Source: Pseudomonadota bacterium
GTDB taxonomy: Bacteria; Pseudomonadota; Gammaproteobacteria; Steroidobacterales; Woeseiaceae
Direction: 5' to 3'
DNA length: 64,000 bases
Assembly (NCBI GenBank): GCA_022563255.1
Contig: JADFNS010000001.1
Span: 62,001-126,000, forward strand
The notes beneath the pieces are model-generated. The model was given only the letters and a program-made list of their open reading frames with translations. It ran no database searches and was not told the origin of the DNA. The position numbers and the translations under genes were made by a program. Positions 1-64,000 of this stretch are shown here, piece after piece (position 1 is the first letter of the stretch; each line of letters starts with the position of its first letter).

Positions 1-969
1 GAGTTCCTGTGCAGCCCTGTAGAAACACAGGATATTATCGTCACACTGGCTCAGCATCGTACGGAACGAAGGTAACCGGCCCTCGTACAATGTCATCGAA
101 ATCAGGTGCGCGTTATTGATTTCGTCGCTGAACCAGCCCGCAGATTCACGACCGTGTCGTTCCCGCTCTGCCCTTATATCCCTGGCCAGGAGTTTCAGGC
201 GTGCACGCTTGAGTTCTCGTTTGCGGCTGTCCTCAATATCTGCGGAATAGACGGAACGCAATGTACCGCGTGCGGCGGCGACGAGCACCATCAGGCGCCG
301 TTGCAACTCGCGATTTTCGTGATACGCTGCCATTTGTTCGCCTTGCCCACGGAACTCCAGCCAACTCTTGACGCCAAATTCCTCAACGGCGGTTGCGAAC
401 GACTCATTGAAGGCCGAGTCGTCTTTAACGTACACAACCTGATGAGCAAGCTCATGGAACAGCATCGCGATGAGTTCGATGTCGCCCCAGCGCATCATCG
501 TACTCAACAGCGGGTCGCTGAAGTTGCCTAACGTCGAGTACGCCGCGACGCCGCCCACAGCAACATCGAATCCTTTTTTCGCCAGACGCTCGGATTCCCT
601 GATCGCTTTATCGTGGGAAAAGTAACCGCGATAATTCACGCAACCGGCGATGGGGAAACACCACTGTTCAGGCTGCAGAGAAAATTCGGGTGCGGCAAAA
701 ACATTCCAGACAACATAGTCACGCGAAAGATCTGTGTAGGTCCGATAACTCTTGTTATCAGGCAGCCCGAGCACCTCAATGGAAAAATCCCGTGCCGCGT
801 TCAAAAGCCGCAATCGGGAAGCAAGCTCCGGCGACGTATCGGCTGCACCGATCACGTCTTCCAACGGCACGCGCTTGTGGATGACTTCCCACTGTCCCGC
901 CGCTGCCTGCATGTAGTAACAACCTGCCAGCATTGAGTAGCAAAGTAATATCAGCAGAATTCTTGCCAT
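1..969 (-). CDS. Putative zinc aminopeptidase, COG4324 family lipoprotein (3' end outside window)
   Basis: Predicted secreted peptidase of the COG4324/PF10023 'putative aminopeptidase' family, likely anchored on the periplasmic face of a membrane. The 323 visible codons run off the left edge, so the C-terminus is missing. The N-terminus is a short lipoprotein signal with lipobox LAGC (Cys at about residue 17). A zinc-protease motif HELAH lies at residues 172-176 (bases 442-456), followed by a downstream FNESFAT stretch supplying the third ligand (Glu), as in gluzincins. The start is the ATG at 967-969, chosen because the lipoprotein signal begins there. It is divergent from cca. The family call is from memory of the motif and layout. 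Substrate is unknown. Confidence 0.85.
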   Translation of the reverse strand, partial: MARILLILLCYSMLAGCYYMQAAAGQWEVIHKRVPLEDVIGAADTSPELASRLRLLNAARDFSIEVLGLPDNKSYRTYTDLSRDYVVWNVFAAPEFSLQPEQWCFPIAGCVNYRGYFSHDKAIRESERLAKKGFDVAVGGVAAYSTLGNFSDPLLSTMMRWGDIELIAMLFHELAHQVVYVKDDSAFNESFATAVEEFGVKSWLEFRGQGEQMAAYHENRELQRRLMVLVAAARGTLRSVYSADIEDSRKRELKRARLKLLARDIRAERERHGRESAGWFSDEINNAHLISMTLYEGRLPSFRTMLSQCDDNILCFYRAAQEL

Positions 970-1031
970 GCACTCACTCTGCTGGCTCACGGAATGAAAC
1001 GCAATTCGTTATTGTCGGTTAGTATTGCGAG

Positions 1032-2267
1032 ATGCAGCGGTATCTCGTCGGCGGTGCTGTTCGCGACGAACAGCTTGGAATCCCTCACAAGGAACGGGAC
1101 TGGTGTGTCGTGGGCGCTACGCCAGACGAGTTGCTGGCCGCTGGTTACCGGCAGGTCGGCAAGGACTTCCCGGTTTTCCTACATCCCGACACGGGCGAGG
1201 AGTACGCACTCGCCAGGATGGAGCGTAAGACTGCACCCGGTTATCACGGCTTCGCATTCGATTTTTCCCCTGATGTTTCTATCGAAGACGATCTGTCGCG
1301 TCGCGATCTGACAATCAACGCCATCGCGAAAGATGCGGATGGCCACCTGATCGACCCACACGGCGGGATGAGAGACATTGACGATCGTGTTCTTCGGCAC
1401 GTATCCGATGCGTTCACTGAGGACCCGGTGCGGATTCTGCGGGTCGCAAAGTTCGCGGCCAGATTTTTGCATTTGGGATTTTCGATCGCAGAGGACACGA
1501 TGTCCCTGATGCGCCGCATGGTTGATGACGGCGAAGTGGACGCGCTCGTACCGGATCGCGTGTGGAAGGAAACCGAAGAGGCGTTGCTCGGGACGGGCAG
1601 TCGCATCTACTTCGAGGTCTTGCGCGAATGCGGTGCGCTGCGAATTTTATTTCCCGAGGTAGACGCACTGTTCGGCGTACCGCAACCGGAAAAATGGCAT
1701 CCGGAAATCGATACTGGCGTTCACACACTCATGGTCCTCGAGCAGGCGGAGAAGGCCAGCCCCGATCTTGAAGTTCGCTTTGCAGCTCTGACCCATGACC
1801 TGGGAAAAGCAACGACGCCGAAAAGCAAGTTGCCAAGCCACCCCGGCCACGAGATCCGAGGCTGCAAGCTGATTCGCCAAATGGCGGAGCGACTGCCCGT
1901 GCCGAACGCTGCCCGCGATGTTGCATTGCTGGTCGCGGAGTTTCATACGCATTGTCATCGCGCATTCGAGCTACGCGACAAGACTGTCGTCAAAGTTCTG
2001 GAAAAGACCGACGCGTTCCGGCGTCCCGAAAGATTCGAGCAATTTATCGTCGCCTGCGAGGCGGATGCGCGCGGTCGAACAGGGCTCGAAGACCGCCCCT
2101 ATCCGCAGGCCGATTTCTTCCGTGGCGCATGCGCAGCCGCACAGGGCGTTGACGACGCCGCTATCGCGAAGCAACACGAAAGGTCAAAGATTCCGGCCGC
2201 CATTAGGCAAGCACGCGAAGACGCCGTAGGACAATTCCGGAAATCGTCGCTAGACCAGGACGGCTAG
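1032..2267 (+). CDS. cca: CCA tRNA nucleotidyltransferase, multifunctional (bacterial class II)
   Basis: Adds or repairs the 3' CCA end of tRNAs in the cytosol. 411 aa, essentially the E. coli Cca length (412). Residues 7-12 are GGAVRD. The metal-binding pair is E21-x-D23 where E. coli has D21-x-D23; Glu here occurs in relatives as I recall, so it is probably functional. The RRDLTINA motif and the EDPxRxLR motif follow, and a C-terminal HD domain carries LTHDLGK at about residues 252-258. The ATG at 1032 has only a weak upstream purine stretch. It is convergent with uppP, overlapping 18 bp at the 3' ends. At least one tRNA in this window (Ile-CAU) lacks an encoded CCA, so the enzyme is probably needed for synthesis and not only repair. 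Confidence 0.96.
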
Positions 2268-3047
2268 AATAATAGCGGCCAGTATCACTCGGTAAATCGC
2301 GAACGGCGCCAAACCAATCCGGGTAACCACGCGCATGAATATTTCTATAGCCAGGTAGGCCACAAAACAGGCAACCAGCGCACCCAGACCCAATTGTCCC
2401 CAGGCGATGGACGCGCTGTCGGCCATGAGTTCGACGAATTTATAGACTACCGCCAAAAAAATGACCGGCGCAGACAGCAAAAAAGAAAACCGTGCCGCGT
2501 CCTGCCGCTTGAACCCCAGGATTCGCGCAGCGGTGATGGTGATGCCCGACCGTGAAGTCCCGGGTACCAGCGACAGCGCCTGTGCGCAACCGATGATGAT
2601 CGCGTCTTTGTAGCCAATGCTGGCGAAAACTCTTGCACGCCGGCCAAATCGATCAGCGAGCGCCATCAGAATGCCGAAGCCCGATAGCGTAAAAACGATC
2701 ACCGCTGGGTCACGAAGATTCGCCTCAATCCACGACGCGAACAACAAGCCCGCAACCGCCGCAGGAACCGTGCCCAAAGCAATTGCCAGGGCCATGCGCG
2801 ACTCCGGCGTCTGCACGTTTCCGCCAACGACCTGCAACCCGCCAGACAGCAGCGAGGCGATGTCCTTGCGAAAGAAAATAACCACGGCCACCAGCGAACC
2901 AAAGTGCACTGCGACATCGAACGCCAGTCCCTGATCCACCCAGTCCATAAGATACGGCACCAGCACCAGGTGGCCGGAACTGGAAACCGGAAGAAATTCA
3001 GTCAAACCCTGAACGATTGCAAGTACAACGATTTGTATTACGGTCAA
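2250..3047 (-). CDS. uppP: Undecaprenyl-diphosphatase UppP (BacA)
   Basis: Integral membrane phosphatase that recycles undecaprenyl diphosphate to the monophosphate lipid carrier for peptidoglycan and other envelope polymers; overexpression classically gives bacitracin resistance. About 265 aa and mostly hydrophobic. The N-terminal motif [14 protein letters not shown] and the second motif PGTSRSG, both active-site signatures of the family, are present. I place the start at TTG 3045-3047. It forms a TTGA overlap with the stop codon of the upstream methyltransferase, has an AGGA stretch upstream, and gives the usual N-terminus; a longer reading adds 24 unrelated residues. Translational coupling to the upstream gene is likely. 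Confidence 0.94.
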
Positions 3048-4228
3048 AGAGTCTGTGTCCTGTCGGCAAATTGAAACGCGGTCGGCGTCACTGTGTCGCC
3101 ACGTCCCAGCGCAATGCACTTGAAGTTTTCGCCCATTTCACCGGGGAGAGTAAGTGTTTTGATCTGCCCCGACAATGCAACTTGCTGTTGCAGCGGTAAC
3201 GCGGCGAAATTTTGCATTTCGAGTTCGAGTCCGCCGCCCATTAAGAACTGTGATTGCGTCTGATAGCCCAGAATATCGAGTCCGCTCGATATTGCCGCAT
3301 TCGCAACCGCCGAAAAATCGACCCACGCTGTCAAGTCCTGAATGCCTGCGTAAATCAATGGATCAGAGTGCGCGTGATGACGAAAGTGACAACGCAGCCA
3401 ACCGTCGCTCCTGTCGGTCGCGTAATACTCACGTTGCGAAACTCCGTAGTCGAACAGAAACACCGCACCGTGTCGCAGGCAATTGCCGACATCCGCTACC
3501 CAGTTGGGCGCGGCCAAAGATACTTCCGAGACGAATCCATCGGCAAGCGTTCTGCCCAGCCCCGCTTCTATCTCGAAAACGCTCGATGCCAGACGTTCGG
3601 GCGCCGGAACTTCCGACCAACTGAATGACTCGCCGTCAGTCGTGACGCAAAGCTGAAATACACCGGCATCACGACGCACGAAACGTTCCACTGGCAACGC
3701 GTCGAGCACCTCGTTTGCAACAATGACGCCATCAAAGTTAGCGGGCATGGCGGACAACCAATGAACGCGATCCACGAGATTCGGCACCTCCGCTCTCAGG
3801 AGCGCCTCCTGACGTTGCTTGAGATCGGCCGACACCTCCAGAATATTGTAGACCGCAGGCAGCGCGTCCATGTCTTCGAAAGCTTTGAGCATATCGACGA
3901 CCAGCTTCCCGCTCCCGGCGCCAAACTCCAGGATCTCGCCGTTCTCGATACCTTCCAGGACCTCGGCGAATTGCCGTGCCAGAACTTTACCAAACACCGT
4001 TGATACCTCGGGGGCCGTCGTGAAATCACCGGCGGCGCCGAATTTTATCGAGCCGGCGTTGTAGTACCCCAGTCCCGGCGCATACAACGCCTCGTGCATG
4101 AACTGTGCAAAACTGATCTGACCGCCCGCTGCGACTATCGCTGCCTGGATGTGAGCGGTGACGCGGGCACAATGTTGCGCGCTTGTCTCATCCGGTTGCG
4201 GCAGTGAAGATGAAGGTTCGTATTGCAT
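3044..4228 (-). CDS. SAM-dependent methyltransferase, NDUFAF7/MidA family (PF02636)
   Basis: Class I SAM methyltransferase of the family whose mitochondrial member NDUFAF7 dimethylates an arginine of complex I subunit NDUFS2. The bacterial substrate is not established. 394 aa. The N-terminal part has the family's FAQFMHEALYAPGLGYY and FTTAPEVSTVFGKVLARQ segments, and motif I is EFGAGSGKL at roughly residues 101-109. The ATG at 4228 lies only 18 bp from the start of the divergent pteridine reductase gene. The 3' end overlaps the uppP TTG start by 4 bp. The family call is firm; the role in respiratory-complex maturation is only by analogy. Confidence 0.88.
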   Translation of the reverse strand: MQYEPSSSLPQPDETSAQHCARVTAHIQAAIVAAGGQISFAQFMHEALYAPGLGYYNAGSIKFGAAGDFTTAPEVSTVFGKVLARQFAEVLEGIENGEILEFGAGSGKLVVDMLKAFEDMDALPAVYNILEVSADLKQRQEALLRAEVPNLVDRVHWLSAMPANFDGVIVANEVLDALPVERFVRRDAGVFQLCVTTDGESFSWSEVPAPERLASSVFEIEAGLGRTLADGFVSEVSLAAPNWVADVGNCLRHGAVFLFDYGVSQREYYATDRSDGWLRCHFRHHAHSDPLIYAGIQDLTAWVDFSAVANAAISSGLDILGYQTQSQFLMGGGLELEMQNFAALPLQQQVALSGQIKTLTLPGEMGENFKCIALGRGDTVTPTAFQFADRTQTL

Positions 4229-4246
4229 GTGTGCAACAAAGTCTTT

Positions 4247-5005
4247 ATGAATGAATCCATGCCAGAACAGACACTCAATGACAAAGTAATTCTAGTCACC
4301 GGCGCTGCCCGACGTATCGGGGCGGCCATTGTGACATGCCTGCACGAACACGGCGCGCGCCTTGCGATCCACTACCGCGGCTCCAGAGACGCCGCCGAAA
4401 AACTTGCGGCTGATCTCAACAAGGTTCGCGAGAATTCGGCTACGGCCCTGCAGGCCGATTTGGCGGACACCGATAAATTGCCGGCGTTGATCGCTGCTGT
4501 TCTCGACTGGGGCGGTCGACTCGACGGACTCGTGAACAATGCGTCCAGCTTCTACCCGACGCCACTTGGCAGCATTTCAGAAAAACAGTGGGATGACCTC
4601 GTCGGCAGCAATCTCAAGGCGCCATTGTTCTTGTCGCAGGCGGCAATCGATCCCTTGCGCCGCAGCGCTGGCGCGATCGTCAATATTGTGGACATCCACG
4701 CGCAGCGCCCATTACGAAATCATGCGGTATACGGATCCGCAAAGGCGGGACTCGCGATGTTGACGCGCTCTTTGGCCAAGGACCTTGCGCCCCACATCCG
4801 GGTTAACGGCGTCTCTCCGGGCGTGATTTTGTGGCCGGAAAACGGCATGTCCGACGTTGTTCAGGAATCAATCTTGCGGCAAATTCCGCTACAGCACGCC
4901 GGCAAACCCCGGGACATAGCGGCTTGCGTACTCTACCTGCTGCGAGACGCCAGTTATGTCACTGGTCAGATTATCGCGGTCGATGGCGGCCGCTCGATCG
5001 CCTGA
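4247..5005 (+). CDS. Pteridine reductase-like short-chain dehydrogenase (FolM/PTR1 type)
   Basis: NADPH-dependent SDR, probably reducing dihydropteridines (a dihydromonapterin/dihydrofolate reductase-like role). About 252 aa. The cofactor loop is TGAARRIG rather than the usual TGxxxGIG; the Arg in this loop is typical of pteridine reductases. NNASSFYPTPLG follows, and YGSAKAG gives the Tyr-x-x-x-Lys catalytic pair. The C-terminus ends with the SDR signature VDGGRSIA. Two ATGs (4247 and 4259) and a TTG (4223) are possible starts; none has a good ribosome-binding site. I chose 4247. folB and folK lie about 1.3 kb downstream on the other strand, which fits pterin metabolism. Confidence 0.87.
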   Translation: MNESMPEQTLNDKVILVTGAARRIGAAIVTCLHEHGARLAIHYRGSRDAAEKLAADLNKVRENSATALQADLADTDKLPALIAAVLDWGGRLDGLVNNASSFYPTPLGSISEKQWDDLVGSNLKAPLFLSQAAIDPLRRSAGAIVNIVDIHAQRPLRNHAVYGSAKAGLAMLTRSLAKDLAPHIRVNGVSPGVILWPENGMSDVVQESILRQIPLQHAGKPRDIAACVLYLLRDASYVTGQIIAVDGGRSIA

Positions 5006-5008
5006 ACT

Positions 5009-6316
5009 CTAAAACGCGTCGAGATACTCCCGATGCGGCGGCCCCCGCCGATCGAGCTGCAGCGATTCCAGATCGCTGGCAGCTTTGGCTTGACCCCCTT
5101 GCAACGAACTCACTGGGCACGCTCCCGTATCCAGGTAAGTCATCGCCGCGATCATATTGGGATCGAGGTCGTTCCCAACTGCGATCGTCAAATCGTCCGC
5201 GGCCACGCAGTCCACGGGCAGGCCAGCGAAAAAGTCGCCGAACCCCTCCGCGTTTGAAGTACGAAACGACGTTGGCCGCAGAATTTTTTCGCAGAACTCC
5301 AGGCCGATCTGTCCAACGGGTTTGCCAAAGGTGCGGTCGCCGACTATCGTGACCTCGACATGTGGAATCATGCCGTTGGTGACGAGTTCGCTGGCCGACG
5401 CAGTCCCCTGCGTCGCTATGATAATGAGGCGCGACAGACTCAACGAGTCCGCAATGAACTCAAAGAGCTCAATGCTGTTGTTGGCCGACGCCCGATCCGC
5501 ATTAAATTCGGTCTGAGAGAATATGAGGTTTCGTGCGATAGACCCACCCAGATAGTCACCCATGAGTTCGGCGGTGCTGACCAGGCCACCGCCGTTGTAG
5601 CGCAGATCGATAATGACATCGTTGACGCCCGCGGCTTTGAAAGCGGCAAACACCGTCTCGAATTTCGGCGTCGCGGTGCTGATGAATGTCGCGAATTCCA
5701 TGTAACCTACGTTGCGGCCGTTGCCAGCATCGATGACGCGCCACTGAGGTACTGGATCTATCGTGACGATGTCCTGTGTGATCGTGGTCGTCAGGATGCT
5801 GCCATCGACTCTTTGCATTTCGAATGTGAGCGTTTGCAGGTCAAAGACAGCGCCAATACCTTCGTTGGCCTGAATATCGGCGATCGTGCGATCGTTGAGG
5901 CGCAGAAATTTCTGACCACGACCCAAGCCACCCATGTCCGCCGGGCTGCCCGAGAAAACGCGTGTCAATCGTAAATCGTCCGTCGCCACGAAAAGGCTGC
6001 TAAAGCCAAATCCTTCGAATTTTCCTTCGCCGAAAAACTGCGAATCCGCGGCAGCGGAATTGATGAAGCTGAACTTGTCCAGCGGCTGAAATGACGTCAA
6101 AAAGTCGAGCAGTTCTTCGGGGCTCGCATAATCACCTATGTCCACACTCGCCGGCAACAAATCATTCCACAAATACCACGCATTCATATTATCCAGCACG
6201 AACTGTTTTTGCCCATCGTTCGTGCACGCAGCCGTCCCGGTCTGCGGGACATCTGAGCCGCCGCCGCTGCACGCACTGAGGCTGGCGACAACAATCAGAC
6301 TCATCAGTTTACGCAT
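5009..6316 (-). CDS. S41 family C-terminal-processing-type peptidase, lipoprotein
   Basis: Predicted membrane-anchored periplasmic serine protease. From ATG 6314-6316 it is 435 aa, with a lipoprotein signal ending LSAC (Cys16). A PDZ-like segment covers about residues 105-150 (LTRVFSGSPADMGG). The S41 catalytic core runs from about 200 to 345, with the Ser of TASASE (about 307) and the Lys of TFGKPVG (332) forming the expected Ser-Lys dyad. The start is well supported by AAAGGAG eight bases upstream; an earlier ATG would extend into folK. It lies directly downstream of folK and may be co-transcribed, although no functional link to folate is evident. It ends 3 bp from the pteridine reductase stop. 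Confidence 0.9.
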   Translation of the reverse strand: MRKLMSLIVVASLSACSGGGSDVPQTGTAACTNDGQKQFVLDNMNAWYLWNDLLPASVDIGDYASPEELLDFLTSFQPLDKFSFINSAAADSQFFGEGKFEGFGFSSLFVATDDLRLTRVFSGSPADMGGLGRGQKFLRLNDRTIADIQANEGIGAVFDLQTLTFEMQRVDGSILTTTITQDIVTIDPVPQWRVIDAGNGRNVGYMEFATFISTATPKFETVFAAFKAAGVNDVIIDLRYNGGGLVSTAELMGDYLGGSIARNLIFSQTEFNADRASANNSIELFEFIADSLSLSRLIIIATQGTASASELVTNGMIPHVEVTIVGDRTFGKPVGQIGLEFCEKILRPTSFRTSNAEGFGDFFAGLPVDCVAADDLTIAVGNDLDPNMIAAMTYLDTGACPVSSLQGGQAKAASDLESLQLDRRGPPHREYLDAF

Positions 6317-6327
6317 GGGGGCTCCTT

Positions 6328-6831
6328 TTATAAAACAACGTCGATGATTTCCAGAGGTTGACTTGCCGCGTCGAATTTCTGCCAATGTTGCAATATGGTC
6401 TTCCCGGTCACAGGGTGTATCAGATCAGGCGCCAGCTCGGCCAGCGGCCGAAGAACGAAGCTGTAATCCAAAACATCGTGGCGCGGCACCCGCACCGGAC
6501 GCTCTTCACTGACCAGGTCATTGTAAAGCAGCAAATCGATATCGAGCTGACGTGACTCCCATTTATCGCTCTTGCGGCCAGCAAGATTATGTATAAGCTC
6601 TATCCGGTCGCAGATTTCGAGGGCTGATTCTTCAGACCGCAATCGAACGACGAGGTTCAGGAAGTCTGCTCCCTCGAACCCCACAGCAGCACTTTGATAA
6701 ACCGCGGACAAATCCAGATCGCCGTAACGTGCCCGGAGTTCCATGATGGCCAAACGCAGATTTTCCTCGGGCGAGATATTGCTGCCAAGCCCAAGATAGA
6801 CGGTGGCCCTGGTATCGCCGGAAGCATCCAC
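6328..6831 (-). CDS. folK: 6-hydroxymethyl-7,8-dihydropterin pyrophosphokinase
   Basis: Transfers pyrophosphate from ATP to 6-hydroxymethyl-dihydropterin, the step before dihydropteroate synthase in folate synthesis. 167 aa, the normal length. It has YLGLGSN near the N-terminus, the central GFEGADFLNLV and RKSDKWESRQLDIDLLLY, where the DIDLLLY Asp residues bind magnesium. The start is GTG at 6829-6831; its G is also the last base of the folB TAG stop, so the genes overlap by one base and are surely cotranscribed. No other start lies upstream of the first beta-strand. Confidence 0.94.
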   Translation of the reverse strand: MDASGDTRATVYLGLGSNISPEENLRLAIMELRARYGDLDLSAVYQSAAVGFEGADFLNLVVRLRSEESALEICDRIELIHNLAGRKSDKWESRQLDIDLLLYNDLVSEERPVRVPRHDVLDYSFVLRPLAELAPDLIHPVTGKTILQHWQKFDAASQPLEIIDVVL

Positions 6832-7190
6832 TAGCCGGGCCGTTCGCCGCGCTCAATGAGGACGCCGACATCTCTTGAACCGCGGATCGCACCGGGCTTG
6901 TTTACACGAACCCTGACCCAGGCCACATCGAATTCGTCGCGAACGATCGAGGCGATGCGTTCCGCCAGCGTTTCGACCAACTGGAAACTGGAGTCGGCCA
7001 CAAAATTCTGTACGCGCTTCGCCACTGATTTGTAATTCAACGTATCCGCGACATCGTCGGTTGCTGCGGCCCTGGCGATATCCGCGCTCATCTCCAGATC
7101 GATGATCACGGTCTGGCGAATGCGGCGTTCCCATTCCCAAATGCCAATAATGGTGTCGACTTTGAGTTCCGTGAGGAAAATTTTGTCCAT
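6831..7190 (-). CDS. folB: Dihydroneopterin aldolase
   Basis: Converts 7,8-dihydroneopterin to 6-hydroxymethyl-dihydropterin and glycolaldehyde, feeding FolK, the next gene. 119 aa, the usual length. Motifs include IGIWEWERRIRQ, LNYKSVAKRV and ETLAERIA near the middle, and a C-terminal VRVNKPGAIRGSRDVGV carrying the conserved catalytic Lys. I start at ATG 7188-7190 because this is the family N-terminus (MDKIFLTEL); an upstream ATG would overlap tsaD by about 40 bp. It lies 17 bp downstream of tsaD, so tsaD-folB-folK-S41 peptidase may form one transcription unit. Confidence 0.94.
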   Translation of the reverse strand: MDKIFLTELKVDTIIGIWEWERRIRQTVIIDLEMSADIARAAATDDVADTLNYKSVAKRVQNFVADSSFQLVETLAERIASIVRDEFDVAWVRVRVNKPGAIRGSRDVGVLIERGERPG

Positions 7191-7207
7191 CAGCGTTTTT
7201 CTTCCGA

Positions 7208-8221
7208 TTAAGCCGCAACGGGCGCGGCTAAAGTGTCCAGTGACCATCGCGCATGCGCCCTTATTTCTGTCGCGTCTCGCGCCTCTGCCAACCGCAACGC
7301 TCCTGCCACTGCGATCATCGCACCGTTGTCGGTGCAGAATTCCAGGCGCGGATAATAAACTTTTCCGGGGTAACGCCGCGCCATCTCGCTGCGCAGCAGA
7401 CGATTCGCGCCGACCCCCCCCGCGACGACGATTCTGTTCAATCCCTCAGTTACCGCCGCTTTGGTGGCCTTGCCAACCAGCGTGTCTACGGCGGCGCGCT
7501 GAAAAGACGCTGCGATATCGGCGCGGCACGAATCGATATCGCCCGAGTGTTCGAGTTTTCGTATTTCCAGCATGACCGCCGTCTTCAACCCACTGAAGCT
7601 AAAGTCGAGGTTCGGCTTGTTGAGCATGGGCCGCGGAAACGAGTACGCCTTGTCGTCGCCGCGTTCGGCCAGCGCCGCAAGGGCCGGTCCACCCGGATAA
7701 CCCAGCTCCAAAAGTTTGGCGGTCTTGTCAAACGCCTCGCCCACGGCATCGTCCAGCGTGGTCCCCAGGATCTCGTACTCGCCGAGTTCGCGCACGGCAA
7801 TCAGCATCGTATGCCCACCGGAGACCAGCAGAGCCAAAAACGGGTATTCCGGTGGCTCGTCTTCCAGCATGGTCGCGAGAAGATGACCTTCCATGTGATG
7901 TATCGGTATGACGGGACAATCCCACGCCAGGCCCAGCCCGTTGGCCAATCCGCCACCGACCATCAAAGCACCGACCAGCCCCGGCCCTGCTGTGTACGCG
8001 ATCGCGTCGGGCCTCTCGAGGCCGGCTTCGTCCATAACCTGTTGAATTAACGGCAAAAGCATTCGGACATGATCCCGAGAGGCAATTTCGGGCACGACGC
8101 CTCCGTAGACCGAATGCAGGTCTACCTGACTGTGCAGCGCATGGGCGATCAGCCCACGTTCGCGGCTGAAAAGTGCTACGCCCGTTTCATCGCAGCTGGT
8201 TTCAATGCCAAGGATATTCAT
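7208..8221 (-). CDS. tsaD: tRNA N6-adenosine threonylcarbamoyltransferase TsaD
   Basis: Catalytic subunit of the TsaBDE complex that installs threonylcarbamoyl on A37 (t6A) of ANN-decoding tRNAs, including tRNA-Ile(CAU) encoded in this window. 337 aa from ATG 8219-8221, equal to E. coli TsaD. N-terminal [10 protein letters not shown], the metal-site HHMEGH and VSGGHT loops, and the C-terminal [10 protein letters not shown] and CTDNGAMIA segments are all present. An earlier ATG eight codons upstream is less likely. It is divergent from rpsU, the arrangement common in gammaproteobacteria. Confidence 0.96.
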
Positions 8222-8292
8222 GAGCGGCGGATAATACCCTGTCAAAGCGAGCCTTGCCCACGATCGCGCCTAACAGGCGCCGCTGGAAACCT

Positions 8293-8321
8293 TTGCAAAG
8301 CACAGAATCTGGCGTTATTAT
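8293..8321 (+). promoter_or_regulatory. Sigma-70-type promoter for the rpsU operon
   Basis: TTGCAA (8293-8298), a 17-bp spacer, and TATTAT (8316-8321). It lies about 60 bp upstream of rpsU in the tsaD-rpsU divergent gap, and nothing else in that gap fits as well. Predicted from sequence only. Confidence 0.6.
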
Positions 8322-8333
8322 ACGCGGCTCAGT

Positions 8334-8357
8334 CCCGACCTTGCGTCGGGTTTATTT
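8334..8357 (+). promoter_or_regulatory. Hairpin with U-rich tail in the rpsU leader
   Basis: A 6-bp GC-rich stem, CCCGAC (8334-8339) with GTCGGG (8345-8350) around a 5-nt loop, followed by TTTATTT. It sits between the predicted transcription start and rpsU, where it could act as an attenuator or a weak intrinsic terminator limiting expression of the rpsU-dnaG-rpoD unit. Function is inferred. Confidence 0.5.
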
Positions 8358-8381
8358 ATGTCTGGACGGACTACCTGACCA

Positions 8382-8597
8382 ATGCCAAGCGTTCGCGTAA
8401 AAGAGAACGAATATTTTGATGCCGCGCTGCGGCGTTTCAAACGTGCCTGCGAAAAGGCCGGAATCCTTACGGAGCTGCGTCGTCGCGAGTATTACGAGAA
8501 GCCCACCCAAGAGCGCAAACGCAAGAAAGCCGCCGCCGTCAAACGCCACCTGAAACGCATATCCCGCGAAGACGCCAAGCGTAAACGCTTGTACTGA
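8382..8597 (+). CDS. rpsU: 30S ribosomal protein S21
   Basis: Small-subunit ribosomal protein. 71 aa, identical in length and very close in sequence to E. coli S21, starting [10 protein letters not shown] and ending with the basic EDAKRKRLY tail. It is the first gene of the conserved block rpsU-yqeY-dnaG-rpoD, which ties the starts of translation, replication and transcription together. A putative promoter and leader hairpin precede it. Start ATG 8382. Confidence 0.98.
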
Positions 8598-8637
8598 ATC
8601 GCGTTCTCTCCGTTTACTCGGAATTGCCACAGTTCTC

Positions 8638-9081
8638 TTGAAAGCTCAAATCGTAAATGACATGAAGTCCGCCATGAAGGCCGGTGACAAAGACCGGTTG
8701 AAAGCGGTGCGACTGATTCTGGCGGCTATCAAGCAAATCGAAGTCGACACGCGCGAAGAACTGGACGATGTGGCGATCCTTGGCGTTCTCGCGAAGATGA
8801 TCAAACAACGCCGCGACTCCATCGAACAATTCGACAAAGGCGATCGCCCCGATCTCTCCGCCATTGAAATTGCCGAGATCGCCGTGATTCAAACCTATCT
8901 TCCCGAACAGCTCTCCGCAGACGAACTCGCCGCGATGGTCGACGAGGCAATTGAGTCCAGTGGCGCGGAAAGTATCCGCGATATGGGCAAAGTCATGGGG
9001 CTGATCAAGGCCAGGGCCACTGGTCGAGCGGATATGGGCGCTGTCAGCGCCACGGTCAAGGATCGGCTCAACGCCCTCTAG
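8638..9081 (+). CDS. GatB/YqeY domain-containing protein
   Basis: Small helical protein (147 aa) of the YqeY family, which resembles the tRNA-binding tail domain of the GatB amidotransferase subunit. Its own function is not established. It commonly sits between rpsU and dnaG, as here. Recognisable segments are MKSAMKAGDKDRL, RLILAAIKQIEVD and YLPEQLS, and a C-terminal GKVMGLIKA. The start appears to be TTG 8638-8640: homologs begin about eight residues before the DMK segment, which matches; the alternative is ATG 8662. Confidence 0.9.
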   Translation: MKAQIVNDMKSAMKAGDKDRLKAVRLILAAIKQIEVDTREELDDVAILGVLAKMIKQRRDSIEQFDKGDRPDLSAIEIAEIAVIQTYLPEQLSADELAAMVDEAIESSGAESIRDMGKVMGLIKARATGRADMGAVSATVKDRLNAL

Positions 9082-9142
9082 AAAAACCTGTTTTTTCGGC
9101 TATGCTAAGACCCGGCTCTGTTTGGGCAACGTTTGAATTCAT

Positions 9143-10885
9143 ATGGCTGGATTAATCCCTCAGGATTTTATCGATGATCTGATCGCAAGAGCAGATATCG
9201 TTGAGGTTGTCGGCCGTCGCGTACAATTGAAGAAAGCCGGACGCGAATTCAAGGCCTGTTGCCCCTTCCACGATGAAAAAACGCCCTCCTTTACGCTAAG
9301 TCCCGCCAAAGGCTTTTATCATTGCTTCGGCTGCGGCGCGCACGGCACGGCAATTGGCTTTCTTATGGAATTCGATCACCTGAGCTTCGTCGAAGCGATC
9401 GAGTCGCTGGCGAGTTCGATGGGTGTTGATGTACCGCGAAGCGAGAGCGACCAGCCCGCACGACGCTACGATGAATTGTTTTCGCTGCTGGATACGGTCG
9501 CTCGACATTGGCAAAAGTGCCTCAAGGAAACGCCTGCTGCGGTGGAATATTTGCGGAATCGCGGTATTGACGGATCGACCGCGAAACGGTTCGGCATTGG
9601 CTACGCGCCCGACGGCTGGAGCAACGTACTCGACAAGTTCGGCAAGTCGGAGGAGGCAACCGAACGACTGCTGGCGACGGGCCTGATCATCCGCAAGGAC
9701 AATGGCAAGCACTACGATCGCTTTCGCGAGCGCATCATGTTCCCGATCCGTGACCTGCGAGGCCGCACCATCGGGTTCGGGGGCCGAACGATGGGCGACG
9801 GCGAACCCAAGTACCTGAACTCCCCCGAAACGGTGCTGTTTCACAAGGGACGCGAACTCTATGGCATGTACGAAGCGAGGCAGGCATTGCGTCACATTGA
9901 TCGCCTCGTCGTTGTCGAGGGCTACATGGACACCATCGCGTTGGCCAGAAATGGCATCGATTACGCTGTCGCCACACTGGGCACGGCAACAACCATCGAA
10001 CACCTGAATCGACTGTTTCGCCTGACTGAGAACGTGTATTTCTCGTTTGACGGTGATCGGGCAGGCCGAAAGGCGGCATGGCGCGCGCTGGAAAACGCAT
10101 TGCCCCAAGTGCGCGAAGGCCGGCAAATACGGTTCGTATTTCTGCCGGAAGCGCACGACCCCGATAGCTACGTAAACGAGCACGGTGCCGACGCGTTCGT
10201 ACAACAACTGGACAGCAGCTTGCCTTTGTCCCAGTTCCTGATCAACGAACTGGCCAGTCAGGTGGACATGGAAACTATCGACGGTCGCGCGAAGCTGGCG
10301 GAGATGGCCAGGCCACTCGTTAACCGACTACCGGCAGGCGTGTATCGGGAATTGCTGATAGAGGGCCTGGCGGAGGCCGTCGGACTGGCCGCGTCGAAGC
10401 TCAACAAGATTATTGCTGGCGGGACGACACATGAACGATCGCGATATTCCGGCGCGGTAACGGCCAAAAAACGTCCGTCAACTTTAGGTGGCGGCAAGCC
10501 CTCGATCGTGCGCAGGGCCATTACATTGCTCCTGAATTGCCCCGCTGCAGGTGTCGATCTGGATCTCGGGAAACTGGCCGGCGTCAACCGCCCCGGCGTG
10601 GATTTATTGGCGGCGCTTATTGAAACTGTGCAGTCCGAACCCAATATTACGACGGCGGGATTGTTGGAGCGCTGGCGACACGACGACAAAGGTCGGCACT
10701 TGGGGAAACTGGCCGCCGCCGAGATTCCCGTGGACGAGGAGTTTGATACGGCAGCGGAGCTTGCGGAATGCCTGCAGCAGCTGGCCGTCGCCAGACGCAA
10801 GGAAAGAATCGATTTTCTAATTGAAAAACAGACAGTTACGGGCCTCACCGACGACGAGAGGTCGGAATTGAGACAGCAGAGGTAA
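9143..10885 (+). CDS. dnaG: DNA primase
   Basis: Synthesises RNA primers for chromosome replication. 580 aa, as in E. coli. Order of domains: CHC2-type zinc-binding domain (C40, H43, C61, C64, in CPFHDEKTPSF and YHCFGCG), RNA polymerase core, TOPRIM domain with VEGYMDTIAL and the acidic FDGDRAG, then a C-terminal helicase-binding region (about 440-580) that is less conserved. Start ATG 9143. It lies between yqeY and rpoD, the standard macromolecular-synthesis order. Confidence 0.97.
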   Translation: MAGLIPQDFIDDLIARADIVEVVGRRVQLKKAGREFKACCPFHDEKTPSFTLSPAKGFYHCFGCGAHGTAIGFLMEFDHLSFVEAIESLASSMGVDVPRSESDQPARRYDELFSLLDTVARHWQKCLKETPAAVEYLRNRGIDGSTAKRFGIGYAPDGWSNVLDKFGKSEEATERLLATGLIIRKDNGKHYDRFRERIMFPIRDLRGRTIGFGGRTMGDGEPKYLNSPETVLFHKGRELYGMYEARQALRHIDRLVVVEGYMDTIALARNGIDYAVATLGTATTIEHLNRLFRLTENVYFSFDGDRAGRKAAWRALENALPQVREGRQIRFVFLPEAHDPDSYVNEHGADAFVQQLDSSLPLSQFLINELASQVDMETIDGRAKLAEMARPLVNRLPAGVYRELLIEGLAEAVGLAASKLNKIIAGGTTHERSRYSGAVTAKKRPSTLGGGKPSIVRRAITLLLNCPAAGVDLDLGKLAGVNRPGVDLLAALIETVQSEPNITTAGLLERWRHDDKGRHLGKLAAAEIPVDEEFDTAAELAECLQQLAVARRKERIDFLIEKQTVTGLTDDERSELRQQR

Positions 10886-10929
10886 ATACGTAACTCAATG
10901 AAAAAAATATAGATTGTCCCCATTCAAAA

Positions 10930-10943
10930 GAGTAAAATTACTC
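10930..10943. promoter_or_regulatory. 14-bp AT-rich palindrome between dnaG and rpoD
   Basis: GAGTAA-AA-TTACTC, a perfect 6-bp inverted repeat in the 89-bp dnaG-rpoD gap, ending 31 bases before the rpoD start. It could be a weak stem, an RNase processing site or a protein site; there is no U-tract, so it is not an evident terminator. Confidence 0.35.
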
Positions 10944-10974
10944 GTTTGTATCTTTTACACGTAGGAATTTCATC

Positions 10975-12786
<1,812 letters not shown>

Positions 12787-12846
12787 ATTAACGCTGTCCG
12801 CAAGATACTGCCCAACTTGTGAATCCAAAGCTTAGGTGGCGCGAAA

Positions 12847-13245
12847 GTGTTTAGTTACATTCGAAATTCAGGCGGCGCAGCTGGTTCGATGCCACTTTTT
12901 GCTGTCGTCGCCTCGTTTGCGGCGTGCACAACAGTATCGACGCTGCCCGACCCGTTAGCAGCGGGCTGGGACGGCGTCCCCGTATGTCAGCTGTTGCACG
13001 AAGATTTGAAGCAAAGAATTCTGCGATGTACCTTCGAGCCCGGTGTGGGACATGAGCGCCATTTTCATGTCCGTCATTTCGGCTACGCTATCTCGGGTGG
13101 CCGAATGCAGATAACCGATGCGAGTGGAGTTCGAGTAGTTGACCTATCCACAGGAAGCAGTTTCACGAGTCCCGGCATACTCTGGCATGAGGTGATGAAC
13201 GTCGGTGATACAACGACGGACTTTCTAATCGTCGAACCCAAATGA
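12847..13245 (+). CDS. Small cupin-domain lipoprotein-like protein
   Basis: Unassigned enzyme or binding protein, 132 aa from GTG 12847 (alternative ATG at codon 15). The N-terminus looks like a secretion signal, with Ala-Ala-Cys at about residues 25-27 as a possible lipobox. The rest is a single cupin beta-barrel: ERHFHVRHFGYAISGG supplies the His cluster of the first cupin motif, and SPGILWHEVMNVGDT supplies the second-motif His. Such proteins bind a divalent metal, but no substrate can be inferred. It follows rpoD by 60 bp and its stop overlaps an ATG that opens only a 13-codon frame. Confidence 0.65.
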   Translation: MFSYIRNSGGAAGSMPLFAVVASFAACTTVSTLPDPLAAGWDGVPVCQLLHEDLKQRILRCTFEPGVGHERHFHVRHFGYAISGGRMQITDASGVRVVDLSTGSSFTSPGILWHEVMNVGDTTTDFLIVEPK

Positions 13246-13267
13246 CTCGGATAAAGGTGCCAGGTTT

Positions 13268-13798
13268 ATTTTTGATTCGATAGAAAAATGCTCGCTGCCT
13301 GACAATGCACTTCTGAACGATTACGTTCGCAAAGGCGCCTATACTGATTGCTTCAAAACGGACCTCGCCGGGGCCGTATCTCACGAGGATTTCGTGACTG
13401 GATTTTATACGACGTCGCTGTTCAAACTGGAGCGGCAAATACTGAAATGGGTGATATCCCGACCTTCTACTGATGCCCAGGCGACGCAGCTGGCCGCCGG
13501 GGAAATAGACACTTTCGCGGCGTGGCACGTGGAGGCTCGAGCCGATAATCAGATCCTGATGTGTGATTTTAGAAATCGCACTCGCTTGTGGTTAATGGTC
13601 GCCCCGCTGTTTGCAGACGGCGACGCCAGAACGATTTTGTATTTTGGGTCGGCAGTCATTCCTGTTCGCCGCGAGCCCAACGTCAAGGCGAGGATGGGAT
13701 GGCCTTTTTCAGCGTTGATCGGATTCCACACAATTTACTCTCAGGCACTCCTGTACTTTGCCAAAAAGCGTTTGCAAAGTCGGGGTTCTGACGGGTGA
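13268..13798 (+). CDS. Conserved-looking hypothetical protein without a canonical start codon
   Basis: Not recognised to family level. The open frame runs from 13229 to 13798, and coding-like sequence (for example KGAYTDCFKTDLAGAVSHED) begins well before the first GTG at 13394. No ATG, GTG or TTG lies in frame upstream of 13394. The best-placed alternative is ATT 13268, eight bases after AAAGGTG, giving 176 aa; ATA 13280 is another. A one-base frameshift after the ATG at 13242, which overlaps the cupin stop as ATGA, would also explain it. The protein has YTTSLFKLERQILK, DQ-type LMCDFRNRTRLWLMV and LYFGSAVIPV strands and a basic C-terminus. It is probably soluble. Confidence 0.5.
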   Translation: MFDSIEKCSLPDNALLNDYVRKGAYTDCFKTDLAGAVSHEDFVTGFYTTSLFKLERQILKWVISRPSTDAQATQLAAGEIDTFAAWHVEARADNQILMCDFRNRTRLWLMVAPLFADGDARTILYFGSAVIPVRREPNVKARMGWPFSALIGFHTIYSQALLYFAKKRLQSRGSDG

Positions 13799-13839
13799 AT
13801 TGGGGGTTCAAATGAATCGACCGTCCCGTCGGAAAAAGG

Positions 13840-13848
13840 TGCTAGAAT
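13840..13848 (+). promoter_or_regulatory. Extended -10 promoter for tRNA-Ile
   Basis: TGC-TAGAAT (TAGAAT 13843-13848) is an extended -10 element, followed by a GC-rich discriminator (GCCGCCCC), typical of stringently controlled stable-RNA promoters. No clear -35 hexamer is seen. The mature tRNA starts 14 bases after the -10. Confidence 0.55.
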
Positions 13849-13862
13849 GCCGCCCCTAGCGT

Positions 13863-14170
13863 GGGCCTGTAGCTCAGTTGGTTAGAGCAGGGGACTCATC
13901 ACAAAAGGTGCGTTTGGGCCGAAAGACCCAAAATGAACGGGATGAATTCAGGGAAACCTTAGCAGTTCGGCTGATGGCAATCCTGAGCCAAGCCGCGAGT
14001 ACACTCGCGGAAGGTGCAGAGACTACCTGAGGACTTCAGTGTCCTTAATAACAGGCTAGAGCGTCCCGCCCCTAACGATTCGGTCGAGGGTGATGAGATA
14101 GTCCGCTCCTTTCAGAAATGATTGGGCAAAGTGAATCCCTTGGTCCCAGGTTCAAGTCCTGGCGGGCCCA
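13863..14170 (+). tRNA. ileX: tRNA-Ile (CAU anticodon), split by a group I intron
   Basis: The two exons are 13863-13899 and 14134-14170. Joined, they give a 74-nt tRNA: acceptor stem GGGCCUG/CGGGCCC, D stem GCUC/GAGC, anticodon stem GGGGA/UCCCU, loop CU-CAU-AA, variable loop UGGUC, and T stem CCAGG/CCUGG with loop UUCAAGU. Anticodon CAU with the sequence around it matches the minor isoleucine tRNA of E. coli (ileX), whose C34 is changed to lysidine by TilS to read AUA, rather than a methionine tRNA. The CCA end is not encoded: A73 is followed by CCC. A short T-run (14174-14178) follows and may help termination. Confidence 0.93.
13900..14133 (+). ncRNA. Self-splicing group I intron (IC3-like) in the tRNA-Ile anticodon loop
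   Basis: A 234-nt intron placed right after the anticodon. The 5' exon ends CAU and can pair with an internal guide GUG (13908-13910), leaving the U-G wobble at the splice site; the intron ends in G (14133). Core pairings seen: P2 TTTGGG/CCCAAA (13913-18/13927-32); P3 CGGGA/TCCCG (13938-42/14064-68); P4 TCAGG/CCTGA (13948-52/13982-86); P6 hairpin CCGCGAG/CTCGCGG (13993-99/14004-10); P7 GACTA/TAGTC (14021-25/14099-103). The R-type GGTGCAGAGACTA and S-type AGATAGTCC elements are canonical. It has no ORF. It resembles the known Azoarcus tRNA-Ile(CAU) intron, which also has a CAU exon and a GUG guide. Confidence 0.93.
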
Positions 14171-14197
14171 CCCTTTTTCCACGTTAGTGCCGAATTG

Positions 14198-15139
14198 CTA
14201 GATCACCCAGGCGATGTCCGGCAACCACGCCTGCCAATAAGCATGTTTTTTCAGTAGTTCGACCTGTGCCGCCGCATCCGTGCGCTCGATCAAAGTCAAA
14301 CGATTCCCCGGCCGTAGCTGGCCCAGCAAATGCAGGTCGGCGCGAATGACTTTGGCGACGCGCGCGTAACCACCGGTCGTCTGCGCGTCCACGGACAACA
14401 TGAATAGCTCGCCGTCCTCAGGGCACTGGACGATGCCGGGAAACACCGGCGCGCTGGGCATGCGGCCCTCTGAACGAATATCGAATTTCTGCCCTTCGAG
14501 CTTCATGCCCATGCGATCGCTGCGGTCGCCGATTTCGAAACGCCTGTCGTACAATTTCTCCGGCTCAAGCAACAAGTTGGTCTCGCATGACCGACCCGCC
14601 CTGAGCGTCCAGGAAACGAGCATTGGCGGCTTGAACTCATCCGGTGTCCTCATCGGCTGTGCGACACACGTTGGTCTGTCCAGAGCTAACCGGTCGTCTC
14701 GCCGCAGCGCCCGGCCCTGATGCCCCCCCAGCCCCGCCGGTAAGTACGTTGAACTGGAACCCAGTATGTCGCTCGCCACCAGACCGCCGGCAAACGCTAT
14801 GTAACTCCGCGCTCCGTGCTCCGCGGTGCCGATGACGACCTGATCGCCGGCATTTACCTGCAGCGTTTCATGCTGCGGCACTGCCCGCTCATTGATCGTG
14901 CATTTCGCCGTCGCGCCGGTGACGGCCAGAGACACTTCGAGTTGCGCCTCGAACGCCATACCCGTCAACGTCACTTCGAGTGCGGGCGCAAACGGCCCGT
15001 TGCCGACGAGGCGATTCGCCAGGGCCATTGACAACGGATCGGCAGCACCGCTCGCTGGTACGCCCAGATGCCGCAGCCCGGTTCTGGGAGCCGCCTGAAT
15101 GGTCGTTTGCAAACCTGGCTTCAGAATACGAATCGTCAC
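14198..15139 (-). CDS. pxpC: 5-oxoprolinase subunit C (KipA / biotin-dependent carboxyltransferase-like)
   Basis: Subunit of the prokaryotic PxpABC 5-oxoprolinase, which hydrolyses pyroglutamate to glutamate with ATP. 313 aa, the normal length. N-terminal LKPGLQTTIQAAPRTGLRHLGVPASGAAD and central FAGGLVASDILGSSSTYLPAG (shortened here in description) match the AHS2 fold. It is the last gene of the minus-strand pxpA-pxpB-pxpC set, and its ATG overlaps the pxpB stop as ATGA. It ends 28 bp from the tRNA-Ile gene on the other strand. Confidence 0.92.
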   Translation of the reverse strand: MTIRILKPGLQTTIQAAPRTGLRHLGVPASGAADPLSMALANRLVGNGPFAPALEVTLTGMAFEAQLEVSLAVTGATAKCTINERAVPQHETLQVNAGDQVVIGTAEHGARSYIAFAGGLVASDILGSSSTYLPAGLGGHQGRALRRDDRLALDRPTCVAQPMRTPDEFKPPMLVSWTLRAGRSCETNLLLEPEKLYDRRFEIGDRSDRMGMKLEGQKFDIRSEGRMPSAPVFPGIVQCPEDGELFMLSVDAQTTGGYARVAKVIRADLHLLGQLRPGNRLTLIERTDAAAQVELLKKHAYWQAWLPDIAWVI

Positions 15140-15756
15140 GATCTGTCTGCAACAACAAATCTGATTTTCATTCCTGCCTTGAGAATAAATGGATTCGCCG
15201 CTGCCGCGTCAAACAACGGCAACGCCGTGTAACCAATCAGCGGCCAGCCGCCCGGTCCCTGCAACGCGTAAAGACCGGTTCTGCCGTCGGCAATGCCGAC
15301 CGAACCTGCCGCAACGCGTACCCGTGGTTCTTTGAGTCGCGGTACTCGCAATTTAGAATCCAGCCCGCCAATGTAAGCAAACCCTGGCGTAAAACCGAGC
15401 ATGTCCACTTCGTACTCACCGGCCGTGTGCAGCGCGACGAACGCTTCGGCTGACATCTGCAACTGCTCGCAGACAGTGGCGAAGTCCGGGCCCGCGTCAC
15501 CTCCATAGACGATGGGTATCTCCACCAGCGTCGCCTGCTGCTCCGACACGTCTTGCAGTTCTCGCTGTGCATTTTTGAGCAGGTTTCGTGCCGCGTCGCG
15601 ATCGATGTTGAGCGTGTCGTACCGGACCACCACAGAATCAATGCCTGCAACGACCTCGAGCCACGCGGCGCCTGCACGCAACTGATCCGCAAGCGATTGC
15701 GCTGCGCGTGGGCTGGATACCTCGACGCCAATCAGATCATCGCCGACGGATTGCAC
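15136..15756 (-). CDS. pxpB: 5-oxoprolinase subunit B (KipI / allophanate hydrolase subunit 1-like)
   Basis: Partner of PxpC in ATP-dependent 5-oxoproline cleavage. About 206 aa from GTG 15754-15756 (alternative GTG 15787-15789, which would add 11 residues and match the E. coli N-terminus slightly better). GGAG lies four bases upstream of the chosen start. Signature segments are IPIVYGGDAGPD, MLGFTPGFAYIGGL, PRVRVAAGSVGIAD and GPGGWPLIGYT. Its start overlaps the end of pxpA by about 20 bp and its stop overlaps pxpC by 4 bp, so the three are translationally coupled. Confidence 0.91.
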   Translation of the reverse strand: MQSVGDDLIGVEVSSPRAAQSLADQLRAGAAWLEVVAGIDSVVVRYDTLNIDRDAARNLLKNAQRELQDVSEQQATLVEIPIVYGGDAGPDFATVCEQLQMSAEAFVALHTAGEYEVDMLGFTPGFAYIGGLDSKLRVPRLKEPRVRVAAGSVGIADGRTGLYALQGPGGWPLIGYTALPLFDAAAANPFILKAGMKIRFVVADRS

Positions 15757-16456
15757 GTATCTCCACCCCCCTTTTTTCCAACGCGTCACGTACGGCTTTT
15801 GCAGCCTCAACGCAGCCCGGCGTATCCCCGTGGATACACAAGGTATCTGCTTTCTGCGACTGCGACAGCGCCTGTGCCACAATGACCTCCAGACTCTCGT
15901 GCACAGCGCCCGCGGCAGTCCTCGGCACCAGTTGTCCGTCGTCCTGATAAGCGCGGTCGACGAACGCCTCAGCGATAAATTTCAATGAGCGATTCGCGGC
16001 GGCGCCCTCGAGTTCGCTACCGGACATGCCAACGATCTCCGCCTCAGGCGCAGCCTCAATTACGGCGCTTACAACGAGTTCGGCGATACCAGGATCCGTC
16101 ACGACGTCGTTATACAATGCGCCGTGTGGTTTCACATGCGTGACGACGGCGTCCTGCTCCGCCGCGATCTTCCGCAGGGTCTGTATTTGCCCGATCAGGG
16201 ACAAACGCAGGTCGTCACCACCCACATACCGACTCCTGCGCCCAAAGCCCTTTGCATCCGGATACGCTGGATGAGCACCAATCGCAACATCGTGCGCTAA
16301 TGCCGCCGCGACCGTCGAGCGCATACTCGCCGCATCACCGGCATGACCACCGCAGGCGATGTTGCAACTGCTAACAACGGCGAGAAGCTCGGCGTCATAG
16401 AAACCCCCTTCGCCGAGGTCGGCGTTCAGATCAATAAACGAAACCATCGTCGTCAT
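15737..16456 (-). CDS. pxpA: 5-oxoprolinase subunit A (LamB/YcsF family)
   Basis: Subunit A of the PxpABC 5-oxoprolinase; it belongs to the LamB/YcsF family with a TIM-barrel-like fold. 239 aa from ATG 16454-16456 (a second ATG three codons later is equally plausible). The metal/substrate motif IDLNADLGEG is at the N-terminus, followed by CNIACGGHAGD, GAHPAYPD and VKPHGALYN. It is the first gene of the pxpABC operon and is divergent from an SDR gene across about 42 bp, which must contain both promoters or their -10 regions. Confidence 0.93.
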   Translation of the reverse strand: MTTMVSFIDLNADLGEGGFYDAELLAVVSSCNIACGGHAGDAASMRSTVAAALAHDVAIGAHPAYPDAKGFGRRSRYVGGDDLRLSLIGQIQTLRKIAAEQDAVVTHVKPHGALYNDVVTDPGIAELVVSAVIEAAPEAEIVGMSGSELEGAAANRSLKFIAEAFVDRAYQDDGQLVPRTAAGAVHESLEVIVAQALSQSQKADTLCIHGDTPGCVEAAKAVRDALEKRGVEIRAIRRR

Positions 16457-16498
16457 GGGATACACTGGATAACACGATTGCTGTCGTTGGGGAAGATC

Positions 16499-17233
16499 AT
16501 GAGCGTTGCCCTCGTTACTGGCGCCAGCTCCGGCATAGGAGCCTCTATCGCCATCGCGTTTGCGGAGGCCGGTTGGGATGTGATGGCCGCCGGCAGAGAC
16601 GAGGGGCGACTCGAAGAGGTCGCCGATACATCCGACAACATCGCCATCTGGTCCGGGGAACTGATCGAGTCGGATGAGTGCAACGAACTGGTGGCCGACA
16701 CAATCGATGAATTCGGGCGGCTGGACTGCCTGGTAAATTGTGCAGGCGTCATCGTGCGCGCAAATGTCGCCGATACCCGCGATGAGGACTGGCGCTACAC
16801 GATGGCGATCAATCTCGATGTGCCGTTCTTTCTCAGCCGGGCTGCATTGCCGCAATTGCTGCAATCAACCGGCAGCATCGTCAACATCGCCTCGACCTGG
16901 GGCCTCAAAGGCGGTGACCGTGCGGCCGCCTACTGCGCCAGCAAAGGCGCGATCGTATTGCTGACGAAAGCGATGGCAATTGATCATGCGCGTGATGGCT
17001 TGCGAATCAACGCTGTTTGTCCGGGCGATATCGACACTCCGATGCTTAGCAACGAGGCGCAAGACAGCGGCGTCGACACCGATGATTACATCGCGCAACT
17101 GGCCGAGGAAAGTCCGAACGGTCGCCTGGGTACGCCCGAGGAAATCGCCGCTCTGGTCGTCTTTCTTGCCAGCGATGCCGCGACGCATATCACCGGCACG
17201 GCCATTTCGATTGACGGTGGAATGTCAGCTTAG
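16499..17233 (+). CDS. Short-chain dehydrogenase/reductase
   Basis: Classical SDR, 244 aa from ATG 16499 (GGGGAAG just upstream). TGASSGIG is the NAD(P) loop, the central motif NCAG is at about residues 80-83, and the catalytic Tyr and Lys are in YCASKGA. The C-terminus ends ITGTAISIDGGMSA. Residue choice after beta-2 (AAGRDEGR) suggests NADP preference, but this is weak. Substrate is unknown. It is divergent from pxpA and convergent with tldE, with 18 bp between stops. Confidence 0.87.
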   Translation: MSVALVTGASSGIGASIAIAFAEAGWDVMAAGRDEGRLEEVADTSDNIAIWSGELIESDECNELVADTIDEFGRLDCLVNCAGVIVRANVADTRDEDWRYTMAINLDVPFFLSRAALPQLLQSTGSIVNIASTWGLKGGDRAAAYCASKGAIVLLTKAMAIDHARDGLRINAVCPGDIDTPMLSNEAQDSGVDTDDYIAQLAEESPNGRLGTPEEIAALVVFLASDAATHITGTAISIDGGMSA

Positions 17234-17251
17234 CGAGTGCAGTGGCGACTC

Positions 17252-18568
17252 TTACGTTCCGGAGAAATTCACGTCCGCGAAAACCAGTGTCGGTGACAGC
17301 GTCGATGAATACGGATACACGTCGTTGCCGACCATCTCCAGACGACCGAACAGATCTTTCAGATTACCCGTAACGTTCATTTCGCTCACGGGCCGACCAA
17401 TTTGGCCATTCTCGATCATGTGACCGCGAATACCGAGCGAAAAGTCACCTGTCGTATTGTCCGCGTTGCCACCGAGCCATGACGTGACATAGACGCCTGC
17501 GCCTGCCTCTCCAAGAATCTCTGCAAGCGACTTGTCGCTGGTGCCGACAATACGATTCGAAGACGAACCCGTCGTCGGCGCCATACCCGCCTTGCGACCG
17601 TAGTAGGTATCAACGTAGAGATTCCTGACGACGCCGGCCTCGACGATGGGTATCACCTTCGCGGAGATGCCTTCGCCGTCATAAAGTCGCGATGAAAAAC
17701 CACGCTTGAGGAGCGGGTTGTCGATTACTGTCAGCTTGTCGCTGAACGCGCGTTCGCCCAGCAGATCAGCCCAGTAAGACTGCCCCTGTTGAACCCGCCG
17801 CGCATTCGCCGGTCCCAGAAGCCGACCGATCAGCGCACCGGCAGCTCGGGAATCGACCACCATCGTCGTCCTGACCGTCGGTCCTTTCGTGGAATCGAGC
17901 CGGGACAATGCACGCTCCAGTGCCATTCCAGCTACTTCAGATGCTGGCGGCAAAGCGCCGATATGCGGACTGCCCGCGTAAAACCCACCCGATGCGCGTT
18001 TGTCACCCTGGTCTTTCAGTGTGACGTTGGCGCCGTACCAGCAGTAAGTAGATCGACTGCTCCCCGAGAAACCGTTGCTGCTGACGGACGCCGACTGGCT
18101 GCTGCCATCGTAGACCCCGGTGGTCGCGGAAATAACGCGCGCGTGGTCCGTCGCGATACCGTCAATCGTCTGGCACCACTCCATGCGCTGCTCGCGATCG
18201 AGATCGGCGACGGCAGAATCGACGAGATCCAGATCGACGTCCGGTCGATCGAGAAACAATTCCTCGGGCGTGATTTGCCGAAATTCGTCTGGTTCCAGCG
18301 CTTTGGTGATCGCAATCGCTTCGGACACGAAATCCTTGAGGCGTTCGATGTTCAGATCGGTAGTCCGGTGACTGGAATAACGTCCGTTAACGTAGACCTG
18401 GATGGCCAGACTTTGCGAGGTCGCGTCTTTTACGGTTTCCAGCGCCCCGTCGCGATATTCAAAGCTGACGTCGCGGCTATTACTCGTTGTCGCCCTGACT
18501 TCCTGCGCGCCAGCACGCTTGGCAAGCTCGACCGCCTGTTGCGCGCGACGCAAGAGATCAGCCGACAT
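17252..18568 (-). CDS. pmbA: TldE/PmbA-family protein
   Basis: Partner subunit of the TldD/TldE heterodimeric metalloprotease, which in E. coli processes microcin B17 and degrades CcdA. 438 aa. It shows the family's SFEYRDGALETVKDA and GFSGS segments and a conserved C-terminal IENGQIGRPVSEMNVTGNL. It lacks the HExxxH motif, as expected for TldE. No signal peptide is visible, unlike the TldD encoded just upstream. It overlaps tldD by 11 bp. Confidence 0.92.
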   Translation of the reverse strand: MSADLLRRAQQAVELAKRAGAQEVRATTSNSRDVSFEYRDGALETVKDATSQSLAIQVYVNGRYSSHRTTDLNIERLKDFVSEAIAITKALEPDEFRQITPEELFLDRPDVDLDLVDSAVADLDREQRMEWCQTIDGIATDHARVISATTGVYDGSSQSASVSSNGFSGSSRSTYCWYGANVTLKDQGDKRASGGFYAGSPHIGALPPASEVAGMALERALSRLDSTKGPTVRTTMVVDSRAAGALIGRLLGPANARRVQQGQSYWADLLGERAFSDKLTVIDNPLLKRGFSSRLYDGEGISAKVIPIVEAGVVRNLYVDTYYGRKAGMAPTTGSSSNRIVGTSDKSLAEILGEAGAGVYVTSWLGGNADNTTGDFSLGIRGHMIENGQIGRPVSEMNVTGNLKDLFGRLEMVGNDVYPYSSTLSPTLVFADVNFSGT

Positions 18569-20099
18569 TTTCGCCTCCCACCGTCATGTTGGAGACCAGA
18601 ACGGTCGGGATACCTTGTGAGACCGGCACACTCTGGCCGTTTTTTCCACACGTCCAGCCGCCGGTATCGAGACGCGCATCGTTCGCCACCATGGTGATCT
18701 GCCGCAGCGCCTCCGGGCCGTTGCCAATGATATTGACGTCCTTGATCGGCGCCGTGATCTTGCCTTTTTCGACCAACCAGCCGTTCTTGACGTAGAACGT
18801 GAAGTCACCTGCACCGATCTGCACCTGGCCGTTCGTATAGGTCTCGCAGATGATGCCGTGATCAACGGCCGCGATTATTTCGTCCCGGGTGTGCGGACCA
18901 TCTTCCATGAACGTGCAGGTCATGCGCGGCATTGGCGAATACTTATACGACTGGCGACGACCTGAGCCTGTCGGCTTGATACCGTACTGCTTCGCGCTGA
19001 TCTCATCGTGCAAATAAGATGTCAGAATACCGTTCTCGACCATGACCGTGCGACCCGCAACGTTGCCTTCGTCATCGTAATTTAGCGCTCCGCGCTCGCC
19101 CGGAATATTGGCCTGATCGACGACCGTAACGAAGGACTCCGCCACTTTCTTGCCCATCATGTCCGTATAGATGCTTGTGCCCTTGCGGTTGAAGTCCGCC
19201 TCCATGCCGTGACCGATCGCTTCATGCAACAAGATACCGCTCGCACCGGCTGCGAGGATGACCGGCATTTCACCTGCCGGTGGACGTATCGCCTCGAACT
19301 GAATCAGTGTTCTCTCGACCGCCTCGTCGACCATCTTGTGCAGGCGTTCCTCGGTATACCACGAGAATTCTTCGCGCGCGGCGATGTTGGCATAGCCAGT
19401 CTGCGTCTCGTCGCCCTTCTTCGCGGTAACCACAACGGTTAAGCGTGTCATTGGACGATTGTCCGTCACCAGCCTGCCGTCAAGCGTCGCGATCATCACG
19501 CGCTCGTCGCCATCGGCCCAGTAGACGGCAACCTTTTCTATCGACGGATCCTTGCCCTTCGCCTGAGCTTCCACGAATTTCATGACCGGCAATTTTTGCT
19601 CGACACCGACATCTGCCCACGGCACCGTTGTCGTATAAAGATCGCCGGCAGCCAGCGGGTTGAAGGACTGCGGCGCAACGACCTGCGTGCCAGTAGCAAT
19701 TGCGGCAGCAGTGCGTGCAGCGGCAAGCATGGACGGCAATGTCAGATCTTCTGTAAACGCGTAGCCTGTCTGTTCGCCAATAACGACGCGCAGACCAACC
19801 CCTTGCCTGATCCCCGAGTTGGCGCTGCTGACAATGCCATCCTCAAGCGTCAACGAATTGCTGCGAGAATGCTGAAAGTACACATCGGCGGCATCTGCGC
19901 CGCGCGACGTTAGTTCGGACATGACGCGTGCAACCGTGGCCTGATCGACGCCGAACCACTCCATGAACGGATTCACGGGCGCGTTGCGTCCGAAAGAAGT
20001 CGCCGCTTGCACGCCGCAACCGGAAAGAAAACCCGGCATCGTAACGATTGCACTACCAGCCGCTACGGTGCCGAGAAAGTCTCTGCGTTTGATTGTCAT
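18558..20099 (-). CDS. tldD: TldD-family metalloprotease with Tat signal peptide
   Basis: Catalytic subunit of a TldD/TldE protease. 513 aa, longer than E. coli TldD (481). The extra length is mainly an N-terminal export signal: IKRRDFLGT is a twin-arginine motif (Arg5-Arg6), followed by a hydrophobic stretch and LSGC (Cys28), so the protein may be exported folded and lipidated. The zinc motif HEAIGH is at residues 292-297 (bases 19209-19226), followed by GMEADF. The C-terminal IGNGPEALRQI is family-typical. It is followed by the pmbA gene with overlap; the pair is one operon. Confidence 0.92.
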   Translation of the reverse strand: MTIKRRDFLGTVAAGSAIVTMPGFLSGCGVQAATSFGRNAPVNPFMEWFGVDQATVARVMSELTSRGADAADVYFQHSRSNSLTLEDGIVSSANSGIRQGVGLRVVIGEQTGYAFTEDLTLPSMLAAARTAAAIATGTQVVAPQSFNPLAAGDLYTTTVPWADVGVEQKLPVMKFVEAQAKGKDPSIEKVAVYWADGDERVMIATLDGRLVTDNRPMTRLTVVVTAKKGDETQTGYANIAAREEFSWYTEERLHKMVDEAVERTLIQFEAIRPPAGEMPVILAAGASGILLHEAIGHGMEADFNRKGTSIYTDMMGKKVAESFVTVVDQANIPGERGALNYDDEGNVAGRTVMVENGILTSYLHDEISAKQYGIKPTGSGRRQSYKYSPMPRMTCTFMEDGPHTRDEIIAAVDHGIICETYTNGQVQIGAGDFTFYVKNGWLVEKGKITAPIKDVNIIGNGPEALRQITMVANDARLDTGGWTCGKNGQSVPVSQGIPTVLVSNMTVGGENVG

Positions 20100-20170
20100 T
20101 GCTGTTTTTCCTGAATCCTGACCGACTAGTTATAGATGCCGAGTACCCACTAAAGGTTGCGTATTCTATT

Positions 20171-20758
20171 TCATCGCCGCGCCAGCGCCAATCCTATGCC
20201 TGCGGCAGTCAAAAACGCGCCGGTAACACGATTCCGCCAATGCGCAAAACGTCCAAGAAATTCTCTCGCCGAACTGGCAAATAACGCCCATGCCACATCC
20301 CCTGCAAACAATACGCCAAGAAAAACACCGGCGACCAGGGCGAAGTGGGCTCCCGACCCATCACCCGCGAATTGGGGAATGAACGCGGCGTTGAACAACA
20401 ACGTCTTCGGATTTGCGGCCGCCAGCATGCAACCGCGCCAGAAAAGCGCAGGCGCCGCTGCCACTTTCTCCAGGTCGGTTGCCGGCTCGCGCCAGGTGCG
20501 TACACCAAGCCACAGCAGGTAAAAGACGCCGGTCCAGCGAACCCAGGTCAGCAGGTCTGCGGCCAGCTCGATAACGGCTGCCAGGCCCGCCACGACCAGG
20601 ACGAGTTGTACCGCGACGCCGGCGGTCGTTCCCAGCACGGTCATCACGCCCATCCGAAAGCCGTAGCGCAAACTGTTCGCGACGATCAACGCGGCATTTG
20701 GGCCCGGAATAAGCACCAGGATGCCTGAAGCAACGACGAGTGCGGCAATCGAATTCAT
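20171..20758 (-). CDS. LysE family amino-acid exporter
   Basis: Inner-membrane exporter of the LysE/RhtB family, which exports amino acids or related metabolites. 195 aa with about six hydrophobic segments. The family signature PGPNAALIVANSLRYGFRMG is near the N-terminus. I start at ATG 20756-20758, which overlaps the upstream rhomboid stop as ATGA; a longer frame adds unrelated residues. The substrate cannot be read from the sequence. It is the last gene of a rhomboid-LysE pair. Confidence 0.9.
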   Translation of the reverse strand: MNSIAALVVASGILVLIPGPNAALIVANSLRYGFRMGVMTVLGTTAGVAVQLVLVVAGLAAVIELAADLLTWVRWTGVFYLLWLGVRTWREPATDLEKVAAAPALFWRGCMLAAANPKTLLFNAAFIPQFAGDGSGAHFALVAGVFLGVLFAGDVAWALFASSAREFLGRFAHWRNRVTGAFLTAAGIGLALARR

Positions 20759-21381
20759 GATCGGCGTCCGCGGCCCCAGTAGCGCAGCATCAGGAAGCCG
20801 AAGAGCATACCACCGAGGTGCGCGAAGTTGGCGATCCCGGGAGCAGCACCGCTGATACCGGAAAACAACTCGAACGCGCCATAGACGAACACAAACGTGA
20901 TTGCGCGCATCGGAATCGGCGGAAACAACGGCACGACAATACGATTCGGAAACGTCAGTCCGTAAGCAAGCAAAAGTCCGAACAGTCCCCCGGACGCGCC
21001 AACTGTCGGATACAAACCACCCTGGTAGCTGGCAACCAGCAACTGCACGAATCCGGCGCCTACAATGCAGACAAGGAAAAACGTAAGAAACCGCTGTGCG
21101 CCCCACAGCCTTTCCAGGTCTCTGCCGAACATCCACAGACCAAACATATTAAAGGCGATATGCGACAGGCCACCATGGAGGAAGCCATAGGTCAGCAACT
21201 GCCAGGGCATGAACGGCGATCGTGGGTCCGTCGCCGGCCACAATGCGAAATTGATGACCATGAATCCCGGACTCAATTGCTGCAAGGCGAACATCAAACC
21301 ATTCGCAATCAGCAGGGCCAGGATGATGTTCGGAATAGCGCTGCTGTTAACCGGCCTGCGGCTATAAACATTTGGGTTCAT
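20755..21381 (-). CDS. Rhomboid family intramembrane serine protease
   Basis: Predicted six-transmembrane intramembrane protease. 208 aa. The catalytic dyad is Ser130 in TVGASGG and His188 in NFAHLGG. The TM1-TM2 region includes PWQLLTYGFLHGGLSHIAFNMF (described in part), the typical L1/TM2 feature with the stabilising His and Asn. It is followed by a LysE exporter gene with 4-bp overlap and preceded 12 bp upstream by the DUF2207 gene. It is a minimal rhomboid with no extra domain. Confidence 0.92.
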   Translation of the reverse strand: MNPNVYSRRPVNSSAIPNIILALLIANGLMFALQQLSPGFMVINFALWPATDPRSPFMPWQLLTYGFLHGGLSHIAFNMFGLWMFGRDLERLWGAQRFLTFFLVCIVGAGFVQLLVASYQGGLYPTVGASGGLFGLLLAYGLTFPNRIVVPLFPPIPMRAITFVFVYGAFELFSGISGAAPGIANFAHLGGMLFGFLMLRYWGRGRRS

Positions 21382-21393
21382 TGGTGCTCTCTT

Positions 21394-23088
21394 TTACCAG
21401 CCACCACCGCCACCGCCACCACCGCCGCCGCCGGAGAAACCGCCACCGCCTGATGATGAACCCGGCGGTGAAACAGAAGAGGTGATTGCCGAATTCAATC
21501 CGCTCGACAATTCGCTGGTTGTTCTTGCGAGGTTTGAAGAATTCCATGTGCCGTAGTACCAGGACGGCCTGTAGCCGTCGCCGTTCGGGTCGCGCACGGC
21601 GGCGAGAGTTTTTGCGAATCGTTCAGACCATTGCTGATCGACGCCCAATGCCAAAGCGAACGGCAGCAATGACTCAAACAATTGCGGCGTCTTTTCCGGC
21701 GGATTTCTGAGATTGAGTTCCTCTTTTTCGGCGATCTCGAGGTAATCCTTGAATCCCAGCATGTCATCAAGCACCTGCCGGCCGCGCAACGTCGGTCGCT
21801 TCATAATGATCGCGAAGAACGCCATCAATACGAACATGAGGACGATAGCGCCGATGACCGACGGCGTCGGCCCGTCGCCTGAAGCCAAGGAGACGACTGT
21901 CGCAAGCAGCACGATGCCGATGGCCGGAATGTTCATGGCGCCATTGGTGATGAAATACTTTTGCTTGTAGTCGTCCTTCAGAGACTGTTTGTGTGCGCGC
22001 CTGGCCTCGCCGAGAATTTCATGATTCGAAATCTCCAGCGTCACGGAAGAATTATCCTTGAATAACGCCGAGTAAAGTTCCTGTTCACCCGCGGCCAACG
22101 CCGGTCTCGGTCGGTCCGAGTCCAGTTTGATCAATGCGTGAACGTCAGCTTCGTTTCTGATCTCCAGATAGCCCTTGACTGCAAGATTCACGACGGCCGC
22201 CGTCATCACCTTGTCGTCATAGTACATTTGTCGAACGTAGCGCAGAGACGAGGGTGAGAAACCTTGCGGCGGCTCATACCGGGTCACGATAACGCCCTCG
22301 TCAGGATCCCTGCCGTACTTCCGCCAGACGGGAATGTAATAGGCCAATAGCAACAATAAACCAAGGAGGGCGCTCAGCAAATTGCGATTGTCTTTGAGCA
22401 ACCAGCCAGAGCGCTGCCCCCAGGTCGGCTCAGCAACAAAGCCCTTCGGCCAGCCCACGACGATGGTCAGCCCGCTCGCGGCGGCCAATGGTCCGATCAC
22501 GTTGAAATGCACGCTGCCGGCCTCGCCAAAATAGCGACCGAATTTCCGCTCTTTGGAACCGTAGGGTCCCGTGAATCCCGCGACGCGAATCGCGTCACGC
22601 GGTACGTCAAATTCCAGCGTTACTGTGGCACTTGCTTTGTCGATAGGAAAAGCCCAGCGGAAACCTGTGACGTTCCAGTAGAGTTCGTCGTGCTGATCGA
22701 AAAAGCCCAGCATTCGATTGGCGCGGTAACGAAATGTGTAGGTATGTTCGCCGTGCTCGATAAAGCGATCGGCCCGACCAAAATACGTGCGGATATCGCG
22801 ACCGGAGCGCTTCGTGTGAAATGCCTCTGGCTTATCGTTTCTGGTGACCGCCAGTGGTTCAACTGTTATCTGATAAGTATTACCCAACCGATCTCTGTAT
22901 TCGACTGGAAAGTCACGATAAATCCCGCGCCTGATCGCCTTGCCTTCCACGCGAACCTTGATGGTTTCCGTGACTTCGATCATGCCATCCGCAAAAACGC
23001 GAATGTCACTGTGAAAGCTCAGAATCCGTTCGTCGGCAACAACGATCGCCGACAATAACAGCGCCAGCAAAGCAATAAGATTTTTCAT
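21394..23088 (-). CDS. DUF2207 domain-containing membrane protein
   Basis: 564 aa. A signal peptide (residues 1-18) is followed by the extracytoplasmic DUF2207 domain (about 20-230; RGIYRDFPVEYRDRLG is typical), then a transmembrane segment near 245-265, a cytoplasmic region, two further hydrophobic segments near 400-440, and a Gly/Ser-rich tail ending in a run of glycines and Trp. Function is unknown; such proteins very often sit next to lemA, as here (ATGA overlap with the upstream lemA). The C-terminal glycine run explains the GCC/ACC-rich stretch at 21400-21450. Confidence 0.9.
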   Translation of the reverse strand: MKNLIALLALLLSAIVVADERILSFHSDIRVFADGMIEVTETIKVRVEGKAIRRGIYRDFPVEYRDRLGNTYQITVEPLAVTRNDKPEAFHTKRSGRDIRTYFGRADRFIEHGEHTYTFRYRANRMLGFFDQHDELYWNVTGFRWAFPIDKASATVTLEFDVPRDAIRVAGFTGPYGSKERKFGRYFGEAGSVHFNVIGPLAAASGLTIVVGWPKGFVAEPTWGQRSGWLLKDNRNLLSALLGLLLLLAYYIPVWRKYGRDPDEGVIVTRYEPPQGFSPSSLRYVRQMYYDDKVMTAAVVNLAVKGYLEIRNEADVHALIKLDSDRPRPALAAGEQELYSALFKDNSSVTLEISNHEILGEARRAHKQSLKDDYKQKYFITNGAMNIPAIGIVLLATVVSLASGDGPTPSVIGAIVLMFVLMAFFAIIMKRPTLRGRQVLDDMLGFKDYLEIAEKEELNLRNPPEKTPQLFESLLPFALALGVDQQWSERFAKTLAAVRDPNGDGYRPSWYYGTWNSSNLARTTSELSSGLNSAITSSVSPPGSSSGGGGFSGGGGGGGGGGGW

Positions 23089-23645
23089 TCGATGGATCCA
23101 AGTTTGACCAATGGCACGTTTGCCGCGTCGTCCGAAGTCTTTTGAAAGAAATCTTTTTGCTCGAATCTGAACCCGCCTGCAACGATGTTGCTCGGCACAG
23201 TCTCGATCATCGTGTTGTAGTCACGGACGGAACCGTTGTAGTACCGACGCGCGAACTGCAGGTAATTTTCAGTCTCGATGAGTTCATTTTGCAAGTTCAT
23301 AAAATTCTCGTTCGCCTTGAGGTCCGGATAATTTTCGGCAAGCGCAATGATGCGCACTATACCTGCACTCAACTTTTCCTCGATTTCGCCTTTTGCTCGC
23401 ACATCCACGGCCCGCATCGCTGCGGCGCGCAATTCGGTCACCGCCTCAAGAGTGGCTCGCTCATACCTGGCGTATTGATCAACTGCCGTCACGAGTCTTG
23501 GAATGAGGTCGTGGCGACGCTGCAGTTGCACATCAATATCGCTCCACGCGGTAGCGACTCGATTTCGCCCGCGTATGAGGCGGTTGTAAAGCCAAACCCC
23601 GAATATGAATATTGCGGCGCCGGCGACGGTGATGATATTCATCAT
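23085..23645 (-). CDS. LemA family protein
   Basis: About 186 aa from ATG 23643-23645 (or the next codon, also ATG). It has one N-terminal transmembrane segment, then a helical bundle facing away from the cytoplasm. LemA signatures are present: RNRVATAWSDIDVQLQRR, IPRLVTAV, ENYPDLKANENF, LQNELIETENYLQFARRYYN and YNTMIETVPSN (shortened). Function is unknown; it is usually paired with a DUF2207 protein, and here its stop overlaps that gene's ATG. It begins 14 bp after the DUF3570 gene's stop. Confidence 0.93.
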   Translation of the reverse strand: MMNIITVAGAAIFIFGVWLYNRLIRGRNRVATAWSDIDVQLQRRHDLIPRLVTAVDQYARYERATLEAVTELRAAAMRAVDVRAKGEIEEKLSAGIVRIIALAENYPDLKANENFMNLQNELIETENYLQFARRYYNGSVRDYNTMIETVPSNIVAGGFRFEQKDFFQKTSDDAANVPLVKLGSIE

Positions 23646-23658
23646 AGCGCAGGAGAGA

Positions 23659-24798
23659 TCAGTACCAGAAAGAAAAGAACAGCTGGAAGATGTCGGCGTC
23701 GAGTTTGTAGAGTGGTTCATTGCCGATGGTCCCGAGCGCGGTCAGATCGGAAAACTCGTGATAGTCGATATGCAGCCTGTCGATCGACGCTGTGACCGTA
23801 CCGCGTTTGACGAAACCCCAGTCATTGCCATCATCGCTGAGGAATTCGTACGCCGCCTTCAGTTTGAACGTGTAACTGGTCAGGGGGCTCAGTTCCTTGT
23901 CACGACCACGAAAGTTCGTCGCTTCCGAACGGGCGAACAAATCGCTGTAAAAGTCCGCGCCGGTTTGATCGTGGTATCTGAATTTTCCCGTAAACGTCCA
24001 TTGGCGCCAGGGATGAATATAGCTTAGCGAAAACGTGTGGCCTTCGATGTTCCAGGTGTCGGTGAAAAAACGATACCGGCCTTCGATCGCAGCCCGGTAT
24101 GGCAGGAAGTAGCGGGCGCGAATTCCGAGCGCATTGCTGGTGCGCGTGTTCGGATACAACTCCGGCTCGAAACTGTAGCCAACGGCGCTGCCCGAATCGA
24201 AGTAGCGCACCGATCGATACGGGTTATTCATGTAACCTTCGTCGGTAATCGTTTCGAAATTCAGAGTCGTGATCAGATTCTTCGTCAAAATCTGCGTAAG
24301 TCCGATGCTGTAAACTTGCTTATCGAGATGTCGTTCGAACGTCGGATCATCCGAGCGGCCAATCTTGTCGTCAGCCAGTGCGTAGCCAAGCGTCAGCGTC
24401 GTCATATCACCGAACAAATCCTGGCTGACGGAAAAACTGATGGTTTCGGCGTCGTAGTCGGATTCCGTGCTGCTTGTGTAGTTAAACCGAATCGTTGAGG
24501 CGCCACGCAGGTAGTCCATGCCGAGCGACCACTGCTTGCGTTCCTCCGTATACGGACTCGCCGTTGTAATAACGTCGATAGACGCCGAACTCACCATGTC
24601 GACGTAGTAGTTGCCCACTATGGAAACGCTCGTGCCAAGCTTCTTGCGAACCAGTATCGACGGACCATCAATTTCGACGCCTCCGCCATCGTACAAGTGA
24701 TACAGGATATCGGCGCGATCTTCAGGCAGCACGCCCGCGTCGACGTGGCCGACCATCGTCAGCAAAATACCCGTAACAAGACTGCGTCGTATTATCAT
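23659..24798 (-). CDS. DUF3570 domain-containing outer-membrane beta-barrel-like protein
   Basis: 379 aa with a signal peptide ending near VDAGVLPEDRAD. The rest is rich in alternating aromatic/polar strands (for example SVSIVGNYYVDMVSSAS and WTFTGKFRYHDQTGADFYSD) and ends FQLFFSFWY, the C-terminal aromatic typical of outer-membrane barrels. It follows a small DUF4266 gene by 8 bp; the DUF4266-DUF3570 pair is a recurrent combination, usually with an ApbE flavin transferase and a thioredoxin-like protein, neither of which is nearby here. Role is unknown. Confidence 0.85.
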   Translation of the reverse strand: MIIRRSLVTGILLTMVGHVDAGVLPEDRADILYHLYDGGGVEIDGPSILVRKKLGTSVSIVGNYYVDMVSSASIDVITTASPYTEERKQWSLGMDYLRGASTIRFNYTSSTESDYDAETISFSVSQDLFGDMTTLTLGYALADDKIGRSDDPTFERHLDKQVYSIGLTQILTKNLITTLNFETITDEGYMNNPYRSVRYFDSGSAVGYSFEPELYPNTRTSNALGIRARYFLPYRAAIEGRYRFFTDTWNIEGHTFSLSYIHPWRQWTFTGKFRYHDQTGADFYSDLFARSEATNFRGRDKELSPLTSYTFKLKAAYEFLSDDGNDWGFVKRGTVTASIDRLHIDYHEFSDLTALGTIGNEPLYKLDADIFQLFFSFWY

Positions 24799-24806
24799 GA
24801 TCGTCG

Positions 24807-25040
24807 CTAGTTGCAGCCGCAGCCGCCACCGACCACGCCCTCCCCGCCACGAGTTCCTTCCCGTGCCTCAAAAACGTGTTGCATGTACGAGGTCGAAACC
24901 ACATCGGCGTCAAGCTCCATGATCGGGTCGGCAAGATGCCCGCGATCATAGGGCTTGACCCACGGCTCTACACTGCAACCTGACAGTCCCACGAGCAACA
25001 GGAACGACAGAAAAATACGTCCAGTCGGCAAACTCTTCAC
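24807..25040 (-). CDS. DUF4266 small lipoprotein with Cys-Gly-Cys tail
   Basis: 77 aa from GTG 25038-25040, with AAGG five bases upstream (a GTG two codons earlier is possible). A lipoprotein signal ends LSGC at about residue 22. The mature part has VKPYDRGHLADPIM, which is typical of DUF4266, and ends in a glycine-rich GGGCGCN tail with two cysteines. It lies between the beta-barrel gene at 25060 and the DUF3570 gene. The conserved CxC end suggests metal or cofactor attachment, which is inference; no function is established that I know of. Confidence 0.82.
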   Translation of the reverse strand: MKSLPTGRIFLSFLLLVGLSGCSVEPWVKPYDRGHLADPIMELDADVVSTSYMQHVFEAREGTRGGEGVVGGGCGCN

Positions 25041-25059
25041 TTTCACCTTCCCCTCTTCC

Positions 25060-25740
25060 TCAGAAGAATACCGTGACCCCGAGGGTTCCCTCGAGATTGT
25101 GAACCGTTTTCTCTTCGCCCAGCAGGTCGATGTCAAACAGGTGATCACGAAAATCCAGATGCAATGCGATCGCATCCGTCAGCAAAAAACGATAACCCAC
25201 ACCCACATTGACGGTGAACCGATCATCGCCTGCGAAGCGCGTCGAACCAAGCCCCGCGACCAAATACAGGTTCGTATTGTAGGCCCGACTCTCGCCGATA
25301 AACACTTCGCCCGGCAAGATGTTGTAGCCGAGATTCAGATTGTAATAGGTATACCTGCGCTCGCTGTCGGTGATCAGTCGCGCGCCACCCGAAAGAACTT
25401 CAAAACTCGTCAGGCCCGCGTCTGTTTGCCCGACGGTTGCTTCCACGAAGAACCCCTCGGTAATGTGATACGCGAGCCGCGCGCCATAAACGACACCGCT
25501 GCCGAAATCCTCAACACTCATGAGACCGACGAAGCCACCGATCTCGAAGTCCTCGCGATCAATCGCCGGCTCCTTGATCTCGCGGCGCACGACGACCGGG
25601 TCAATCACCTGGCCGGGCGGCTCAGCAGCAGGAGGCGGCGCCTCTTCCTGGCCATAACCGAAAAGATTTTTAGTTGCAGCACAGCCTGGCAGGCTGACTA
25701 TCGCGACAACTAGAAAAAGAACGCGAAACCGACTTTCCAT
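25060..25740 (-). CDS. Outer-membrane beta-barrel lipoprotein-like protein
   Basis: 226 aa. A signal peptide has the possible lipobox SLPGC (Cys20), then a Pro-rich linker (about 32-45), then a beta-barrel domain from about residue 65 that ends GTLGVTVFF. It has the GGFVGLMSVEDFG and LAYHITEGFFVEATVGQ segments typical of small 8-stranded barrels. It starts at ATG 25738-25740, inside the 3' end of the SH3-barrel gene (31-bp overlap). The pair of adjacent barrel proteins is likely cotranscribed and may assemble together (inference). Confidence 0.83.
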   Translation of the reverse strand: MESRFRVLFLVVAIVSLPGCAATKNLFGYGQEEAPPPAAEPPGQVIDPVVVRREIKEPAIDREDFEIGGFVGLMSVEDFGSGVVYGARLAYHITEGFFVEATVGQTDAGLTSFEVLSGGARLITDSERRYTYYNLNLGYNILPGEVFIGESRAYNTNLYLVAGLGSTRFAGDDRFTVNVGVGYRFLLTDAIALHLDFRDHLFDIDLLGEEKTVHNLEGTLGVTVFF

Positions 25741-26504
25741 TCTTCCACTTCCTCATTTTCATCGCGGCTCGTGAAAACCACGTAGCTCTTGTATTCCGCC
25801 CGCAGCAAAAAGCGCCGCGTCGCATACACTCGTACGCCAGCGCCGACATGACCGACCTGATCGCTGCGGTCCGCAGCCTGGACAATTGTTGACTTGGGTT
25901 TCGTGTGAATTACGCCCGCACCTAACGTGAAAAACGGTGACACGCGCCACTCAGGAAACGCTTCGTGCACAATATTCACGCTGCCCATCCAGCCATTCGA
26001 AAAATTACCCAGAATCTGCGAACCCCAAATTTCTACTGATACATTGGGCGTTAGCGAGTAAGCACCGTAGACAGAGATGACGTTCGCACCACCGAAATCT
26101 CCCGCAAGCAATCCCGCTTCCCATTTGGCAGTCGTGAAATCTTCGAGTTTCAATTTCTTGAAGCTTACGCGACTGCCATCGGGCTGCAGAGTCAGCTCCA
26201 TTTGCGCCCGCTCCACCCAGCCTTCCATTCCTTTATCCGTGCGCACGCGATACCACTCGGTGCGCTGCTTCAAGACGTCCACTTTCTCCCCGCGATCAAC
26301 CACATGAAAGATCGGGTAGCCGCGGCCGGGACCCGTGCGCAATTCCAGATACGGATCGGCAACAACGACCGATCGATATTCGCCGGCGGCCAGAACCGGC
26401 GTGGCGAGAAAAATCTGCAGCACGACGGCAACCAGGCCTCCTAGCCAAACGGAATTAATTTGCCGGAGCGTCGAAGGGATTGTTGTAATACTGGCCGCCG
26501 ACAT
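25710..26504 (-). CDS. SH3-domain outer-membrane beta-barrel protein
   Basis: 264 aa from ATG 26502-26504. A long signal sequence has its hydrophobic core at about residues 20-38 and a probable cleavage at VLA-AG. A bacterial SH3 domain follows (about 45-105: LELRTGPGRGYPIFHVVDRG and GWVERAQ), then a beta-barrel ending EEWKVGFAFFF. The start overlaps the upstream gene by 50 bp. A strong TAGGAGG occurs downstream of this ATG but has no in-frame start at proper distance, so I kept the ATG. SH3 domains of this type bind peptidoglycan, so it may tether the outer membrane to the wall. Confidence 0.8.
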   Translation of the reverse strand: MSAASITTIPSTLRQINSVWLGGLVAVVLQIFLATPVLAAGEYRSVVVADPYLELRTGPGRGYPIFHVVDRGEKVDVLKQRTEWYRVRTDKGMEGWVERAQMELTLQPDGSRVSFKKLKLEDFTTAKWEAGLLAGDFGGANVISVYGAYSLTPNVSVEIWGSQILGNFSNGWMGSVNIVHEAFPEWRVSPFFTLGAGVIHTKPKSTIVQAADRSDQVGHVGAGVRVYATRRFLLRAEYKSYVVFTSRDENEEVEEWKVGFAFFF

Positions 26505-29124
26505 CCAACCATTCCGCAACAAGGCGTAGCTCCGCCCCGGATAAAATATTGAAGTGCAGATCCTCGGGATCATTAAATCGGTCAAAGAAATCGCTCGATG
26601 CTCTTGCTCCAGCAATGCTGGCAGGAGGTGCAACCTGCGTAGTCGAGTCTACCAAAACACCGTTCACTATAATCTGAAGGTTATCAGTAACTAAAAGCTC
26701 GCGATAGGCATCGAAGTGATCCGGCTCATCCGCCGACAAGCCGTCCTGCAGTTCCAGTTGCCCGGCCGGTACACGGACCATATTATTAACGGGGTCAATC
26801 GGCGTGTGGCAATTCAGGCAGTTATTACTGAGCTGCATGCCATTCCCGTCGAGGACGGGGAATCCCGTGTCATCAACGACCAGACGGGGCTGACTCCACA
26901 ATGGGTGAATGATGGTTTCGTAGTTGATGACGCTGCGGCAATGCGACTGCCAGTTCTGCTGGCATGCAAGCGTCGTTGGCAAGGTTGTTTTCAGGTCGGT
27001 ATAAAGATAGTCGATATCGACATTGTCCGCCGCAATCACAGGGTCCGCTGTCCAGACATCACGATAGATAACGTTCATTGACGGCTGCAGTGATGAACAT
27101 CCGTCATCGGCACAGGTGATGCGCGCCCGGACTTCGGCCATCGTCTCGCCCACTTCACCGACAAACCATTTCGGATCCGTGTTCGGAAATTCGACGCCGG
27201 CGATCTGCGCTCCCGCGTAAGCGCTGTCGAACGCGTCCATTCGCCCATGGGACAATCCGCTGTTCGCATCGTGGCAGCCGTTGCAGCTCAGTTCCTGCCC
27301 AGCTCCCAGCGAAATCCAGTTTTCGTGTCGCTGCGTGATGCGCATGGCATTTTCGTCGACGACGCTGAGCATCAAAGCCGTGTTTGCAGGAACCTTGGTC
27401 ATCACGGAGCCGTCGGGCTCGATCATCGCGTAGCCAACGATTTCCTTCATGCCAAAGAGCGTTGTTATCCCGAATGCGGTGTTATCAATGTCGCGAACAT
27501 TGTCGTCAGGTTGTGATACAGCCTTCTCAATACGCAAAAAGCGCGCCGGTCGGGCCGCGGCGGGCGTAAGCACCGGGTCAGACAGAGTCTCGATGTCCAG
27601 AATAGCGACGCCATCAAAATCGTAAATACTGCGAATATTCAAGACCGCTTCGCCTTTGCCGGCAAGCGTTGCATCCAGCGCGTAATTGTTTATCCCGTCG
27701 AGCAACACGGGAGGCGCTGAACGCGGGTCTGCAGAGACGACCTCGGTGAACATAAAGCCCTCTTCACCGACCACGATTGGCAATTGTGTATCGTCTCGCG
27801 GATCGTACATCCAGATTCCATACAATGGCGGCGCCACCAGAAAATCCCCTGCGACCGGCGTAACCGGATTGTTCGGATCCCTGATGAGCACATTGGCGAG
27901 GTTGTCCGCAGTACACGGCACAATCCGCTCATCAAGCGTATTGGGATCGCCGTCATCGGCCAGTATTTCGATCAGCCGACATTGAGTCCAGCTGACCATC
28001 AAACGACCCGTACCATCCTGAATGGGGTATACGGAAAAATAGCGGCCACCGGGCGACGGAGCGCCAGGCACTGTGGACACGTCATTGATCGTCGCATCTT
28101 CCTGGGCTGGCCCTGTCAACACACCGATATTTTCCTTCGTCGGTTGCGTAATCTCGAGATATTGCGGCGTATCGATAAATATCAGGTCGCCACCGCCTTC
28201 CGTGTCCGTGAACGGCCGCGCAAGCACGATCACCCGACCGTCTTCGGCCTGCCGCGGCTGCATGAACTGAATGATCTCACCGCTCGCCCCGGTCGCGTGG
28301 CTTTGCTGTCCATAGAGCAGCTCCAGATTTGAGCCATCCGGATTCATCCGGTAGAGATTGACTGAATTGTTGGTCGCGTTGTGATCCCAGCGACTGAAAA
28401 CGACTTGCCCGTTGTCGAGAACGGATGGATCGAGATCATGACTCTGATTAAAAGATACTTGTCTGATGCCCGTGCCATCCTCATCCATAAGATGCAGGTT
28501 GAACGCAAATTCGTTGTCGTCTTCGTCCTGTGCCGGAAAAGCGCCCTTGCCTTCATCAAGGAGCACTGCTTGCGACTGCGTCTGCCGCGTCGACGAAAAT
28601 ACGATGCGCCCGTCCGGCAGAAACTTCGGCATGATGTCGTGGCCGATCTCTGCGATCAGGTCCGATGGGATAACGCGAATGAGTTCGTCGGTAGCAAATG
28701 TGTACTGCCAGATATTCCATGTCGGCAAATCTTCTTCGGCCAGATTCGGGTCGAACGGCACGCGCATGGCAAACAGCAAGCGGCTGCCATCGTAGTCGAT
28801 CTCGACGTCGCGAACCGCGGCCAATCCCTGTGAGACGCTTTCGGTAATATTGATGTCCGCGGCACTCGGCGACGCACGATCACGAAAATAAAGATCGGCC
28901 CCGAATTCAAAAGTTATTTGCTCCCGCAGGTCCTGTTGAACGAAGTCGCCGTTGGCGTCTGTCGGGATCGGGGACTTGATGTATGCGATCGGAAAATCGA
29001 TCACGACAGGATCGGGGTCTTGACCTGTACCGATACTCACGCCGTCGCCACCACCGCAAGCGGCAATCAAAGCAGACACCGCCGTCAATGCGATCATTTT
29101 GAGTTGTTTCGACAGCTTGTTCAT
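26455..29124 (-). CDS. PD40/HzsA-like beta-propeller lipoprotein with two c-type heme motifs
   Basis: 889 aa from ATG 29122-29124 (GTGAGG just upstream). The lipoprotein signal ends AAC-GGG. The first 400 residues contain TolB/PD40-like propeller repeats (LPDGRIVFSSTRQ, LDNGQVVFSRWD, YRMNPDGSN, EDGRVIVLARP). Two heme c attachment sites follow: CNGCH at residues 614-618 and CLNCH at 769-773. Propeller plus c-type heme resembles the architecture of hydrazine synthase alpha (HzsA-related proteins); hydrazine chemistry is not implied. Its 3' end overlaps the SH3-barrel gene, linking it to the envelope block, and it is divergent from the cytochrome-LamG-DUF1501 operon. Confidence 0.82.
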   Translation of the reverse strand: MNKLSKQLKMIALTAVSALIAACGGGDGVSIGTGQDPDPVVIDFPIAYIKSPIPTDANGDFVQQDLREQITFEFGADLYFRDRASPSAADINITESVSQGLAAVRDVEIDYDGSRLLFAMRVPFDPNLAEEDLPTWNIWQYTFATDELIRVIPSDLIAEIGHDIMPKFLPDGRIVFSSTRQTQSQAVLLDEGKGAFPAQDEDDNEFAFNLHLMDEDGTGIRQVSFNQSHDLDPSVLDNGQVVFSRWDHNATNNSVNLYRMNPDGSNLELLYGQQSHATGASGEIIQFMQPRQAEDGRVIVLARPFTDTEGGGDLIFIDTPQYLEITQPTKENIGVLTGPAQEDATINDVSTVPGAPSPGGRYFSVYPIQDGTGRLMVSWTQCRLIEILADDGDPNTLDERIVPCTADNLANVLIRDPNNPVTPVAGDFLVAPPLYGIWMYDPRDDTQLPIVVGEEGFMFTEVVSADPRSAPPVLLDGINNYALDATLAGKGEAVLNIRSIYDFDGVAILDIETLSDPVLTPAAARPARFLRIEKAVSQPDDNVRDIDNTAFGITTLFGMKEIVGYAMIEPDGSVMTKVPANTALMLSVVDENAMRITQRHENWISLGAGQELSCNGCHDANSGLSHGRMDAFDSAYAGAQIAGVEFPNTDPKWFVGEVGETMAEVRARITCADDGCSSLQPSMNVIYRDVWTADPVIAADNVDIDYLYTDLKTTLPTTLACQQNWQSHCRSVINYETIIHPLWSQPRLVVDDTGFPVLDGNGMQLSNNCLNCHTPIDPVNNMVRVPAGQLELQDGLSADEPDHFDAYRELLVTDNLQIIVNGVLVDSTTQVAPPASIAGARASSDFFDRFNDPEDLHFNILSGAELRLVAEWLDVGGQYYNNPFDAPAN

Positions 29125-29240
29125 AGCCTCACCTGTGGTCACCGTATCAGGGTACGACGAGAGCCTGCGCTCATACCGTTAACACGATCACAAACGCGAC
29201 GCGGAACGTAGTGAAACACACTTCAAATCGCGCGGCAGAA

Positions 29241-29261
29241 GGTGTCACTTTTGGTCACACC
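29241..29261. promoter_or_regulatory. Dyad GGTGT-n-AC / GT-n-ACACC
   Basis: GGTGTCAC, a 5-bp spacer, GTCACACC: an inverted repeat with 7 of 8 arm positions matching. It is about 190-205 bp upstream of the sigma-54 element, a usual distance for an enhancer-binding activator site. Regulator unknown. Confidence 0.45.
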
Positions 29262-29275
29262 TGTCTCCAATCAGC

Positions 29276-29290
29276 GACAGTTCAACTGTC
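29276..29290. promoter_or_regulatory. Perfect 15-bp palindrome GACAGTT-C-AACTGTC
   Basis: A 7-1-7 perfect palindrome, 15 bp downstream of the other dyad and about 160 bp upstream of the sigma-54 element. It is a candidate protein-binding site, possibly the second half of an upstream activating sequence. It is not a LexA box, because the order of half-sites is reversed. Confidence 0.45.
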
Positions 29291-29361
29291 CTTCTCAATC
29301 AGTATCTTGTGCTTCGAAGTCGCATCACCTGTAGGCGATTGCCGACAGTCTCTTGACATAT

Positions 29362-29382
29362 TCGGGACTTGGCACATCCCGA
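29362..29382. repeat. Inverted repeat TCGGGA / TCCCGA
   Basis: Perfect 6-bp arms, 29362-29367 and 29377-29382, separated by 9 bp, in the control region about 65 bp upstream of the sigma-54 promoter. Possible protein site or a weak RNA stem of a transcript from another promoter. Confidence 0.35.
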
Positions 29383-29447
29383 CAAAACGCAAGTAAAGGA
29401 CTGTTTCTAAACGACTTTACGCAGAAATTACGCCGCCGAGTCCCGTC

Positions 29448-29463
29448 TGGCACGACACTTGCT
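29448..29463 (+). promoter_or_regulatory. Sigma-54 (RpoN) promoter
   Basis: TGGCACG-ACAC-TTGCT matches the -24/-12 consensus TGGCACG-N4-TTGCW at every fixed position, with GG and GC correctly spaced. It predicts a start near 29474, about 115 bp before the first gene of the plus-strand operon. RpoN promoters need an ATP-dependent enhancer-binding activator; none is encoded in this window. Confidence 0.72.
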
Positions 29464-29589
29464 TCGTCTTGCAAGACTGCCGTTCGCAATCCTTTAAGGA
29501 CTGTGAATGCTTTCACGGAGATTTAGTTGCAAACTTGGCATTATATTGCGCTGGTGGTCAGGCAAAAAACATCGAATAGCAGAAACGAT

Positions 29590-30762
29590 ATGAACAACAC
29601 AGTGTGCAAAACGCGCGCCATCATCACGGCGATGCTGGTCGCTGTATTCGCGATGCCGGCAAATGCCGGATATCGCGAGCAGGCAAAGCGCATGCACGAT
29701 CGTATTGCCGGGGTTCCACCAAGCGCAGCTGTATTGCAACAAATGGAAGACGCGATCAATCCCGCGTTGCCGGGTAACGCAGAATCGGCGGCCGTTATTG
29801 CAATGGACAACGTCAACTTCTACAACGTAACACTGAAGAATTTCGCGGCGCCGTGGACGAATCGCGACCGGTCGGTTTTTGTGCCGCTCAACGACTATAT
29901 CGCGACGGTTATCGGCATGGTCCGTGACGACCGCCCGTTCAACACCCTGCTTTCTGCTGACATTACTTACGTCGGTCGCCCTGGAATCGTCGTCGCTGCA
30001 CCGTCTGCCAATAACAACCTTCACTACGAACAGCTCGAAGCCGGCAATATCAATTTGCGCGACGAACTGGAGTTTACTCAGCAGTCGTTGATCAATGGTC
30101 TGCCTACTTCCGCGACGGCCGGAATCATCACATCACGGGCAGCCTCTCAGGCTTTTTTTGTCGCTGGCACAAACCGCGCAATGTTCCGTTTCACAATGAT
30201 TAACCACCTCTGCAATGACATGCAACAAGTGCAAGACCCGGCTCTGCCGCCCGATCGCATTCGTCAGGACGTGAGTCGCAGCCCGGGCGGTGACAGCCGC
30301 CTGTACCTGAATAATTGCATTGGCTGCCACACCGGCATGGATCCGATGACGCAGGCTTTCGCGTACTACGATTACGATGAAGCGTCCGGCGCGTTGCAAT
30401 ACACCGCAGGCAACGTGCAGCCCAAGTACTTCAACAACGACCAGAATTTTCCGCAGGGCTTCAGGACGCCCGATGACAGCTGGGACAATTACTGGCGTCG
30501 GGGTCAAAACCGTTACCTGGGCTTCGACCCACTGCTCGCCGGCAGCGGCCGGGGCGCAAAGTCGCTGGGGCAGGAACTGGGAAATAGTCAGGCATTCGCG
30601 GCCTGCCAGGTGAAGAAGGTTTTCCAGACGATCTGCTTGCGCAGTCCGGAGGACTCTGCCGACCGCGCCAAAGTCGACGCAATAACGGCAACGTTCCGTG
30701 GCACCGGCTACCACATGAAGCAGGTGTTTGCAGACACTGCCGTTTATTGCATGGGAACGTAG
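29590..30762 (+). CDS. Secreted single c-type-heme-motif protein
   Basis: 390 aa from ATG 29590 (a TTG at 29527 would add 21 residues with no signal function). The signal peptide is cleaved near PANA-GYRE. One heme-binding motif, CIGCH, is at residues 243-247 and is followed by TGMDP, a context shared with DUF1585/DUF1588-type planctomycete-like cytochromes. The remaining sequence is soluble, with Asn/Arg-rich loops. It is the first gene of a three-gene operon (6 bp to the LamG lipoprotein gene, then DUF1501), probably under the sigma-54 promoter. Function is unknown. Confidence 0.78.
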   Translation: MNNTVCKTRAIITAMLVAVFAMPANAGYREQAKRMHDRIAGVPPSAAVLQQMEDAINPALPGNAESAAVIAMDNVNFYNVTLKNFAAPWTNRDRSVFVPLNDYIATVIGMVRDDRPFNTLLSADITYVGRPGIVVAAPSANNNLHYEQLEAGNINLRDELEFTQQSLINGLPTSATAGIITSRAASQAFFVAGTNRAMFRFTMINHLCNDMQQVQDPALPPDRIRQDVSRSPGGDSRLYLNNCIGCHTGMDPMTQAFAYYDYDEASGALQYTAGNVQPKYFNNDQNFPQGFRTPDDSWDNYWRRGQNRYLGFDPLLAGSGRGAKSLGQELGNSQAFAACQVKKVFQTICLRSPEDSADRAKVDAITATFRGTGYHMKQVFADTAVYCMGT

Positions 30763-30768
30763 AAAGAC

Positions 30769-33309
30769 ATGACAGTGACCAAGGCAAATGGAGCCGCAGT
30801 GTTGCTTGCAAGCTTCTTGCTCAGTGCATGCGGCGGCGGCGCACCGACGACAAATAATCCCGAAACGCAGCTGCCCGGCAGCGGTGGCAATACAATCTAT
30901 ACCGGGCCCGTCGCTAACAGCCCCGATGTCCTGAAATTTCAGCAGGAATTCTGGAGCAACGCCAGGACCACGGATCGCTGTGGCAACTGCCATAACGAGA
31001 CCGTAGGGCAAGTACCGATGTTCGTTCGCAACGACGACGTCAATCTAGCCTATGACGCGGCACTGACGGTTACGAATATTGTGCAGCCGTCGCTGTCACG
31101 CATGGTTGAAAAAGTCAGCGAGCCGCCCATAGGTCACAACTGCTGGGTTGCCGATCCCGGCGTGTGCGGCTCGATCCTGACAACCTGGATCGAAAACTGG
31201 GTGGGCGAGGCGGCGGGCGGCGGACGCCAGATCATTTTGACAGCTCCGGTGTCGGCTGACCCGGCGGACAGTAAGAATTTTCCGTTGGACCCGACCCCGT
31301 TCCAGCAACTGCTGCACGAGCCGATTCTTGTGGCGTATTGCTCGGGCTGCCATAGCTCCGAAGCGCCGAACGCGCAGCAACCGTATTTTGCGGACCCCGA
31401 CATCGACATTGCCTATGAAGCCGCCAAATCGAACATCAATCTCGATACGCCGGCAGATTCGCGTTTCGTTATCAAGATCAGCCCGGCGCCGATCGGAGAG
31501 TCACATAACTGCTGGAATAACGGCGATTGCAACACGTCGACCGCTCAAATGCTGGCTGCGATCACCGCCTTCGCAAGCGGCATCAGCGCCACCACGGTGG
31601 ACCCGGCTTTAATTACCAGCAAGGCGCTGCACCTTATTGACGGCATACTCGCGTCCGGCGGCAACCGTTACGAAGACGCGCAGATCGCCCTGTGGGAATT
31701 CAAGACCGGTAAAGGACTCGTCGCCTATGACACCAGCGGCGTTGATCCCGCGATCGATCTGAATTTTTCCGGCGACGTCAGTTGGTTCGGCGGCTGGGGT
31801 ATCAGCATCGGCACAGCCATTGCGCAGGGCCCCGGCAAGGTGCAGGGCTCCACGGCCGCAAGCAAGAAATTGCACGATATCATTCAGGATTCCAGTGAAT
31901 TCTCCATCGAGGCCTGGGTCGTTCCTGCCAATGTAACGCAGGAGATGGCGCGCATCGTGAGCTACTCCGCGGGCGTCACAACTCGCAACTTCACGCTGCA
32001 GCAAACACTTTATGACTACGACTTTCAGCTGCGCACCAACGAAACCAGCCTGAACGGCGACCCGGCGCTCTCGACACCGGCTATGGACGAAGTGTTGCAG
32101 GCGACACTGCAACATGTCGTGGCGACCTATCATCCAACCGACGGTCGCAGAATCTACGTTAACGGTGCGCTGGTCAGCAATGTTGACCCAATTCCTGGCG
32201 GCAGCCTGGTCGATTGGCAAGACACGTTCGCCCTCGTGCTCGGTAATGAAGCGTCCAGCGATGCAGTCTGGGAAGGCGTTTTTCGCCTCGCGGCTATTCA
32301 CCGCCGCGCACTCACGCAGGATCAGATTCTGCAAAACTACGACGCCGGAGTTGGCGAGAAATATTTCTTGCTGTTCGATATTTCAGATCGAATCGCGGCC
32401 GCGCCCGAATCGTCGTTCATCCTGTTTGAAGTACAGCAATTCGACAGTTTCTCTTATCTTTTCGACCGGCCGCATTTCCTTACGCTGGACGGTTCCACAC
32501 CCGAAGGAATTCCGATCAAAGGATTGCATCTCGCGATGAATGGCCAGGAAGTTTCTGTCGGGCAGTCGTACGCGAACATGGACGATACGCTGAGCGCTGC
32601 ACTGTTCGAGGAGTTGGGCCAACCGCTGTCCGTACTTGGCGCTGTCATTCCGCTGGAAAAAGGACCGCAGGACGACCAGTTTTTCCTGACCTTCGATGTG
32701 CTCGCGAGTTTTACCTACGCCCGCCCGGAAGCAGCTGTGCTTGTGGTCACGCCCTTCGACCTGGACCCTGCATCCCGAGTGGCGGTGCGCACCTTCGACG
32801 AGATCAGCGCGACGTTTGCCACCGTCACCGGAGTCGATCCGACCACCCCGGCTGTCGCCGCCACGATTGCGGAGCTGCGGCAGTCACTGCCGGCCGTTGC
32901 AGCCGTGAACACCTTCCTATCGTCGCATCAGATCGCCATTGCCCAGTTGGCGATTCAATACTGCGACGCCGCGATCGGCTCAAATGTGAATCCAAATCCG
33001 GATGCGACGACCTACTGGCCGTCCTTCGATTTTGACGCCCCGGCTGCGACCGCATTCAGCACCGGCAATCGCAGTAATTTTATCGATCCATTACTGGCCC
33101 GAGTTGTCGGCCAGACGCCCACCGGGCCACAGCTTGCGACACAGCCGAGTTACTCCGCGCTTTACACAGAACTTGCTACGTTCCAGGCAGCGGGTGGACG
33201 TCCCGACAATCTCGTTGATCGGCTGCTCGCCGGCCCCAGCGATACGCGGGCCATCGCCAAAGGCGTATGTGCTTCCGTACTCGGTAGTGCGGCGACGTTG
33301 TTGCAGTAG
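30769..33309 (+). CDS. LamG-domain lipoprotein with two c-type heme motifs
   Basis: 846 aa. The lipoprotein signal ends LSAC (Cys21). Two heme motifs are in the N-terminal third: CGNCH at 71-75 and CSGCH at 191-195. Repeated features around each (DDVNLAYDAA with IGHNCW, and DIDIAYEAAK with ESHNCW) indicate a duplicated module. A LamG/concanavalin-like domain covers about residues 310-525 (SSEFSIEAWVVPANVTQEMA and TFALVLGNEAS). The C-terminal part is unassigned. It is the middle gene of the operon with the cytochrome at 29590 and DUF1501 at 33337. A surface electron-transfer or carbohydrate-binding role is possible but unproven. Confidence 0.78.
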   Translation: MTVTKANGAAVLLASFLLSACGGGAPTTNNPETQLPGSGGNTIYTGPVANSPDVLKFQQEFWSNARTTDRCGNCHNETVGQVPMFVRNDDVNLAYDAALTVTNIVQPSLSRMVEKVSEPPIGHNCWVADPGVCGSILTTWIENWVGEAAGGGRQIILTAPVSADPADSKNFPLDPTPFQQLLHEPILVAYCSGCHSSEAPNAQQPYFADPDIDIAYEAAKSNINLDTPADSRFVIKISPAPIGESHNCWNNGDCNTSTAQMLAAITAFASGISATTVDPALITSKALHLIDGILASGGNRYEDAQIALWEFKTGKGLVAYDTSGVDPAIDLNFSGDVSWFGGWGISIGTAIAQGPGKVQGSTAASKKLHDIIQDSSEFSIEAWVVPANVTQEMARIVSYSAGVTTRNFTLQQTLYDYDFQLRTNETSLNGDPALSTPAMDEVLQATLQHVVATYHPTDGRRIYVNGALVSNVDPIPGGSLVDWQDTFALVLGNEASSDAVWEGVFRLAAIHRRALTQDQILQNYDAGVGEKYFLLFDISDRIAAAPESSFILFEVQQFDSFSYLFDRPHFLTLDGSTPEGIPIKGLHLAMNGQEVSVGQSYANMDDTLSAALFEELGQPLSVLGAVIPLEKGPQDDQFFLTFDVLASFTYARPEAAVLVVTPFDLDPASRVAVRTFDEISATFATVTGVDPTTPAVAATIAELRQSLPAVAAVNTFLSSHQIAIAQLAIQYCDAAIGSNVNPNPDATTYWPSFDFDAPAATAFSTGNRSNFIDPLLARVVGQTPTGPQLATQPSYSALYTELATFQAAGGRPDNLVDRLLAGPSDTRAIAKGVCASVLGSAATLLQ

Positions 33310-33336
33310 AGACAGGACCGACAGGAACTTATTGAA

Positions 33337-34956
33337 ATGACCAAAAAACGAAATGCACGGCACTGGGATGCGCCACAGCGTCACGGCGATCATCCACGTC
33401 CGGTCACACGCCGTCAGTTTGTCGCGCAGGGCTTCAGGACCGGTGCCGCATACACTCTCGGCGGTGGCGTACTCAGCCTGTTTGCGGATCCTCGCGAGGC
33501 GCTGGCGAGCCTGTCGACGGACCTCGACAACCTGCTGCTCAATCCCTGCCAGATTGCGACCGACGGCGCTGGCAAAATTCCGTTCATCTGCTTCGATCTC
33601 GCAGGGGGCGCGAATATCGCTGGCTCAAATGTGCTGATCGGTCAATCGGGCGGTCAAAACGATTTTCTCAGTACCGCCGGCTACCAGAAGATGGGATTAC
33701 CGGGTGACATGGTGCCAGGACTCAATGACCCGATCACGGGCGAGCCCTTTGCGAACTTCGATCTGGGCCTCGGCTTCCATCTGGACAGCGCGTTCCGTCG
33801 CGGCATCATGGCCAGCCTGAGCACTGTCACCGCCGCGAACATCAACGGCGCGGTGATCCCGGCCCGTTCAGACAACGACACCGGCAACAACCCACACAAT
33901 CCGTTGTACGGCATCGCGCGGGCGGGCGCCGACGGCTCGATACTCACGCTGGCCGGAACCGAAAATACGGATTCCGGTGGTAACTCGGTATTGCCCGCGG
34001 CGCTATACGATCCGGCGCTGCGGCCAACCAAAGTTGACAGAACAAACGATGTTGTGAATCTCGTCAATACCGGCAACCTCGTCGGAATCCTGTCAAAGGA
34101 CGACGCCACGGCCGTGATGGAATCGATTTATCGCATCAGTGAGCAGAAGCTCAACAACGTCAACACGCAGATCTCCGCAGATGCCGTCATCAAGCAAATG
34201 GTCAAGTGCGGATACCTCAAGGCAGCCGATATCGCCGATCGCTTCGGCGGTGTACCGATCGATCCGGCGCTCGATCCGGAAATTGTAGCCAGCGACGGAA
34301 CGGGGATTTTCACGACCGCAGAATTCAACGCCGGCGATCGTGACGCCAGAGAATTCCAGAAGACCGCGTCGATCATGAAACTCGTTATCAATGGCTTCGC
34401 AGGCGCCGGCTGCATCGAAATGGGCGGCTACGATTACCACGGTGGCCGTCGCGCTGAAGGCGAGGTGAAAGACGAACGCGCCGGACGCTGCATGGGCGCC
34501 TGCCTCGAGTACGCCGCTCGCAAGGGCGTGCCGCTGATGATGTATGTGTTCAGCGACGGCTCGGTATCTTCCAACGGCGCAATCGACAATTCGCAGGAGG
34601 GTCGTGGTAAGGGCGAATGGACCAGCGACAATTCGTCGACCGCCGGCGCATTCTTTCTGGTCTACAACCCGACGCGACGACCGACGCTCATCGGCGCCGA
34701 CGCCGCCGCCCAAGCGTTGCATCAGCAAATCGGCGCCATGGACGCCGGTGGGTCCGTGGTGCGCACGGCGACCCCGGCCGCGAACAACGTCAACCTGCTC
34801 GTCAACACCGTGTTGCTCAACTACATGGCATTGCACGGCGAGCAGGGCAACTTCGGCGCTCTGTTCCCGAACCACGGTCTCGGCAACGCCGCATTGCAGG
34901 ACAGGCTCACGGCCTTTGCGCCAATCGTGAACGGGTTAATTACCAACCCGGCGTAG
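33337..34956 (+). CDS. DUF1501-like Tat-exported protein
   Basis: 539 aa. The N-terminus carries a twin-arginine signal (VTRRQFVAQG, Arg25-Arg26, followed by a hydrophobic stretch ending near REALA), so the protein is exported folded, probably with a cofactor. The main body resembles DUF1501-type proteins (alkaline phosphatase/sulfatase-like fold) with IPFICFDLAGGANIAGSNVL in the first strand, DNDTGNNPHNPLYGIARAG, and GGYDYHGGR. Catalytic residues cannot be assigned with confidence. It is the last gene of the operon; pairing of a heme-c protein with a DUF1501-like partner recalls planctomycete DUF1549/1553/1501 clusters. Confidence 0.75.
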   Translation: MTKKRNARHWDAPQRHGDHPRPVTRRQFVAQGFRTGAAYTLGGGVLSLFADPREALASLSTDLDNLLLNPCQIATDGAGKIPFICFDLAGGANIAGSNVLIGQSGGQNDFLSTAGYQKMGLPGDMVPGLNDPITGEPFANFDLGLGFHLDSAFRRGIMASLSTVTAANINGAVIPARSDNDTGNNPHNPLYGIARAGADGSILTLAGTENTDSGGNSVLPAALYDPALRPTKVDRTNDVVNLVNTGNLVGILSKDDATAVMESIYRISEQKLNNVNTQISADAVIKQMVKCGYLKAADIADRFGGVPIDPALDPEIVASDGTGIFTTAEFNAGDRDAREFQKTASIMKLVINGFAGAGCIEMGGYDYHGGRRAEGEVKDERAGRCMGACLEYAARKGVPLMMYVFSDGSVSSNGAIDNSQEGRGKGEWTSDNSSTAGAFFLVYNPTRRPTLIGADAAAQALHQQIGAMDAGGSVVRTATPAANNVNLLVNTVLLNYMALHGEQGNFGALFPNHGLGNAALQDRLTAFAPIVNGLITNPA

Positions 34957-34970
34957 CCGAAAATCTGTTT

Positions 34971-34991
34971 TCATGCATAATTAGTGCATGA
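34971..34991 (+). promoter_or_regulatory. Inverted repeat spanning the methyltransferase start codon
   Basis: TCATGCA (34971-34977), a 7-nt AT-rich loop, TGCATGA (34985-34991). The ATG at 34988-34990 lies in the right arm, and no good ribosome-binding site precedes it. In RNA, the stem would hide the start codon, so it may act as a translational switch, or as an operator in DNA. Confidence 0.4.
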
Positions 34992-36355
34992 CAGACCTCC
35001 TCGACCTGCTCGCCTGCCCGCGCTGCGATAAATATCCGCTCGAAAAAACAGACGACTCGTTCCACTGCAAAGCCTGCAAGATCGACTTTCCACTGCTTGA
35101 AGGCCTGCCCTGGATGTTTGCGGAACCGCAGGCGACGCTGGGCGAATGGCGCGGCAGAATTCAGTTCTCGCTGCAGAAACTCAGCCATGAAGTTATCGAA
35201 CTTGAGAACGAACTCAAAGACAAAACACTGCGGTCGCTCACGCGCCGCCGTGTAACACGTTACAAGAAGGCCATCGAATCGCACAAGCGCTCGCTGCAAA
35301 AACTCCTGCGCCCCGTCGACGTTCAGTCGCTGCACGGGGACTACGAGACCTACCTGGCGCTGAGGACGCGCCTGCCCGCCGACCAGGGCCTGAACACCTA
35401 CTATGCCAACATTCATCGGGACTGGGGTTGGGGGGAAAAGGAGAACAAGGCTTCAATGAAGCAGATTCGTTCCGTATTGCACGACCATGCCGACCTCGGC
35501 ACCGTGCTCGTACTGGGTGCCGGAGCCGGGCGACTTGCCTACGATATTCATACTCAGCTTGAGTGCGCTACTACGATCGCGATGGATTTCAATCCGCTGC
35601 TCCTGCTCGTCGCGAGCGCCGTAACCAAAGGCGAGACGCTAAAACTCTATGAGTTTCCGATAGCACCACTATCGCTTGACGATGATGCGGTGCTCCGTAC
35701 ATTGTCCGCACCGGAACTCGCAGGAGATGATTTTCACCTCGTCTTTGGCGACGCGTTGCGCCCGCCGTTTCCCAATCGAACGTTCGATACCGTGGTCACT
35801 CCCTGGCTCATCGACATTATTACCGAGGACTTGCCGGTGCTGGCAGCCCGCATCAATAACCTGTTGAAAGACGGCGGTCGCTGGGTCAATTTCGGTTCGC
35901 TCACCTTCTCGAGCCAGCAGCGGACTCGCCGCTACAGTCCCGAAGAAACCAAGGCGATTGTCGGGGAAGCCGGATTCTCGGACCCGTACGTATCACAGGC
36001 CACGATTCCGTACATGTGTTCCCCGGCCAGTCGCCACGGCCGGCAGGAAAAAGTGTTTTCGTTCTCGGCCTGCAAGGAGCGGGACGTCCAGAAACCGGAA
36101 AGATACAAGGCTCTTCCGGACTGGCTGGTAACCGGCAAGGAAGCCGTGCCACTCGAACCTTCTTTCCGGCAGCAGGCGATGACCACGCAGATTTACTCTT
36201 TCATCATGTCGCTGATCGACGGCAAACGATCCATCGAGGACATGGCTGTCGTGCTTGGCAAGCAAAAACTGATGACGAAAGAAGAAGCGGAACCCGCAAT
36301 CCGTTCGTTCATGACCAAGATGTACGACGACTCACAAAAACAGCGCATGTTCTAG
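34988..36355 (+). CDS. Trm112-like zinc ribbon / SAM methyltransferase / PqqD-like fusion
   Basis: 455 aa with three visible parts. Residues 1-60 are a Trm112-like zinc ribbon with Cys10, Cys13, Cys27 and Cys30. Residues 140-340 form a SAM methyltransferase similar to the N2227/carnosine N-methyltransferase group, with DWGWGEKEN before motif I (VLGAGAGRLAYD, about 174-185) and VTPWLIDII later. Residues 400-455 resemble a PqqD-like peptide-binding domain (IYSFIMSLIDGKRSIEDMAVVLGKQ, shortened). The start is set within an inverted repeat. The 3' end is 1 bp from the haloalkane dehalogenase ATG, so the two are cotranscribed. The substrate is unknown. Confidence 0.72.
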   Translation: MTDLLDLLACPRCDKYPLEKTDDSFHCKACKIDFPLLEGLPWMFAEPQATLGEWRGRIQFSLQKLSHEVIELENELKDKTLRSLTRRRVTRYKKAIESHKRSLQKLLRPVDVQSLHGDYETYLALRTRLPADQGLNTYYANIHRDWGWGEKENKASMKQIRSVLHDHADLGTVLVLGAGAGRLAYDIHTQLECATTIAMDFNPLLLLVASAVTKGETLKLYEFPIAPLSLDDDAVLRTLSAPELAGDDFHLVFGDALRPPFPNRTFDTVVTPWLIDIITEDLPVLAARINNLLKDGGRWVNFGSLTFSSQQRTRRYSPEETKAIVGEAGFSDPYVSQATIPYMCSPASRHGRQEKVFSFSACKERDVQKPERYKALPDWLVTGKEAVPLEPSFRQQAMTTQIYSFIMSLIDGKRSIEDMAVVLGKQKLMTKEEAEPAIRSFMTKMYDDSQKQRMF

Positions 36356-36356
36356 A

Positions 36357-37244
36357 ATGAATACGTTGCGCACTCCGGATTCCCGTTTCGAAAATCTGCC
36401 GGATTATGACTTCATGCCGAACTACGTCGATGTCGACGGATTGCGCATGCACTACGTTGATGAAGGGCCGCGAAACGGCGCGGTCGTGTTGTTGCTGCAC
36501 GGTGAACCGAGCTGGTCGTATCTTTATCGCCACATGATCCCGCCGCTGCAGAACGTGGGATTGCGCGTGATCGCGCCGGACCTGATCGGTTTCGGTAAAT
36601 CGGACAAGCCGACAAGAAAAAACGACTATTCTTTTGCGGGTCACGTTGGCTGGATGAAGAAATTCATCGAGGCGCTGGACCTCAGCGGTATCACGTTATT
36701 TTGCCAGGACTGGGGCTCATTGATCGGACTGCGCGTTGCGGCGGAGAACGAACAGCGATTCGCCCGTATTGCGCTCGGCAACGGCGGCTTGCCGACCGGC
36801 GACCAGGAAACGCCCAAAGCGTTCAAAGCCTGGCAATTATTCGCCCGTTTCAGTCCGTGGTTTCCGATCGGTAAAATTATTCAGCAAGGAACTATCACCG
36901 AATTGCCGGACAATGTTGTCGCCGCCTACGATGCGCCGTTTCCTTCATCGAAATACAAAACCGCGGCGCGCAGCTTTACACTACTGGTCCCAACAACTCC
37001 GGACAACCCGGCCAGCGACGCGAATCGAGCCGCAATCGAAGTATTCGGTCGCTGGCACAAACCCTTTTTAACCACTTTCAGCGACCGGGATCCGATCACC
37101 CGTGGCGGAGAGAGAATGTGGCAGGAGAAGGTACCGGGCGCGCAGGATCGCGAGCACGTTAAAATCCGCAACGCGGGTCATTTTTTACAGGAAGACAAGG
37201 GGCCGGAATTGGCGAACGTACTGATTGACTTTATCGGCGAGTGA
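36357..37244 (+). CDS. Haloalkane dehalogenase (HLD-I type, DhlA/DhmA-like)
   Basis: Alpha/beta-hydrolase that hydrolyses carbon-halogen bonds by a covalent ester mechanism. 295 aa, the usual size for HLD-I. HGEPSW at residues 48-53 is the oxyanion loop, the nucleophile is Asp118 in FCQDWGS with the halide-binding Trp119 beside it, and the catalytic His is His275 in AGHFLQEDKG. The acid is probably in FSDRDPIT. The second halide Trp may be in KAWQLF or SPWFP. It begins 1 bp after the methyltransferase stop. True substrates cannot be told from the sequence; some relatives have little dehalogenase activity. Confidence 0.87.
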   Translation: MNTLRTPDSRFENLPDYDFMPNYVDVDGLRMHYVDEGPRNGAVVLLLHGEPSWSYLYRHMIPPLQNVGLRVIAPDLIGFGKSDKPTRKNDYSFAGHVGWMKKFIEALDLSGITLFCQDWGSLIGLRVAAENEQRFARIALGNGGLPTGDQETPKAFKAWQLFARFSPWFPIGKIIQQGTITELPDNVVAAYDAPFPSSKYKTAARSFTLLVPTTPDNPASDANRAAIEVFGRWHKPFLTTFSDRDPITRGGERMWQEKVPGAQDREHVKIRNAGHFLQEDKGPELANVLIDFIGE

Positions 37245-37251
37245 TTGTGGC

Positions 37252-37575
37252 TTAGCGTTCCAGATACTGCAACTTGTCTTTCACATCACGCCACTCATCG
37301 GCATCTTCCGGCGGATCTTTCATCTCGGTGATGACCGGCCAGTCCTGGCAAAGCTCGGCGTTGAGTTCCAGGTACTGCTCCTGACCAGCCGGAACCTCGT
37401 CTTCGGAGTAAATAGCTTCGACCGGGCACTCCGGCTCACACAACGTGCAGTCAATGCACTCGTCCGGATCGATGACGAGAATGTTCGGCCCTTCGTGGAA
37501 ACAGTCCACCGGGCAAACTTCGACGCAATCGGTCAGTTTGCACTTAATACAGGCTTCTGTAACGACGAAGGTCAT
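37252..37575 (-). CDS. fdxA: 7Fe-8S ferredoxin FdxA
   Basis: 107-aa ferredoxin with one [3Fe-4S] and one [4Fe-4S] cluster, the Azotobacter FdI type. [19 protein letters not shown] and [18 protein letters not shown] carry the two cysteine sets. The start is ATG 37573-37575, matching the [13 protein letters not shown]-terminus; longer readings add unrelated residues. It is divergent from korA-korB across about 157 bp, and is the obvious candidate electron partner for that oxidoreductase (inference from position). Confidence 0.96.
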
Positions 37576-37732
37576 GCTGTGTATCCCGGTTTTCTGAGCG
37601 CGTAAGCTATGCGAAATCGTACCGCTTATCAAGCTGTGATTTATGCACATAACAGCGCGTGTGTCGATTGCGTTAAACTGAACGTCATACGGCCAACCCG
37701 GCACCGACCGAACTTCAATAAGTATCTCAATT

Positions 37733-39574
37733 GTGATTAAAAACATAGACGTAGACTCGATCGTCATCCGTCTTGCAGGAGACTCAGGCGATGGCATCCA
37801 GCTCATGGGATCGCAGTTCGCGGCGTCGACGGCGCTTTCCGGTGTGGATTTCGCCACTTTCCCCGACTACCCGGCCGAAATTCGGGCGCCCGTCGGCACG
37901 ACTTTCGGCGTCTCCGCCTACCAGATCAATCTCGGCGGAGGCCCGATCACGACACCCGGCGACGCCCCGGATGTACTCGTCGCGTTCAACCCCGCCGCGC
38001 TCAAGGTCAGCCTGCCTTTGTTGGAGAAAGGCGCGTTAATCATCATCAACAACGACGCCTTTACGGCGCGCAATCTGCGCAAGGCCGATTACGACGGCGA
38101 CCCTCGCGAAGACGACACGCTGGGTGATTTTCAGGTTGTCACCGCAGACGTATCTCGCCTCAATCTCGAAGCCGTCAAAGAGTACGGGCTTAGCAAGAGT
38201 GAAGGCGGTCGTTGCAAAAACTTCTGGACTCTCGGTGTGCTTCTGTGGATGTTCGATCGAGACCTCCGCGTCGTCGAGACGTCGATCAAGTCCAAGCTCG
38301 GCAAAGATCCGACCCTGCGCGACGCCAACATCACGGCGTTGCGTGCCGGCCACGCCTATGGCGAGACCGCCGAGCTCGCCGCTGCATTGCCGCAGATACG
38401 TCTGCCGGCAATGCAGCCTGACCCGGGTGAGTATCGCAGCATCACCGGTGCGGAAGCGCTCGCGCTGGGGATCGCAGCAGCCGGCGAACTCGCCGGCAAA
38501 GCCGTGCTGTTTTGCTCTTACCCGATAACGCCCGCCTCCCCCTTGTTGCATCGTCTGTCGCGACTCGGCGAGATGGGCATCGGAACATTTCAGGCAGAGG
38601 ACGAAATCAGCGCCATCTGCGCTGCGATCGGCGCATCTTATGGCGGCATGATCGGCATCACATCGAGTTCCGGACCTGGCATGGCGTTGAAGACCGAAGC
38701 CATGGGCCTGGCGGTCAATGCGGAATTACCGCTCGTCATCGTGAACTGGCAACGTGGCGGACCCTCGACGGGATTACCGACCAAAACTGAACAATCGGAT
38801 CTTTATCAAGCCGTGTACGGGCGCAATGCCGATACGCCCATACCGGTTCTCGCCGCAGCGACCTCCGGTGACTGCTTCGGCATGGCGATCGAGGCAGTGC
38901 GCATTGCCCTGCGGCATATGACGCCCGTGATATTGCTGGCAGACGGATATCTTTCCAATGCGGCCGAACCGTGGAAAATTCCGGAACTCTCGTCATTGCA
39001 GGCAATTGAGCACAGAGATATTCCCGATTCGGACGAAGAGCCGCAGCGCATAGCATTCACTCGCGACCAGGACAGCCTCGGTCGTCCCTGGATTACGCCC
39101 GGCATGCCCGGCCTGATGTACCGTATCGGCGGTCTCGAAAAGGATCTCAACACCGGGCATATTTCGTATGACGCGGCCAACCATCAGGCAATGACCGACC
39201 TGCGCAAAGCGAAGGTGGAATCGGTCGCGAACTTCATACCCGATCAGGAAATAGAGTTCGGCGCGGACAGTGGCGACCTGATTGTCGTCGGCTGGGGTTC
39301 AACTTACGGGCCCATTTATCAGGCTGCGCGGGCGACCGGCGCCAGTTTCGTACATCTTCGTTACATTAACCCCCTGCCGAAGAATTTAGGCGCCTTGCTC
39401 GGTCGATTCGATAACATCCTGATTCCGGAAATGAACACCGGACAGCTGGCAACTGTGCTGCGTGACAAACTTGGTGCCGACCCCATTTCTTTCCCGAAGG
39501 TCAGCGGGCAACCTTTCCAGATCCGCGAACTGGTGCGGAAAATCGAAGCGGTCAGGAAGGAGCAAACGACATAA
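37733..39574 (+). CDS. korA: 2-oxoacid:ferredoxin oxidoreductase, fused gamma/alpha subunit
   Basis: 613 aa. The gamma domain comes first (about 1-190, with [12 protein letters not shown] and [20 protein letters not shown]), then the alpha domain (from about 215), with [30 protein letters not shown] and a transketolase C-like end. The fused gamma-alpha layout with a separate beta subunit is that of aerobic two-subunit 2-oxoglutarate:ferredoxin oxidoreductases such as those of Mycobacterium and Hydrogenobacter. The reaction is CoA-dependent decarboxylation of 2-oxoglutarate (or a similar acid) with ferredoxin as acceptor. Start GTG 37733. It overlaps korB by 4 bp. Confidence 0.9.
39554..39571 (+). 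promoter_or_regulatory. Strong ribosome-binding site for korB
   Basis: AAGGAG (39557-39562, within the longer AGGAAGGAG) with an 8-nt spacer to the ATA at 39571. It is the best SD match near any start in this part of the window and fixes the korB start despite the missing ATG. Confidence 0.6.
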
Positions 39575-40557
39575 CGAAGAAGCTGACAGCAAAGGATTTC
39601 ACGACGTCGCAGGATATCCGCTGGTGTCCCGGCTGTGGCGACTTCGCCATCCTCAAAGCGGTTACCCAGACCCTCGCAGACGTCGGCGCCAGCCGCGAAA
39701 ACACGGTATTTGTATCGGGCATCGGTTGCGCGGCTAGACTGCCCTATTACATCGAAACGTACGGCTTCCATACGATCCACGGCCGCGCGCCGGCTATCGC
39801 GACCGGACTGAAGCTCGCGAATCCCGAACTGGACGTGTGGGTCGTGACCGGCGACGGAGACGGTTTATCGATCGGCGGGAATCACCTGATGCACGCTCTG
39901 CGCCGCAATATTGGCTTGAAAATCCTGTTGTTCAACAACGAGATTTACGGGCTGACCAAAGGACAATATTCGCCAACGTCGCGGGTTGGCACTGTTACGC
40001 CGTCGAGCCCGCGCGGATCCGTCGATACACCGCTGTCTCCAGGGCAGTTTGCGCTCGGCGCCGGCGCCCGGTTCTTTGCGCGCGGAATAGACACCGACAA
40101 AGTCGGCATGAGCGACGTATTGAAACAAGCGCATGCGTTTCGCGGCACATCGCTGATCGAAATATTTCAAAATTGCATCGTCTATAACGAAGACGTGTTT
40201 GCCGATTTCACCGAGCGCAAGAATGCCGCCAACACACAGTTGCATTTACAGCATGGCAAGCCGATGCTGTTTGGCGAACACAGCGGCAAAGGCATTCGAC
40301 TGAACACAAAGTCACTGACGCTCGAGGTTATCGATGCAAGCGCTGCGCCCGGTGAAGTGCTCGTTCACGACGAAGCCAATGCGACAATCGCACGGTTATT
40401 GATCGATCTTCATGTGCCGGTCGCTCTGGGCGTCCTTTACCGTCAGCCGGCGATGAGTTACGAGGATGCGTTCTACGCGCACCACGTCTCGCGCATGCAG
40501 CGCACAAAAACCATCGCTGATTTCATCAAGGGCCCGAACAGCTGGACGGTTGACTAG
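39571..40557 (+). CDS. korB: 2-oxoacid:ferredoxin oxidoreductase, beta subunit (apparent ATA start)
   Basis: 328 aa, thiamine-diphosphate and [4Fe-4S] subunit paired with KorA. The frame is plainly coding from the KorA stop onward: KDFTTSQDIRWCPGCGDFAI, then SGIGCAAR, VWVVTGDGDGLSIGGNHL (TPP/Mg site) and NNEIYGLTKGQYSPTS. No ATG, GTG or TTG precedes these motifs; the first GTG in frame would remove about 88 residues including CPGCGD. AAGGAG lies 8 nt before ATA 39571-39573, which overlaps the korA TAA as ATAA. I take ATA as the start. The stop TAG overlaps the MBL gene's stop in CTAG. Confidence 0.88.
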   Translation: MTKKLTAKDFTTSQDIRWCPGCGDFAILKAVTQTLADVGASRENTVFVSGIGCAARLPYYIETYGFHTIHGRAPAIATGLKLANPELDVWVVTGDGDGLSIGGNHLMHALRRNIGLKILLFNNEIYGLTKGQYSPTSRVGTVTPSSPRGSVDTPLSPGQFALGAGARFFARGIDTDKVGMSDVLKQAHAFRGTSLIEIFQNCIVYNEDVFADFTERKNAANTQLHLQHGKPMLFGEHSGKGIRLNTKSLTLEVIDASAAPGEVLVHDEANATIARLLIDLHVPVALGVLYRQPAMSYEDAFYAHHVSRMQRTKTIADFIKGPNSWTVD

Positions 40558-41372
40558 GGAATCTCCACCCATTGACCATCGACGCAGCTCGCCGCACCAT
40601 CGTCTGCAAGCTTGATCAGGTGCGCGAGTAAAGACCGCTCGGCCCAGCCGTACAGTTTCTTGTCGACGTCCGCATAAACATGCGGCACCAGTTCGGCCGT
40701 CGTGAGCTTAGGATTCGCTCTGACCGCCACAATGACTTTCGCCTCGCGTTCCAGCCGGTGCGCGATGATCCAGTCAATGACGCGATCGGGATTTTTGATA
40801 ATTTCACCGTGCCCCGGGGCCAGCGCTGCGCACTGAAATCGTCTCAGGTGCGCCAGTGATTCCAGATAGTGTTTCATGTTGCCGTCGGGCGGATCGATCA
40901 CGACGGTTGATCCGTCGATCACATGATCCCCGGTGAATATCCAGTCCAGCTCCGTCTGCCGGAAACAAATATGATTCGAGGCATGTCCCGGCGTGTGGAT
41001 GACCTCCAGTTCAACACCGTCGACCAGGACACGGTCCCCATCCTCGAGGCTGCGATCCGGCACAAACGTTTTGTCCTGATTCCGGCCCTCGGGTGCGGGT
41101 CTGCCCAATAGCTCAGCACCTGTCGCCCTGGCGAGTTCAGCGGCGGCGGGCGAATGATCGGGATGCGTGTGGGTCACCAACACCCAACGAATGGGTGCGC
41201 CCGCTATTTCCTGAATCCGTTCGATGTGACTTTTGATCACCGGACCCGGATCGAGCACGGCAACTTCATTGCTGCCGAACAGATAGGTATTGGTACCCGG
41301 CCCGGTCATCATGGAAGGATTTGGCGCGACCAGACGCCGCACTCCGGGAGCGAGCTCGCTTAATACTGGCAT
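40554..41372 (-). CDS. MBL-fold metallo-hydrolase (LACTB2/RNase-like subgroup)
   Basis: 272 aa from ATG 41370-41372 (a GTG at 41406-41408 overlapping the upstream stop is the alternative). It has the metallo-beta-lactamase motif THTHPDHSPAA at about residues 70-80, then PGHASNHICF, FTGDHVIDGS and LAPGHGE, all metal ligands. The C-terminal winged-helix-like region (about 210-272) contains ELVPHVYADVDKKLYGWAERS. This is the LACTB2 group; human LACTB2 is an endoribonuclease, whereas many bacterial members are thioesterase-like. The function here is not determined. Convergent with korB, sharing CTAG. Confidence 0.86.
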   Translation of the reverse strand: MPVLSELAPGVRRLVAPNPSMMTGPGTNTYLFGSNEVAVLDPGPVIKSHIERIQEIAGAPIRWVLVTHTHPDHSPAAAELARATGAELLGRPAPEGRNQDKTFVPDRSLEDGDRVLVDGVELEVIHTPGHASNHICFRQTELDWIFTGDHVIDGSTVVIDPPDGNMKHYLESLAHLRRFQCAALAPGHGEIIKNPDRVIDWIIAHRLEREAKVIVAVRANPKLTTAELVPHVYADVDKKLYGWAERSLLAHLIKLADDGAASCVDGQWVEIP

Positions 41373-41400
41373 CCTTGACGGGCGTCGGGACGTGTCCGGT

Positions 41401-41949
41401 TCACTCACTGTCCGCGTTCTCCGCATCACCCGTTTCCAGGTAGGCCTTGAGTCGCGCCAGCGCATCGCCGATGACGGTGTCGACAGGCCCGGTCATTTCT
41501 TCCAGACCACCGGCGCGGTAACCGCCGACGGCATAAGTGAATCGGACCCTGGTACCGGCATCCGTGTCCTCGAACTCCCAAATCATATTGCCGATGACCC
41601 CCATGAGACCCAGCGGTCCGAGCCCGCCGGTGAGGCGAAGAATCACTCCCGGATTGACCATCGTGACGGTCAAATGGACGACGCCTGCGCCCCCGCCGAA
41701 ACTTTCGCAAAAACACCCCTGTGGAGTCGCGCTGATGCTGAGGCGGCTGGCGTCGCCGGAAACAGTGTGGTCGGAGCTCCACCACTGCCCCACGTCAATA
41801 GCCGCGCGCCATACAACGTCGCGCGTCGCGGCGATGGTCACTTCATGAACGGTGGTGAATCCGCCCTGCCCCGCATCGACAACTTCAGCTGAGGCGTTGC
41901 CAAGCAGGAGTACGATTGCGAACGATATGGTGCGACGCAGAATTTTCAT
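41401..41949 (-). CDS. Secreted SRPBCC-fold protein
   Basis: 182 aa with a signal peptide (MKILRRTISFAIVLLLGNASA). The rest fits the START/SRPBCC fold: an N-terminal helix-strand TTVHEVTIAATRDVVWRAA, then alternating strands, and a long C-terminal helix (TVIGDALARLKAYLE). Such proteins bind hydrophobic ligands; nothing more specific is visible. It lies directly upstream of the MBL hydrolase gene, about 28 bp away, and is divergent from the DUF2007-rhomboid fusion. Gene order suggests cotranscription with the MBL gene. Confidence 0.72.
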   Translation of the reverse strand: MKILRRTISFAIVLLLGNASAEVVDAGQGGFTTVHEVTIAATRDVVWRAAIDVGQWWSSDHTVSGDASRLSISATPQGCFCESFGGGAGVVHLTVTMVNPGVILRLTGGLGPLGLMGVIGNMIWEFEDTDAGTRVRFTYAVGGYRAGGLEEMTGPVDTVIGDALARLKAYLETGDAENADSE

Positions 41950-42040
41950 CGACGTTCCTGATCCGGTCGTCCAGCTTACAGGAATATTTTTTTAAAGATT
42001 GGTATTGAATTGTTCATCCAACGTGCATAAATAGGAGCTT

Positions 42041-42919
42041 ATGGATGAAGACCTGCGCGTTGTATTTGAGAGCCGGAACCGGCAAAGCTGTGCTGATCGC
42101 GCGCTGGTGCTCACTTCATTGCAGATTCCGTTTCAGCTTGTTGACGACGGTGGCTCATGCGCGCTGGTAGTGCCTGCGCAATTTTCCGCACAAGCATCTC
42201 AGGAAATACAGCTCTACGAAGACGAAAATCCGCCGCCGCAACCGAAGCCGGTTCACCACCTTTTGCATCAGGACGCTCTGCCGGGTCTGGTCGGCTACGT
42301 GCTCGTGGTCTGTCTGGTCGCTGGCATGGCGGGCTTTTCTTTCTTTGGCACCAACTGGTTTGTCGCCGGGCGCATTGATGGCGAATTGATCCGCAACGGT
42401 GAAGTGTGGCGATTGTTTACCGCGCTGACGCTGCACTCCGGCGCTAAACACCTGCTGGGAAATATCGTGTTCGGCGTTTTCTTCGGCCTGTTCGCCGGAC
42501 GATTGCTGGGCTCCGGGGTTGCCTGGCTCGCGATCGTGCTGGCCGCGGCAACAGGCAACGCACTCAATACCCTGCTACTCGAATCAGCGCACCGCTCCAT
42601 TGGTGCATCCACGGCCGTGTTTGCCGCACTGGGCATCGTCGCTGGATACGTCTGGCAAGGCAAGTTGATGTCGCAAGACCGCTGGTCGAATCGGTACGGC
42701 CCCGTCGTCGGCGGGCTGGCGCTCCTGATGTACACGGGCACGGGGGGGCCAAACACGGATATCGGCGCGCATCTTCTCGGCTTTATCTGTGGCTTTGGCG
42801 CCGGAATGATCCTGATTCGTTTCGGATTCGATCAGGACGCCAGGCGATCCCAGCTCGTTGCCGGAGCTGTGGCGCTCGGCCTGGTGACAAGCAGCTGGGT
42901 TATCGCACTTGCGGTCTGA
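42041..42919 (+). CDS. Rhomboid protease with N-terminal DUF2007-like domain
   Basis: 292 aa. Residues 1-65 form a small soluble domain resembling DUF2007 (short alpha/beta, VVFESRNRQSCADRALVLTS and CALVVPAQ), followed by a Pro-rich linker and a six-segment rhomboid core. The catalytic Ser is Ser190 in IGASTAVF and the His is His244 in IGAHLLGF; the TM2 His and Asn are in HSGAKHLLGN. AGGAG lies three bases before ATG 42041. Substrates are unknown. It is separate from the smaller rhomboid at 20755-21381. Confidence 0.9.
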   Translation: MDEDLRVVFESRNRQSCADRALVLTSLQIPFQLVDDGGSCALVVPAQFSAQASQEIQLYEDENPPPQPKPVHHLLHQDALPGLVGYVLVVCLVAGMAGFSFFGTNWFVAGRIDGELIRNGEVWRLFTALTLHSGAKHLLGNIVFGVFFGLFAGRLLGSGVAWLAIVLAAATGNALNTLLLESAHRSIGASTAVFAALGIVAGYVWQGKLMSQDRWSNRYGPVVGGLALLMYTGTGGPNTDIGAHLLGFICGFGAGMILIRFGFDQDARRSQLVAGAVALGLVTSSWVIALAV

Positions 42920-42954
42920 CATCTGCGCCTAATCGTGTAAAATTTCGATCCAGT

Positions 42955-44073
42955 ATGAAAAAAATTCTGCTGTTCTTGCTGCTTGTCATTGTTGCCGCCG
43001 CGATCGCCCTGTGGGTGCGACACGGTGGTGGCCGTCCATACCCGGATTTAACCGAAACGCCGCGACTGAGTGCGGACGAACTTGAAGTCGTGCTGTCGTA
43101 TCCGAAACCGATCGGCAACGTTACCGTCAGCGCGGACGGACGAGTTTTCTTTACGGTTCACCCGGAATCCAGACCGCAGGGAAACAAGTTACTCGAGTAC
43201 GTGAATGGCGCTTCGGTACCCTATCCGTCGCAGCGCGTGCAGCGCGAATTATTCGACACGCCGATCGGCGTCGTGATCGATGGCTTCAATCGCCTGTGGG
43301 TTATCGATCACGGTAACCACGGCACGCGCCGCGCGCGTATCGTCGCCATCGATCTTGCCACCGGCACCGTACTGCGCGACCAGAAATTTGACAAGACGAT
43401 AGCGCCGCTCGGATCCTTTTTGCAGGACCTGCAAGTGAGCGCCAACGGCGAAACGATTGTCATCGCCGACGCCAGCTTTTGGCGCAAAAGTCCGGCGCTC
43501 ATTGTTTATGACGTCGAGACGGGCGTTGCCCGGCGCGTACTCGAAGCTCATGCATCCGTGCTCGCCGAGGACTACGTGATTCGCAACCACGACCACGTCA
43601 TGGAGTTCTACGGCGGAATCGTGGTGTTGCGAGGCGGCGTCGACGGCATCGCCCTCGGGCGCGAGTGGTTGTATTACGCGGCGCTCAGTGGTTCAAGCCT
43701 GTATCGCATCCGCCTCGAAGACCTCCGGGACCGAAACTTGCCGGCCTCTGAGCTCGCGACACGTGTCGAGCGTTTCAGCGACAAGCCGCTTAGCGACGGA
43801 CTGAGCATCGACACTGACAACAACGTCTACATTACCGACATTGAGCACAGCGCCCTCTTTACAGTAGACGCCAAAAGAACACTCTCCACGCTGATTCAGT
43901 CGCGCGAAATTCGCTGGCCCGACGGCCTGTCGTTTGGCCCGGATGGTTATTTGTATATATCCGACAGCGCGTTGTCTGAAATCATTCTGAAATCTGACGA
44001 ACATATAGACGCTAATGCGCCGTATCGGGTATACCGGTTTCAGCCCGGCAACGAGGGAGTTCCCGGACAATAA
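42955..44073 (+). CDS. MRJP/yellow family (L-dopachrome tautomerase-related) beta-propeller protein
   Basis: 372 aa with an uncleaved or signal-type N-terminal hydrophobic segment (residues 3-20). The remainder is a six-bladed propeller-like sequence with VFFTVHPESRPQ, NRLWVIDHGNHGTRRARIVAIDL, YVIRNHDHVMEFYGG and GLSIDTDNNVYITDIEHSAL (shortened). It belongs to the major royal jelly/yellow group, and is likely periplasmic. Bacterial members have no agreed activity. It lies between the DUF2007-rhomboid gene (35 bp) and an MscS gene (17 bp), all on the plus strand. Confidence 0.83.
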   Translation: MKKILLFLLLVIVAAAIALWVRHGGGRPYPDLTETPRLSADELEVVLSYPKPIGNVTVSADGRVFFTVHPESRPQGNKLLEYVNGASVPYPSQRVQRELFDTPIGVVIDGFNRLWVIDHGNHGTRRARIVAIDLATGTVLRDQKFDKTIAPLGSFLQDLQVSANGETIVIADASFWRKSPALIVYDVETGVARRVLEAHASVLAEDYVIRNHDHVMEFYGGIVVLRGGVDGIALGREWLYYAALSGSSLYRIRLEDLRDRNLPASELATRVERFSDKPLSDGLSIDTDNNVYITDIEHSALFTVDAKRTLSTLIQSREIRWPDGLSFGPDGYLYISDSALSEIILKSDEHIDANAPYRVYRFQPGNEGVPGQ

Positions 44074-44090
44074 TCCAAGGACTGAAGTTA

Positions 44091-44951
44091 ATGAACGAAG
44101 CAAGCACGACAGATATCGGCGCATTTGACTGGACCCAGCTGCTACAGCTGTTGCAGGAAAAGGGCATTGCCCTTGGCATCAATTTTGGCGTCAAGCTGGT
44201 CACGGCCCTGGCGATTTTCTTTATTGGTAAATTTGCCATTCGGTTGGCGGTTGGCGGCATCAGCAAATTCATGCGGCGGCAGAACGTCGACGAGACACTC
44301 CAGACTTTCATCTGCAATCTCACCAGCAGCGCGTTGCTCGTCGTGGTCATCATCGCGGCCATCGGCGCACTGGGTATTGAGACGACATCCTTCATCGCGA
44401 TCTTTGGCGCCGCCGGCCTCGCTGTCGGCCTTGCGTTACAGGGTTCTCTGTCGAACTTCGCCTCGGGCGTACTGATTATTCTGTTCCGTCCCTATCGAGT
44501 CGGTGACTACGTCGAGGCGGCCGGCATTGCCGGCTCCGTCGTCCAGGTACAAATATTGACGACCATTTTGAAGACTGGCGATAACATACAGATCATTGTC
44601 CCGAACAGTCAGATAATGAACAGCATTATTACCAACTATTCAGCCAACGACACACGCCGTATCGATATGGTGATAGGCGTCAGCTATGCAGACGATCTCG
44701 ACAAAGTACGCCAGACACTTGAGAGCGTGCTGGCCGCCGAGGACCGAGTTCTTGACGAACCGAAGCCAACGATTGCCGTCTCGGAACTTGCTGACAGCAG
44801 CGTTAACTTCGTCGTACGGCCGTGGGCGAAAACTTCCGACTACTCGAGCGTCAAATGCGATCTGACGGAAGCCATCAAGAAGCGCTTTGATCAGGAAGGT
44901 ATTTCCTTCCCGTTCCCGCAGCAAGACGTGCACCTCTACAAAGAGACCTAG
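44091..44951 (+). CDS. Small-conductance mechanosensitive channel (MscS family)
   Basis: 286 aa, the classical E. coli MscS size. It has three predicted transmembrane helices, with the pore helix region ETTSFIAIFGAAGLAVGLAL then QGSLSNFASGVLIILFRPYRVGDYV (described in pieces), the MscS hallmark. The beta-domain with ILTTILKTGDNIQIIVPNSQ and the alpha/beta C-terminal domain follow. It releases solutes under hypoosmotic shock. Its stop shares CTAG with the convergent CDF transporter gene. Start ATG 44091. Confidence 0.94.
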   Translation: MNEASTTDIGAFDWTQLLQLLQEKGIALGINFGVKLVTALAIFFIGKFAIRLAVGGISKFMRRQNVDETLQTFICNLTSSALLVVVIIAAIGALGIETTSFIAIFGAAGLAVGLALQGSLSNFASGVLIILFRPYRVGDYVEAAGIAGSVVQVQILTTILKTGDNIQIIVPNSQIMNSIITNYSANDTRRIDMVIGVSYADDLDKVRQTLESVLAAEDRVLDEPKPTIAVSELADSSVNFVVRPWAKTSDYSSVKCDLTEAIKKRFDQEGISFPFPQQDVHLYKET

Positions 44952-45865
44952 TCCTCTACGTCCGGCTCGATAAAACACCATTTCAGTTTCGGCACGCGCG
45001 CCTTGAGTTCCCGCTCAAGCGCGTTGATGCTGGCGACGGCCTCGCGGATATTCATGTCCGGGCGCATTTTTATTTTGGCCGCGAGCATGGTGTCCGGTCC
45101 AAATTGCATCGTAATGGTATTAAAGACGAACTCGATCCCTTCCTGCCCGGCAATGACGTCGTCGATCGCCTTTTGAATATCGGGATCGGCAGACCGGCCA
45201 ACCAGCAGTGAGCGGATGCGCCAGGCGACGAAAGCCGAGATAAAGATAAGTACGACGCCTATGCAGATGGATCCCAGGGCATCGTATACCGGGTCGCCGG
45301 TGATCTGCGCCACTACCAGGAAACCCAGCGCAAGAACCAGTCCCAGTTGCGCGCCGATATCTTCGCCAAGTACGACCACCAACTCGGATTCTCGCGTGTG
45401 CCTGAGCCACTCTCGAAAAGACTTTTCTCCCCTGACTTTTTTGATCTCGCGCAAGACGCCGTACAGGGACAAGCCTTCGAGGAGCATCGCCAGGAACAGG
45501 ACGACAATCGCGATCCAGATCTGAGACAGCGGCTCGGGATTTTGCAGCTTGTGCACGCCTTCATAAATCGAAAACAGCCCACCCATCGTGAAGAGCAGAA
45601 TCGCAACGATAAAACTCCAGAAGTAACTGAGCTTGCCGTAGCCCAAAGGGTGCTCATCGTCGGGCGGTCGCTGCGATTGCTTGAGCCCGAGATAGAGCAG
45701 AACCTGGTTGCAGGTATCCGCATAAGAATGGATCGCTTCAGCCAGCATGCTGCCGGACCCCGTCAGCACCGCCGCCCAGGTCTTGGCTATCGCGATGCCG
45801 AAGTTGGCAAGGAACGCATACAGGATCGCCCTTGCTATCGAATCGTGAGTGGATGAAGCCATCAT
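44948..45865 (-). CDS. Cation diffusion facilitator (CDF) family transporter
   Basis: 305 aa. The N-terminal membrane domain has six hydrophobic segments; metal-site residues are visible in AEAIHSYADTCNQ and in ELVVVLGEDIGAQLG, and the DDEHPLGYGKLSYFWSF segment is typical of ZnT9-type members. A short cytoplasmic C-terminal domain follows. It likely exports zinc, manganese or another divalent cation by proton exchange, although the ZnT9 subgroup's ion is uncertain. It overlaps the convergent mscS gene at CTAG. Start ATG 45863-45865 (next codon also ATG). Confidence 0.9.
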   Translation of the reverse strand: MMASSTHDSIARAILYAFLANFGIAIAKTWAAVLTGSGSMLAEAIHSYADTCNQVLLYLGLKQSQRPPDDEHPLGYGKLSYFWSFIVAILLFTMGGLFSIYEGVHKLQNPEPLSQIWIAIVVLFLAMLLEGLSLYGVLREIKKVRGEKSFREWLRHTRESELVVVLGEDIGAQLGLVLALGFLVVAQITGDPVYDALGSICIGVVLIFISAFVAWRIRSLLVGRSADPDIQKAIDDVIAGQEGIEFVFNTITMQFGPDTMLAAKIKMRPDMNIREAVASINALERELKARVPKLKWCFIEPDVED

Positions 45866-45928
45866 TGCGCCTTGTCAACCAATTCCGTGCCGCTGCGTTA
45901 GGTCACTATGATGCCACGGACCCGAATC

Positions 45929-46285
45929 ATGCAGAAACTCAATATTCCGCTCTTTGTCGCGATCACGGCCATGGCCACCGCTTGCGCCGCCCATCCCGAC
46001 CCCATTGTTGACATGCAAGGCGTAAACCCGGAACGGCTCGCCCGGGATTGGGAAGACTGCAGGGGCTATAGCGAGGAGGTTAAGGTCAGCAAAGGCGTGG
46101 TCAAGGGAGCGGGCACCGGCGCTGGCGTGGGCGCAATTGGCGGAATCATCAATGGCGAGGTCGGTCGTGGCGCCGCAACCGGGGCGCTGATTGGCGGCAC
46201 GCGCTCCGGGCTGGATGCCGACCGCGTACGACAAAACGTGTTCAAGCGCTGTCTACGTGGACGTGGCTACCGCATACTGAACTAA
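45929..46285 (+). CDS. Glycine-zipper lipoprotein
   Basis: 118 aa from ATG 45929 (ATG 45908 would add seven residues). The lipoprotein signal ends ATAC at about residues 16-19. The central GAGTGAGVGAIGGIINGEVG and GAATGALIGG repeats form a glycine-zipper segment that can associate with membranes, and a C-terminal FKRCLRGRGY follows. It is like the small outer-membrane lipoproteins of the YMGG/Rick_17kDa type. It is divergent from the CDF gene across 63 bp. Role is unknown. Confidence 0.8.
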   Translation: MQKLNIPLFVAITAMATACAAHPDPIVDMQGVNPERLARDWEDCRGYSEEVKVSKGVVKGAGTGAGVGAIGGIINGEVGRGAATGALIGGTRSGLDADRVRQNVFKRCLRGRGYRILN

Positions 46286-46420
46286 GCGCCGACTGCAGCT
46301 ACCGTCTATCCACACCAGTCGGTATAGTGGATTTCCATTCGCCGGCTTTGCCGCGAGAACTAACCAGGCCGTAACCGGTCTTAGGCTTAACTTACGCCGG
46401 AAACCAATACGCCATACCGC

Positions 46421-47896
46421 ATGCTTACAATCACCCAGTACGTCACCTTCGTTTCGGCCCTGTTATTGCCCATCACGGCATTGGCGCAGGAAGCTGATGT
46501 CACTGCGGATAACGCGGTCGTCACGCAGGATCAGCCCGCAGCGGTCGCTGACGAGGGCGCGCTGCCGGAGGCCAAAGCAAACGACGAAATCACCGAAGAG
46601 CGGCTGCTCCAGGAATTCAGCCGCTACCGGCGCTTACTGCAGGAAGGTACGCTCGACGAAGCGGACATTGCCGCCAAGAAAATCGTTGAGATGACCATCA
46701 AGGTGTACGGATCTCAATCGCGCGAGACCGCCAGCGCACTGAACAACCTGGGAATCGTACAACACAGCAACGGCCAATTCGATGCGGCGATTCAAAACTT
46801 CTCGAGTTCCATCGAGATAATCGAGATTGTCGAGGACAGGCTGCACGGGGCGCTGGTCAATCCGTTAAAAGGGCTCGGTACAGCCCAATTGGGCATTGGG
46901 CGTCCAGACAAGGCGGAAAAAACTTTCACGCGCGCCGCCCACATTACCCACGTTAACGACGGCCCACACAACCTCGGACAAATCGAGATTCTTGAGTCGC
47001 TTGCTGAAACGCAGATTCAGTTGCGCGACACCAAGCAGGCGCTGTCCATTCTCGACAGAATTCACATAATCAACGTTAGGTACTTCAAAGAAGATCCGAT
47101 GGGGCTGATTCCATCGTTGATGTCACGAGCAAGGTGGCAACACCACGCCGGTTACTATGACGAGGAACGTTTGTCGTATCGTCGCGCTATCCGTATTATC
47201 CAATCCGGGTCGGACAAAAATGACCCGATGCTGATCGAGCCTCTGGTTCGCCTCGGCGGCTCCTATTATTTTACGGACCTCACGTCGTCGGGACCCAAAA
47301 AGTACGGTCTCGTAACTGCAGGTGAGACGTATTTCAAACGCGCAGTCCGCATTGCTGAACGGAGCCCTAGGCTCGACTGGCGTGTGCGAGCGAAGGCAAA
47401 GATAGCGCTGGCGGACTACTACACGTTTTCCGATTCGCAGAATCGCTCGCGAAAAATATACGTCGAAATGTGGCGGTTTTTGTCAATCAATGAGGAGCGC
47501 CTCGCCTTCAGAAATAAATGGTTTAAGGACCCCGTTCCGATCATTCAAAACCGTCTGCCACTGTTTGTCGACAGCGGCGCAATGGGCGATACACCGCGCG
47601 ACAAATTTCTGACCGGTCAGATCATCGTCAACTACAAGGTTTCGAGTCGTGGTCGGGTCAAGAATCTGCGCACCGAGGCAAATCCGCCCGAGTTCACGGA
47701 TATGCAGCGCATGGTTCATCGGGAAATTCGACACCGTGTACACCGTCCGCGTATCGAAGAAAGTGGCGCGGTAAGTGCGGACGACGTGGTTTTCGAGCAC
47801 ACGTTTTCTTATTTACAAGCCGATCTGGACGCATTGCGTAAAGCGAACGCGACGGCCACCACCAACCCGAAAGAAAAGCCCCCAAACGACAAATGA
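46421..47896 (+). CDS. TPR protein with TonB C-terminal-like domain
   Basis: 491 aa. The signal peptide is cleaved near ALA-QEA. An acidic/Ala-rich linker is followed by tetratricopeptide repeats (about 60-380: [38 protein letters not shown] and so on). The last 120 residues (about 360-480) resemble a TonB C-terminal domain: [20 protein letters not shown] and [20 protein letters not shown]. This combination is typical of periplasmic proteins that bridge protein complexes to outer-membrane transport. Its stop overlaps msrA by 4 bp (ATGA). Confidence 0.8.
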
Positions 47897-48501
47897 AAAA
47901 TTCACCTATGCCGGTCGCGGACAAGCATTTCGTCAACGGAAACCCGTTGCAGGGGCCATTCGACGAGAACTTGCAGCAAGCGGTTTTCGCATTGGGCTGT
48001 TTTTGGGGCGCCGAAGCCGTCTTTTGGCAGCTGTCCGGTGTGTTCACGACCGCCGTCGGATACGCCGGTGGAACCACACCCGACCCTGATTACCGTGCAG
48101 TTTGCTCGGGCATTACAGGACATGCCGAAGTTGTTCTCGTTGTCTTCAACCCCGCCGTGCTTGCTTACGACGAACTGCTCAAAAGTTTTTGGGAGAGCCA
48201 TGATCCGACGCAGGGCATGCGGCAGGGTAATGACGTTGGTTCACAGTACCGGTCGGCCGTCTTTACGACGAGCGAGGCGCAACAAACTGCCGCGGAAAAT
48301 TCACTTGCCACTTATCAGGCCGTGCTCCACTCCGCAGGCCTTGGCGATATCACGACCCAGGTGACTGCGCTGCACACGTTCTACTACGCGGAAGACCACC
48401 ACCAGCAGTACCTCGCAAAGAATCCCGATGGCTATTGCGGTCTGGGTGGTACCGGCGTGAGTTGCCCCATCGGCCTCGACCTTGGGCAGAAGTCTGCGTA
48501 G
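47893..48501 (+). CDS. msrA: Peptide-methionine (S)-S-oxide reductase
   Basis: Repairs S-methionine sulfoxide in oxidised proteins. 202 aa. The catalytic motif is [13 protein letters not shown], with the nucleophilic Cys after the Gly; [32 protein letters not shown] (in parts) and [12 protein letters not shown] are typical. A C-terminal Cys (GVSCP) may be the resolving residue. It overlaps the TPR gene by 4 bp, so the gene may be translated as part of that operon. Start ATG 47893; it is followed 29 bp later by folE. Confidence 0.95.
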
Positions 48502-48530
48502 CATTAGACGCTTGCTACGAGGAGTGGTCG

Positions 48531-49136
48531 GTGGCCGCAAAGACAAAAAAACAACGCAAACCCCGCAGACCCAGTCGCGCCCAGGCTGAGGACGCAGTCC
48601 GGACGCTACTATTGTGGGCCGGCGAAGATATTCGTCGAGAGGGCCTGATAGATACGCCAAAGCGTGTCGCTATTGCCTATGAAGACTGGTTTAGCGGTTA
48701 CAAGGAAAATCCGATTGAGTATCTCAGACGCACGTTTCAAGAGGTCGATGGCTACGACGAGATGATCATTTTGCGCGACATTGCTTTTGAGTCTCACTGC
48801 GAACACCACATGGCGCCGATCATCGGCAGGGCCCACGTCGGTTACCTGCCCAGGAATAAAGTCGTGGGCATCAGCAAACTGGCGCGTGTTGTCGAGGCGT
48901 TTGCCCGCCGCTTCCAGGTGCAGGAAAAAATGACGGCGCAGATCGCGAATTGCATACAAGAAGTGCTGCAGCCGAAAGGCGTCGCCGTCGTCATCGAGGC
49001 TAAACATCAGTGCATGACAACTCGCGGCATTCACAAGTCTGACGTATCGATGGTAACCAGTCAGATGGTCGGTACGTTTCGCGCTGACGCCCGCACCCGA
49101 GCCGAGTTTTTGCGCATGATCGATACCAGCCGCTAA
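48531..49136 (+). CDS. folE: GTP cyclohydrolase I
   Basis: First enzyme of folate and pterin synthesis, converting GTP to dihydroneopterin triphosphate. 201 aa from GTG 48531, which is preceded by GAGGAG six bases upstream; earlier readings overlap msrA by 66 bp. Zinc ligands are Cys90 and His93 in [11 protein letters not shown] and Cys161 in HQCMTTRG. The GTP-binding region has the usual [22 protein letters not shown] (in parts). It is not clustered with folB-folK, which are 41 kb away in this window. It lies 10 bp before the next gene. Confidence 0.95.
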
Positions 49137-49146
49137 TGGTCGGAAA

Positions 49147-50220
49147 ATGAGAACCGGACTTGCAGTGACTGGAATCCTGGCAATCGTCGGGGGCAGTTAT
49201 CTTTCTCTCTGGCCCGTCCCCATCGAACCGATCGCGTGGCAGGCGCCGACGGATCTGGGCTATGTCGCCCCTTTCGAGCGCAACGATTACCTGAAAACGG
49301 CTACCGGCATCGATATCGGCGTATTCGAAGGACCGGAGGATGCAACCGCAGGCGTCGACGGACTCGTTTACGCAACGACGGCCGACGGCACGATCGTTCA
49401 AGTGCAAGATCGTGAAGTCAAAGTATTCGTAAAACTCGATGGCAGGCCGCTGGGTATCGAAACCGACGCAGACGGCTCGCTGGTCGTTGCCAATTCCCAT
49501 ATTGGTATCCAACGCATTGCACGCGATGGCTCGGTCAAAACTATTCTCGACACGATCAATGGCGCACCGCTGGTCAATGCGAACAATCTGGCGATAGGTC
49601 CGGACGGGACGATCTATTTCAGCCAGTCCAGCAGCAAGTTTGGGGCGGATAAATACGACGGTGATTACGGCGCCAGCCTGATCGATTTACTGGAGCACGG
49701 TGGCCACGGAAGCGTCTATGCGTTGGATTCGAAAACCGGTGCGGTCAGAAAACTACTGGGCGATCTGAACTACGCGAACGGCGTGGCGATCAGCGAGGAC
49801 GGCGGTTTCATCCTGGTGGCAGAAACCGGCCACTACCGCATCCTCAAGTACTGGCTGGCTGGCGAAGAACAAGGCACAAGTGAAGTCTTGCTGGAAAATC
49901 TCCCCGGTTTTCCCGACAACATCAAGCGCGGAACGGACGGTCGTTTTTGGATTGGTTTCGCAGCACCACGCAACCAGCTACTGGATCGCGTGTCCGACAA
50001 ACCATTTTTGCGTAAAATGATACAGCGCCTGCCGGCCTTCGCGCGGCCCAAGGCCGTGCCATTCTCGCATGTCATCGCGATTAACGGCGACGGCGAGGTA
50101 GTCGCAAATTTACAGGATACCGACGCACGCTTCCCGACCTTGACCGGCGTACTGGAAACTCATGATGCGTTATATCTCACCACTATTTTCGGGCATTATT
50201 TGCCGCGAATCGACAAGTAA
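49147..50220 (+). CDS. Strictosidine-synthase/SMP-30-like beta-propeller protein
   Basis: 357 aa with one N-terminal hydrophobic segment. The propeller contains GPEDATAGVDGLVYATTADG, RPLGIETDADGSLVVANSH, VNANNLAIGPDGTIYFSQSS, GHGSVYALDSKTGAVR and FILVAETGHYRILKYWLAGE, matching the strictosidine-synthase/APMAP group and the SMP-30/gluconolactonase superfamily. The C-terminus ends LTTIFGHYLPRI. Activity is probably lactonase- or arylesterase-like, but no substrate can be named. It is unlikely to relate to folE directly despite the 10-bp gap. Confidence 0.83.
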   Translation: MRTGLAVTGILAIVGGSYLSLWPVPIEPIAWQAPTDLGYVAPFERNDYLKTATGIDIGVFEGPEDATAGVDGLVYATTADGTIVQVQDREVKVFVKLDGRPLGIETDADGSLVVANSHIGIQRIARDGSVKTILDTINGAPLVNANNLAIGPDGTIYFSQSSSKFGADKYDGDYGASLIDLLEHGGHGSVYALDSKTGAVRKLLGDLNYANGVAISEDGGFILVAETGHYRILKYWLAGEEQGTSEVLLENLPGFPDNIKRGTDGRFWIGFAAPRNQLLDRVSDKPFLRKMIQRLPAFARPKAVPFSHVIAINGDGEVVANLQDTDARFPTLTGVLETHDALYLTTIFGHYLPRIDK

Positions 50221-50235
50221 GGACTGCCCGCGCCG

Positions 50236-52284
50236 TTAGTCGTCCTCCACGTCTTTGCCAACACCGCGCAAGCGATCCGCATAGGTCTCGAAACTAATCG
50301 GGCGGCCGAGGAAATCCGATACCAATTCCTCCGCTGGGCGCGATCCGCCCGGGGCAAGCACTTTATCCCGATAGTCCTTCGCGATTTCCACGTTTCGCAA
50401 TCCGCCTTCCCTGAAGCGTGTAAACATATCGGTGCCAATCGCCAACGACCACTGATAGGTGTAATAGATCGCTGAATAGCCATTCAAGTGTCCGAACGCT
50501 GCCCAAAAGTGGCCACCTTCCATCGGCTCGAATCGGGTGTAAGCCCTTGCCATCTCGGCCGTGTGTTCGTCAAAGTCTATGTCGGCGGGATCTGTGTTGT
50601 ACAAGCCCAACGAAATACCAGCGAACGACAGTTGACGGCGTGTACCCATTCCCAGGCCAAAGTCGCGGGAAGCCACCATGCGATCGTGCAAGTCACGGGG
50701 CAGAACGTCTCCGGCGGCATTTTTTGCAAACACGGAAATGGTGTCGTAATCCCAGACCCATTCCTGCAGCATCTGGGATGGCGCCTCAACGAAATCCCTC
50801 TCGGTGTTGATACCGCTTACGTTGCTCCAGCGATGATGGCCAGCAAATATCCAATGGATCAGATGCCCAAATTCATGGAGAAAAGTGACGACCTGAGAAT
50901 GCTGCATCGGGCTGGTCCCGGAAGGAAAGTTGCAGATCAGACCAGCGACCGGCAGTTGTCGCCCTTCGATGCCATTGACAAACGGAAACATCGCCGCGTG
51001 CTGATATTTTCCTTCGCGCGGATGCATATCAAGGTAAAAGCGGCCTATCACAACGTCCCCGTCGAAAATTTCGTATGCCTCGACATCTTCGTGCCAGGCA
51101 TCCGTTTCCCAGGGCTCGATGCGCACATCAAACAAATCCTGCACGAGCGTCAGAATCCCGTCGCGTGATGCATCGTAGTTGAAGTACTCGCGCACGACTT
51201 TCGTATCGACGTCGTAATGCTCACGGCGCACTTTGCTGCGAATGAACGAGGTCTGCCAGGGTTGCAGTCGCTCGGCGCCAGCATCGTCTACGCGTAATCG
51301 AGCGAGTAATACTTCGTATTCGGCGTCCCGCAAATCGCCGCTGTACTCTTTCAAGTCCTGCAAAAAGTTCGCAACGCGTTCCGGAGAGCCCGACATTTTG
51401 TTTGCTGTAACGAGTTCCGCGTAATTATCGAACCCGATCAATTGCGCCAGTTCGTGGCGGGCAACCACGAGCTTGCGGAGAACCTCTTCATTTTGCGGAT
51501 ACGCTCTGTTATTAAACAGCAGCAACATTTGCTTGCGCAGATCGTCATTCTCGGCGTATTCGAAAAACGGAAATACGTCAGGGTACTGTGTAGAAATAAC
51601 GATCTTGCCGTCATCATTTGGTTGATGCGCCGCGATGTAGTCGTCCGGCAATCCGGCCAGATCGTCGACGGAGTCCAGTTCCATGTAACGCACGTCTTCG
51701 CGGATGTTGCGATCGAATTCCTGGCCAATGGCCGCGATCTCATCGTTGAGTTCACGTATGCGCTCACGCGAGACCTTATTTCTGTCAACGCCTGATAAAC
51801 GGAAGGACATTAACAATTTCTCGTGCGAGTATTTTGTCGTGTCGTCAGCGTCGCTCACGTCGATTCCGTTTACCGCATCGAATACCGGGCGGGAAAGACT
51901 GATGTCCGTACCGAGCCTGCTTAGCAGCAGTTCGCATTCCTCGCCCGCGCTGCGCAGATCTGCGTCCGGATGAATGCCGCCCAGGCTGAACGCATGGGAC
52001 GATATCGTGCTCATGCTGACAAACAGACTGTCGAGCGACTGATAATAGTCATCGACCGTGGGTGTACCGGAAAATGACTCAAGGACGGCAAGGTGTTCGC
52101 GAAATCTCGCTTCGTCCGACTCACAACGCGCAGTCAGTTTCCCGGCGGTATCAATGTCAGCCAATCGAACCTCGTCGTAATAGACCGGTAATAACGATTC
52201 CGGCGCAGGCGTCTCACCGCAGGCTGACAGGACAGCGATACTCGCCAAGCTTACGGAAATTCTTGTCGTGATATTGAGACTCAT
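50236..52284 (-). CDS. M3 family oligopeptidase, lipoprotein
   Basis: Zinc metallopeptidase of the thimet oligopeptidase type. 682 aa. The lipoprotein signal ends LSAC (Cys about 22), so it is periplasmic or outer-membrane anchored, unlike the cytosolic OpdA/Dcp. The active-site motif HEFGH lies at residues 470-474 (bases 50863-50877), followed by a downstream Glu as third ligand. A Tyr-rich C-terminal region (SAIYYTYQWSLAIG) fits the M3 fold. It is the last of the run murI, M49-like, DUF885, M3 on the minus strand, with short gaps. Confidence 0.92.
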   Translation of the reverse strand: MSLNITTRISVSLASIAVLSACGETPAPESLLPVYYDEVRLADIDTAGKLTARCESDEARFREHLAVLESFSGTPTVDDYYQSLDSLFVSMSTISSHAFSLGGIHPDADLRSAGEECELLLSRLGTDISLSRPVFDAVNGIDVSDADDTTKYSHEKLLMSFRLSGVDRNKVSRERIRELNDEIAAIGQEFDRNIREDVRYMELDSVDDLAGLPDDYIAAHQPNDDGKIVISTQYPDVFPFFEYAENDDLRKQMLLLFNNRAYPQNEEVLRKLVVARHELAQLIGFDNYAELVTANKMSGSPERVANFLQDLKEYSGDLRDAEYEVLLARLRVDDAGAERLQPWQTSFIRSKVRREHYDVDTKVVREYFNYDASRDGILTLVQDLFDVRIEPWETDAWHEDVEAYEIFDGDVVIGRFYLDMHPREGKYQHAAMFPFVNGIEGRQLPVAGLICNFPSGTSPMQHSQVVTFLHEFGHLIHWIFAGHHRWSNVSGINTERDFVEAPSQMLQEWVWDYDTISVFAKNAAGDVLPRDLHDRMVASRDFGLGMGTRRQLSFAGISLGLYNTDPADIDFDEHTAEMARAYTRFEPMEGGHFWAAFGHLNGYSAIYYTYQWSLAIGTDMFTRFREGGLRNVEIAKDYRDKVLAPGGSRPAEELVSDFLGRPISFETYADRLRGVGKDVEDD

Positions 52285-52307
52285 GTGTACGCTCTCTCGT
52301 AGAATGT

Positions 52308-54032
52308 TCAGTGCGGCAGCAACGCCGTATCGCCTTCATAGTCATCGCCCAGCATCAGGTCCCGAACGAGCGGTACCGGCGGCGAACCGAAACTTAAGAA
52401 CTCGTCGTGAAACTTGCCCCAGGCTTCCATGCCGCCGCGCCCGGCGGTCCAGTCGTCGCGCAGCTTGTTGATCATGAGCTTACCCAGGGTGTAATTGAGA
52501 TAACCGGGGTCGTAGGTGCCGCGCAGCGCCTGTTGACTCGCATTGCCGATATCCTGAAACGCCTTTTCTTCGAACATTGCCTGACTCTCTTCGACCGTCA
52601 TAGCTTCGGCGTGCAGGCCGATCGCTGACAAGAAGCGTACGTTGCGCAGCAAGGCATTGAGCAGCTGCCCAATTCGGACCTCGGGATCTCCGTTACCAAG
52701 ACCCGCATCGAGCATCATCTGCTCAGTGTAATGCGCCCAACCTTCACTGAACGAGTAGGTACCAAAATGCTTGCCGATATTATTTTCGGCGCGGTTCGCG
52801 TGCAGGTATTGCAGAAAATGGCCCGGCCACACTTCATGTACCGAAATCGCCAGCAAGGATGTCTCGCCTGGAACGTAAGCGAACTGATCTTCCTCAGACC
52901 AGGTCGGGTCCGGTGGTGCGATGTAATAGACCGACGGCAGACCGGACTCGAATGGCCCCGGGATGTTGATGTACGCTATATTGAAACGGCGATGCGGCGG
53001 CGCTTCATCGACGAGCGCGTCTTCAGTACCTGGAATGCTCACGATATTGTTGTCCACCAGGAACTTGCGCAGGTCCGGCAACTGACGCGTGGCCCCGCCG
53101 ACAGCTCCTTCGGGTGATTTGCGATTCTGTGCCTTGCGCACACAGTCTTCGGTACTCTCGCCCGGCGCAAATTCGGCGCAAGCCTCATACAAACGATTGA
53201 GATTCTGCTCGAAATCCAGCTCGCCCGCCGCTTTCAGATCGGCCAGCGTGATATCGACGCCCTGCGTCGCACTGAGCATCTTCAAAAACGACTCCTCACC
53301 CAGCGCAAAATCATCGGTCGCAGTCGCTTTGAGGCCCTCCAGCCAGTCGGCCATCTGCTGCACGGATTGTGCAGCCGCGCTGTTGGCCACCGCGAACTGG
53401 CGTTGTAACTGCGCATCTTCGACACCGGAAAATAAACCAGGCACCGTATTCTCCAGATAGTCCGCCATTCCGGAAAATATTCCCTGTGCCGTCTGCAGGT
53501 AGGGCATTGGCAGCGGCGGCTGCAAATTCGCCTGCACGGTCTGCATCCGGGCCGGAAGCTGCGAAACATATTGTGTATAGGCAACCATGCGCTCTTCCAG
53601 CGGTGCGTATTCTCTGTCGACATAAATATCCATACTGATATTGCGCGCATAGAAAACAGGATTGTTCTTCAGGAAATTGGTATCGCGTATCCAAAACAAC
53701 TTGCTGCTCAGCGCTTTGACCAGGTAGTCCCGCTCAAATGCTTCGATTCCCTGCAGATCGCCGTACGCGTCCGACTCGGCAATGAGCCCTTCGAGCCAGC
53801 CGGCGTACGCCTCGACGGCGGCCAGGCTGATATCGGACATGCGGCCGTCGTACTGGTGCAATCCAGCATCGACCGCGACCTCCGGATTTCGCTCGTAATA
53901 CCCCGAGATGGCGGTCGCTGCGAATTCTTCCCAACTTGCCCTCTCGGCCCCGGCCGTTGCCGCCTTGTCCGTCTCCGAGCCGCAAGCGCCCAAGATGAAT
54001 GCTGCGAAAAATATTGTTGTCAGTTGTTTCAT
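52308..54032 (-). CDS. DUF885 family metallopeptidase-like lipoprotein
   Basis: 574 aa from ATG 54030-54032 (an earlier reading at 54077 would overlap the M49-like gene). The lipoprotein signal ends LGAC. The DUF885 hallmarks are AISVHEVWPGHFLQYLHAN, giving the HExxxxH-like zinc site, and YSFSEGWAHYTEQMMLDAG, giving the second Glu. Residues from 450 to 574 contain ALRGTYDPGYLNYTLGKLMI. The family is predicted to be carboxypeptidase-like (M32-related). It is followed 23 bp later by the M3 gene. Confidence 0.9.
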   Translation of the reverse strand: MKQLTTIFFAAFILGACGSETDKAATAGAERASWEEFAATAISGYYERNPEVAVDAGLHQYDGRMSDISLAAVEAYAGWLEGLIAESDAYGDLQGIEAFERDYLVKALSSKLFWIRDTNFLKNNPVFYARNISMDIYVDREYAPLEERMVAYTQYVSQLPARMQTVQANLQPPLPMPYLQTAQGIFSGMADYLENTVPGLFSGVEDAQLQRQFAVANSAAAQSVQQMADWLEGLKATATDDFALGEESFLKMLSATQGVDITLADLKAAGELDFEQNLNRLYEACAEFAPGESTEDCVRKAQNRKSPEGAVGGATRQLPDLRKFLVDNNIVSIPGTEDALVDEAPPHRRFNIAYINIPGPFESGLPSVYYIAPPDPTWSEEDQFAYVPGETSLLAISVHEVWPGHFLQYLHANRAENNIGKHFGTYSFSEGWAHYTEQMMLDAGLGNGDPEVRIGQLLNALLRNVRFLSAIGLHAEAMTVEESQAMFEEKAFQDIGNASQQALRGTYDPGYLNYTLGKLMINKLRDDWTAGRGGMEAWGKFHDEFLSFGSPPVPLVRDLMLGDDYEGDTALLPH

Positions 54033-54054
54033 TTGAACTACCTGTGAAAAATGA

Positions 54055-55716
54055 TTATTCGAGACCGAGTTCGGCAACGCCCTGCTGGAACGTGATATCC
54101 ACGGGGATATTCGCCTCGGTCAGTCGATCGAGGTCGGCCTGCAACTGCGCCCCGATAACGCCGCGCGTGTCGATCAATTCCCTGGCCCCCTCGTAGTCGC
54201 CATCGCCCTGCAATGTCAGCAATAGTTTCGACAGGTCCGTCATGGCCGTCGCCATGCGCTCAAAGTCGACCTTGTACCGGCCCGTTTCCACGTCGCGCAC
54301 AAACGCTCCACTCTCCAGGAAGAAACTGAAGCGCACCATATTGGCTTTGCCATGGGCGCTGGACGCGCCGAAGCGGATTGAACGGAATACGCTGGCCATG
54401 AAAGTAACGTAGTAGTCGCGCAGATCAACGTCGCCCAGCTCGCCCGCTTTGTGCAGCTCGGTAATCATATAAAGCCCAAGAACGTCGGCCTTGCCCTCCT
54501 CCATGCTGGACGCAACATCCAGCAACGCCTCGCGCACCGTGCCGCGACCGTCGATCGTGTTCTTGATGCCCAGGCCGTGCGCGACTTCGTGAAACATCGT
54601 GTTGGCAAAAAACGCATCAAAGCTAATGTGACTGCGTTGCGACTCGTCGATAAGAACATCGGCGATGGGCTCCAGAATCTTGTCGAACTTGGCCTGCATC
54701 GCGTTCTTGAGCTGTAACCGGCGGGTGCCTCGCGAGAGCTGTACCTCTTCATCGTTGGGCAGGTTAATGGCGATCGTCTTGCTGCCAGCGTTACTGTGAC
54801 CGGCGTAGTAGACGACTTGGTACGCGTTCAGATCCGAGTCGGTGCCCGGTTCCTCCCACTTGTACTCGTCGGCAACCGGCAGACCTTTCTGCAAGGCAGG
54901 GAGGAAGTCCGCAAACCGGCTCAGCCGGTCGCTCCACGCCAGGTCCTTGATGAGCACATACGCCTCATAGCCCGCGCGATAACCAAACAACGCATCTTCA
55001 TAGGTCTCGATGGCGCCGATGACGATATCGATCCGGTTGTCCCTGACGTCCATCCAGTACATGTCGCTGATCCGGTACTCGTCGCTTATGAGTGCGGCAG
55101 CACGCAGCTTCAGATAGTTCGCAAAATCAACGCTTTCGGCAAGCTTCGCCGCCTGTCGCAGCAGCGTCGCTGCCGCCTCGAGTTCTTCGGCGTAAGCGAC
55201 GTGATACGGGATCAGGTGCAGGTTTCCGTCCTGATCGCGTCGGATGATCGAATAGAGGCCTTGCTTGCCGGGCAAATACGCCTGCTCGAATTCTTCCTTG
55301 CTCATGTCGGCCGGATAGAAATTTGCCCCCAGGGGCTTGGCGCCGATTCCCTCGATAAAGGGTTTGTCGCCGTCGAGTCGGTCCCAAGGGCCGTAATTGA
55401 GTTCCGCGAAACGCCGTGCCTCGGCATTTCCGATCGAATCCAGCCAGGTCTCGTAGTCGTCGCCGTACGCCTGTCTCCAGAACAGGCCGTCCATGATTTG
55501 TGCGGCATCTATCAGCAGCTTGATCATGTCGCGCTGGTCGCCGCTCAGACTGCTCAGATCGGCGGTCAACGTAAAATCGGCATAGATTTCAGGTCTAGGG
55601 GAAACCGTTAGCAACGGCTGCACTTCGGTTTCCGGCGGCGGTGTGCCCTCGCACGAGGCGAGCAACGCCAATACGCCAAGAGCGCCGGTCAGGCACAAGT
55701 ATTTCCCAGGATTCAC
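54055..55716 (-). CDS. M49-like metallopeptidase lipoprotein with HEVAH pentapeptide
   Basis: 553 aa from GTG 55714-55716 (a TTG at 55740 is possible); GGGGGG lies a few bases upstream. The lipoprotein signal ends ASC. The zinc motif HEVAH is at residues 376-380 (bases 54577-54591), and the second metal segment EEGKAD is at 406-411. Canonical dipeptidyl peptidase III has HExxxH (HELLGH); a pentapeptide HExxH variant is known in Caldithrix. The downstream SRHISFDAFFANTMF-like context and the EExxAD match favour M49 over other families. It lies 49 bp downstream of murI. Confidence 0.8.
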   Translation of the reverse strand: MNPGKYLCLTGALGVLALLASCEGTPPPETEVQPLLTVSPRPEIYADFTLTADLSSLSGDQRDMIKLLIDAAQIMDGLFWRQAYGDDYETWLDSIGNAEARRFAELNYGPWDRLDGDKPFIEGIGAKPLGANFYPADMSKEEFEQAYLPGKQGLYSIIRRDQDGNLHLIPYHVAYAEELEAAATLLRQAAKLAESVDFANYLKLRAAALISDEYRISDMYWMDVRDNRIDIVIGAIETYEDALFGYRAGYEAYVLIKDLAWSDRLSRFADFLPALQKGLPVADEYKWEEPGTDSDLNAYQVVYYAGHSNAGSKTIAINLPNDEEVQLSRGTRRLQLKNAMQAKFDKILEPIADVLIDESQRSHISFDAFFANTMFHEVAHGLGIKNTIDGRGTVREALLDVASSMEEGKADVLGLYMITELHKAGELGDVDLRDYYVTFMASVFRSIRFGASSAHGKANMVRFSFFLESGAFVRDVETGRYKVDFERMATAMTDLSKLLLTLQGDGDYEGARELIDTRGVIGAQLQADLDRLTEANIPVDITFQQGVAELGLE

Positions 55717-55765
55717 GATTTCCCCCCGCAGCGAATTCAATCGGTCATTATTGCACAGCGGCCGA

Positions 55766-56593
55766 TCACAGATCGACGAGCTCGATGTCGTCTGCCGTTA
55801 GTGAGCGCCCGAGAAAAAAACCGCCCACGCGCGCAAAACGCGTGACGCCGTCTGTGGCCAGCAACTGCACACGACCGGGCTTTTCGGTGTCGTTAAGGAT
55901 CGCATTCGCATCCAGCACCTGCCGGACCACGGCCGCCGTGGTTCCGGCGGAATCAACCACTGCGACTCCCTCTCCCGCTACGGCCACGATCGTAGCGCGC
56001 AGCAGCGGGAAGTGCGTGCAGCCCAGTATGATGCTGTCCGGAACGAAAGAGTCCTCGCGAGCCTCGTCCAGATAACGACGCACGATGGCAGTGGCGATGA
56101 CTCCGACGACCCAACCCTCCTCGGCCAGCGCGACCAGCATCTCGCAGGACTGCTCGCGAACCTGCGCATCGGCATCGCGCGCAAGGATCGCTTCGCGATA
56201 GGCCCCGAGCCGCACCGTTGCTTCCGTTGCGAGCACCAGATGCGCGCCTCCGGGTCGTGCAGCGACAGCGGCCATTGCCCCAGGTTCGACGACGCCTATG
56301 ACCGGTACAGGCTCCATTTGTCGTCGCAGCGCGTCCAGCGCCACGGCCGACGCCGTATTGCAGGCCACGACGAGCAGCTTGATACCCTGCTCCTGCAGCC
56401 TGGCCGTGGCCTGTATGGCGTAGCGCTCAATGGACGCCGGACTCTTGGTCCCGTACGGAAGCCGGGCGGTATCGCCGAGGTAGACCAGGTTTTCCTGTGG
56501 CAATTCCTCACGTATCGCCTTGAGAACGGTCAATCCGCCGACCCCGGAATCGAATACGCCGATGGGCAACGATGTGTTGTTGATTTCCGTCAT
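55766..56593 (-). CDS. murI: Glutamate racemase
   Basis: Cofactor-independent racemase supplying D-glutamate for peptidoglycan. 275 aa. The two catalytic cysteines are in VVACNTASA and GCTHFPLL, and the N-terminal signature is IGVFDSGVGGLTV, with YLGDTARLPYG after it. The start is ATG 56591-56593. It is the first gene of the minus-strand run with the lipoprotein peptidases, and its promoter must lie in the 74-bp divergent gap to the SRPBCC gene at 56668. Confidence 0.95.
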   Translation of the reverse strand: MTEINNTSLPIGVFDSGVGGLTVLKAIREELPQENLVYLGDTARLPYGTKSPASIERYAIQATARLQEQGIKLLVVACNTASAVALDALRRQMEPVPVIGVVEPGAMAAVAARPGGAHLVLATEATVRLGAYREAILARDADAQVREQSCEMLVALAEEGWVVGVIATAIVRRYLDEAREDSFVPDSIILGCTHFPLLRATIVAVAGEGVAVVDSAGTTAAVVRQVLDANAILNDTEKPGRVQLLATDGVTRFARVGGFFLGRSLTADDIELVDL

Positions 56594-56667
56594 AGACCCA
56601 TTGTGCCCAATGAACGCTTTCTGTGGAATAATTCCGGCCGCTAGGACGTTTAAGGAAATTCTCCATT

Positions 56668-57681
56668 GTGCAAAAACTGATCTACTGGGTCGGCGCCCTG
56701 TTCGCGCTGTTAATCATTATCGGCTTCGCCCTGCCGCGGACGCACCGGGTTGAGGCCACAATCGAGATAGACGCCCACCAGGCGACGGTATTTGCGCTCG
56801 TCAACGATTTCAGGCGTATTTCACAATGGTCTCCGTGGGCCGAAAACGATCCGAACGCGCGCATCCTGTATTTGGGAGCTCATCGGGGCCAGGATGCCAG
56901 CGTTACGTGGGACGGCGCCATCAGTGGCGGCGGAACGCAGTTAATTACACAGAGTCGGCCCGATGAGTACGTTGAAATCGTGCTGAGTCCCGGCGAACCC
57001 GGCGCAGCGAAGTCGTGGTTTTCACTGACGCCGGGTGTTGGCACGACGATTGTGACCTGGGGATTCGAGGCCGATTACGGCATGAACATCGTCGGTCGCT
57101 ACTTTGCACCCATGCTCAGCAGCATCGTTGCGCGCGACTACAACGACAGGCTCGCACGATTGAAGGAATTTGCCGAGGGTTTGCCCGCCGCCAACTTCGG
57201 CGACATTGACATCCAGCACCTGTTCGTCGAGGCCACCGAGATCGCCTTCCTGCCGACAACGTCTGAACCTGAGCCCGCAGCCATATCGGAAGCAATGGGG
57301 AGCGCGTATTTCCAGATTCTGAACTTTATCGACGCGCGGGGTCTTACAGATGCCGGCGCACCCTTATCGATCATGCGCAACTTCAACGGCGCGAAGCTGA
57401 CGTTTGACGCGGCCATTCCGGTCAGAGGCCTCACTGAGGATGCGCCGCGCGACGGTAGCGGCGTGAAAATCGGCGCGACGTATGCCGGGGCCGTTATTCG
57501 GGTCGGGCATGTAGGCTCCTACAGGCTGTTAACCGGCACGCACCGGAAAATGTCTGCGTATCTGGCCGCACTGGGCATCGAGCGCAATGGCGCTGCGTGG
57601 GAATCGTATGTAAGTGATCCGAGCAAGGTGCCGGAAGAGGACCTGCTGACCTACGTATACTATCCGATCAAGGTCGACTAA
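56668..57681 (+). CDS. Membrane-anchored SRPBCC / GyrI-like effector-binding protein
   Basis: 337 aa, starting at GTG 56668. There is an N-terminal transmembrane or signal segment (IYWVGALFALLIIIGFAL), then an SRPBCC polyketide-cyclase-like domain (about 25-175, with RISQWSPWAENDPNA), then a GyrI/AraC effector-binding-like domain (about 185-337, GVKIGATYAGAVIRVGHVGSY and YVYYPI). The two-domain layout is known in several bacteria and suggests hydrophobic-ligand sensing at the membrane, which is inference. It is convergent with the next gene, with overlapping stop bases (CTAA). Confidence 0.8.
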   Translation: MQKLIYWVGALFALLIIIGFALPRTHRVEATIEIDAHQATVFALVNDFRRISQWSPWAENDPNARILYLGAHRGQDASVTWDGAISGGGTQLITQSRPDEYVEIVLSPGEPGAAKSWFSLTPGVGTTIVTWGFEADYGMNIVGRYFAPMLSSIVARDYNDRLARLKEFAEGLPAANFGDIDIQHLFVEATEIAFLPTTSEPEPAAISEAMGSAYFQILNFIDARGLTDAGAPLSIMRNFNGAKLTFDAAIPVRGLTEDAPRDGSGVKIGATYAGAVIRVGHVGSYRLLTGTHRKMSAYLAALGIERNGAAWESYVSDPSKVPEEDLLTYVYYPIKVD

Positions 57682-58055
57682 ACGGACTTCACGAGGAACG
57701 GCGGGACCCTGGCGTCCCCGGTATCAATCAGCGGCAGGCTAGCCTGACTGTCGTCCTGCATTCGAACCATCTCCCCGAACAGTGCAACAACCGAGGCCGC
57801 GCACTCGCTGGCCTCGTTCAGCGACATCTTGCGGACCGAGGCACAGGTTGCCCCCTCACCGTTGAGCGGTACGACCTGCTGCATATGGCGCCTGAGGTCC
57901 GCGAACGGCTGCTGCAGTGTGAGCGGCAATTCATCGTCCTCAATAGCCGCCAGATTGTCTTCGTAGGCCCTGATAAGCCTTTGTTTTATATGACCATGCC
58001 CAGCCAGCACCGTGAGTGCGGCGTGAAAGCGATTGACGTGGTTCGTCATTGCCAC
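57678..58055 (-). CDS. Conserved hypothetical protein
   Basis: 125 aa, no recognised domain. From ATG 58053-58055 (or the Met two codons later) it is mostly helical, with a central RMLLN-free region RRHMQQVVPLNGEGATCASV and RKMSLNEASECA. It looks genuinely coding: the segments KQRLIRAYEDNL and LPLTLQQPFADL are typical of a conserved small cytosolic protein. It is upstream of nothing on its strand except ileS, across 174 bp, and convergent with the SRPBCC gene. No function proposed. Confidence 0.65.
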   Translation of the reverse strand: MAMTNHVNRFHAALTVLAGHGHIKQRLIRAYEDNLAAIEDDELPLTLQQPFADLRRHMQQVVPLNGEGATCASVRKMSLNEASECAASVVALFGEMVRMQDDSQASLPLIDTGDARVPPFLVKSV

Positions 58056-58229
58056 TCCAGCGTTTTATCTTATTGTCATGCCGCTCAACCCTCTCGGCGG
58101 CTTGTACGCTTTTATTGTTGGAGTTGACCACCTCCTGTAGCCCGGCCCCCTGCAGAACCTGAAATCCCTTTCGCTACTCCCTATCTATCAAAATGTTGCG
58201 CGCTGTTGTTATATCAGATTTTCTAAACG

Positions 58230-61200
58230 CTACGCAAGTTCCGTCCGCTTGCGGAACTCGATCGTCCAGACCTCATCGCCGAGCTCCCGCTGCTCCGAAA
58301 ACAGTGGCTTAGACTGTCCGACGTCCCATATGGTCGCCAAAGTCTCGCTCATGATGTATTCGCGGTGCACCGACAGGGCTTTTTCGACGGCCGCGGTACC
58401 CGAAATACCGAGCGCAATGCGGTCCGAGACCTCAAGACCGGCCTGTTTCCGCGCGTCTTGCACGGAGCGCACGATATCCCGCGCAAATCCTTCGTTGATC
58501 AGGTCGTCGTTCAGAGTTGTGTCCAGCGCCGTAAGGTATCCCGAGTCCTCGGCACAGGCGTAGCCCTCGGCCGAACTCGTTTCAATGAGTACGTCATCGC
58601 CCCCAAGCGTGATCGTCCGGTCGCCCACGGTAATTTCGAAGGTCTCTCCGCTCGCGGCCGCGCTGGCGATCGCACCACCATCGGCCTCTGCAAGCGCCGC
58701 GCGAATGGCCGGGATCAGCTTGCCGTACTGTTTGCCGATGCGCGGCAGATTTGGCTTGATTCGGTAGCTGACAAGCCCCGCATCGCGAGCGATGAACTCG
58801 ATCGCCTTGACATTGAGCTCCTCAAGAATCTGCTCCTGATGCGCTTCCAGCGCCCTGGCGGCCGCGTCGCTCGGAGCACGAACCAAAAGCCGCGCCAGCG
58901 GTTGCCGCGTGCGAATTCCCGACTGCACGCGCGCGGCACGTGCCAGTCCGACAACTTTCTGCACGACATCGATATCGAACAGCAACGCATCGTTCTGCCA
59001 CTGCGGGTCCGCCTCGGGCCACGCCGTCATGTGCACGGATTCGGGCGCGTCCGGATCGACTCCGCGGACCAGATTCTGGTACATGTTCTCAGCCAGGAAC
59101 GGCATGAACGGCGCCATCAGTTTATGCGCCGCGTGCAGGCACTCGTACAACGTCAGGTAGGCCGCCTGGGTATCTTCGGGATCGGTCGATTTCCAAAACC
59201 GGCGGCGATTGCGGCGCACGTACCAGTTGCTCAGCTGGTCGACAAACGACTCCAGCGCCTCACCAGCCGTCTTTGCGTCAAAGTCGTCCAGAGCGTCCGT
59301 CACGGTCGTAATGGTCTTGTGCAACAGCGCCAGCGCCCAGCGATCGATCTCAGGACGATCTTGTAAAGGGATATTGCGGCCGAGGTCCACTTCGTCGAGG
59401 CGTGCGTACAACACGAAAAAACTGTACGTATTCCAGAAGGTATTGATAAACGAGCTCGCCACATCGGCCACGATCTCCACCGAGACGCGCTTGGGCACGT
59501 CCGGCGACAGACGTGCGAGGAAATACCAGCGCAGCGCATCGGCGCCCACGGTGTCGAAGACGTCGTAGGGATCGATAATGTTGCCGATTGATTTCGACAT
59601 TTTCTTGCCATTTTTGTCAACGATCAGGTTCAGGCAAATGACGTTCTTGAACGCCACAGAATCCGACACCAGCGTCGAGATGGCGTGCATGGTGTAAAAC
59701 CAGCCCCGCGTCTGGTCGATGGCCTCACAAATGTAGTCGGCCGGAAAATGCTTTTCGAATTTGTCCTTATTTTCGAACGGGTAATGCCATTGGGCGTAGG
59801 GCATGGCTCCCGAATCGAACCAGCAGTCGATTACCTCGGGCACGCGCCGCCAGGTTTTACCGTCATTCTCGTACGTGATCTCGTCGACGGCGGGCCGATG
59901 CAGATCCAGTTCACTGAGCTCGCTGCCTGTCAGTTGCTCCAACTCGCTGACGGAACCAATGCAGTGATAGCCGCCCTCGCCGTCGGTCCAGATGGGCAGT
60001 GGCGTGCCCCAGAAGCGCTCGCGCGACAATGCCCAGTCAACATTGTTTTCGAGCCACTTGCCGAACCGGCCGTCGCGGATATGTTTGGGCACCCAGTTGA
60101 CGCTTTGGTTGAGCTCGGTCAGGCGATCACGAAACTTCGAGGTGCGGATATACCAGGCGTTCTTCGCGTAGTAGATGATCGGATCACCTGTGCGCCAACC
60201 GAACGGATAATTGTGTTTGAGGCGCTCGGAGCGAAACATTGCGCCGCACTCTTTGAGTATGCGAATAAGCGGCTTGTCTGCGTCTTTGAAGAACATGCCG
60301 GCGACGGGTTCAACGATATCGATGAAGTTGCCGTCGAGCCCTACGCTATGGACGACCGGCAAGTCGTGCTGTTGACCCAGCGCCAGGTCGTCCACCCCAT
60401 AGGCCGGCGCAATGTGCACGACACCGGTGCCATCGTCGGTACTAACGAAATCAGCGGCAAAGACCTGAAACGCGTTCGCCGCGTCAACCTCGTGGTAGTT
60501 GAACATTTGCTCGTAGCGCGTGCCCACCAGGTCGGATCCTTTGACGGTCTTGACTACCGTGTGCTCGATATCGCGAAACACGGCCTCGCGCAGCGCCTCG
60601 GCCACGATGAGTGTCTGACCTTCAGATTCGCAATAGCTGTAATCGATGTCCACGCCAACCGCGAGCGCCAGGTTCGATGGCAACGTCCATGGCGTCGTCG
60701 TCCAGACAAGGAAAAAGGTCTCGTCCTCGCCCTGCACGCGGAAGCGAACCGTGATGGACGGGTCTTCCACCTCCTTGTAGCCGAGAGCCAGTTCGTGCGA
60801 TGACAGCGTGGCCCCGATACGTGGGTCGTAGGGCACCACTTTGTAGCCGCGATAGATAAGGCCCTTGTCCCAGATTTTCTGCAGCAGATTCCAGACAGAC
60901 TCGACGTAGCTGTTGTTCAGCGTGTAATAAGCCTCATCCAGATTGACCCAGAAACCCATGCGTTCCGTCATTTTTTCCCAATCGCCGATGTAGCGCATGA
61001 CCGACTCGCGACAACGCCGGGTGAATTCCTCGATGCCTACCTTCTCCTCAATCTCCTTCTTGTCGAAAATTCCGAGTTCTTTTTCGACCTCGTGTTCGAC
61101 CGGCAAGCCGTGTGTATCCCAACCTGCCTTTCGCGGCACGTAGTAACCCCGCATGGTTTTGTAGCGGGGGAAAATATCCTTGAAGCTGCGCGCCAGCACA

Positions 61201-61376
61201 TGATGAATGCCCGGCCGCCCGTTGGCCGTCGGCGGACCTTCATTGAAACTGAACTGCGGACCCCCTGCGGACTGTTTGAGCGTCTTTGCGAACACGTCGT
61301 GTTCGCGCCAGAATTCCAAAACTTCCGTTTCGAGGGTGGGCCCGTCGTAGCGGCTGGATACTTCTCTAAATGACAA
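58230..61376 (-). CDS. ileS: Isoleucyl-tRNA synthetase, IleS2 type with GXHH motif
   Basis: Charges tRNA-Ile with isoleucine. 1048 aa, longer than the E. coli type (938) and like the eukaryote-related IleRS2 clade, which tolerates mupirocin. The first signature reads GPPTANGRPGIHHVLA: Gly56-Ile57-His58-His59 instead of the canonical HxGH, the swapped GXHH reported to give very strong mupirocin resistance. KMSKS is intact at 592-596 (bases 59589-59603). Editing-domain segments are present, with TTTPWTLPSNLALAVG typical of the CP1 domain. The start is ATG 61374-61376. No second ileS is in the window. Confidence 0.95.
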   Translation of the reverse strand: MSFREVSSRYDGPTLETEVLEFWREHDVFAKTLKQSAGGPQFSFNEGPPTANGRPGIHHVLARSFKDIFPRYKTMRGYYVPRKAGWDTHGLPVEHEVEKELGIFDKKEIEEKVGIEEFTRRCRESVMRYIGDWEKMTERMGFWVNLDEAYYTLNNSYVESVWNLLQKIWDKGLIYRGYKVVPYDPRIGATLSSHELALGYKEVEDPSITVRFRVQGEDETFFLVWTTTPWTLPSNLALAVGVDIDYSYCESEGQTLIVAEALREAVFRDIEHTVVKTVKGSDLVGTRYEQMFNYHEVDAANAFQVFAADFVSTDDGTGVVHIAPAYGVDDLALGQQHDLPVVHSVGLDGNFIDIVEPVAGMFFKDADKPLIRILKECGAMFRSERLKHNYPFGWRTGDPIIYYAKNAWYIRTSKFRDRLTELNQSVNWVPKHIRDGRFGKWLENNVDWALSRERFWGTPLPIWTDGEGGYHCIGSVSELEQLTGSELSELDLHRPAVDEITYENDGKTWRRVPEVIDCWFDSGAMPYAQWHYPFENKDKFEKHFPADYICEAIDQTRGWFYTMHAISTLVSDSVAFKNVICLNLIVDKNGKKMSKSIGNIIDPYDVFDTVGADALRWYFLARLSPDVPKRVSVEIVADVASSFINTFWNTYSFFVLYARLDEVDLGRNIPLQDRPEIDRWALALLHKTITTVTDALDDFDAKTAGEALESFVDQLSNWYVRRNRRRFWKSTDPEDTQAAYLTLYECLHAAHKLMAPFMPFLAENMYQNLVRGVDPDAPESVHMTAWPEADPQWQNDALLFDIDVVQKVVGLARAARVQSGIRTRQPLARLLVRAPSDAAARALEAHQEQILEELNVKAIEFIARDAGLVSYRIKPNLPRIGKQYGKLIPAIRAALAEADGGAIASAAASGETFEITVGDRTITLGGDDVLIETSSAEGYACAEDSGYLTALDTTLNDDLINEGFARDIVRSVQDARKQAGLEVSDRIALGISGTAAVEKALSVHREYIMSETLATIWDVGQSKPLFSEQRELGDEVWTIEFRKRTELA

Positions 61377-61476
61377 TGCGATTACTCCGAAAACGATTTC
61401 GGCAAATTAGGGGACAGTCACCTTAATTGCAAGATCAATAGTCGATCAGCTCAGGCTCCCGTGATTTGCGACGCGT

Positions 61477-62871
61477 CTATTGCCGGCTGGAAAAATCGGT
61501 GTTGGAGAAAATTCTCGGCTTTTGGGCGTCGGCCAGTCGGTCCACCAGACGTCTGACCTGTTGCACCAGTCTGACGCGCGTCGCACGCAAGTCCTCCAAT
61601 TCGGCCCTCAGTCTCGTGAGCCGCAGGATCGATACCATCGACATGAGCAAGCTGGCTTCTGCCTCAATCAAGCGCACCGACACAAAAAAGCTCATCGTCA
61701 GACTCGCCACAGCACCCATCGCCCACCAAAAACCAAACAGGTTCCAGACGGTCAGCGCGATAACCAGGTACAGAAGGGGTAACAGCAAGATCGTCGCAAA
61801 TACTTTGATCGTCGCAATATCATCCATCTCGTAGCTGAACTTCTCGCCGACAACCGCCGCAATCCAACCCACCGGCAGGTGCAACAGGGCGCCCGGTATC
61901 GCGACCGGCAATAACAGCAACATCGTAAGAAACCGTGTTGTCAGGCGCCGAAAAGCCTTGCCGGCAGACATCGGTTTGCGGAGTTGGTGGTCCTTGATGC
62001 CAAGCATATCCAGGCGTGACTGATAGTCCTCAACGTCGTCGCGAAACTGTCTCATCTCCTTATCGTCGGTGGCATGCAGGTAGCCGTCAACGAAGCGCCG
62101 GTTCAATTCAACATAGACGCCCGGTGAGAGATTGGCGGTGGCCGGTTTATAGAGGCGACGCGCTGCTTGCACAAATCTTAAGGTGCGCCAGTCGGGCGCA
62201 TTGAGCGTGACGTTCCTGAGTGCCTGAGCAAGATGCTCGGTCAGTTTTCGTACCGTATTCTGTTCGTCGGCTTTGAATTCCTCTAGCCACTCGTCTTCGA
62301 TGACAATGGGCTCGCCGAATTCAATGAGCACCTGGCTGCGAAAGCGATGCCGGTGAATGTAGTTGAGGCCGCAAGGAACAATGGTCACTTTGACCTTGCC
62401 GCGAGCGGCGACCGCCAACGCGATGCGCGCTGTGCCCGTCTTGAGTTTCGCCAGCTGCGACTCGACGTGGCTCACGCCTTCGGGAAAAATTCCCATGCAA
62501 TTACCCAACTCCATAACTTCGTAAAGTTTGTCGAAGGCTTTTGAGTTGTCGACCTCGCCGCCGTGGTCCTCCCGGCGGTAGACCGGCACCGCACCGGTCA
62601 CATCGAGTATCTGCCCGAGCATCCAATATTTCCAAAGCTTCGCATCGACCATGAAATGCAATGGCCAGCGCCCACACCGCGCCATCAGCAACCAGCCATC
62701 CATCAGCGCATTGGGATGATTGCCGGCAAAGATCACCGGCCCGCTCGCCGGGACGTTCTCCCTGCCGACGACATCGATTCGCCGGAAAAAAGTATTCGTG
62801 ATTACCTGTATCAGCGTGATGAACAGACGCTGGACCATGCCGGGCTCCGCTTTGTTGTCAGACTCGCTCAC
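61477..62871 (-). CDS. PlsC-family acyltransferase (1-acylglycerol-3-phosphate or related)
   Basis: 464 aa. The N-terminal acyltransferase domain has FAGNHPNALMDGWLLM (NHxxxxxD-type) and IFPEGVSH (motif III). The His-to-Asp spacing is one residue longer than the HX4D of PlsC, as in the SCT1/GPT2-like glycerol-phosphate acyltransferase group. Two or more hydrophobic segments follow (about 325-420), so it is a membrane protein. The C-terminal region is basic and coiled. It lies 100 bp upstream (in its own direction) of ileS. Exact acceptor unknown. Confidence 0.82.
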   Translation of the reverse strand: MSESDNKAEPGMVQRLFITLIQVITNTFFRRIDVVGRENVPASGPVIFAGNHPNALMDGWLLMARCGRWPLHFMVDAKLWKYWMLGQILDVTGAVPVYRREDHGGEVDNSKAFDKLYEVMELGNCMGIFPEGVSHVESQLAKLKTGTARIALAVAARGKVKVTIVPCGLNYIHRHRFRSQVLIEFGEPIVIEDEWLEEFKADEQNTVRKLTEHLAQALRNVTLNAPDWRTLRFVQAARRLYKPATANLSPGVYVELNRRFVDGYLHATDDKEMRQFRDDVEDYQSRLDMLGIKDHQLRKPMSAGKAFRRLTTRFLTMLLLLPVAIPGALLHLPVGWIAAVVGEKFSYEMDDIATIKVFATILLLPLLYLVIALTVWNLFGFWWAMGAVASLTMSFFVSVRLIEAEASLLMSMVSILRLTRLRAELEDLRATRVRLVQQVRRLVDRLADAQKPRIFSNTDFSSRQ

Positions 62872-62892
62872 TTTGCGATCTCAGGTGCTTTG

Positions 62893-63843
62893 ATGTCAAA
62901 TGGCCCGATGTTCCCGAATCCGCACTTTGTTGAGACCAACGGCATTCGCATGGCCGTGTACGAGCGTGGCGAAGGCCCCGCAGTGGTGATGCTGCACGGA
63001 TTCCCCGAACTCGCCTATTCCTGGCGGCATCAACTTCCGGTCCTTGCCGCGGCGGGCTACCGCGCCATCGCGCTGGACCAGCGTGGCTACGGCCAGACAG
63101 ATGCACCGCCCGGTGTGGCGAACTATTGCATTGGCGAACTGATAAAAGATGTACACGGACTGCTGGACGCCCTGAACCTTGAGAACGCGACGTTTATCGG
63201 GCACGACTGGGGCGCACTGGTGCTGTGGCACATGGCGATGATCGCGCCACAACGTATCAAGAAGCTCATCATCCTGAATATTCCGCATTTCCCTCGTGCG
63301 CCGATCGATCCCATCGACATCATGCGCAAGCGATTTGGCGACGATTTCTACATCGTCAACTTTCAGGACTCCGACGCCGCGGATCGGGCGTTCGCCGCGG
63401 ATCCAGTGCACTTTTTCAACATGATGATGCGCAAGCGACAAATTTCCCGTGAGCAATTCGAGCAACTGCCGGCGGCAAAGAAATCACTGAGCCTGCTTAA
63501 AGTCATCGCCAGAAAGGACGGTAGCGGCGATGCTTTGCTATCCGATCAGGAGCGGGATTACTTCGCCAACGCTTTTGCGCACAGCGGATTCACGGGTCCC
63601 ATCAACTGGTATCGAAACTGGACGCGAAACTGGGAAGCGCTGGACGGAGTGGACCAGACGATCGGGATTCCAACGCTTTTCATCGGCGCCGACAATGACA
63701 CGATCATTGCGCCGGAACACATCGAGGCGATGAAACCGCTGGTCACCAATCTCACTATTCACATGTTGCGCAATTGCGGCCACTGGAGCCAGCAGGAGCA
63801 ACCCGAGGAGGTGAACCGGGTGATTCTGGAGTGGTTGTCTTAA
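62893..63843 (+). CDS. Epoxide-hydrolase-like alpha/beta hydrolase
   Basis: 316 aa from ATG 62893 (CAGGTG nine bases before it). The fold core: HGFPE at residues 35-39 (oxyanion loop), nucleophile Asp105 in IGHDWGALV, catalytic His297 in NCGHWSQQEQP. A lid Tyr, as in epoxide hydrolases, is probably in NWYRNW. Halide-binding Trp after Asp105 (DWG) also leaves haloalkane dehalogenase activity possible; the epoxide-hydrolase call rests on the lid Tyr and HGFPE. It is divergent from the acyltransferase gene with 21 bp between starts. Confidence 0.85.
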   Translation: MSNGPMFPNPHFVETNGIRMAVYERGEGPAVVMLHGFPELAYSWRHQLPVLAAAGYRAIALDQRGYGQTDAPPGVANYCIGELIKDVHGLLDALNLENATFIGHDWGALVLWHMAMIAPQRIKKLIILNIPHFPRAPIDPIDIMRKRFGDDFYIVNFQDSDAADRAFAADPVHFFNMMMRKRQISREQFEQLPAAKKSLSLLKVIARKDGSGDALLSDQERDYFANAFAHSGFTGPINWYRNWTRNWEALDGVDQTIGIPTLFIGADNDTIIAPEHIEAMKPLVTNLTIHMLRNCGHWSQQEQPEEVNRVILEWLS

Positions 63844-63865
63844 GTCACGTGACGTCAAGGATGAA

Positions 63866-64000
63866 TCAATGCAACGCTGGCGACGCGAGTTCGTCTGTCG
63901 CTTCGCCGAACATCGCACAATCGAACGCATTGATGAAATTTTCCGGTTCCTGGGCGCCAACGACCAGGACGCGACGGTTAATCAGGAACCCAGGAACGCC
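63866..64000 (-). CDS. DsbA-family oxidoreductase, C-terminal fragment (5' end outside window)
   Basis: Only the last 44 residues are visible. GVPGFLINRRVLVVGAQEPE is the cis-Pro (V-P) region and the beta-strand of the thioredoxin fold typical of DsbA/FrnE-type disulfide isomerases and 2-hydroxychromene-carboxylate isomerase-like proteins; the Cys motif would lie outside the window. It ends with TGA 63866-63868. The family call is likely but rests on a short segment. Confidence 0.7.
   Translation of the reverse strand, partial: GVPGFLINRRVLVVGAQEPENFINAFDCAMFGEATDELASPALH

Follow-up and report, generated by a model that had tools for sequence, protein, structure and literature searches.

A tRNA-Ile(CAU) gene broken open directly behind its anticodon raises three questions: what the inserted sequence is, whether the cell depends on the interrupted copy, and whether the insert was handed down or acquired. 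Such a gene lies in the analysed stretch of DNA from a Woeseiaceae-like bacterium (64,000 nt, hereafter the window). The best explanation of the whole, to which we give a probability of about 0.85, is a self-splicing tRNA-Ile(CAU) group I intron that would be old and mostly vertically inherited, with many precise losses or allele exchanges.

The entire split gene spanned positions 13863-14170 (Table 1), and the tRNA was interrupted after U36, directly 3' of the anticodon, by a 234-nt intron, as the first-pass annotation had proposed. ARAGORN run without introns detected no tRNA in the window; with introns allowed it recovered the split gene and a 234-nt intron, at a junction two bases off that yielded Gln(CTG). 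This tRNA-Gln(CTG) label was discarded, since the two-base shift violates the U.G/terminal-G rule and no intact relative seen matches it. The CAU reading was kept because of the same rule and because the uninterrupted gene has CTCATAA at this place in 33 genomes of the genus; alongside the anticodon, the tRNA body, judged by eye, may be of the Ile2 type. The 5' exon was identical or almost so in relatives. Behind the 3' exon, the final A of the CCA end was not encoded (CCC, 14171-14173), unlike in the 61 other genomes compared, all of which had CCA. The CCC is either a mutation or an assembly error, and enzymatic CCA addition would be needed here because the gene encodes CCC. A consensus promoter scan gave no promoter in the region of the possible -10 box. 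A 134-aa ORF (13394-13798, +) that separates the cupin gene from the tRNA had no Pfam match.

Table 1. Features of the split tRNA-Ile(CAU) gene and its surroundings, in window positions.
Feature	Position	Strand	Remarks
rpoD, syntenic neighbour used for the host tree	10975..12786	+	Pfam sigma-70 regions 1.1 to 4
Possible extended -10 box, TGCTAGAAT	13840..13848	+	Upstream of the tRNA; recurs in the flanks of several relatives
5' exon of tRNA-Ile(CAU), nucleotides 1-36	13863..13899	+	D-arm and anticodon stem present
Anticodon CAU	13897..13899	+	U36 is the final base before the 5' splice site; intact relatives CTCATAA
Group I intron, 234 nt	13900..14133	+	RF00028 match and junction analysis; terminal G at 14133
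Internal guide GUG, predicted to pair with CAU	13908..13910	+	G13907 can pair with the first intron base, C13900
P2 hairpin, GAAA loop	13913..13932	+	Arms 13913-13918/13927-13932; compensatory changes in 8 of 8 predicted pairs
P3 helix	13938..14068	+	Arms 13938-13944/14062-14068
P4, enclosing P5	13948..13986	+	13948-13953 with 13981-13986; nearly invariant, so little covariation evidence
P6, then P6a hairpin	13987..14056	+	13987-13989 with 14054-14056; P6 nearly invariant
P7, putative guanosine site	14021..14103	+	GACUA 14021-14025 with UAGUC 14099-14103
P8	14069..14092	+	14069-14073 with 14088-14092; consensus fold
P9 hairpin, GAAA loop	14108..14125	+	5 of 7 pairs compensatory in at least 5 sequences
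3' exon of tRNA-Ile(CAU), to discriminator A	14134..14170	+	Followed by CCC, not CCA

The insert was matched over the full length of the Rfam group I model RF00028 (13887-14125; 67.9 bits, E 4.4e-15), the sole Rfam match over cut-off in the whole window. A covariance-model score far below group I had been named beforehand as a result that would tell against the annotation, and the score obtained lay above the curated gathering cut-off of 50. The 308-nt RNA was predicted to fold at -117.2 kcal/mol (z -3.19), and none of 100 shuffles was as stable. In an alignment of 32 tRNA-Ile introns (picked for diversity and for a length up to 262; 300 columns), RNAalifold predicted 60 pairs, 27 of them with at least one compensatory change. 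This covariation sits in P2, P6a (at least one compensatory change in 6 of 7 pairs) and P9; P3, P4 and P6 hardly vary and therefore say little alone. In P3, 6 of the 7 pairs were unchanged in all 32 sequences, and the seventh, a U.G pair, was broken in 3. P3, P4, P6 and P8 were all part of the consensus fold. P7 does not appear in the RNAalifold output, where the P3/P7 pseudoknot is not drawn; both P7 strands were invariant in 32 of 32 sequences, and the same stretches align to the Rfam core.

The P2, P3, P4, P6 and P7 pairings read from the letters in the first-pass annotation were borne out by the consensus fold and the invariant P7 strands, and its splice-site wobble and terminal G were found as U13899 with G13908 and as G14133, the last intron base. 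The open-frame check revealed no endonuclease gene within the intron, the longest stop-free stretch being 50 aa. A protein-spliced (archaeal-type) intron was set aside, the group I core being complete. Altogether, the assignment of the insert as a group I intron of tRNA-Ile(CAU) is supported, and the intron is real and very probably functional.

The proposed guide GUG was compared over 116 introns (115 extracted by tRNA anatomy and one, L031, by hand) from tRNA-Ile(CAU) (105), tRNA-Lys(CUU) (5), tRNA-Thr(UGU) (4) and tRNA-Arg(CCU) (2). The junction finder required the intron to be preceded by U and to end in G, and left the guide free. The trinucleotide cognate to the anticodon (G followed by the complement of bases 35 and 34) stood near the intron start in 116 of 116 introns, although a given trinucleotide is often expected by chance within some 35 bases. 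In all 116, the first intron base could also pair with the base just before the guide (C-G, A-U or G.U). Of the four guides, the cognate one came first in 94 of the 116 introns, but in none of the 5 Lys introns. The guide assignment draws on constant surroundings (every one of the 32 aligned Ile introns has GGTGC) and on the adjoining first-base pair. Introns in tRNA-Lys(CUU), tRNA-Thr(UGU) and tRNA-Arg(CCU) occupied the same position, with a guide matching the anticodon in each. The tRNA-Lys(CUU) genes were split at 36/37 by related introns with the guide GAG (L031, L038, L039, L099, L223); L031 comes from a member of the same genus as the window, G238, whose genome contains a split tRNA-Ile as well. 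The tRNA-Thr(UGU) introns, with the guide GCA, formed one clade drawn from three families (L212, L214, L217, L220). A grouping of Lys and Thr introns as sisters was not relied on, being possibly a long-branch artefact.

The assembly holding the window (2.45 Mb, 34 contigs, 84.3% complete) had Woeseiaceae MAGs as nearest named relatives in a DnaG search of species genomes (best 80 of at least 566 relatives). NCBI taxonomy places Woeseiaceae in Gammaproteobacteria, Woeseiales, in agreement with the gammaproteobacterial host that had been suggested from the sequence. A tRNA family search identified 36 other tRNAs in this genome, all named; the two with a CAU anticodon were by eye initiator Met (L018) and elongator Met (L012). 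The joined exons matched only the two halves and the elongator Met gene in this 84%-complete assembly, so that the intact tRNA-Ile(CAU) elsewhere, which would have weakened the first-pass annotation, was not found there. TilS was encoded (N-domain 165.1 bits, cut-off 93.6), and AUA made up 16 of the 199 Ile codons in eight window genes.

Among 73 genomes of the genus, 30 had the split gene, 30 the intact form (counted by a 27-base anticodon arm with up to 1 mismatch) and none both. This exclusion has a chance of 1.3e-10 if genomes are independent, which they are not. The carrier count omits G240, with hits that their flanks place in 23S rRNA (L103), and G248, with a partial hit. When 3 mismatches were allowed, nine of the 30 carriers gave a match. 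The joined exons found one or both halves in every carrier and no intact tRNA-Ile(CAU) in any of them, 15 being at least 90% complete; no full-length match exceeded 88.7 bits, and naming covered the best 12, all of them tRNA-Lys(CUU) (75 to 89 bits, 82-86% identity), with a few weaker matches below them. Intact variants in non-carriers scored 115-124 bits with the same query. The 13 genomes with neither form comprised three with intact variants in that range (G141, G240, G242), three with intron-side halves at or near contig ends (G248, G668, G669) and seven, one of them 99% complete (G035), in which the joined-exon search gave no tRNA-Ile(CAU). Half tRNAs left at contig ends by assemblies breaking inside the intron were seen at L303, L304 and L391-L393; carriers may therefore be undercounted.

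Since none of the 30 carriers yielded an intact copy, it is probably the split gene that functions. Were it a dead copy, with a working intact gene in the missing part of the assembly, the 84% completeness and the missing terminal A of CCA would be accounted for. The same absence across the carriers, the long invariant stretches in 32 introns and the match of both exons to relatives all speak against decay, and we regard a dead copy as very improbable. In the mechanism envisaged for a working copy, the transcript would fold with the anticodon stem holding the exons, and the guide GUG would pair with CAU in the anticodon. The first attack, after U36, would come from a P7-bound guanosine, and the freed U36 would then attack after the terminal G; we infer these two transesterifications, guided by GUG on CAU, from group I biochemistry. 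The spliced tRNA would be finished by CCA addition, and TilS, which we infer from tRNA biology to act after splicing, would make C34 lysidine and so let the tRNA read AUA. The intron itself would be old in the bacterial family, passed down mostly with its locus, and precisely lost or swapped for an intact allele many times.

The locus was traced through its neighbour rpoD. In 27 of the 30 carriers the split gene shared a contig with rpoD at a distance of about 5 kb or less, as did the intact gene in all but one of the 26 non-carriers placed on the rpoD tree. This tree held 56 genomes (30 carriers and 26 non-carriers); of the 33 known non-carriers, four were excluded for a broken or partial rpoD, and G242, G665 and G666 were outside the search. 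Intron presence required 17 changes on it, at least 13 of them on well-supported branches, against a mean of 19.1 for shuffled labels, and 96 of 500 shuffles did as well as the observed value. A tree of 25 better assemblies, which leaves out the qualifying G145, gave 8 changes (shuffles 8.0). Intron presence was almost unrelated to kinship, and the presence of this intron's relatives changes remarkably often from one close species to the next.

The intron sequences retained a stronger trace of descent. For 29 carriers (excluding G294, truncated close to a contig end), intron and rpoD trees shared 7 of 26 splits (shuffles: mean 0.22, maximum 3), among them a deep 12|17 split with support of 99.5/98 in introns and 99 in rpoD. 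In the tree of 116 introns, one clade (99/98) united the 30 tRNA-Ile introns from family f1 and another the 11 of f6 (100/75), and 34 of the 35 from f10 fell in one clade with the two of f8 (99/93); f17, f95 and f97, with two introns each, did not form clades. Genera were mixed in the f1 clade, with introns from g7, g8 and g12 lying among those of g1. An AU test rejected the rpoD topology as a tree of the introns (p 8.4e-6), and distances between introns did not correlate significantly with those between rpoD genes (Mantel r 0.09, p 0.18); inheritance was therefore not purely vertical. In the split/intact sister pairs G178/G056 and G216/G232 the T-stem differed by two base pairs, a difference that points to an exchanged tRNA more than to simple loss of the intron. 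The flanks of split/intact sister pairs were too diverged (identities 0.36 to 0.86, mostly 0.5 to 0.7) to decide between gain and loss. The simplest reading is that the intron predates the split of the genus and would have been inherited mostly with its locus, with many exact losses and some allele exchange. Between vertical inheritance and transfer, the alternative posed at the outset, the former would hold mostly, within the host family, accompanied by very frequent on/off changes.

The strongest competitor is repeated gain, in which the intron would re-enter the intact genes of relatives through reverse splicing at the anticodon or recombination with split alleles. Its near-random presence on the rpoD tree and the rejected topology are what such movement would leave, as are close introns in distant hosts (those of G178 and G278 differ by 0.039, with rpoD 0.19 apart). 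One-way models on the midpoint-rooted tree needed 19 losses or 21 gains, so that the event count alone does not choose. The deep split of the introns coincides nonetheless with that of their hosts, at high support in both trees, and large host families keep their own clades, which gain across a genus would blur; repeated gain is an unlikely source of the scatter, though one to be taken seriously. A recent transfer from an Azoarcus-like betaproteobacterium would explain why tRNA and guide are those of the Azoarcus intron, and tRNA-Ile2 introns are reported in the betaproteobacterial Acidovorax and Burkholderia in the available part of the tRNAscan-SE 2.0 paper (PMC8450103). The present intron is nested, however, among 30 introns of its own host family that form one clade, within a tree whose class-wide introns include any betaproteobacterial ones without distinction. 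The only intron that we take to be Azoarcus-like (L256) lies far away in this tree, and such a transfer is scarcely credible. L256 (G073:C4) is itself a 198-nt tRNA-Ile(CAU) intron, distant from all others (branch 4.6), which presumably resembles that of Azoarcus.

Beside old, mostly vertical inheritance, a more speculative reading can be set, one that we hold as a joint proposal and consider doubtful as it stands. It supposes a single endonuclease-free intron lineage for which the anticodon serves as address, two guide-base changes leading to tRNA-Ile(CAU), tRNA-Lys(CUU), tRNA-Thr(UGU) and perhaps tRNA-Arg(CCU), together with on/off switching in a seemingly single-copy tRNA of one genus, its presence almost without phylogenetic trace. 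Switching might possibly proceed by reverse splicing under the guidance of the anticodon, together with exact loss by way of spliced RNA. The guide-to-anticodon match over four tRNAs makes retargeting directly testable by a two-base change of the ribozyme. The genus of the window, whose close relatives have either split or intact alleles in the vicinity of rpoD, offers a natural system for measuring gain and loss of an endonuclease-free intron, and is also suited to asking whether splicing costs or benefits the host.

The intron of Azoarcus tRNA-Ile(CAU) is a compact group I intron located after the anticodon, with the guide GUG and GAAA loops on P2 and P9, and its splicing has been demonstrated. 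It was reportedly the subject of work by Reinhold-Hurek and Shub in 1992 and by Tanner and Cech in 1996. The present intron shares its host tRNA, its site after the anticodon, its guide and both GAAA loops, a likeness of generally known features rather than of aligned sequences; the host here is Woeseiaceae-like, and splicing is established for the Azoarcus intron only. Insertion after U36 of tRNA-Ile(CAU) with the guide GUG, one mark of the Azoarcus type (IC3), was found here. The introns of Acidovorax and Burkholderia mentioned above affect the same tRNA and came to light because a tRNA finder missed the gene; they are betaproteobacterial, and the accessible text of that paper contained no gain/loss analysis. 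In the Gammaproteobacteria, interrupted tRNA-Leu(UAA) and tRNA-Arg(UCU) genes with putative group I introns are reported for Beggiatoaceae and Thiomargarita (available part of PMC4853749), in other tRNAs than here and with the intron type left undetermined in that text. As far as its available text goes, a 2014 review assigns group I introns of tRNA genes to cyanobacteria, alphaproteobacteria and betaproteobacteria, among them the cyanobacterial tRNA-Leu(UAA) intron, an old intron at one fixed position (PMC4033280). By this description, the present intron would likewise be old and fixed in position, in a different tRNA. Paquin in 1997 and Rudi in 2002 are said to have treated the cyanobacterial intron, the latter reportedly with locus recombination in the title. 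This kind of intron is already known; in open-licence PMC, as far as its texts were available, we did not find the host lineage or the dense turnover described, nor any paper pairing Woeseiaceae with an intron. Among the papers listed from the same source, none was noticed that describes group I introns in tRNA-Thr or tRNA-Lys of bacteria, though such reports may exist elsewhere.

Beyond the genus, RF00028 matches occurred in 128 of 296 genomes of an order sample and in 56 of 369 of a class sample. The 111 loci read in the order, about those above 44 bits (the strong, duplicate-looking G098:C65 and weaker places were left out), were assigned by script to tRNA-Ile(CAU) (82), tRNA-Lys(CUU) (3) or no tRNA (26). 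By eye, six of these 26 were tRNA-Ile(CAU) (L079, L104, L122, L243, L244, L254) and L031 was tRNA-Lys(CUU); several others lay in 23S rRNA or tRNA-Leu. The 50 class loci read comprised 23 in tRNA-Ile(CAU), spanning 17 families outside the order, 4 in Thr, 2 in Arg, 1 in Lys and 20 without assignment. With the seven families of the order, split tRNA-Ile(CAU) genes thus carried 24 family codes: a ribozyme breaks up the AUA reader, which cells should require, in no fewer than 24 groups of family rank within the class sampled, and an ordinary tRNA scan misses the split gene.

Some further loci were recorded in these samples. One genome (G274, contamination 3%) held two different split tRNA-Ile(CAU) genes (L053 and L089), possibly through contamination. 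Two sub-cut-off RF00028 matches, L278 (G624:C13) and L279 (G361:C99), lay by eye beside a tmRNA-like 3' end. The window's own genome contained a second group I candidate at G000:C11:21312-21574 on the minus strand (L002 1573-2088; 46.8 bits, below cut-off), which by its flanks lies in a 23S rRNA gene and is overlapped by a 171-aa LAGLIDADG_1 ORF.
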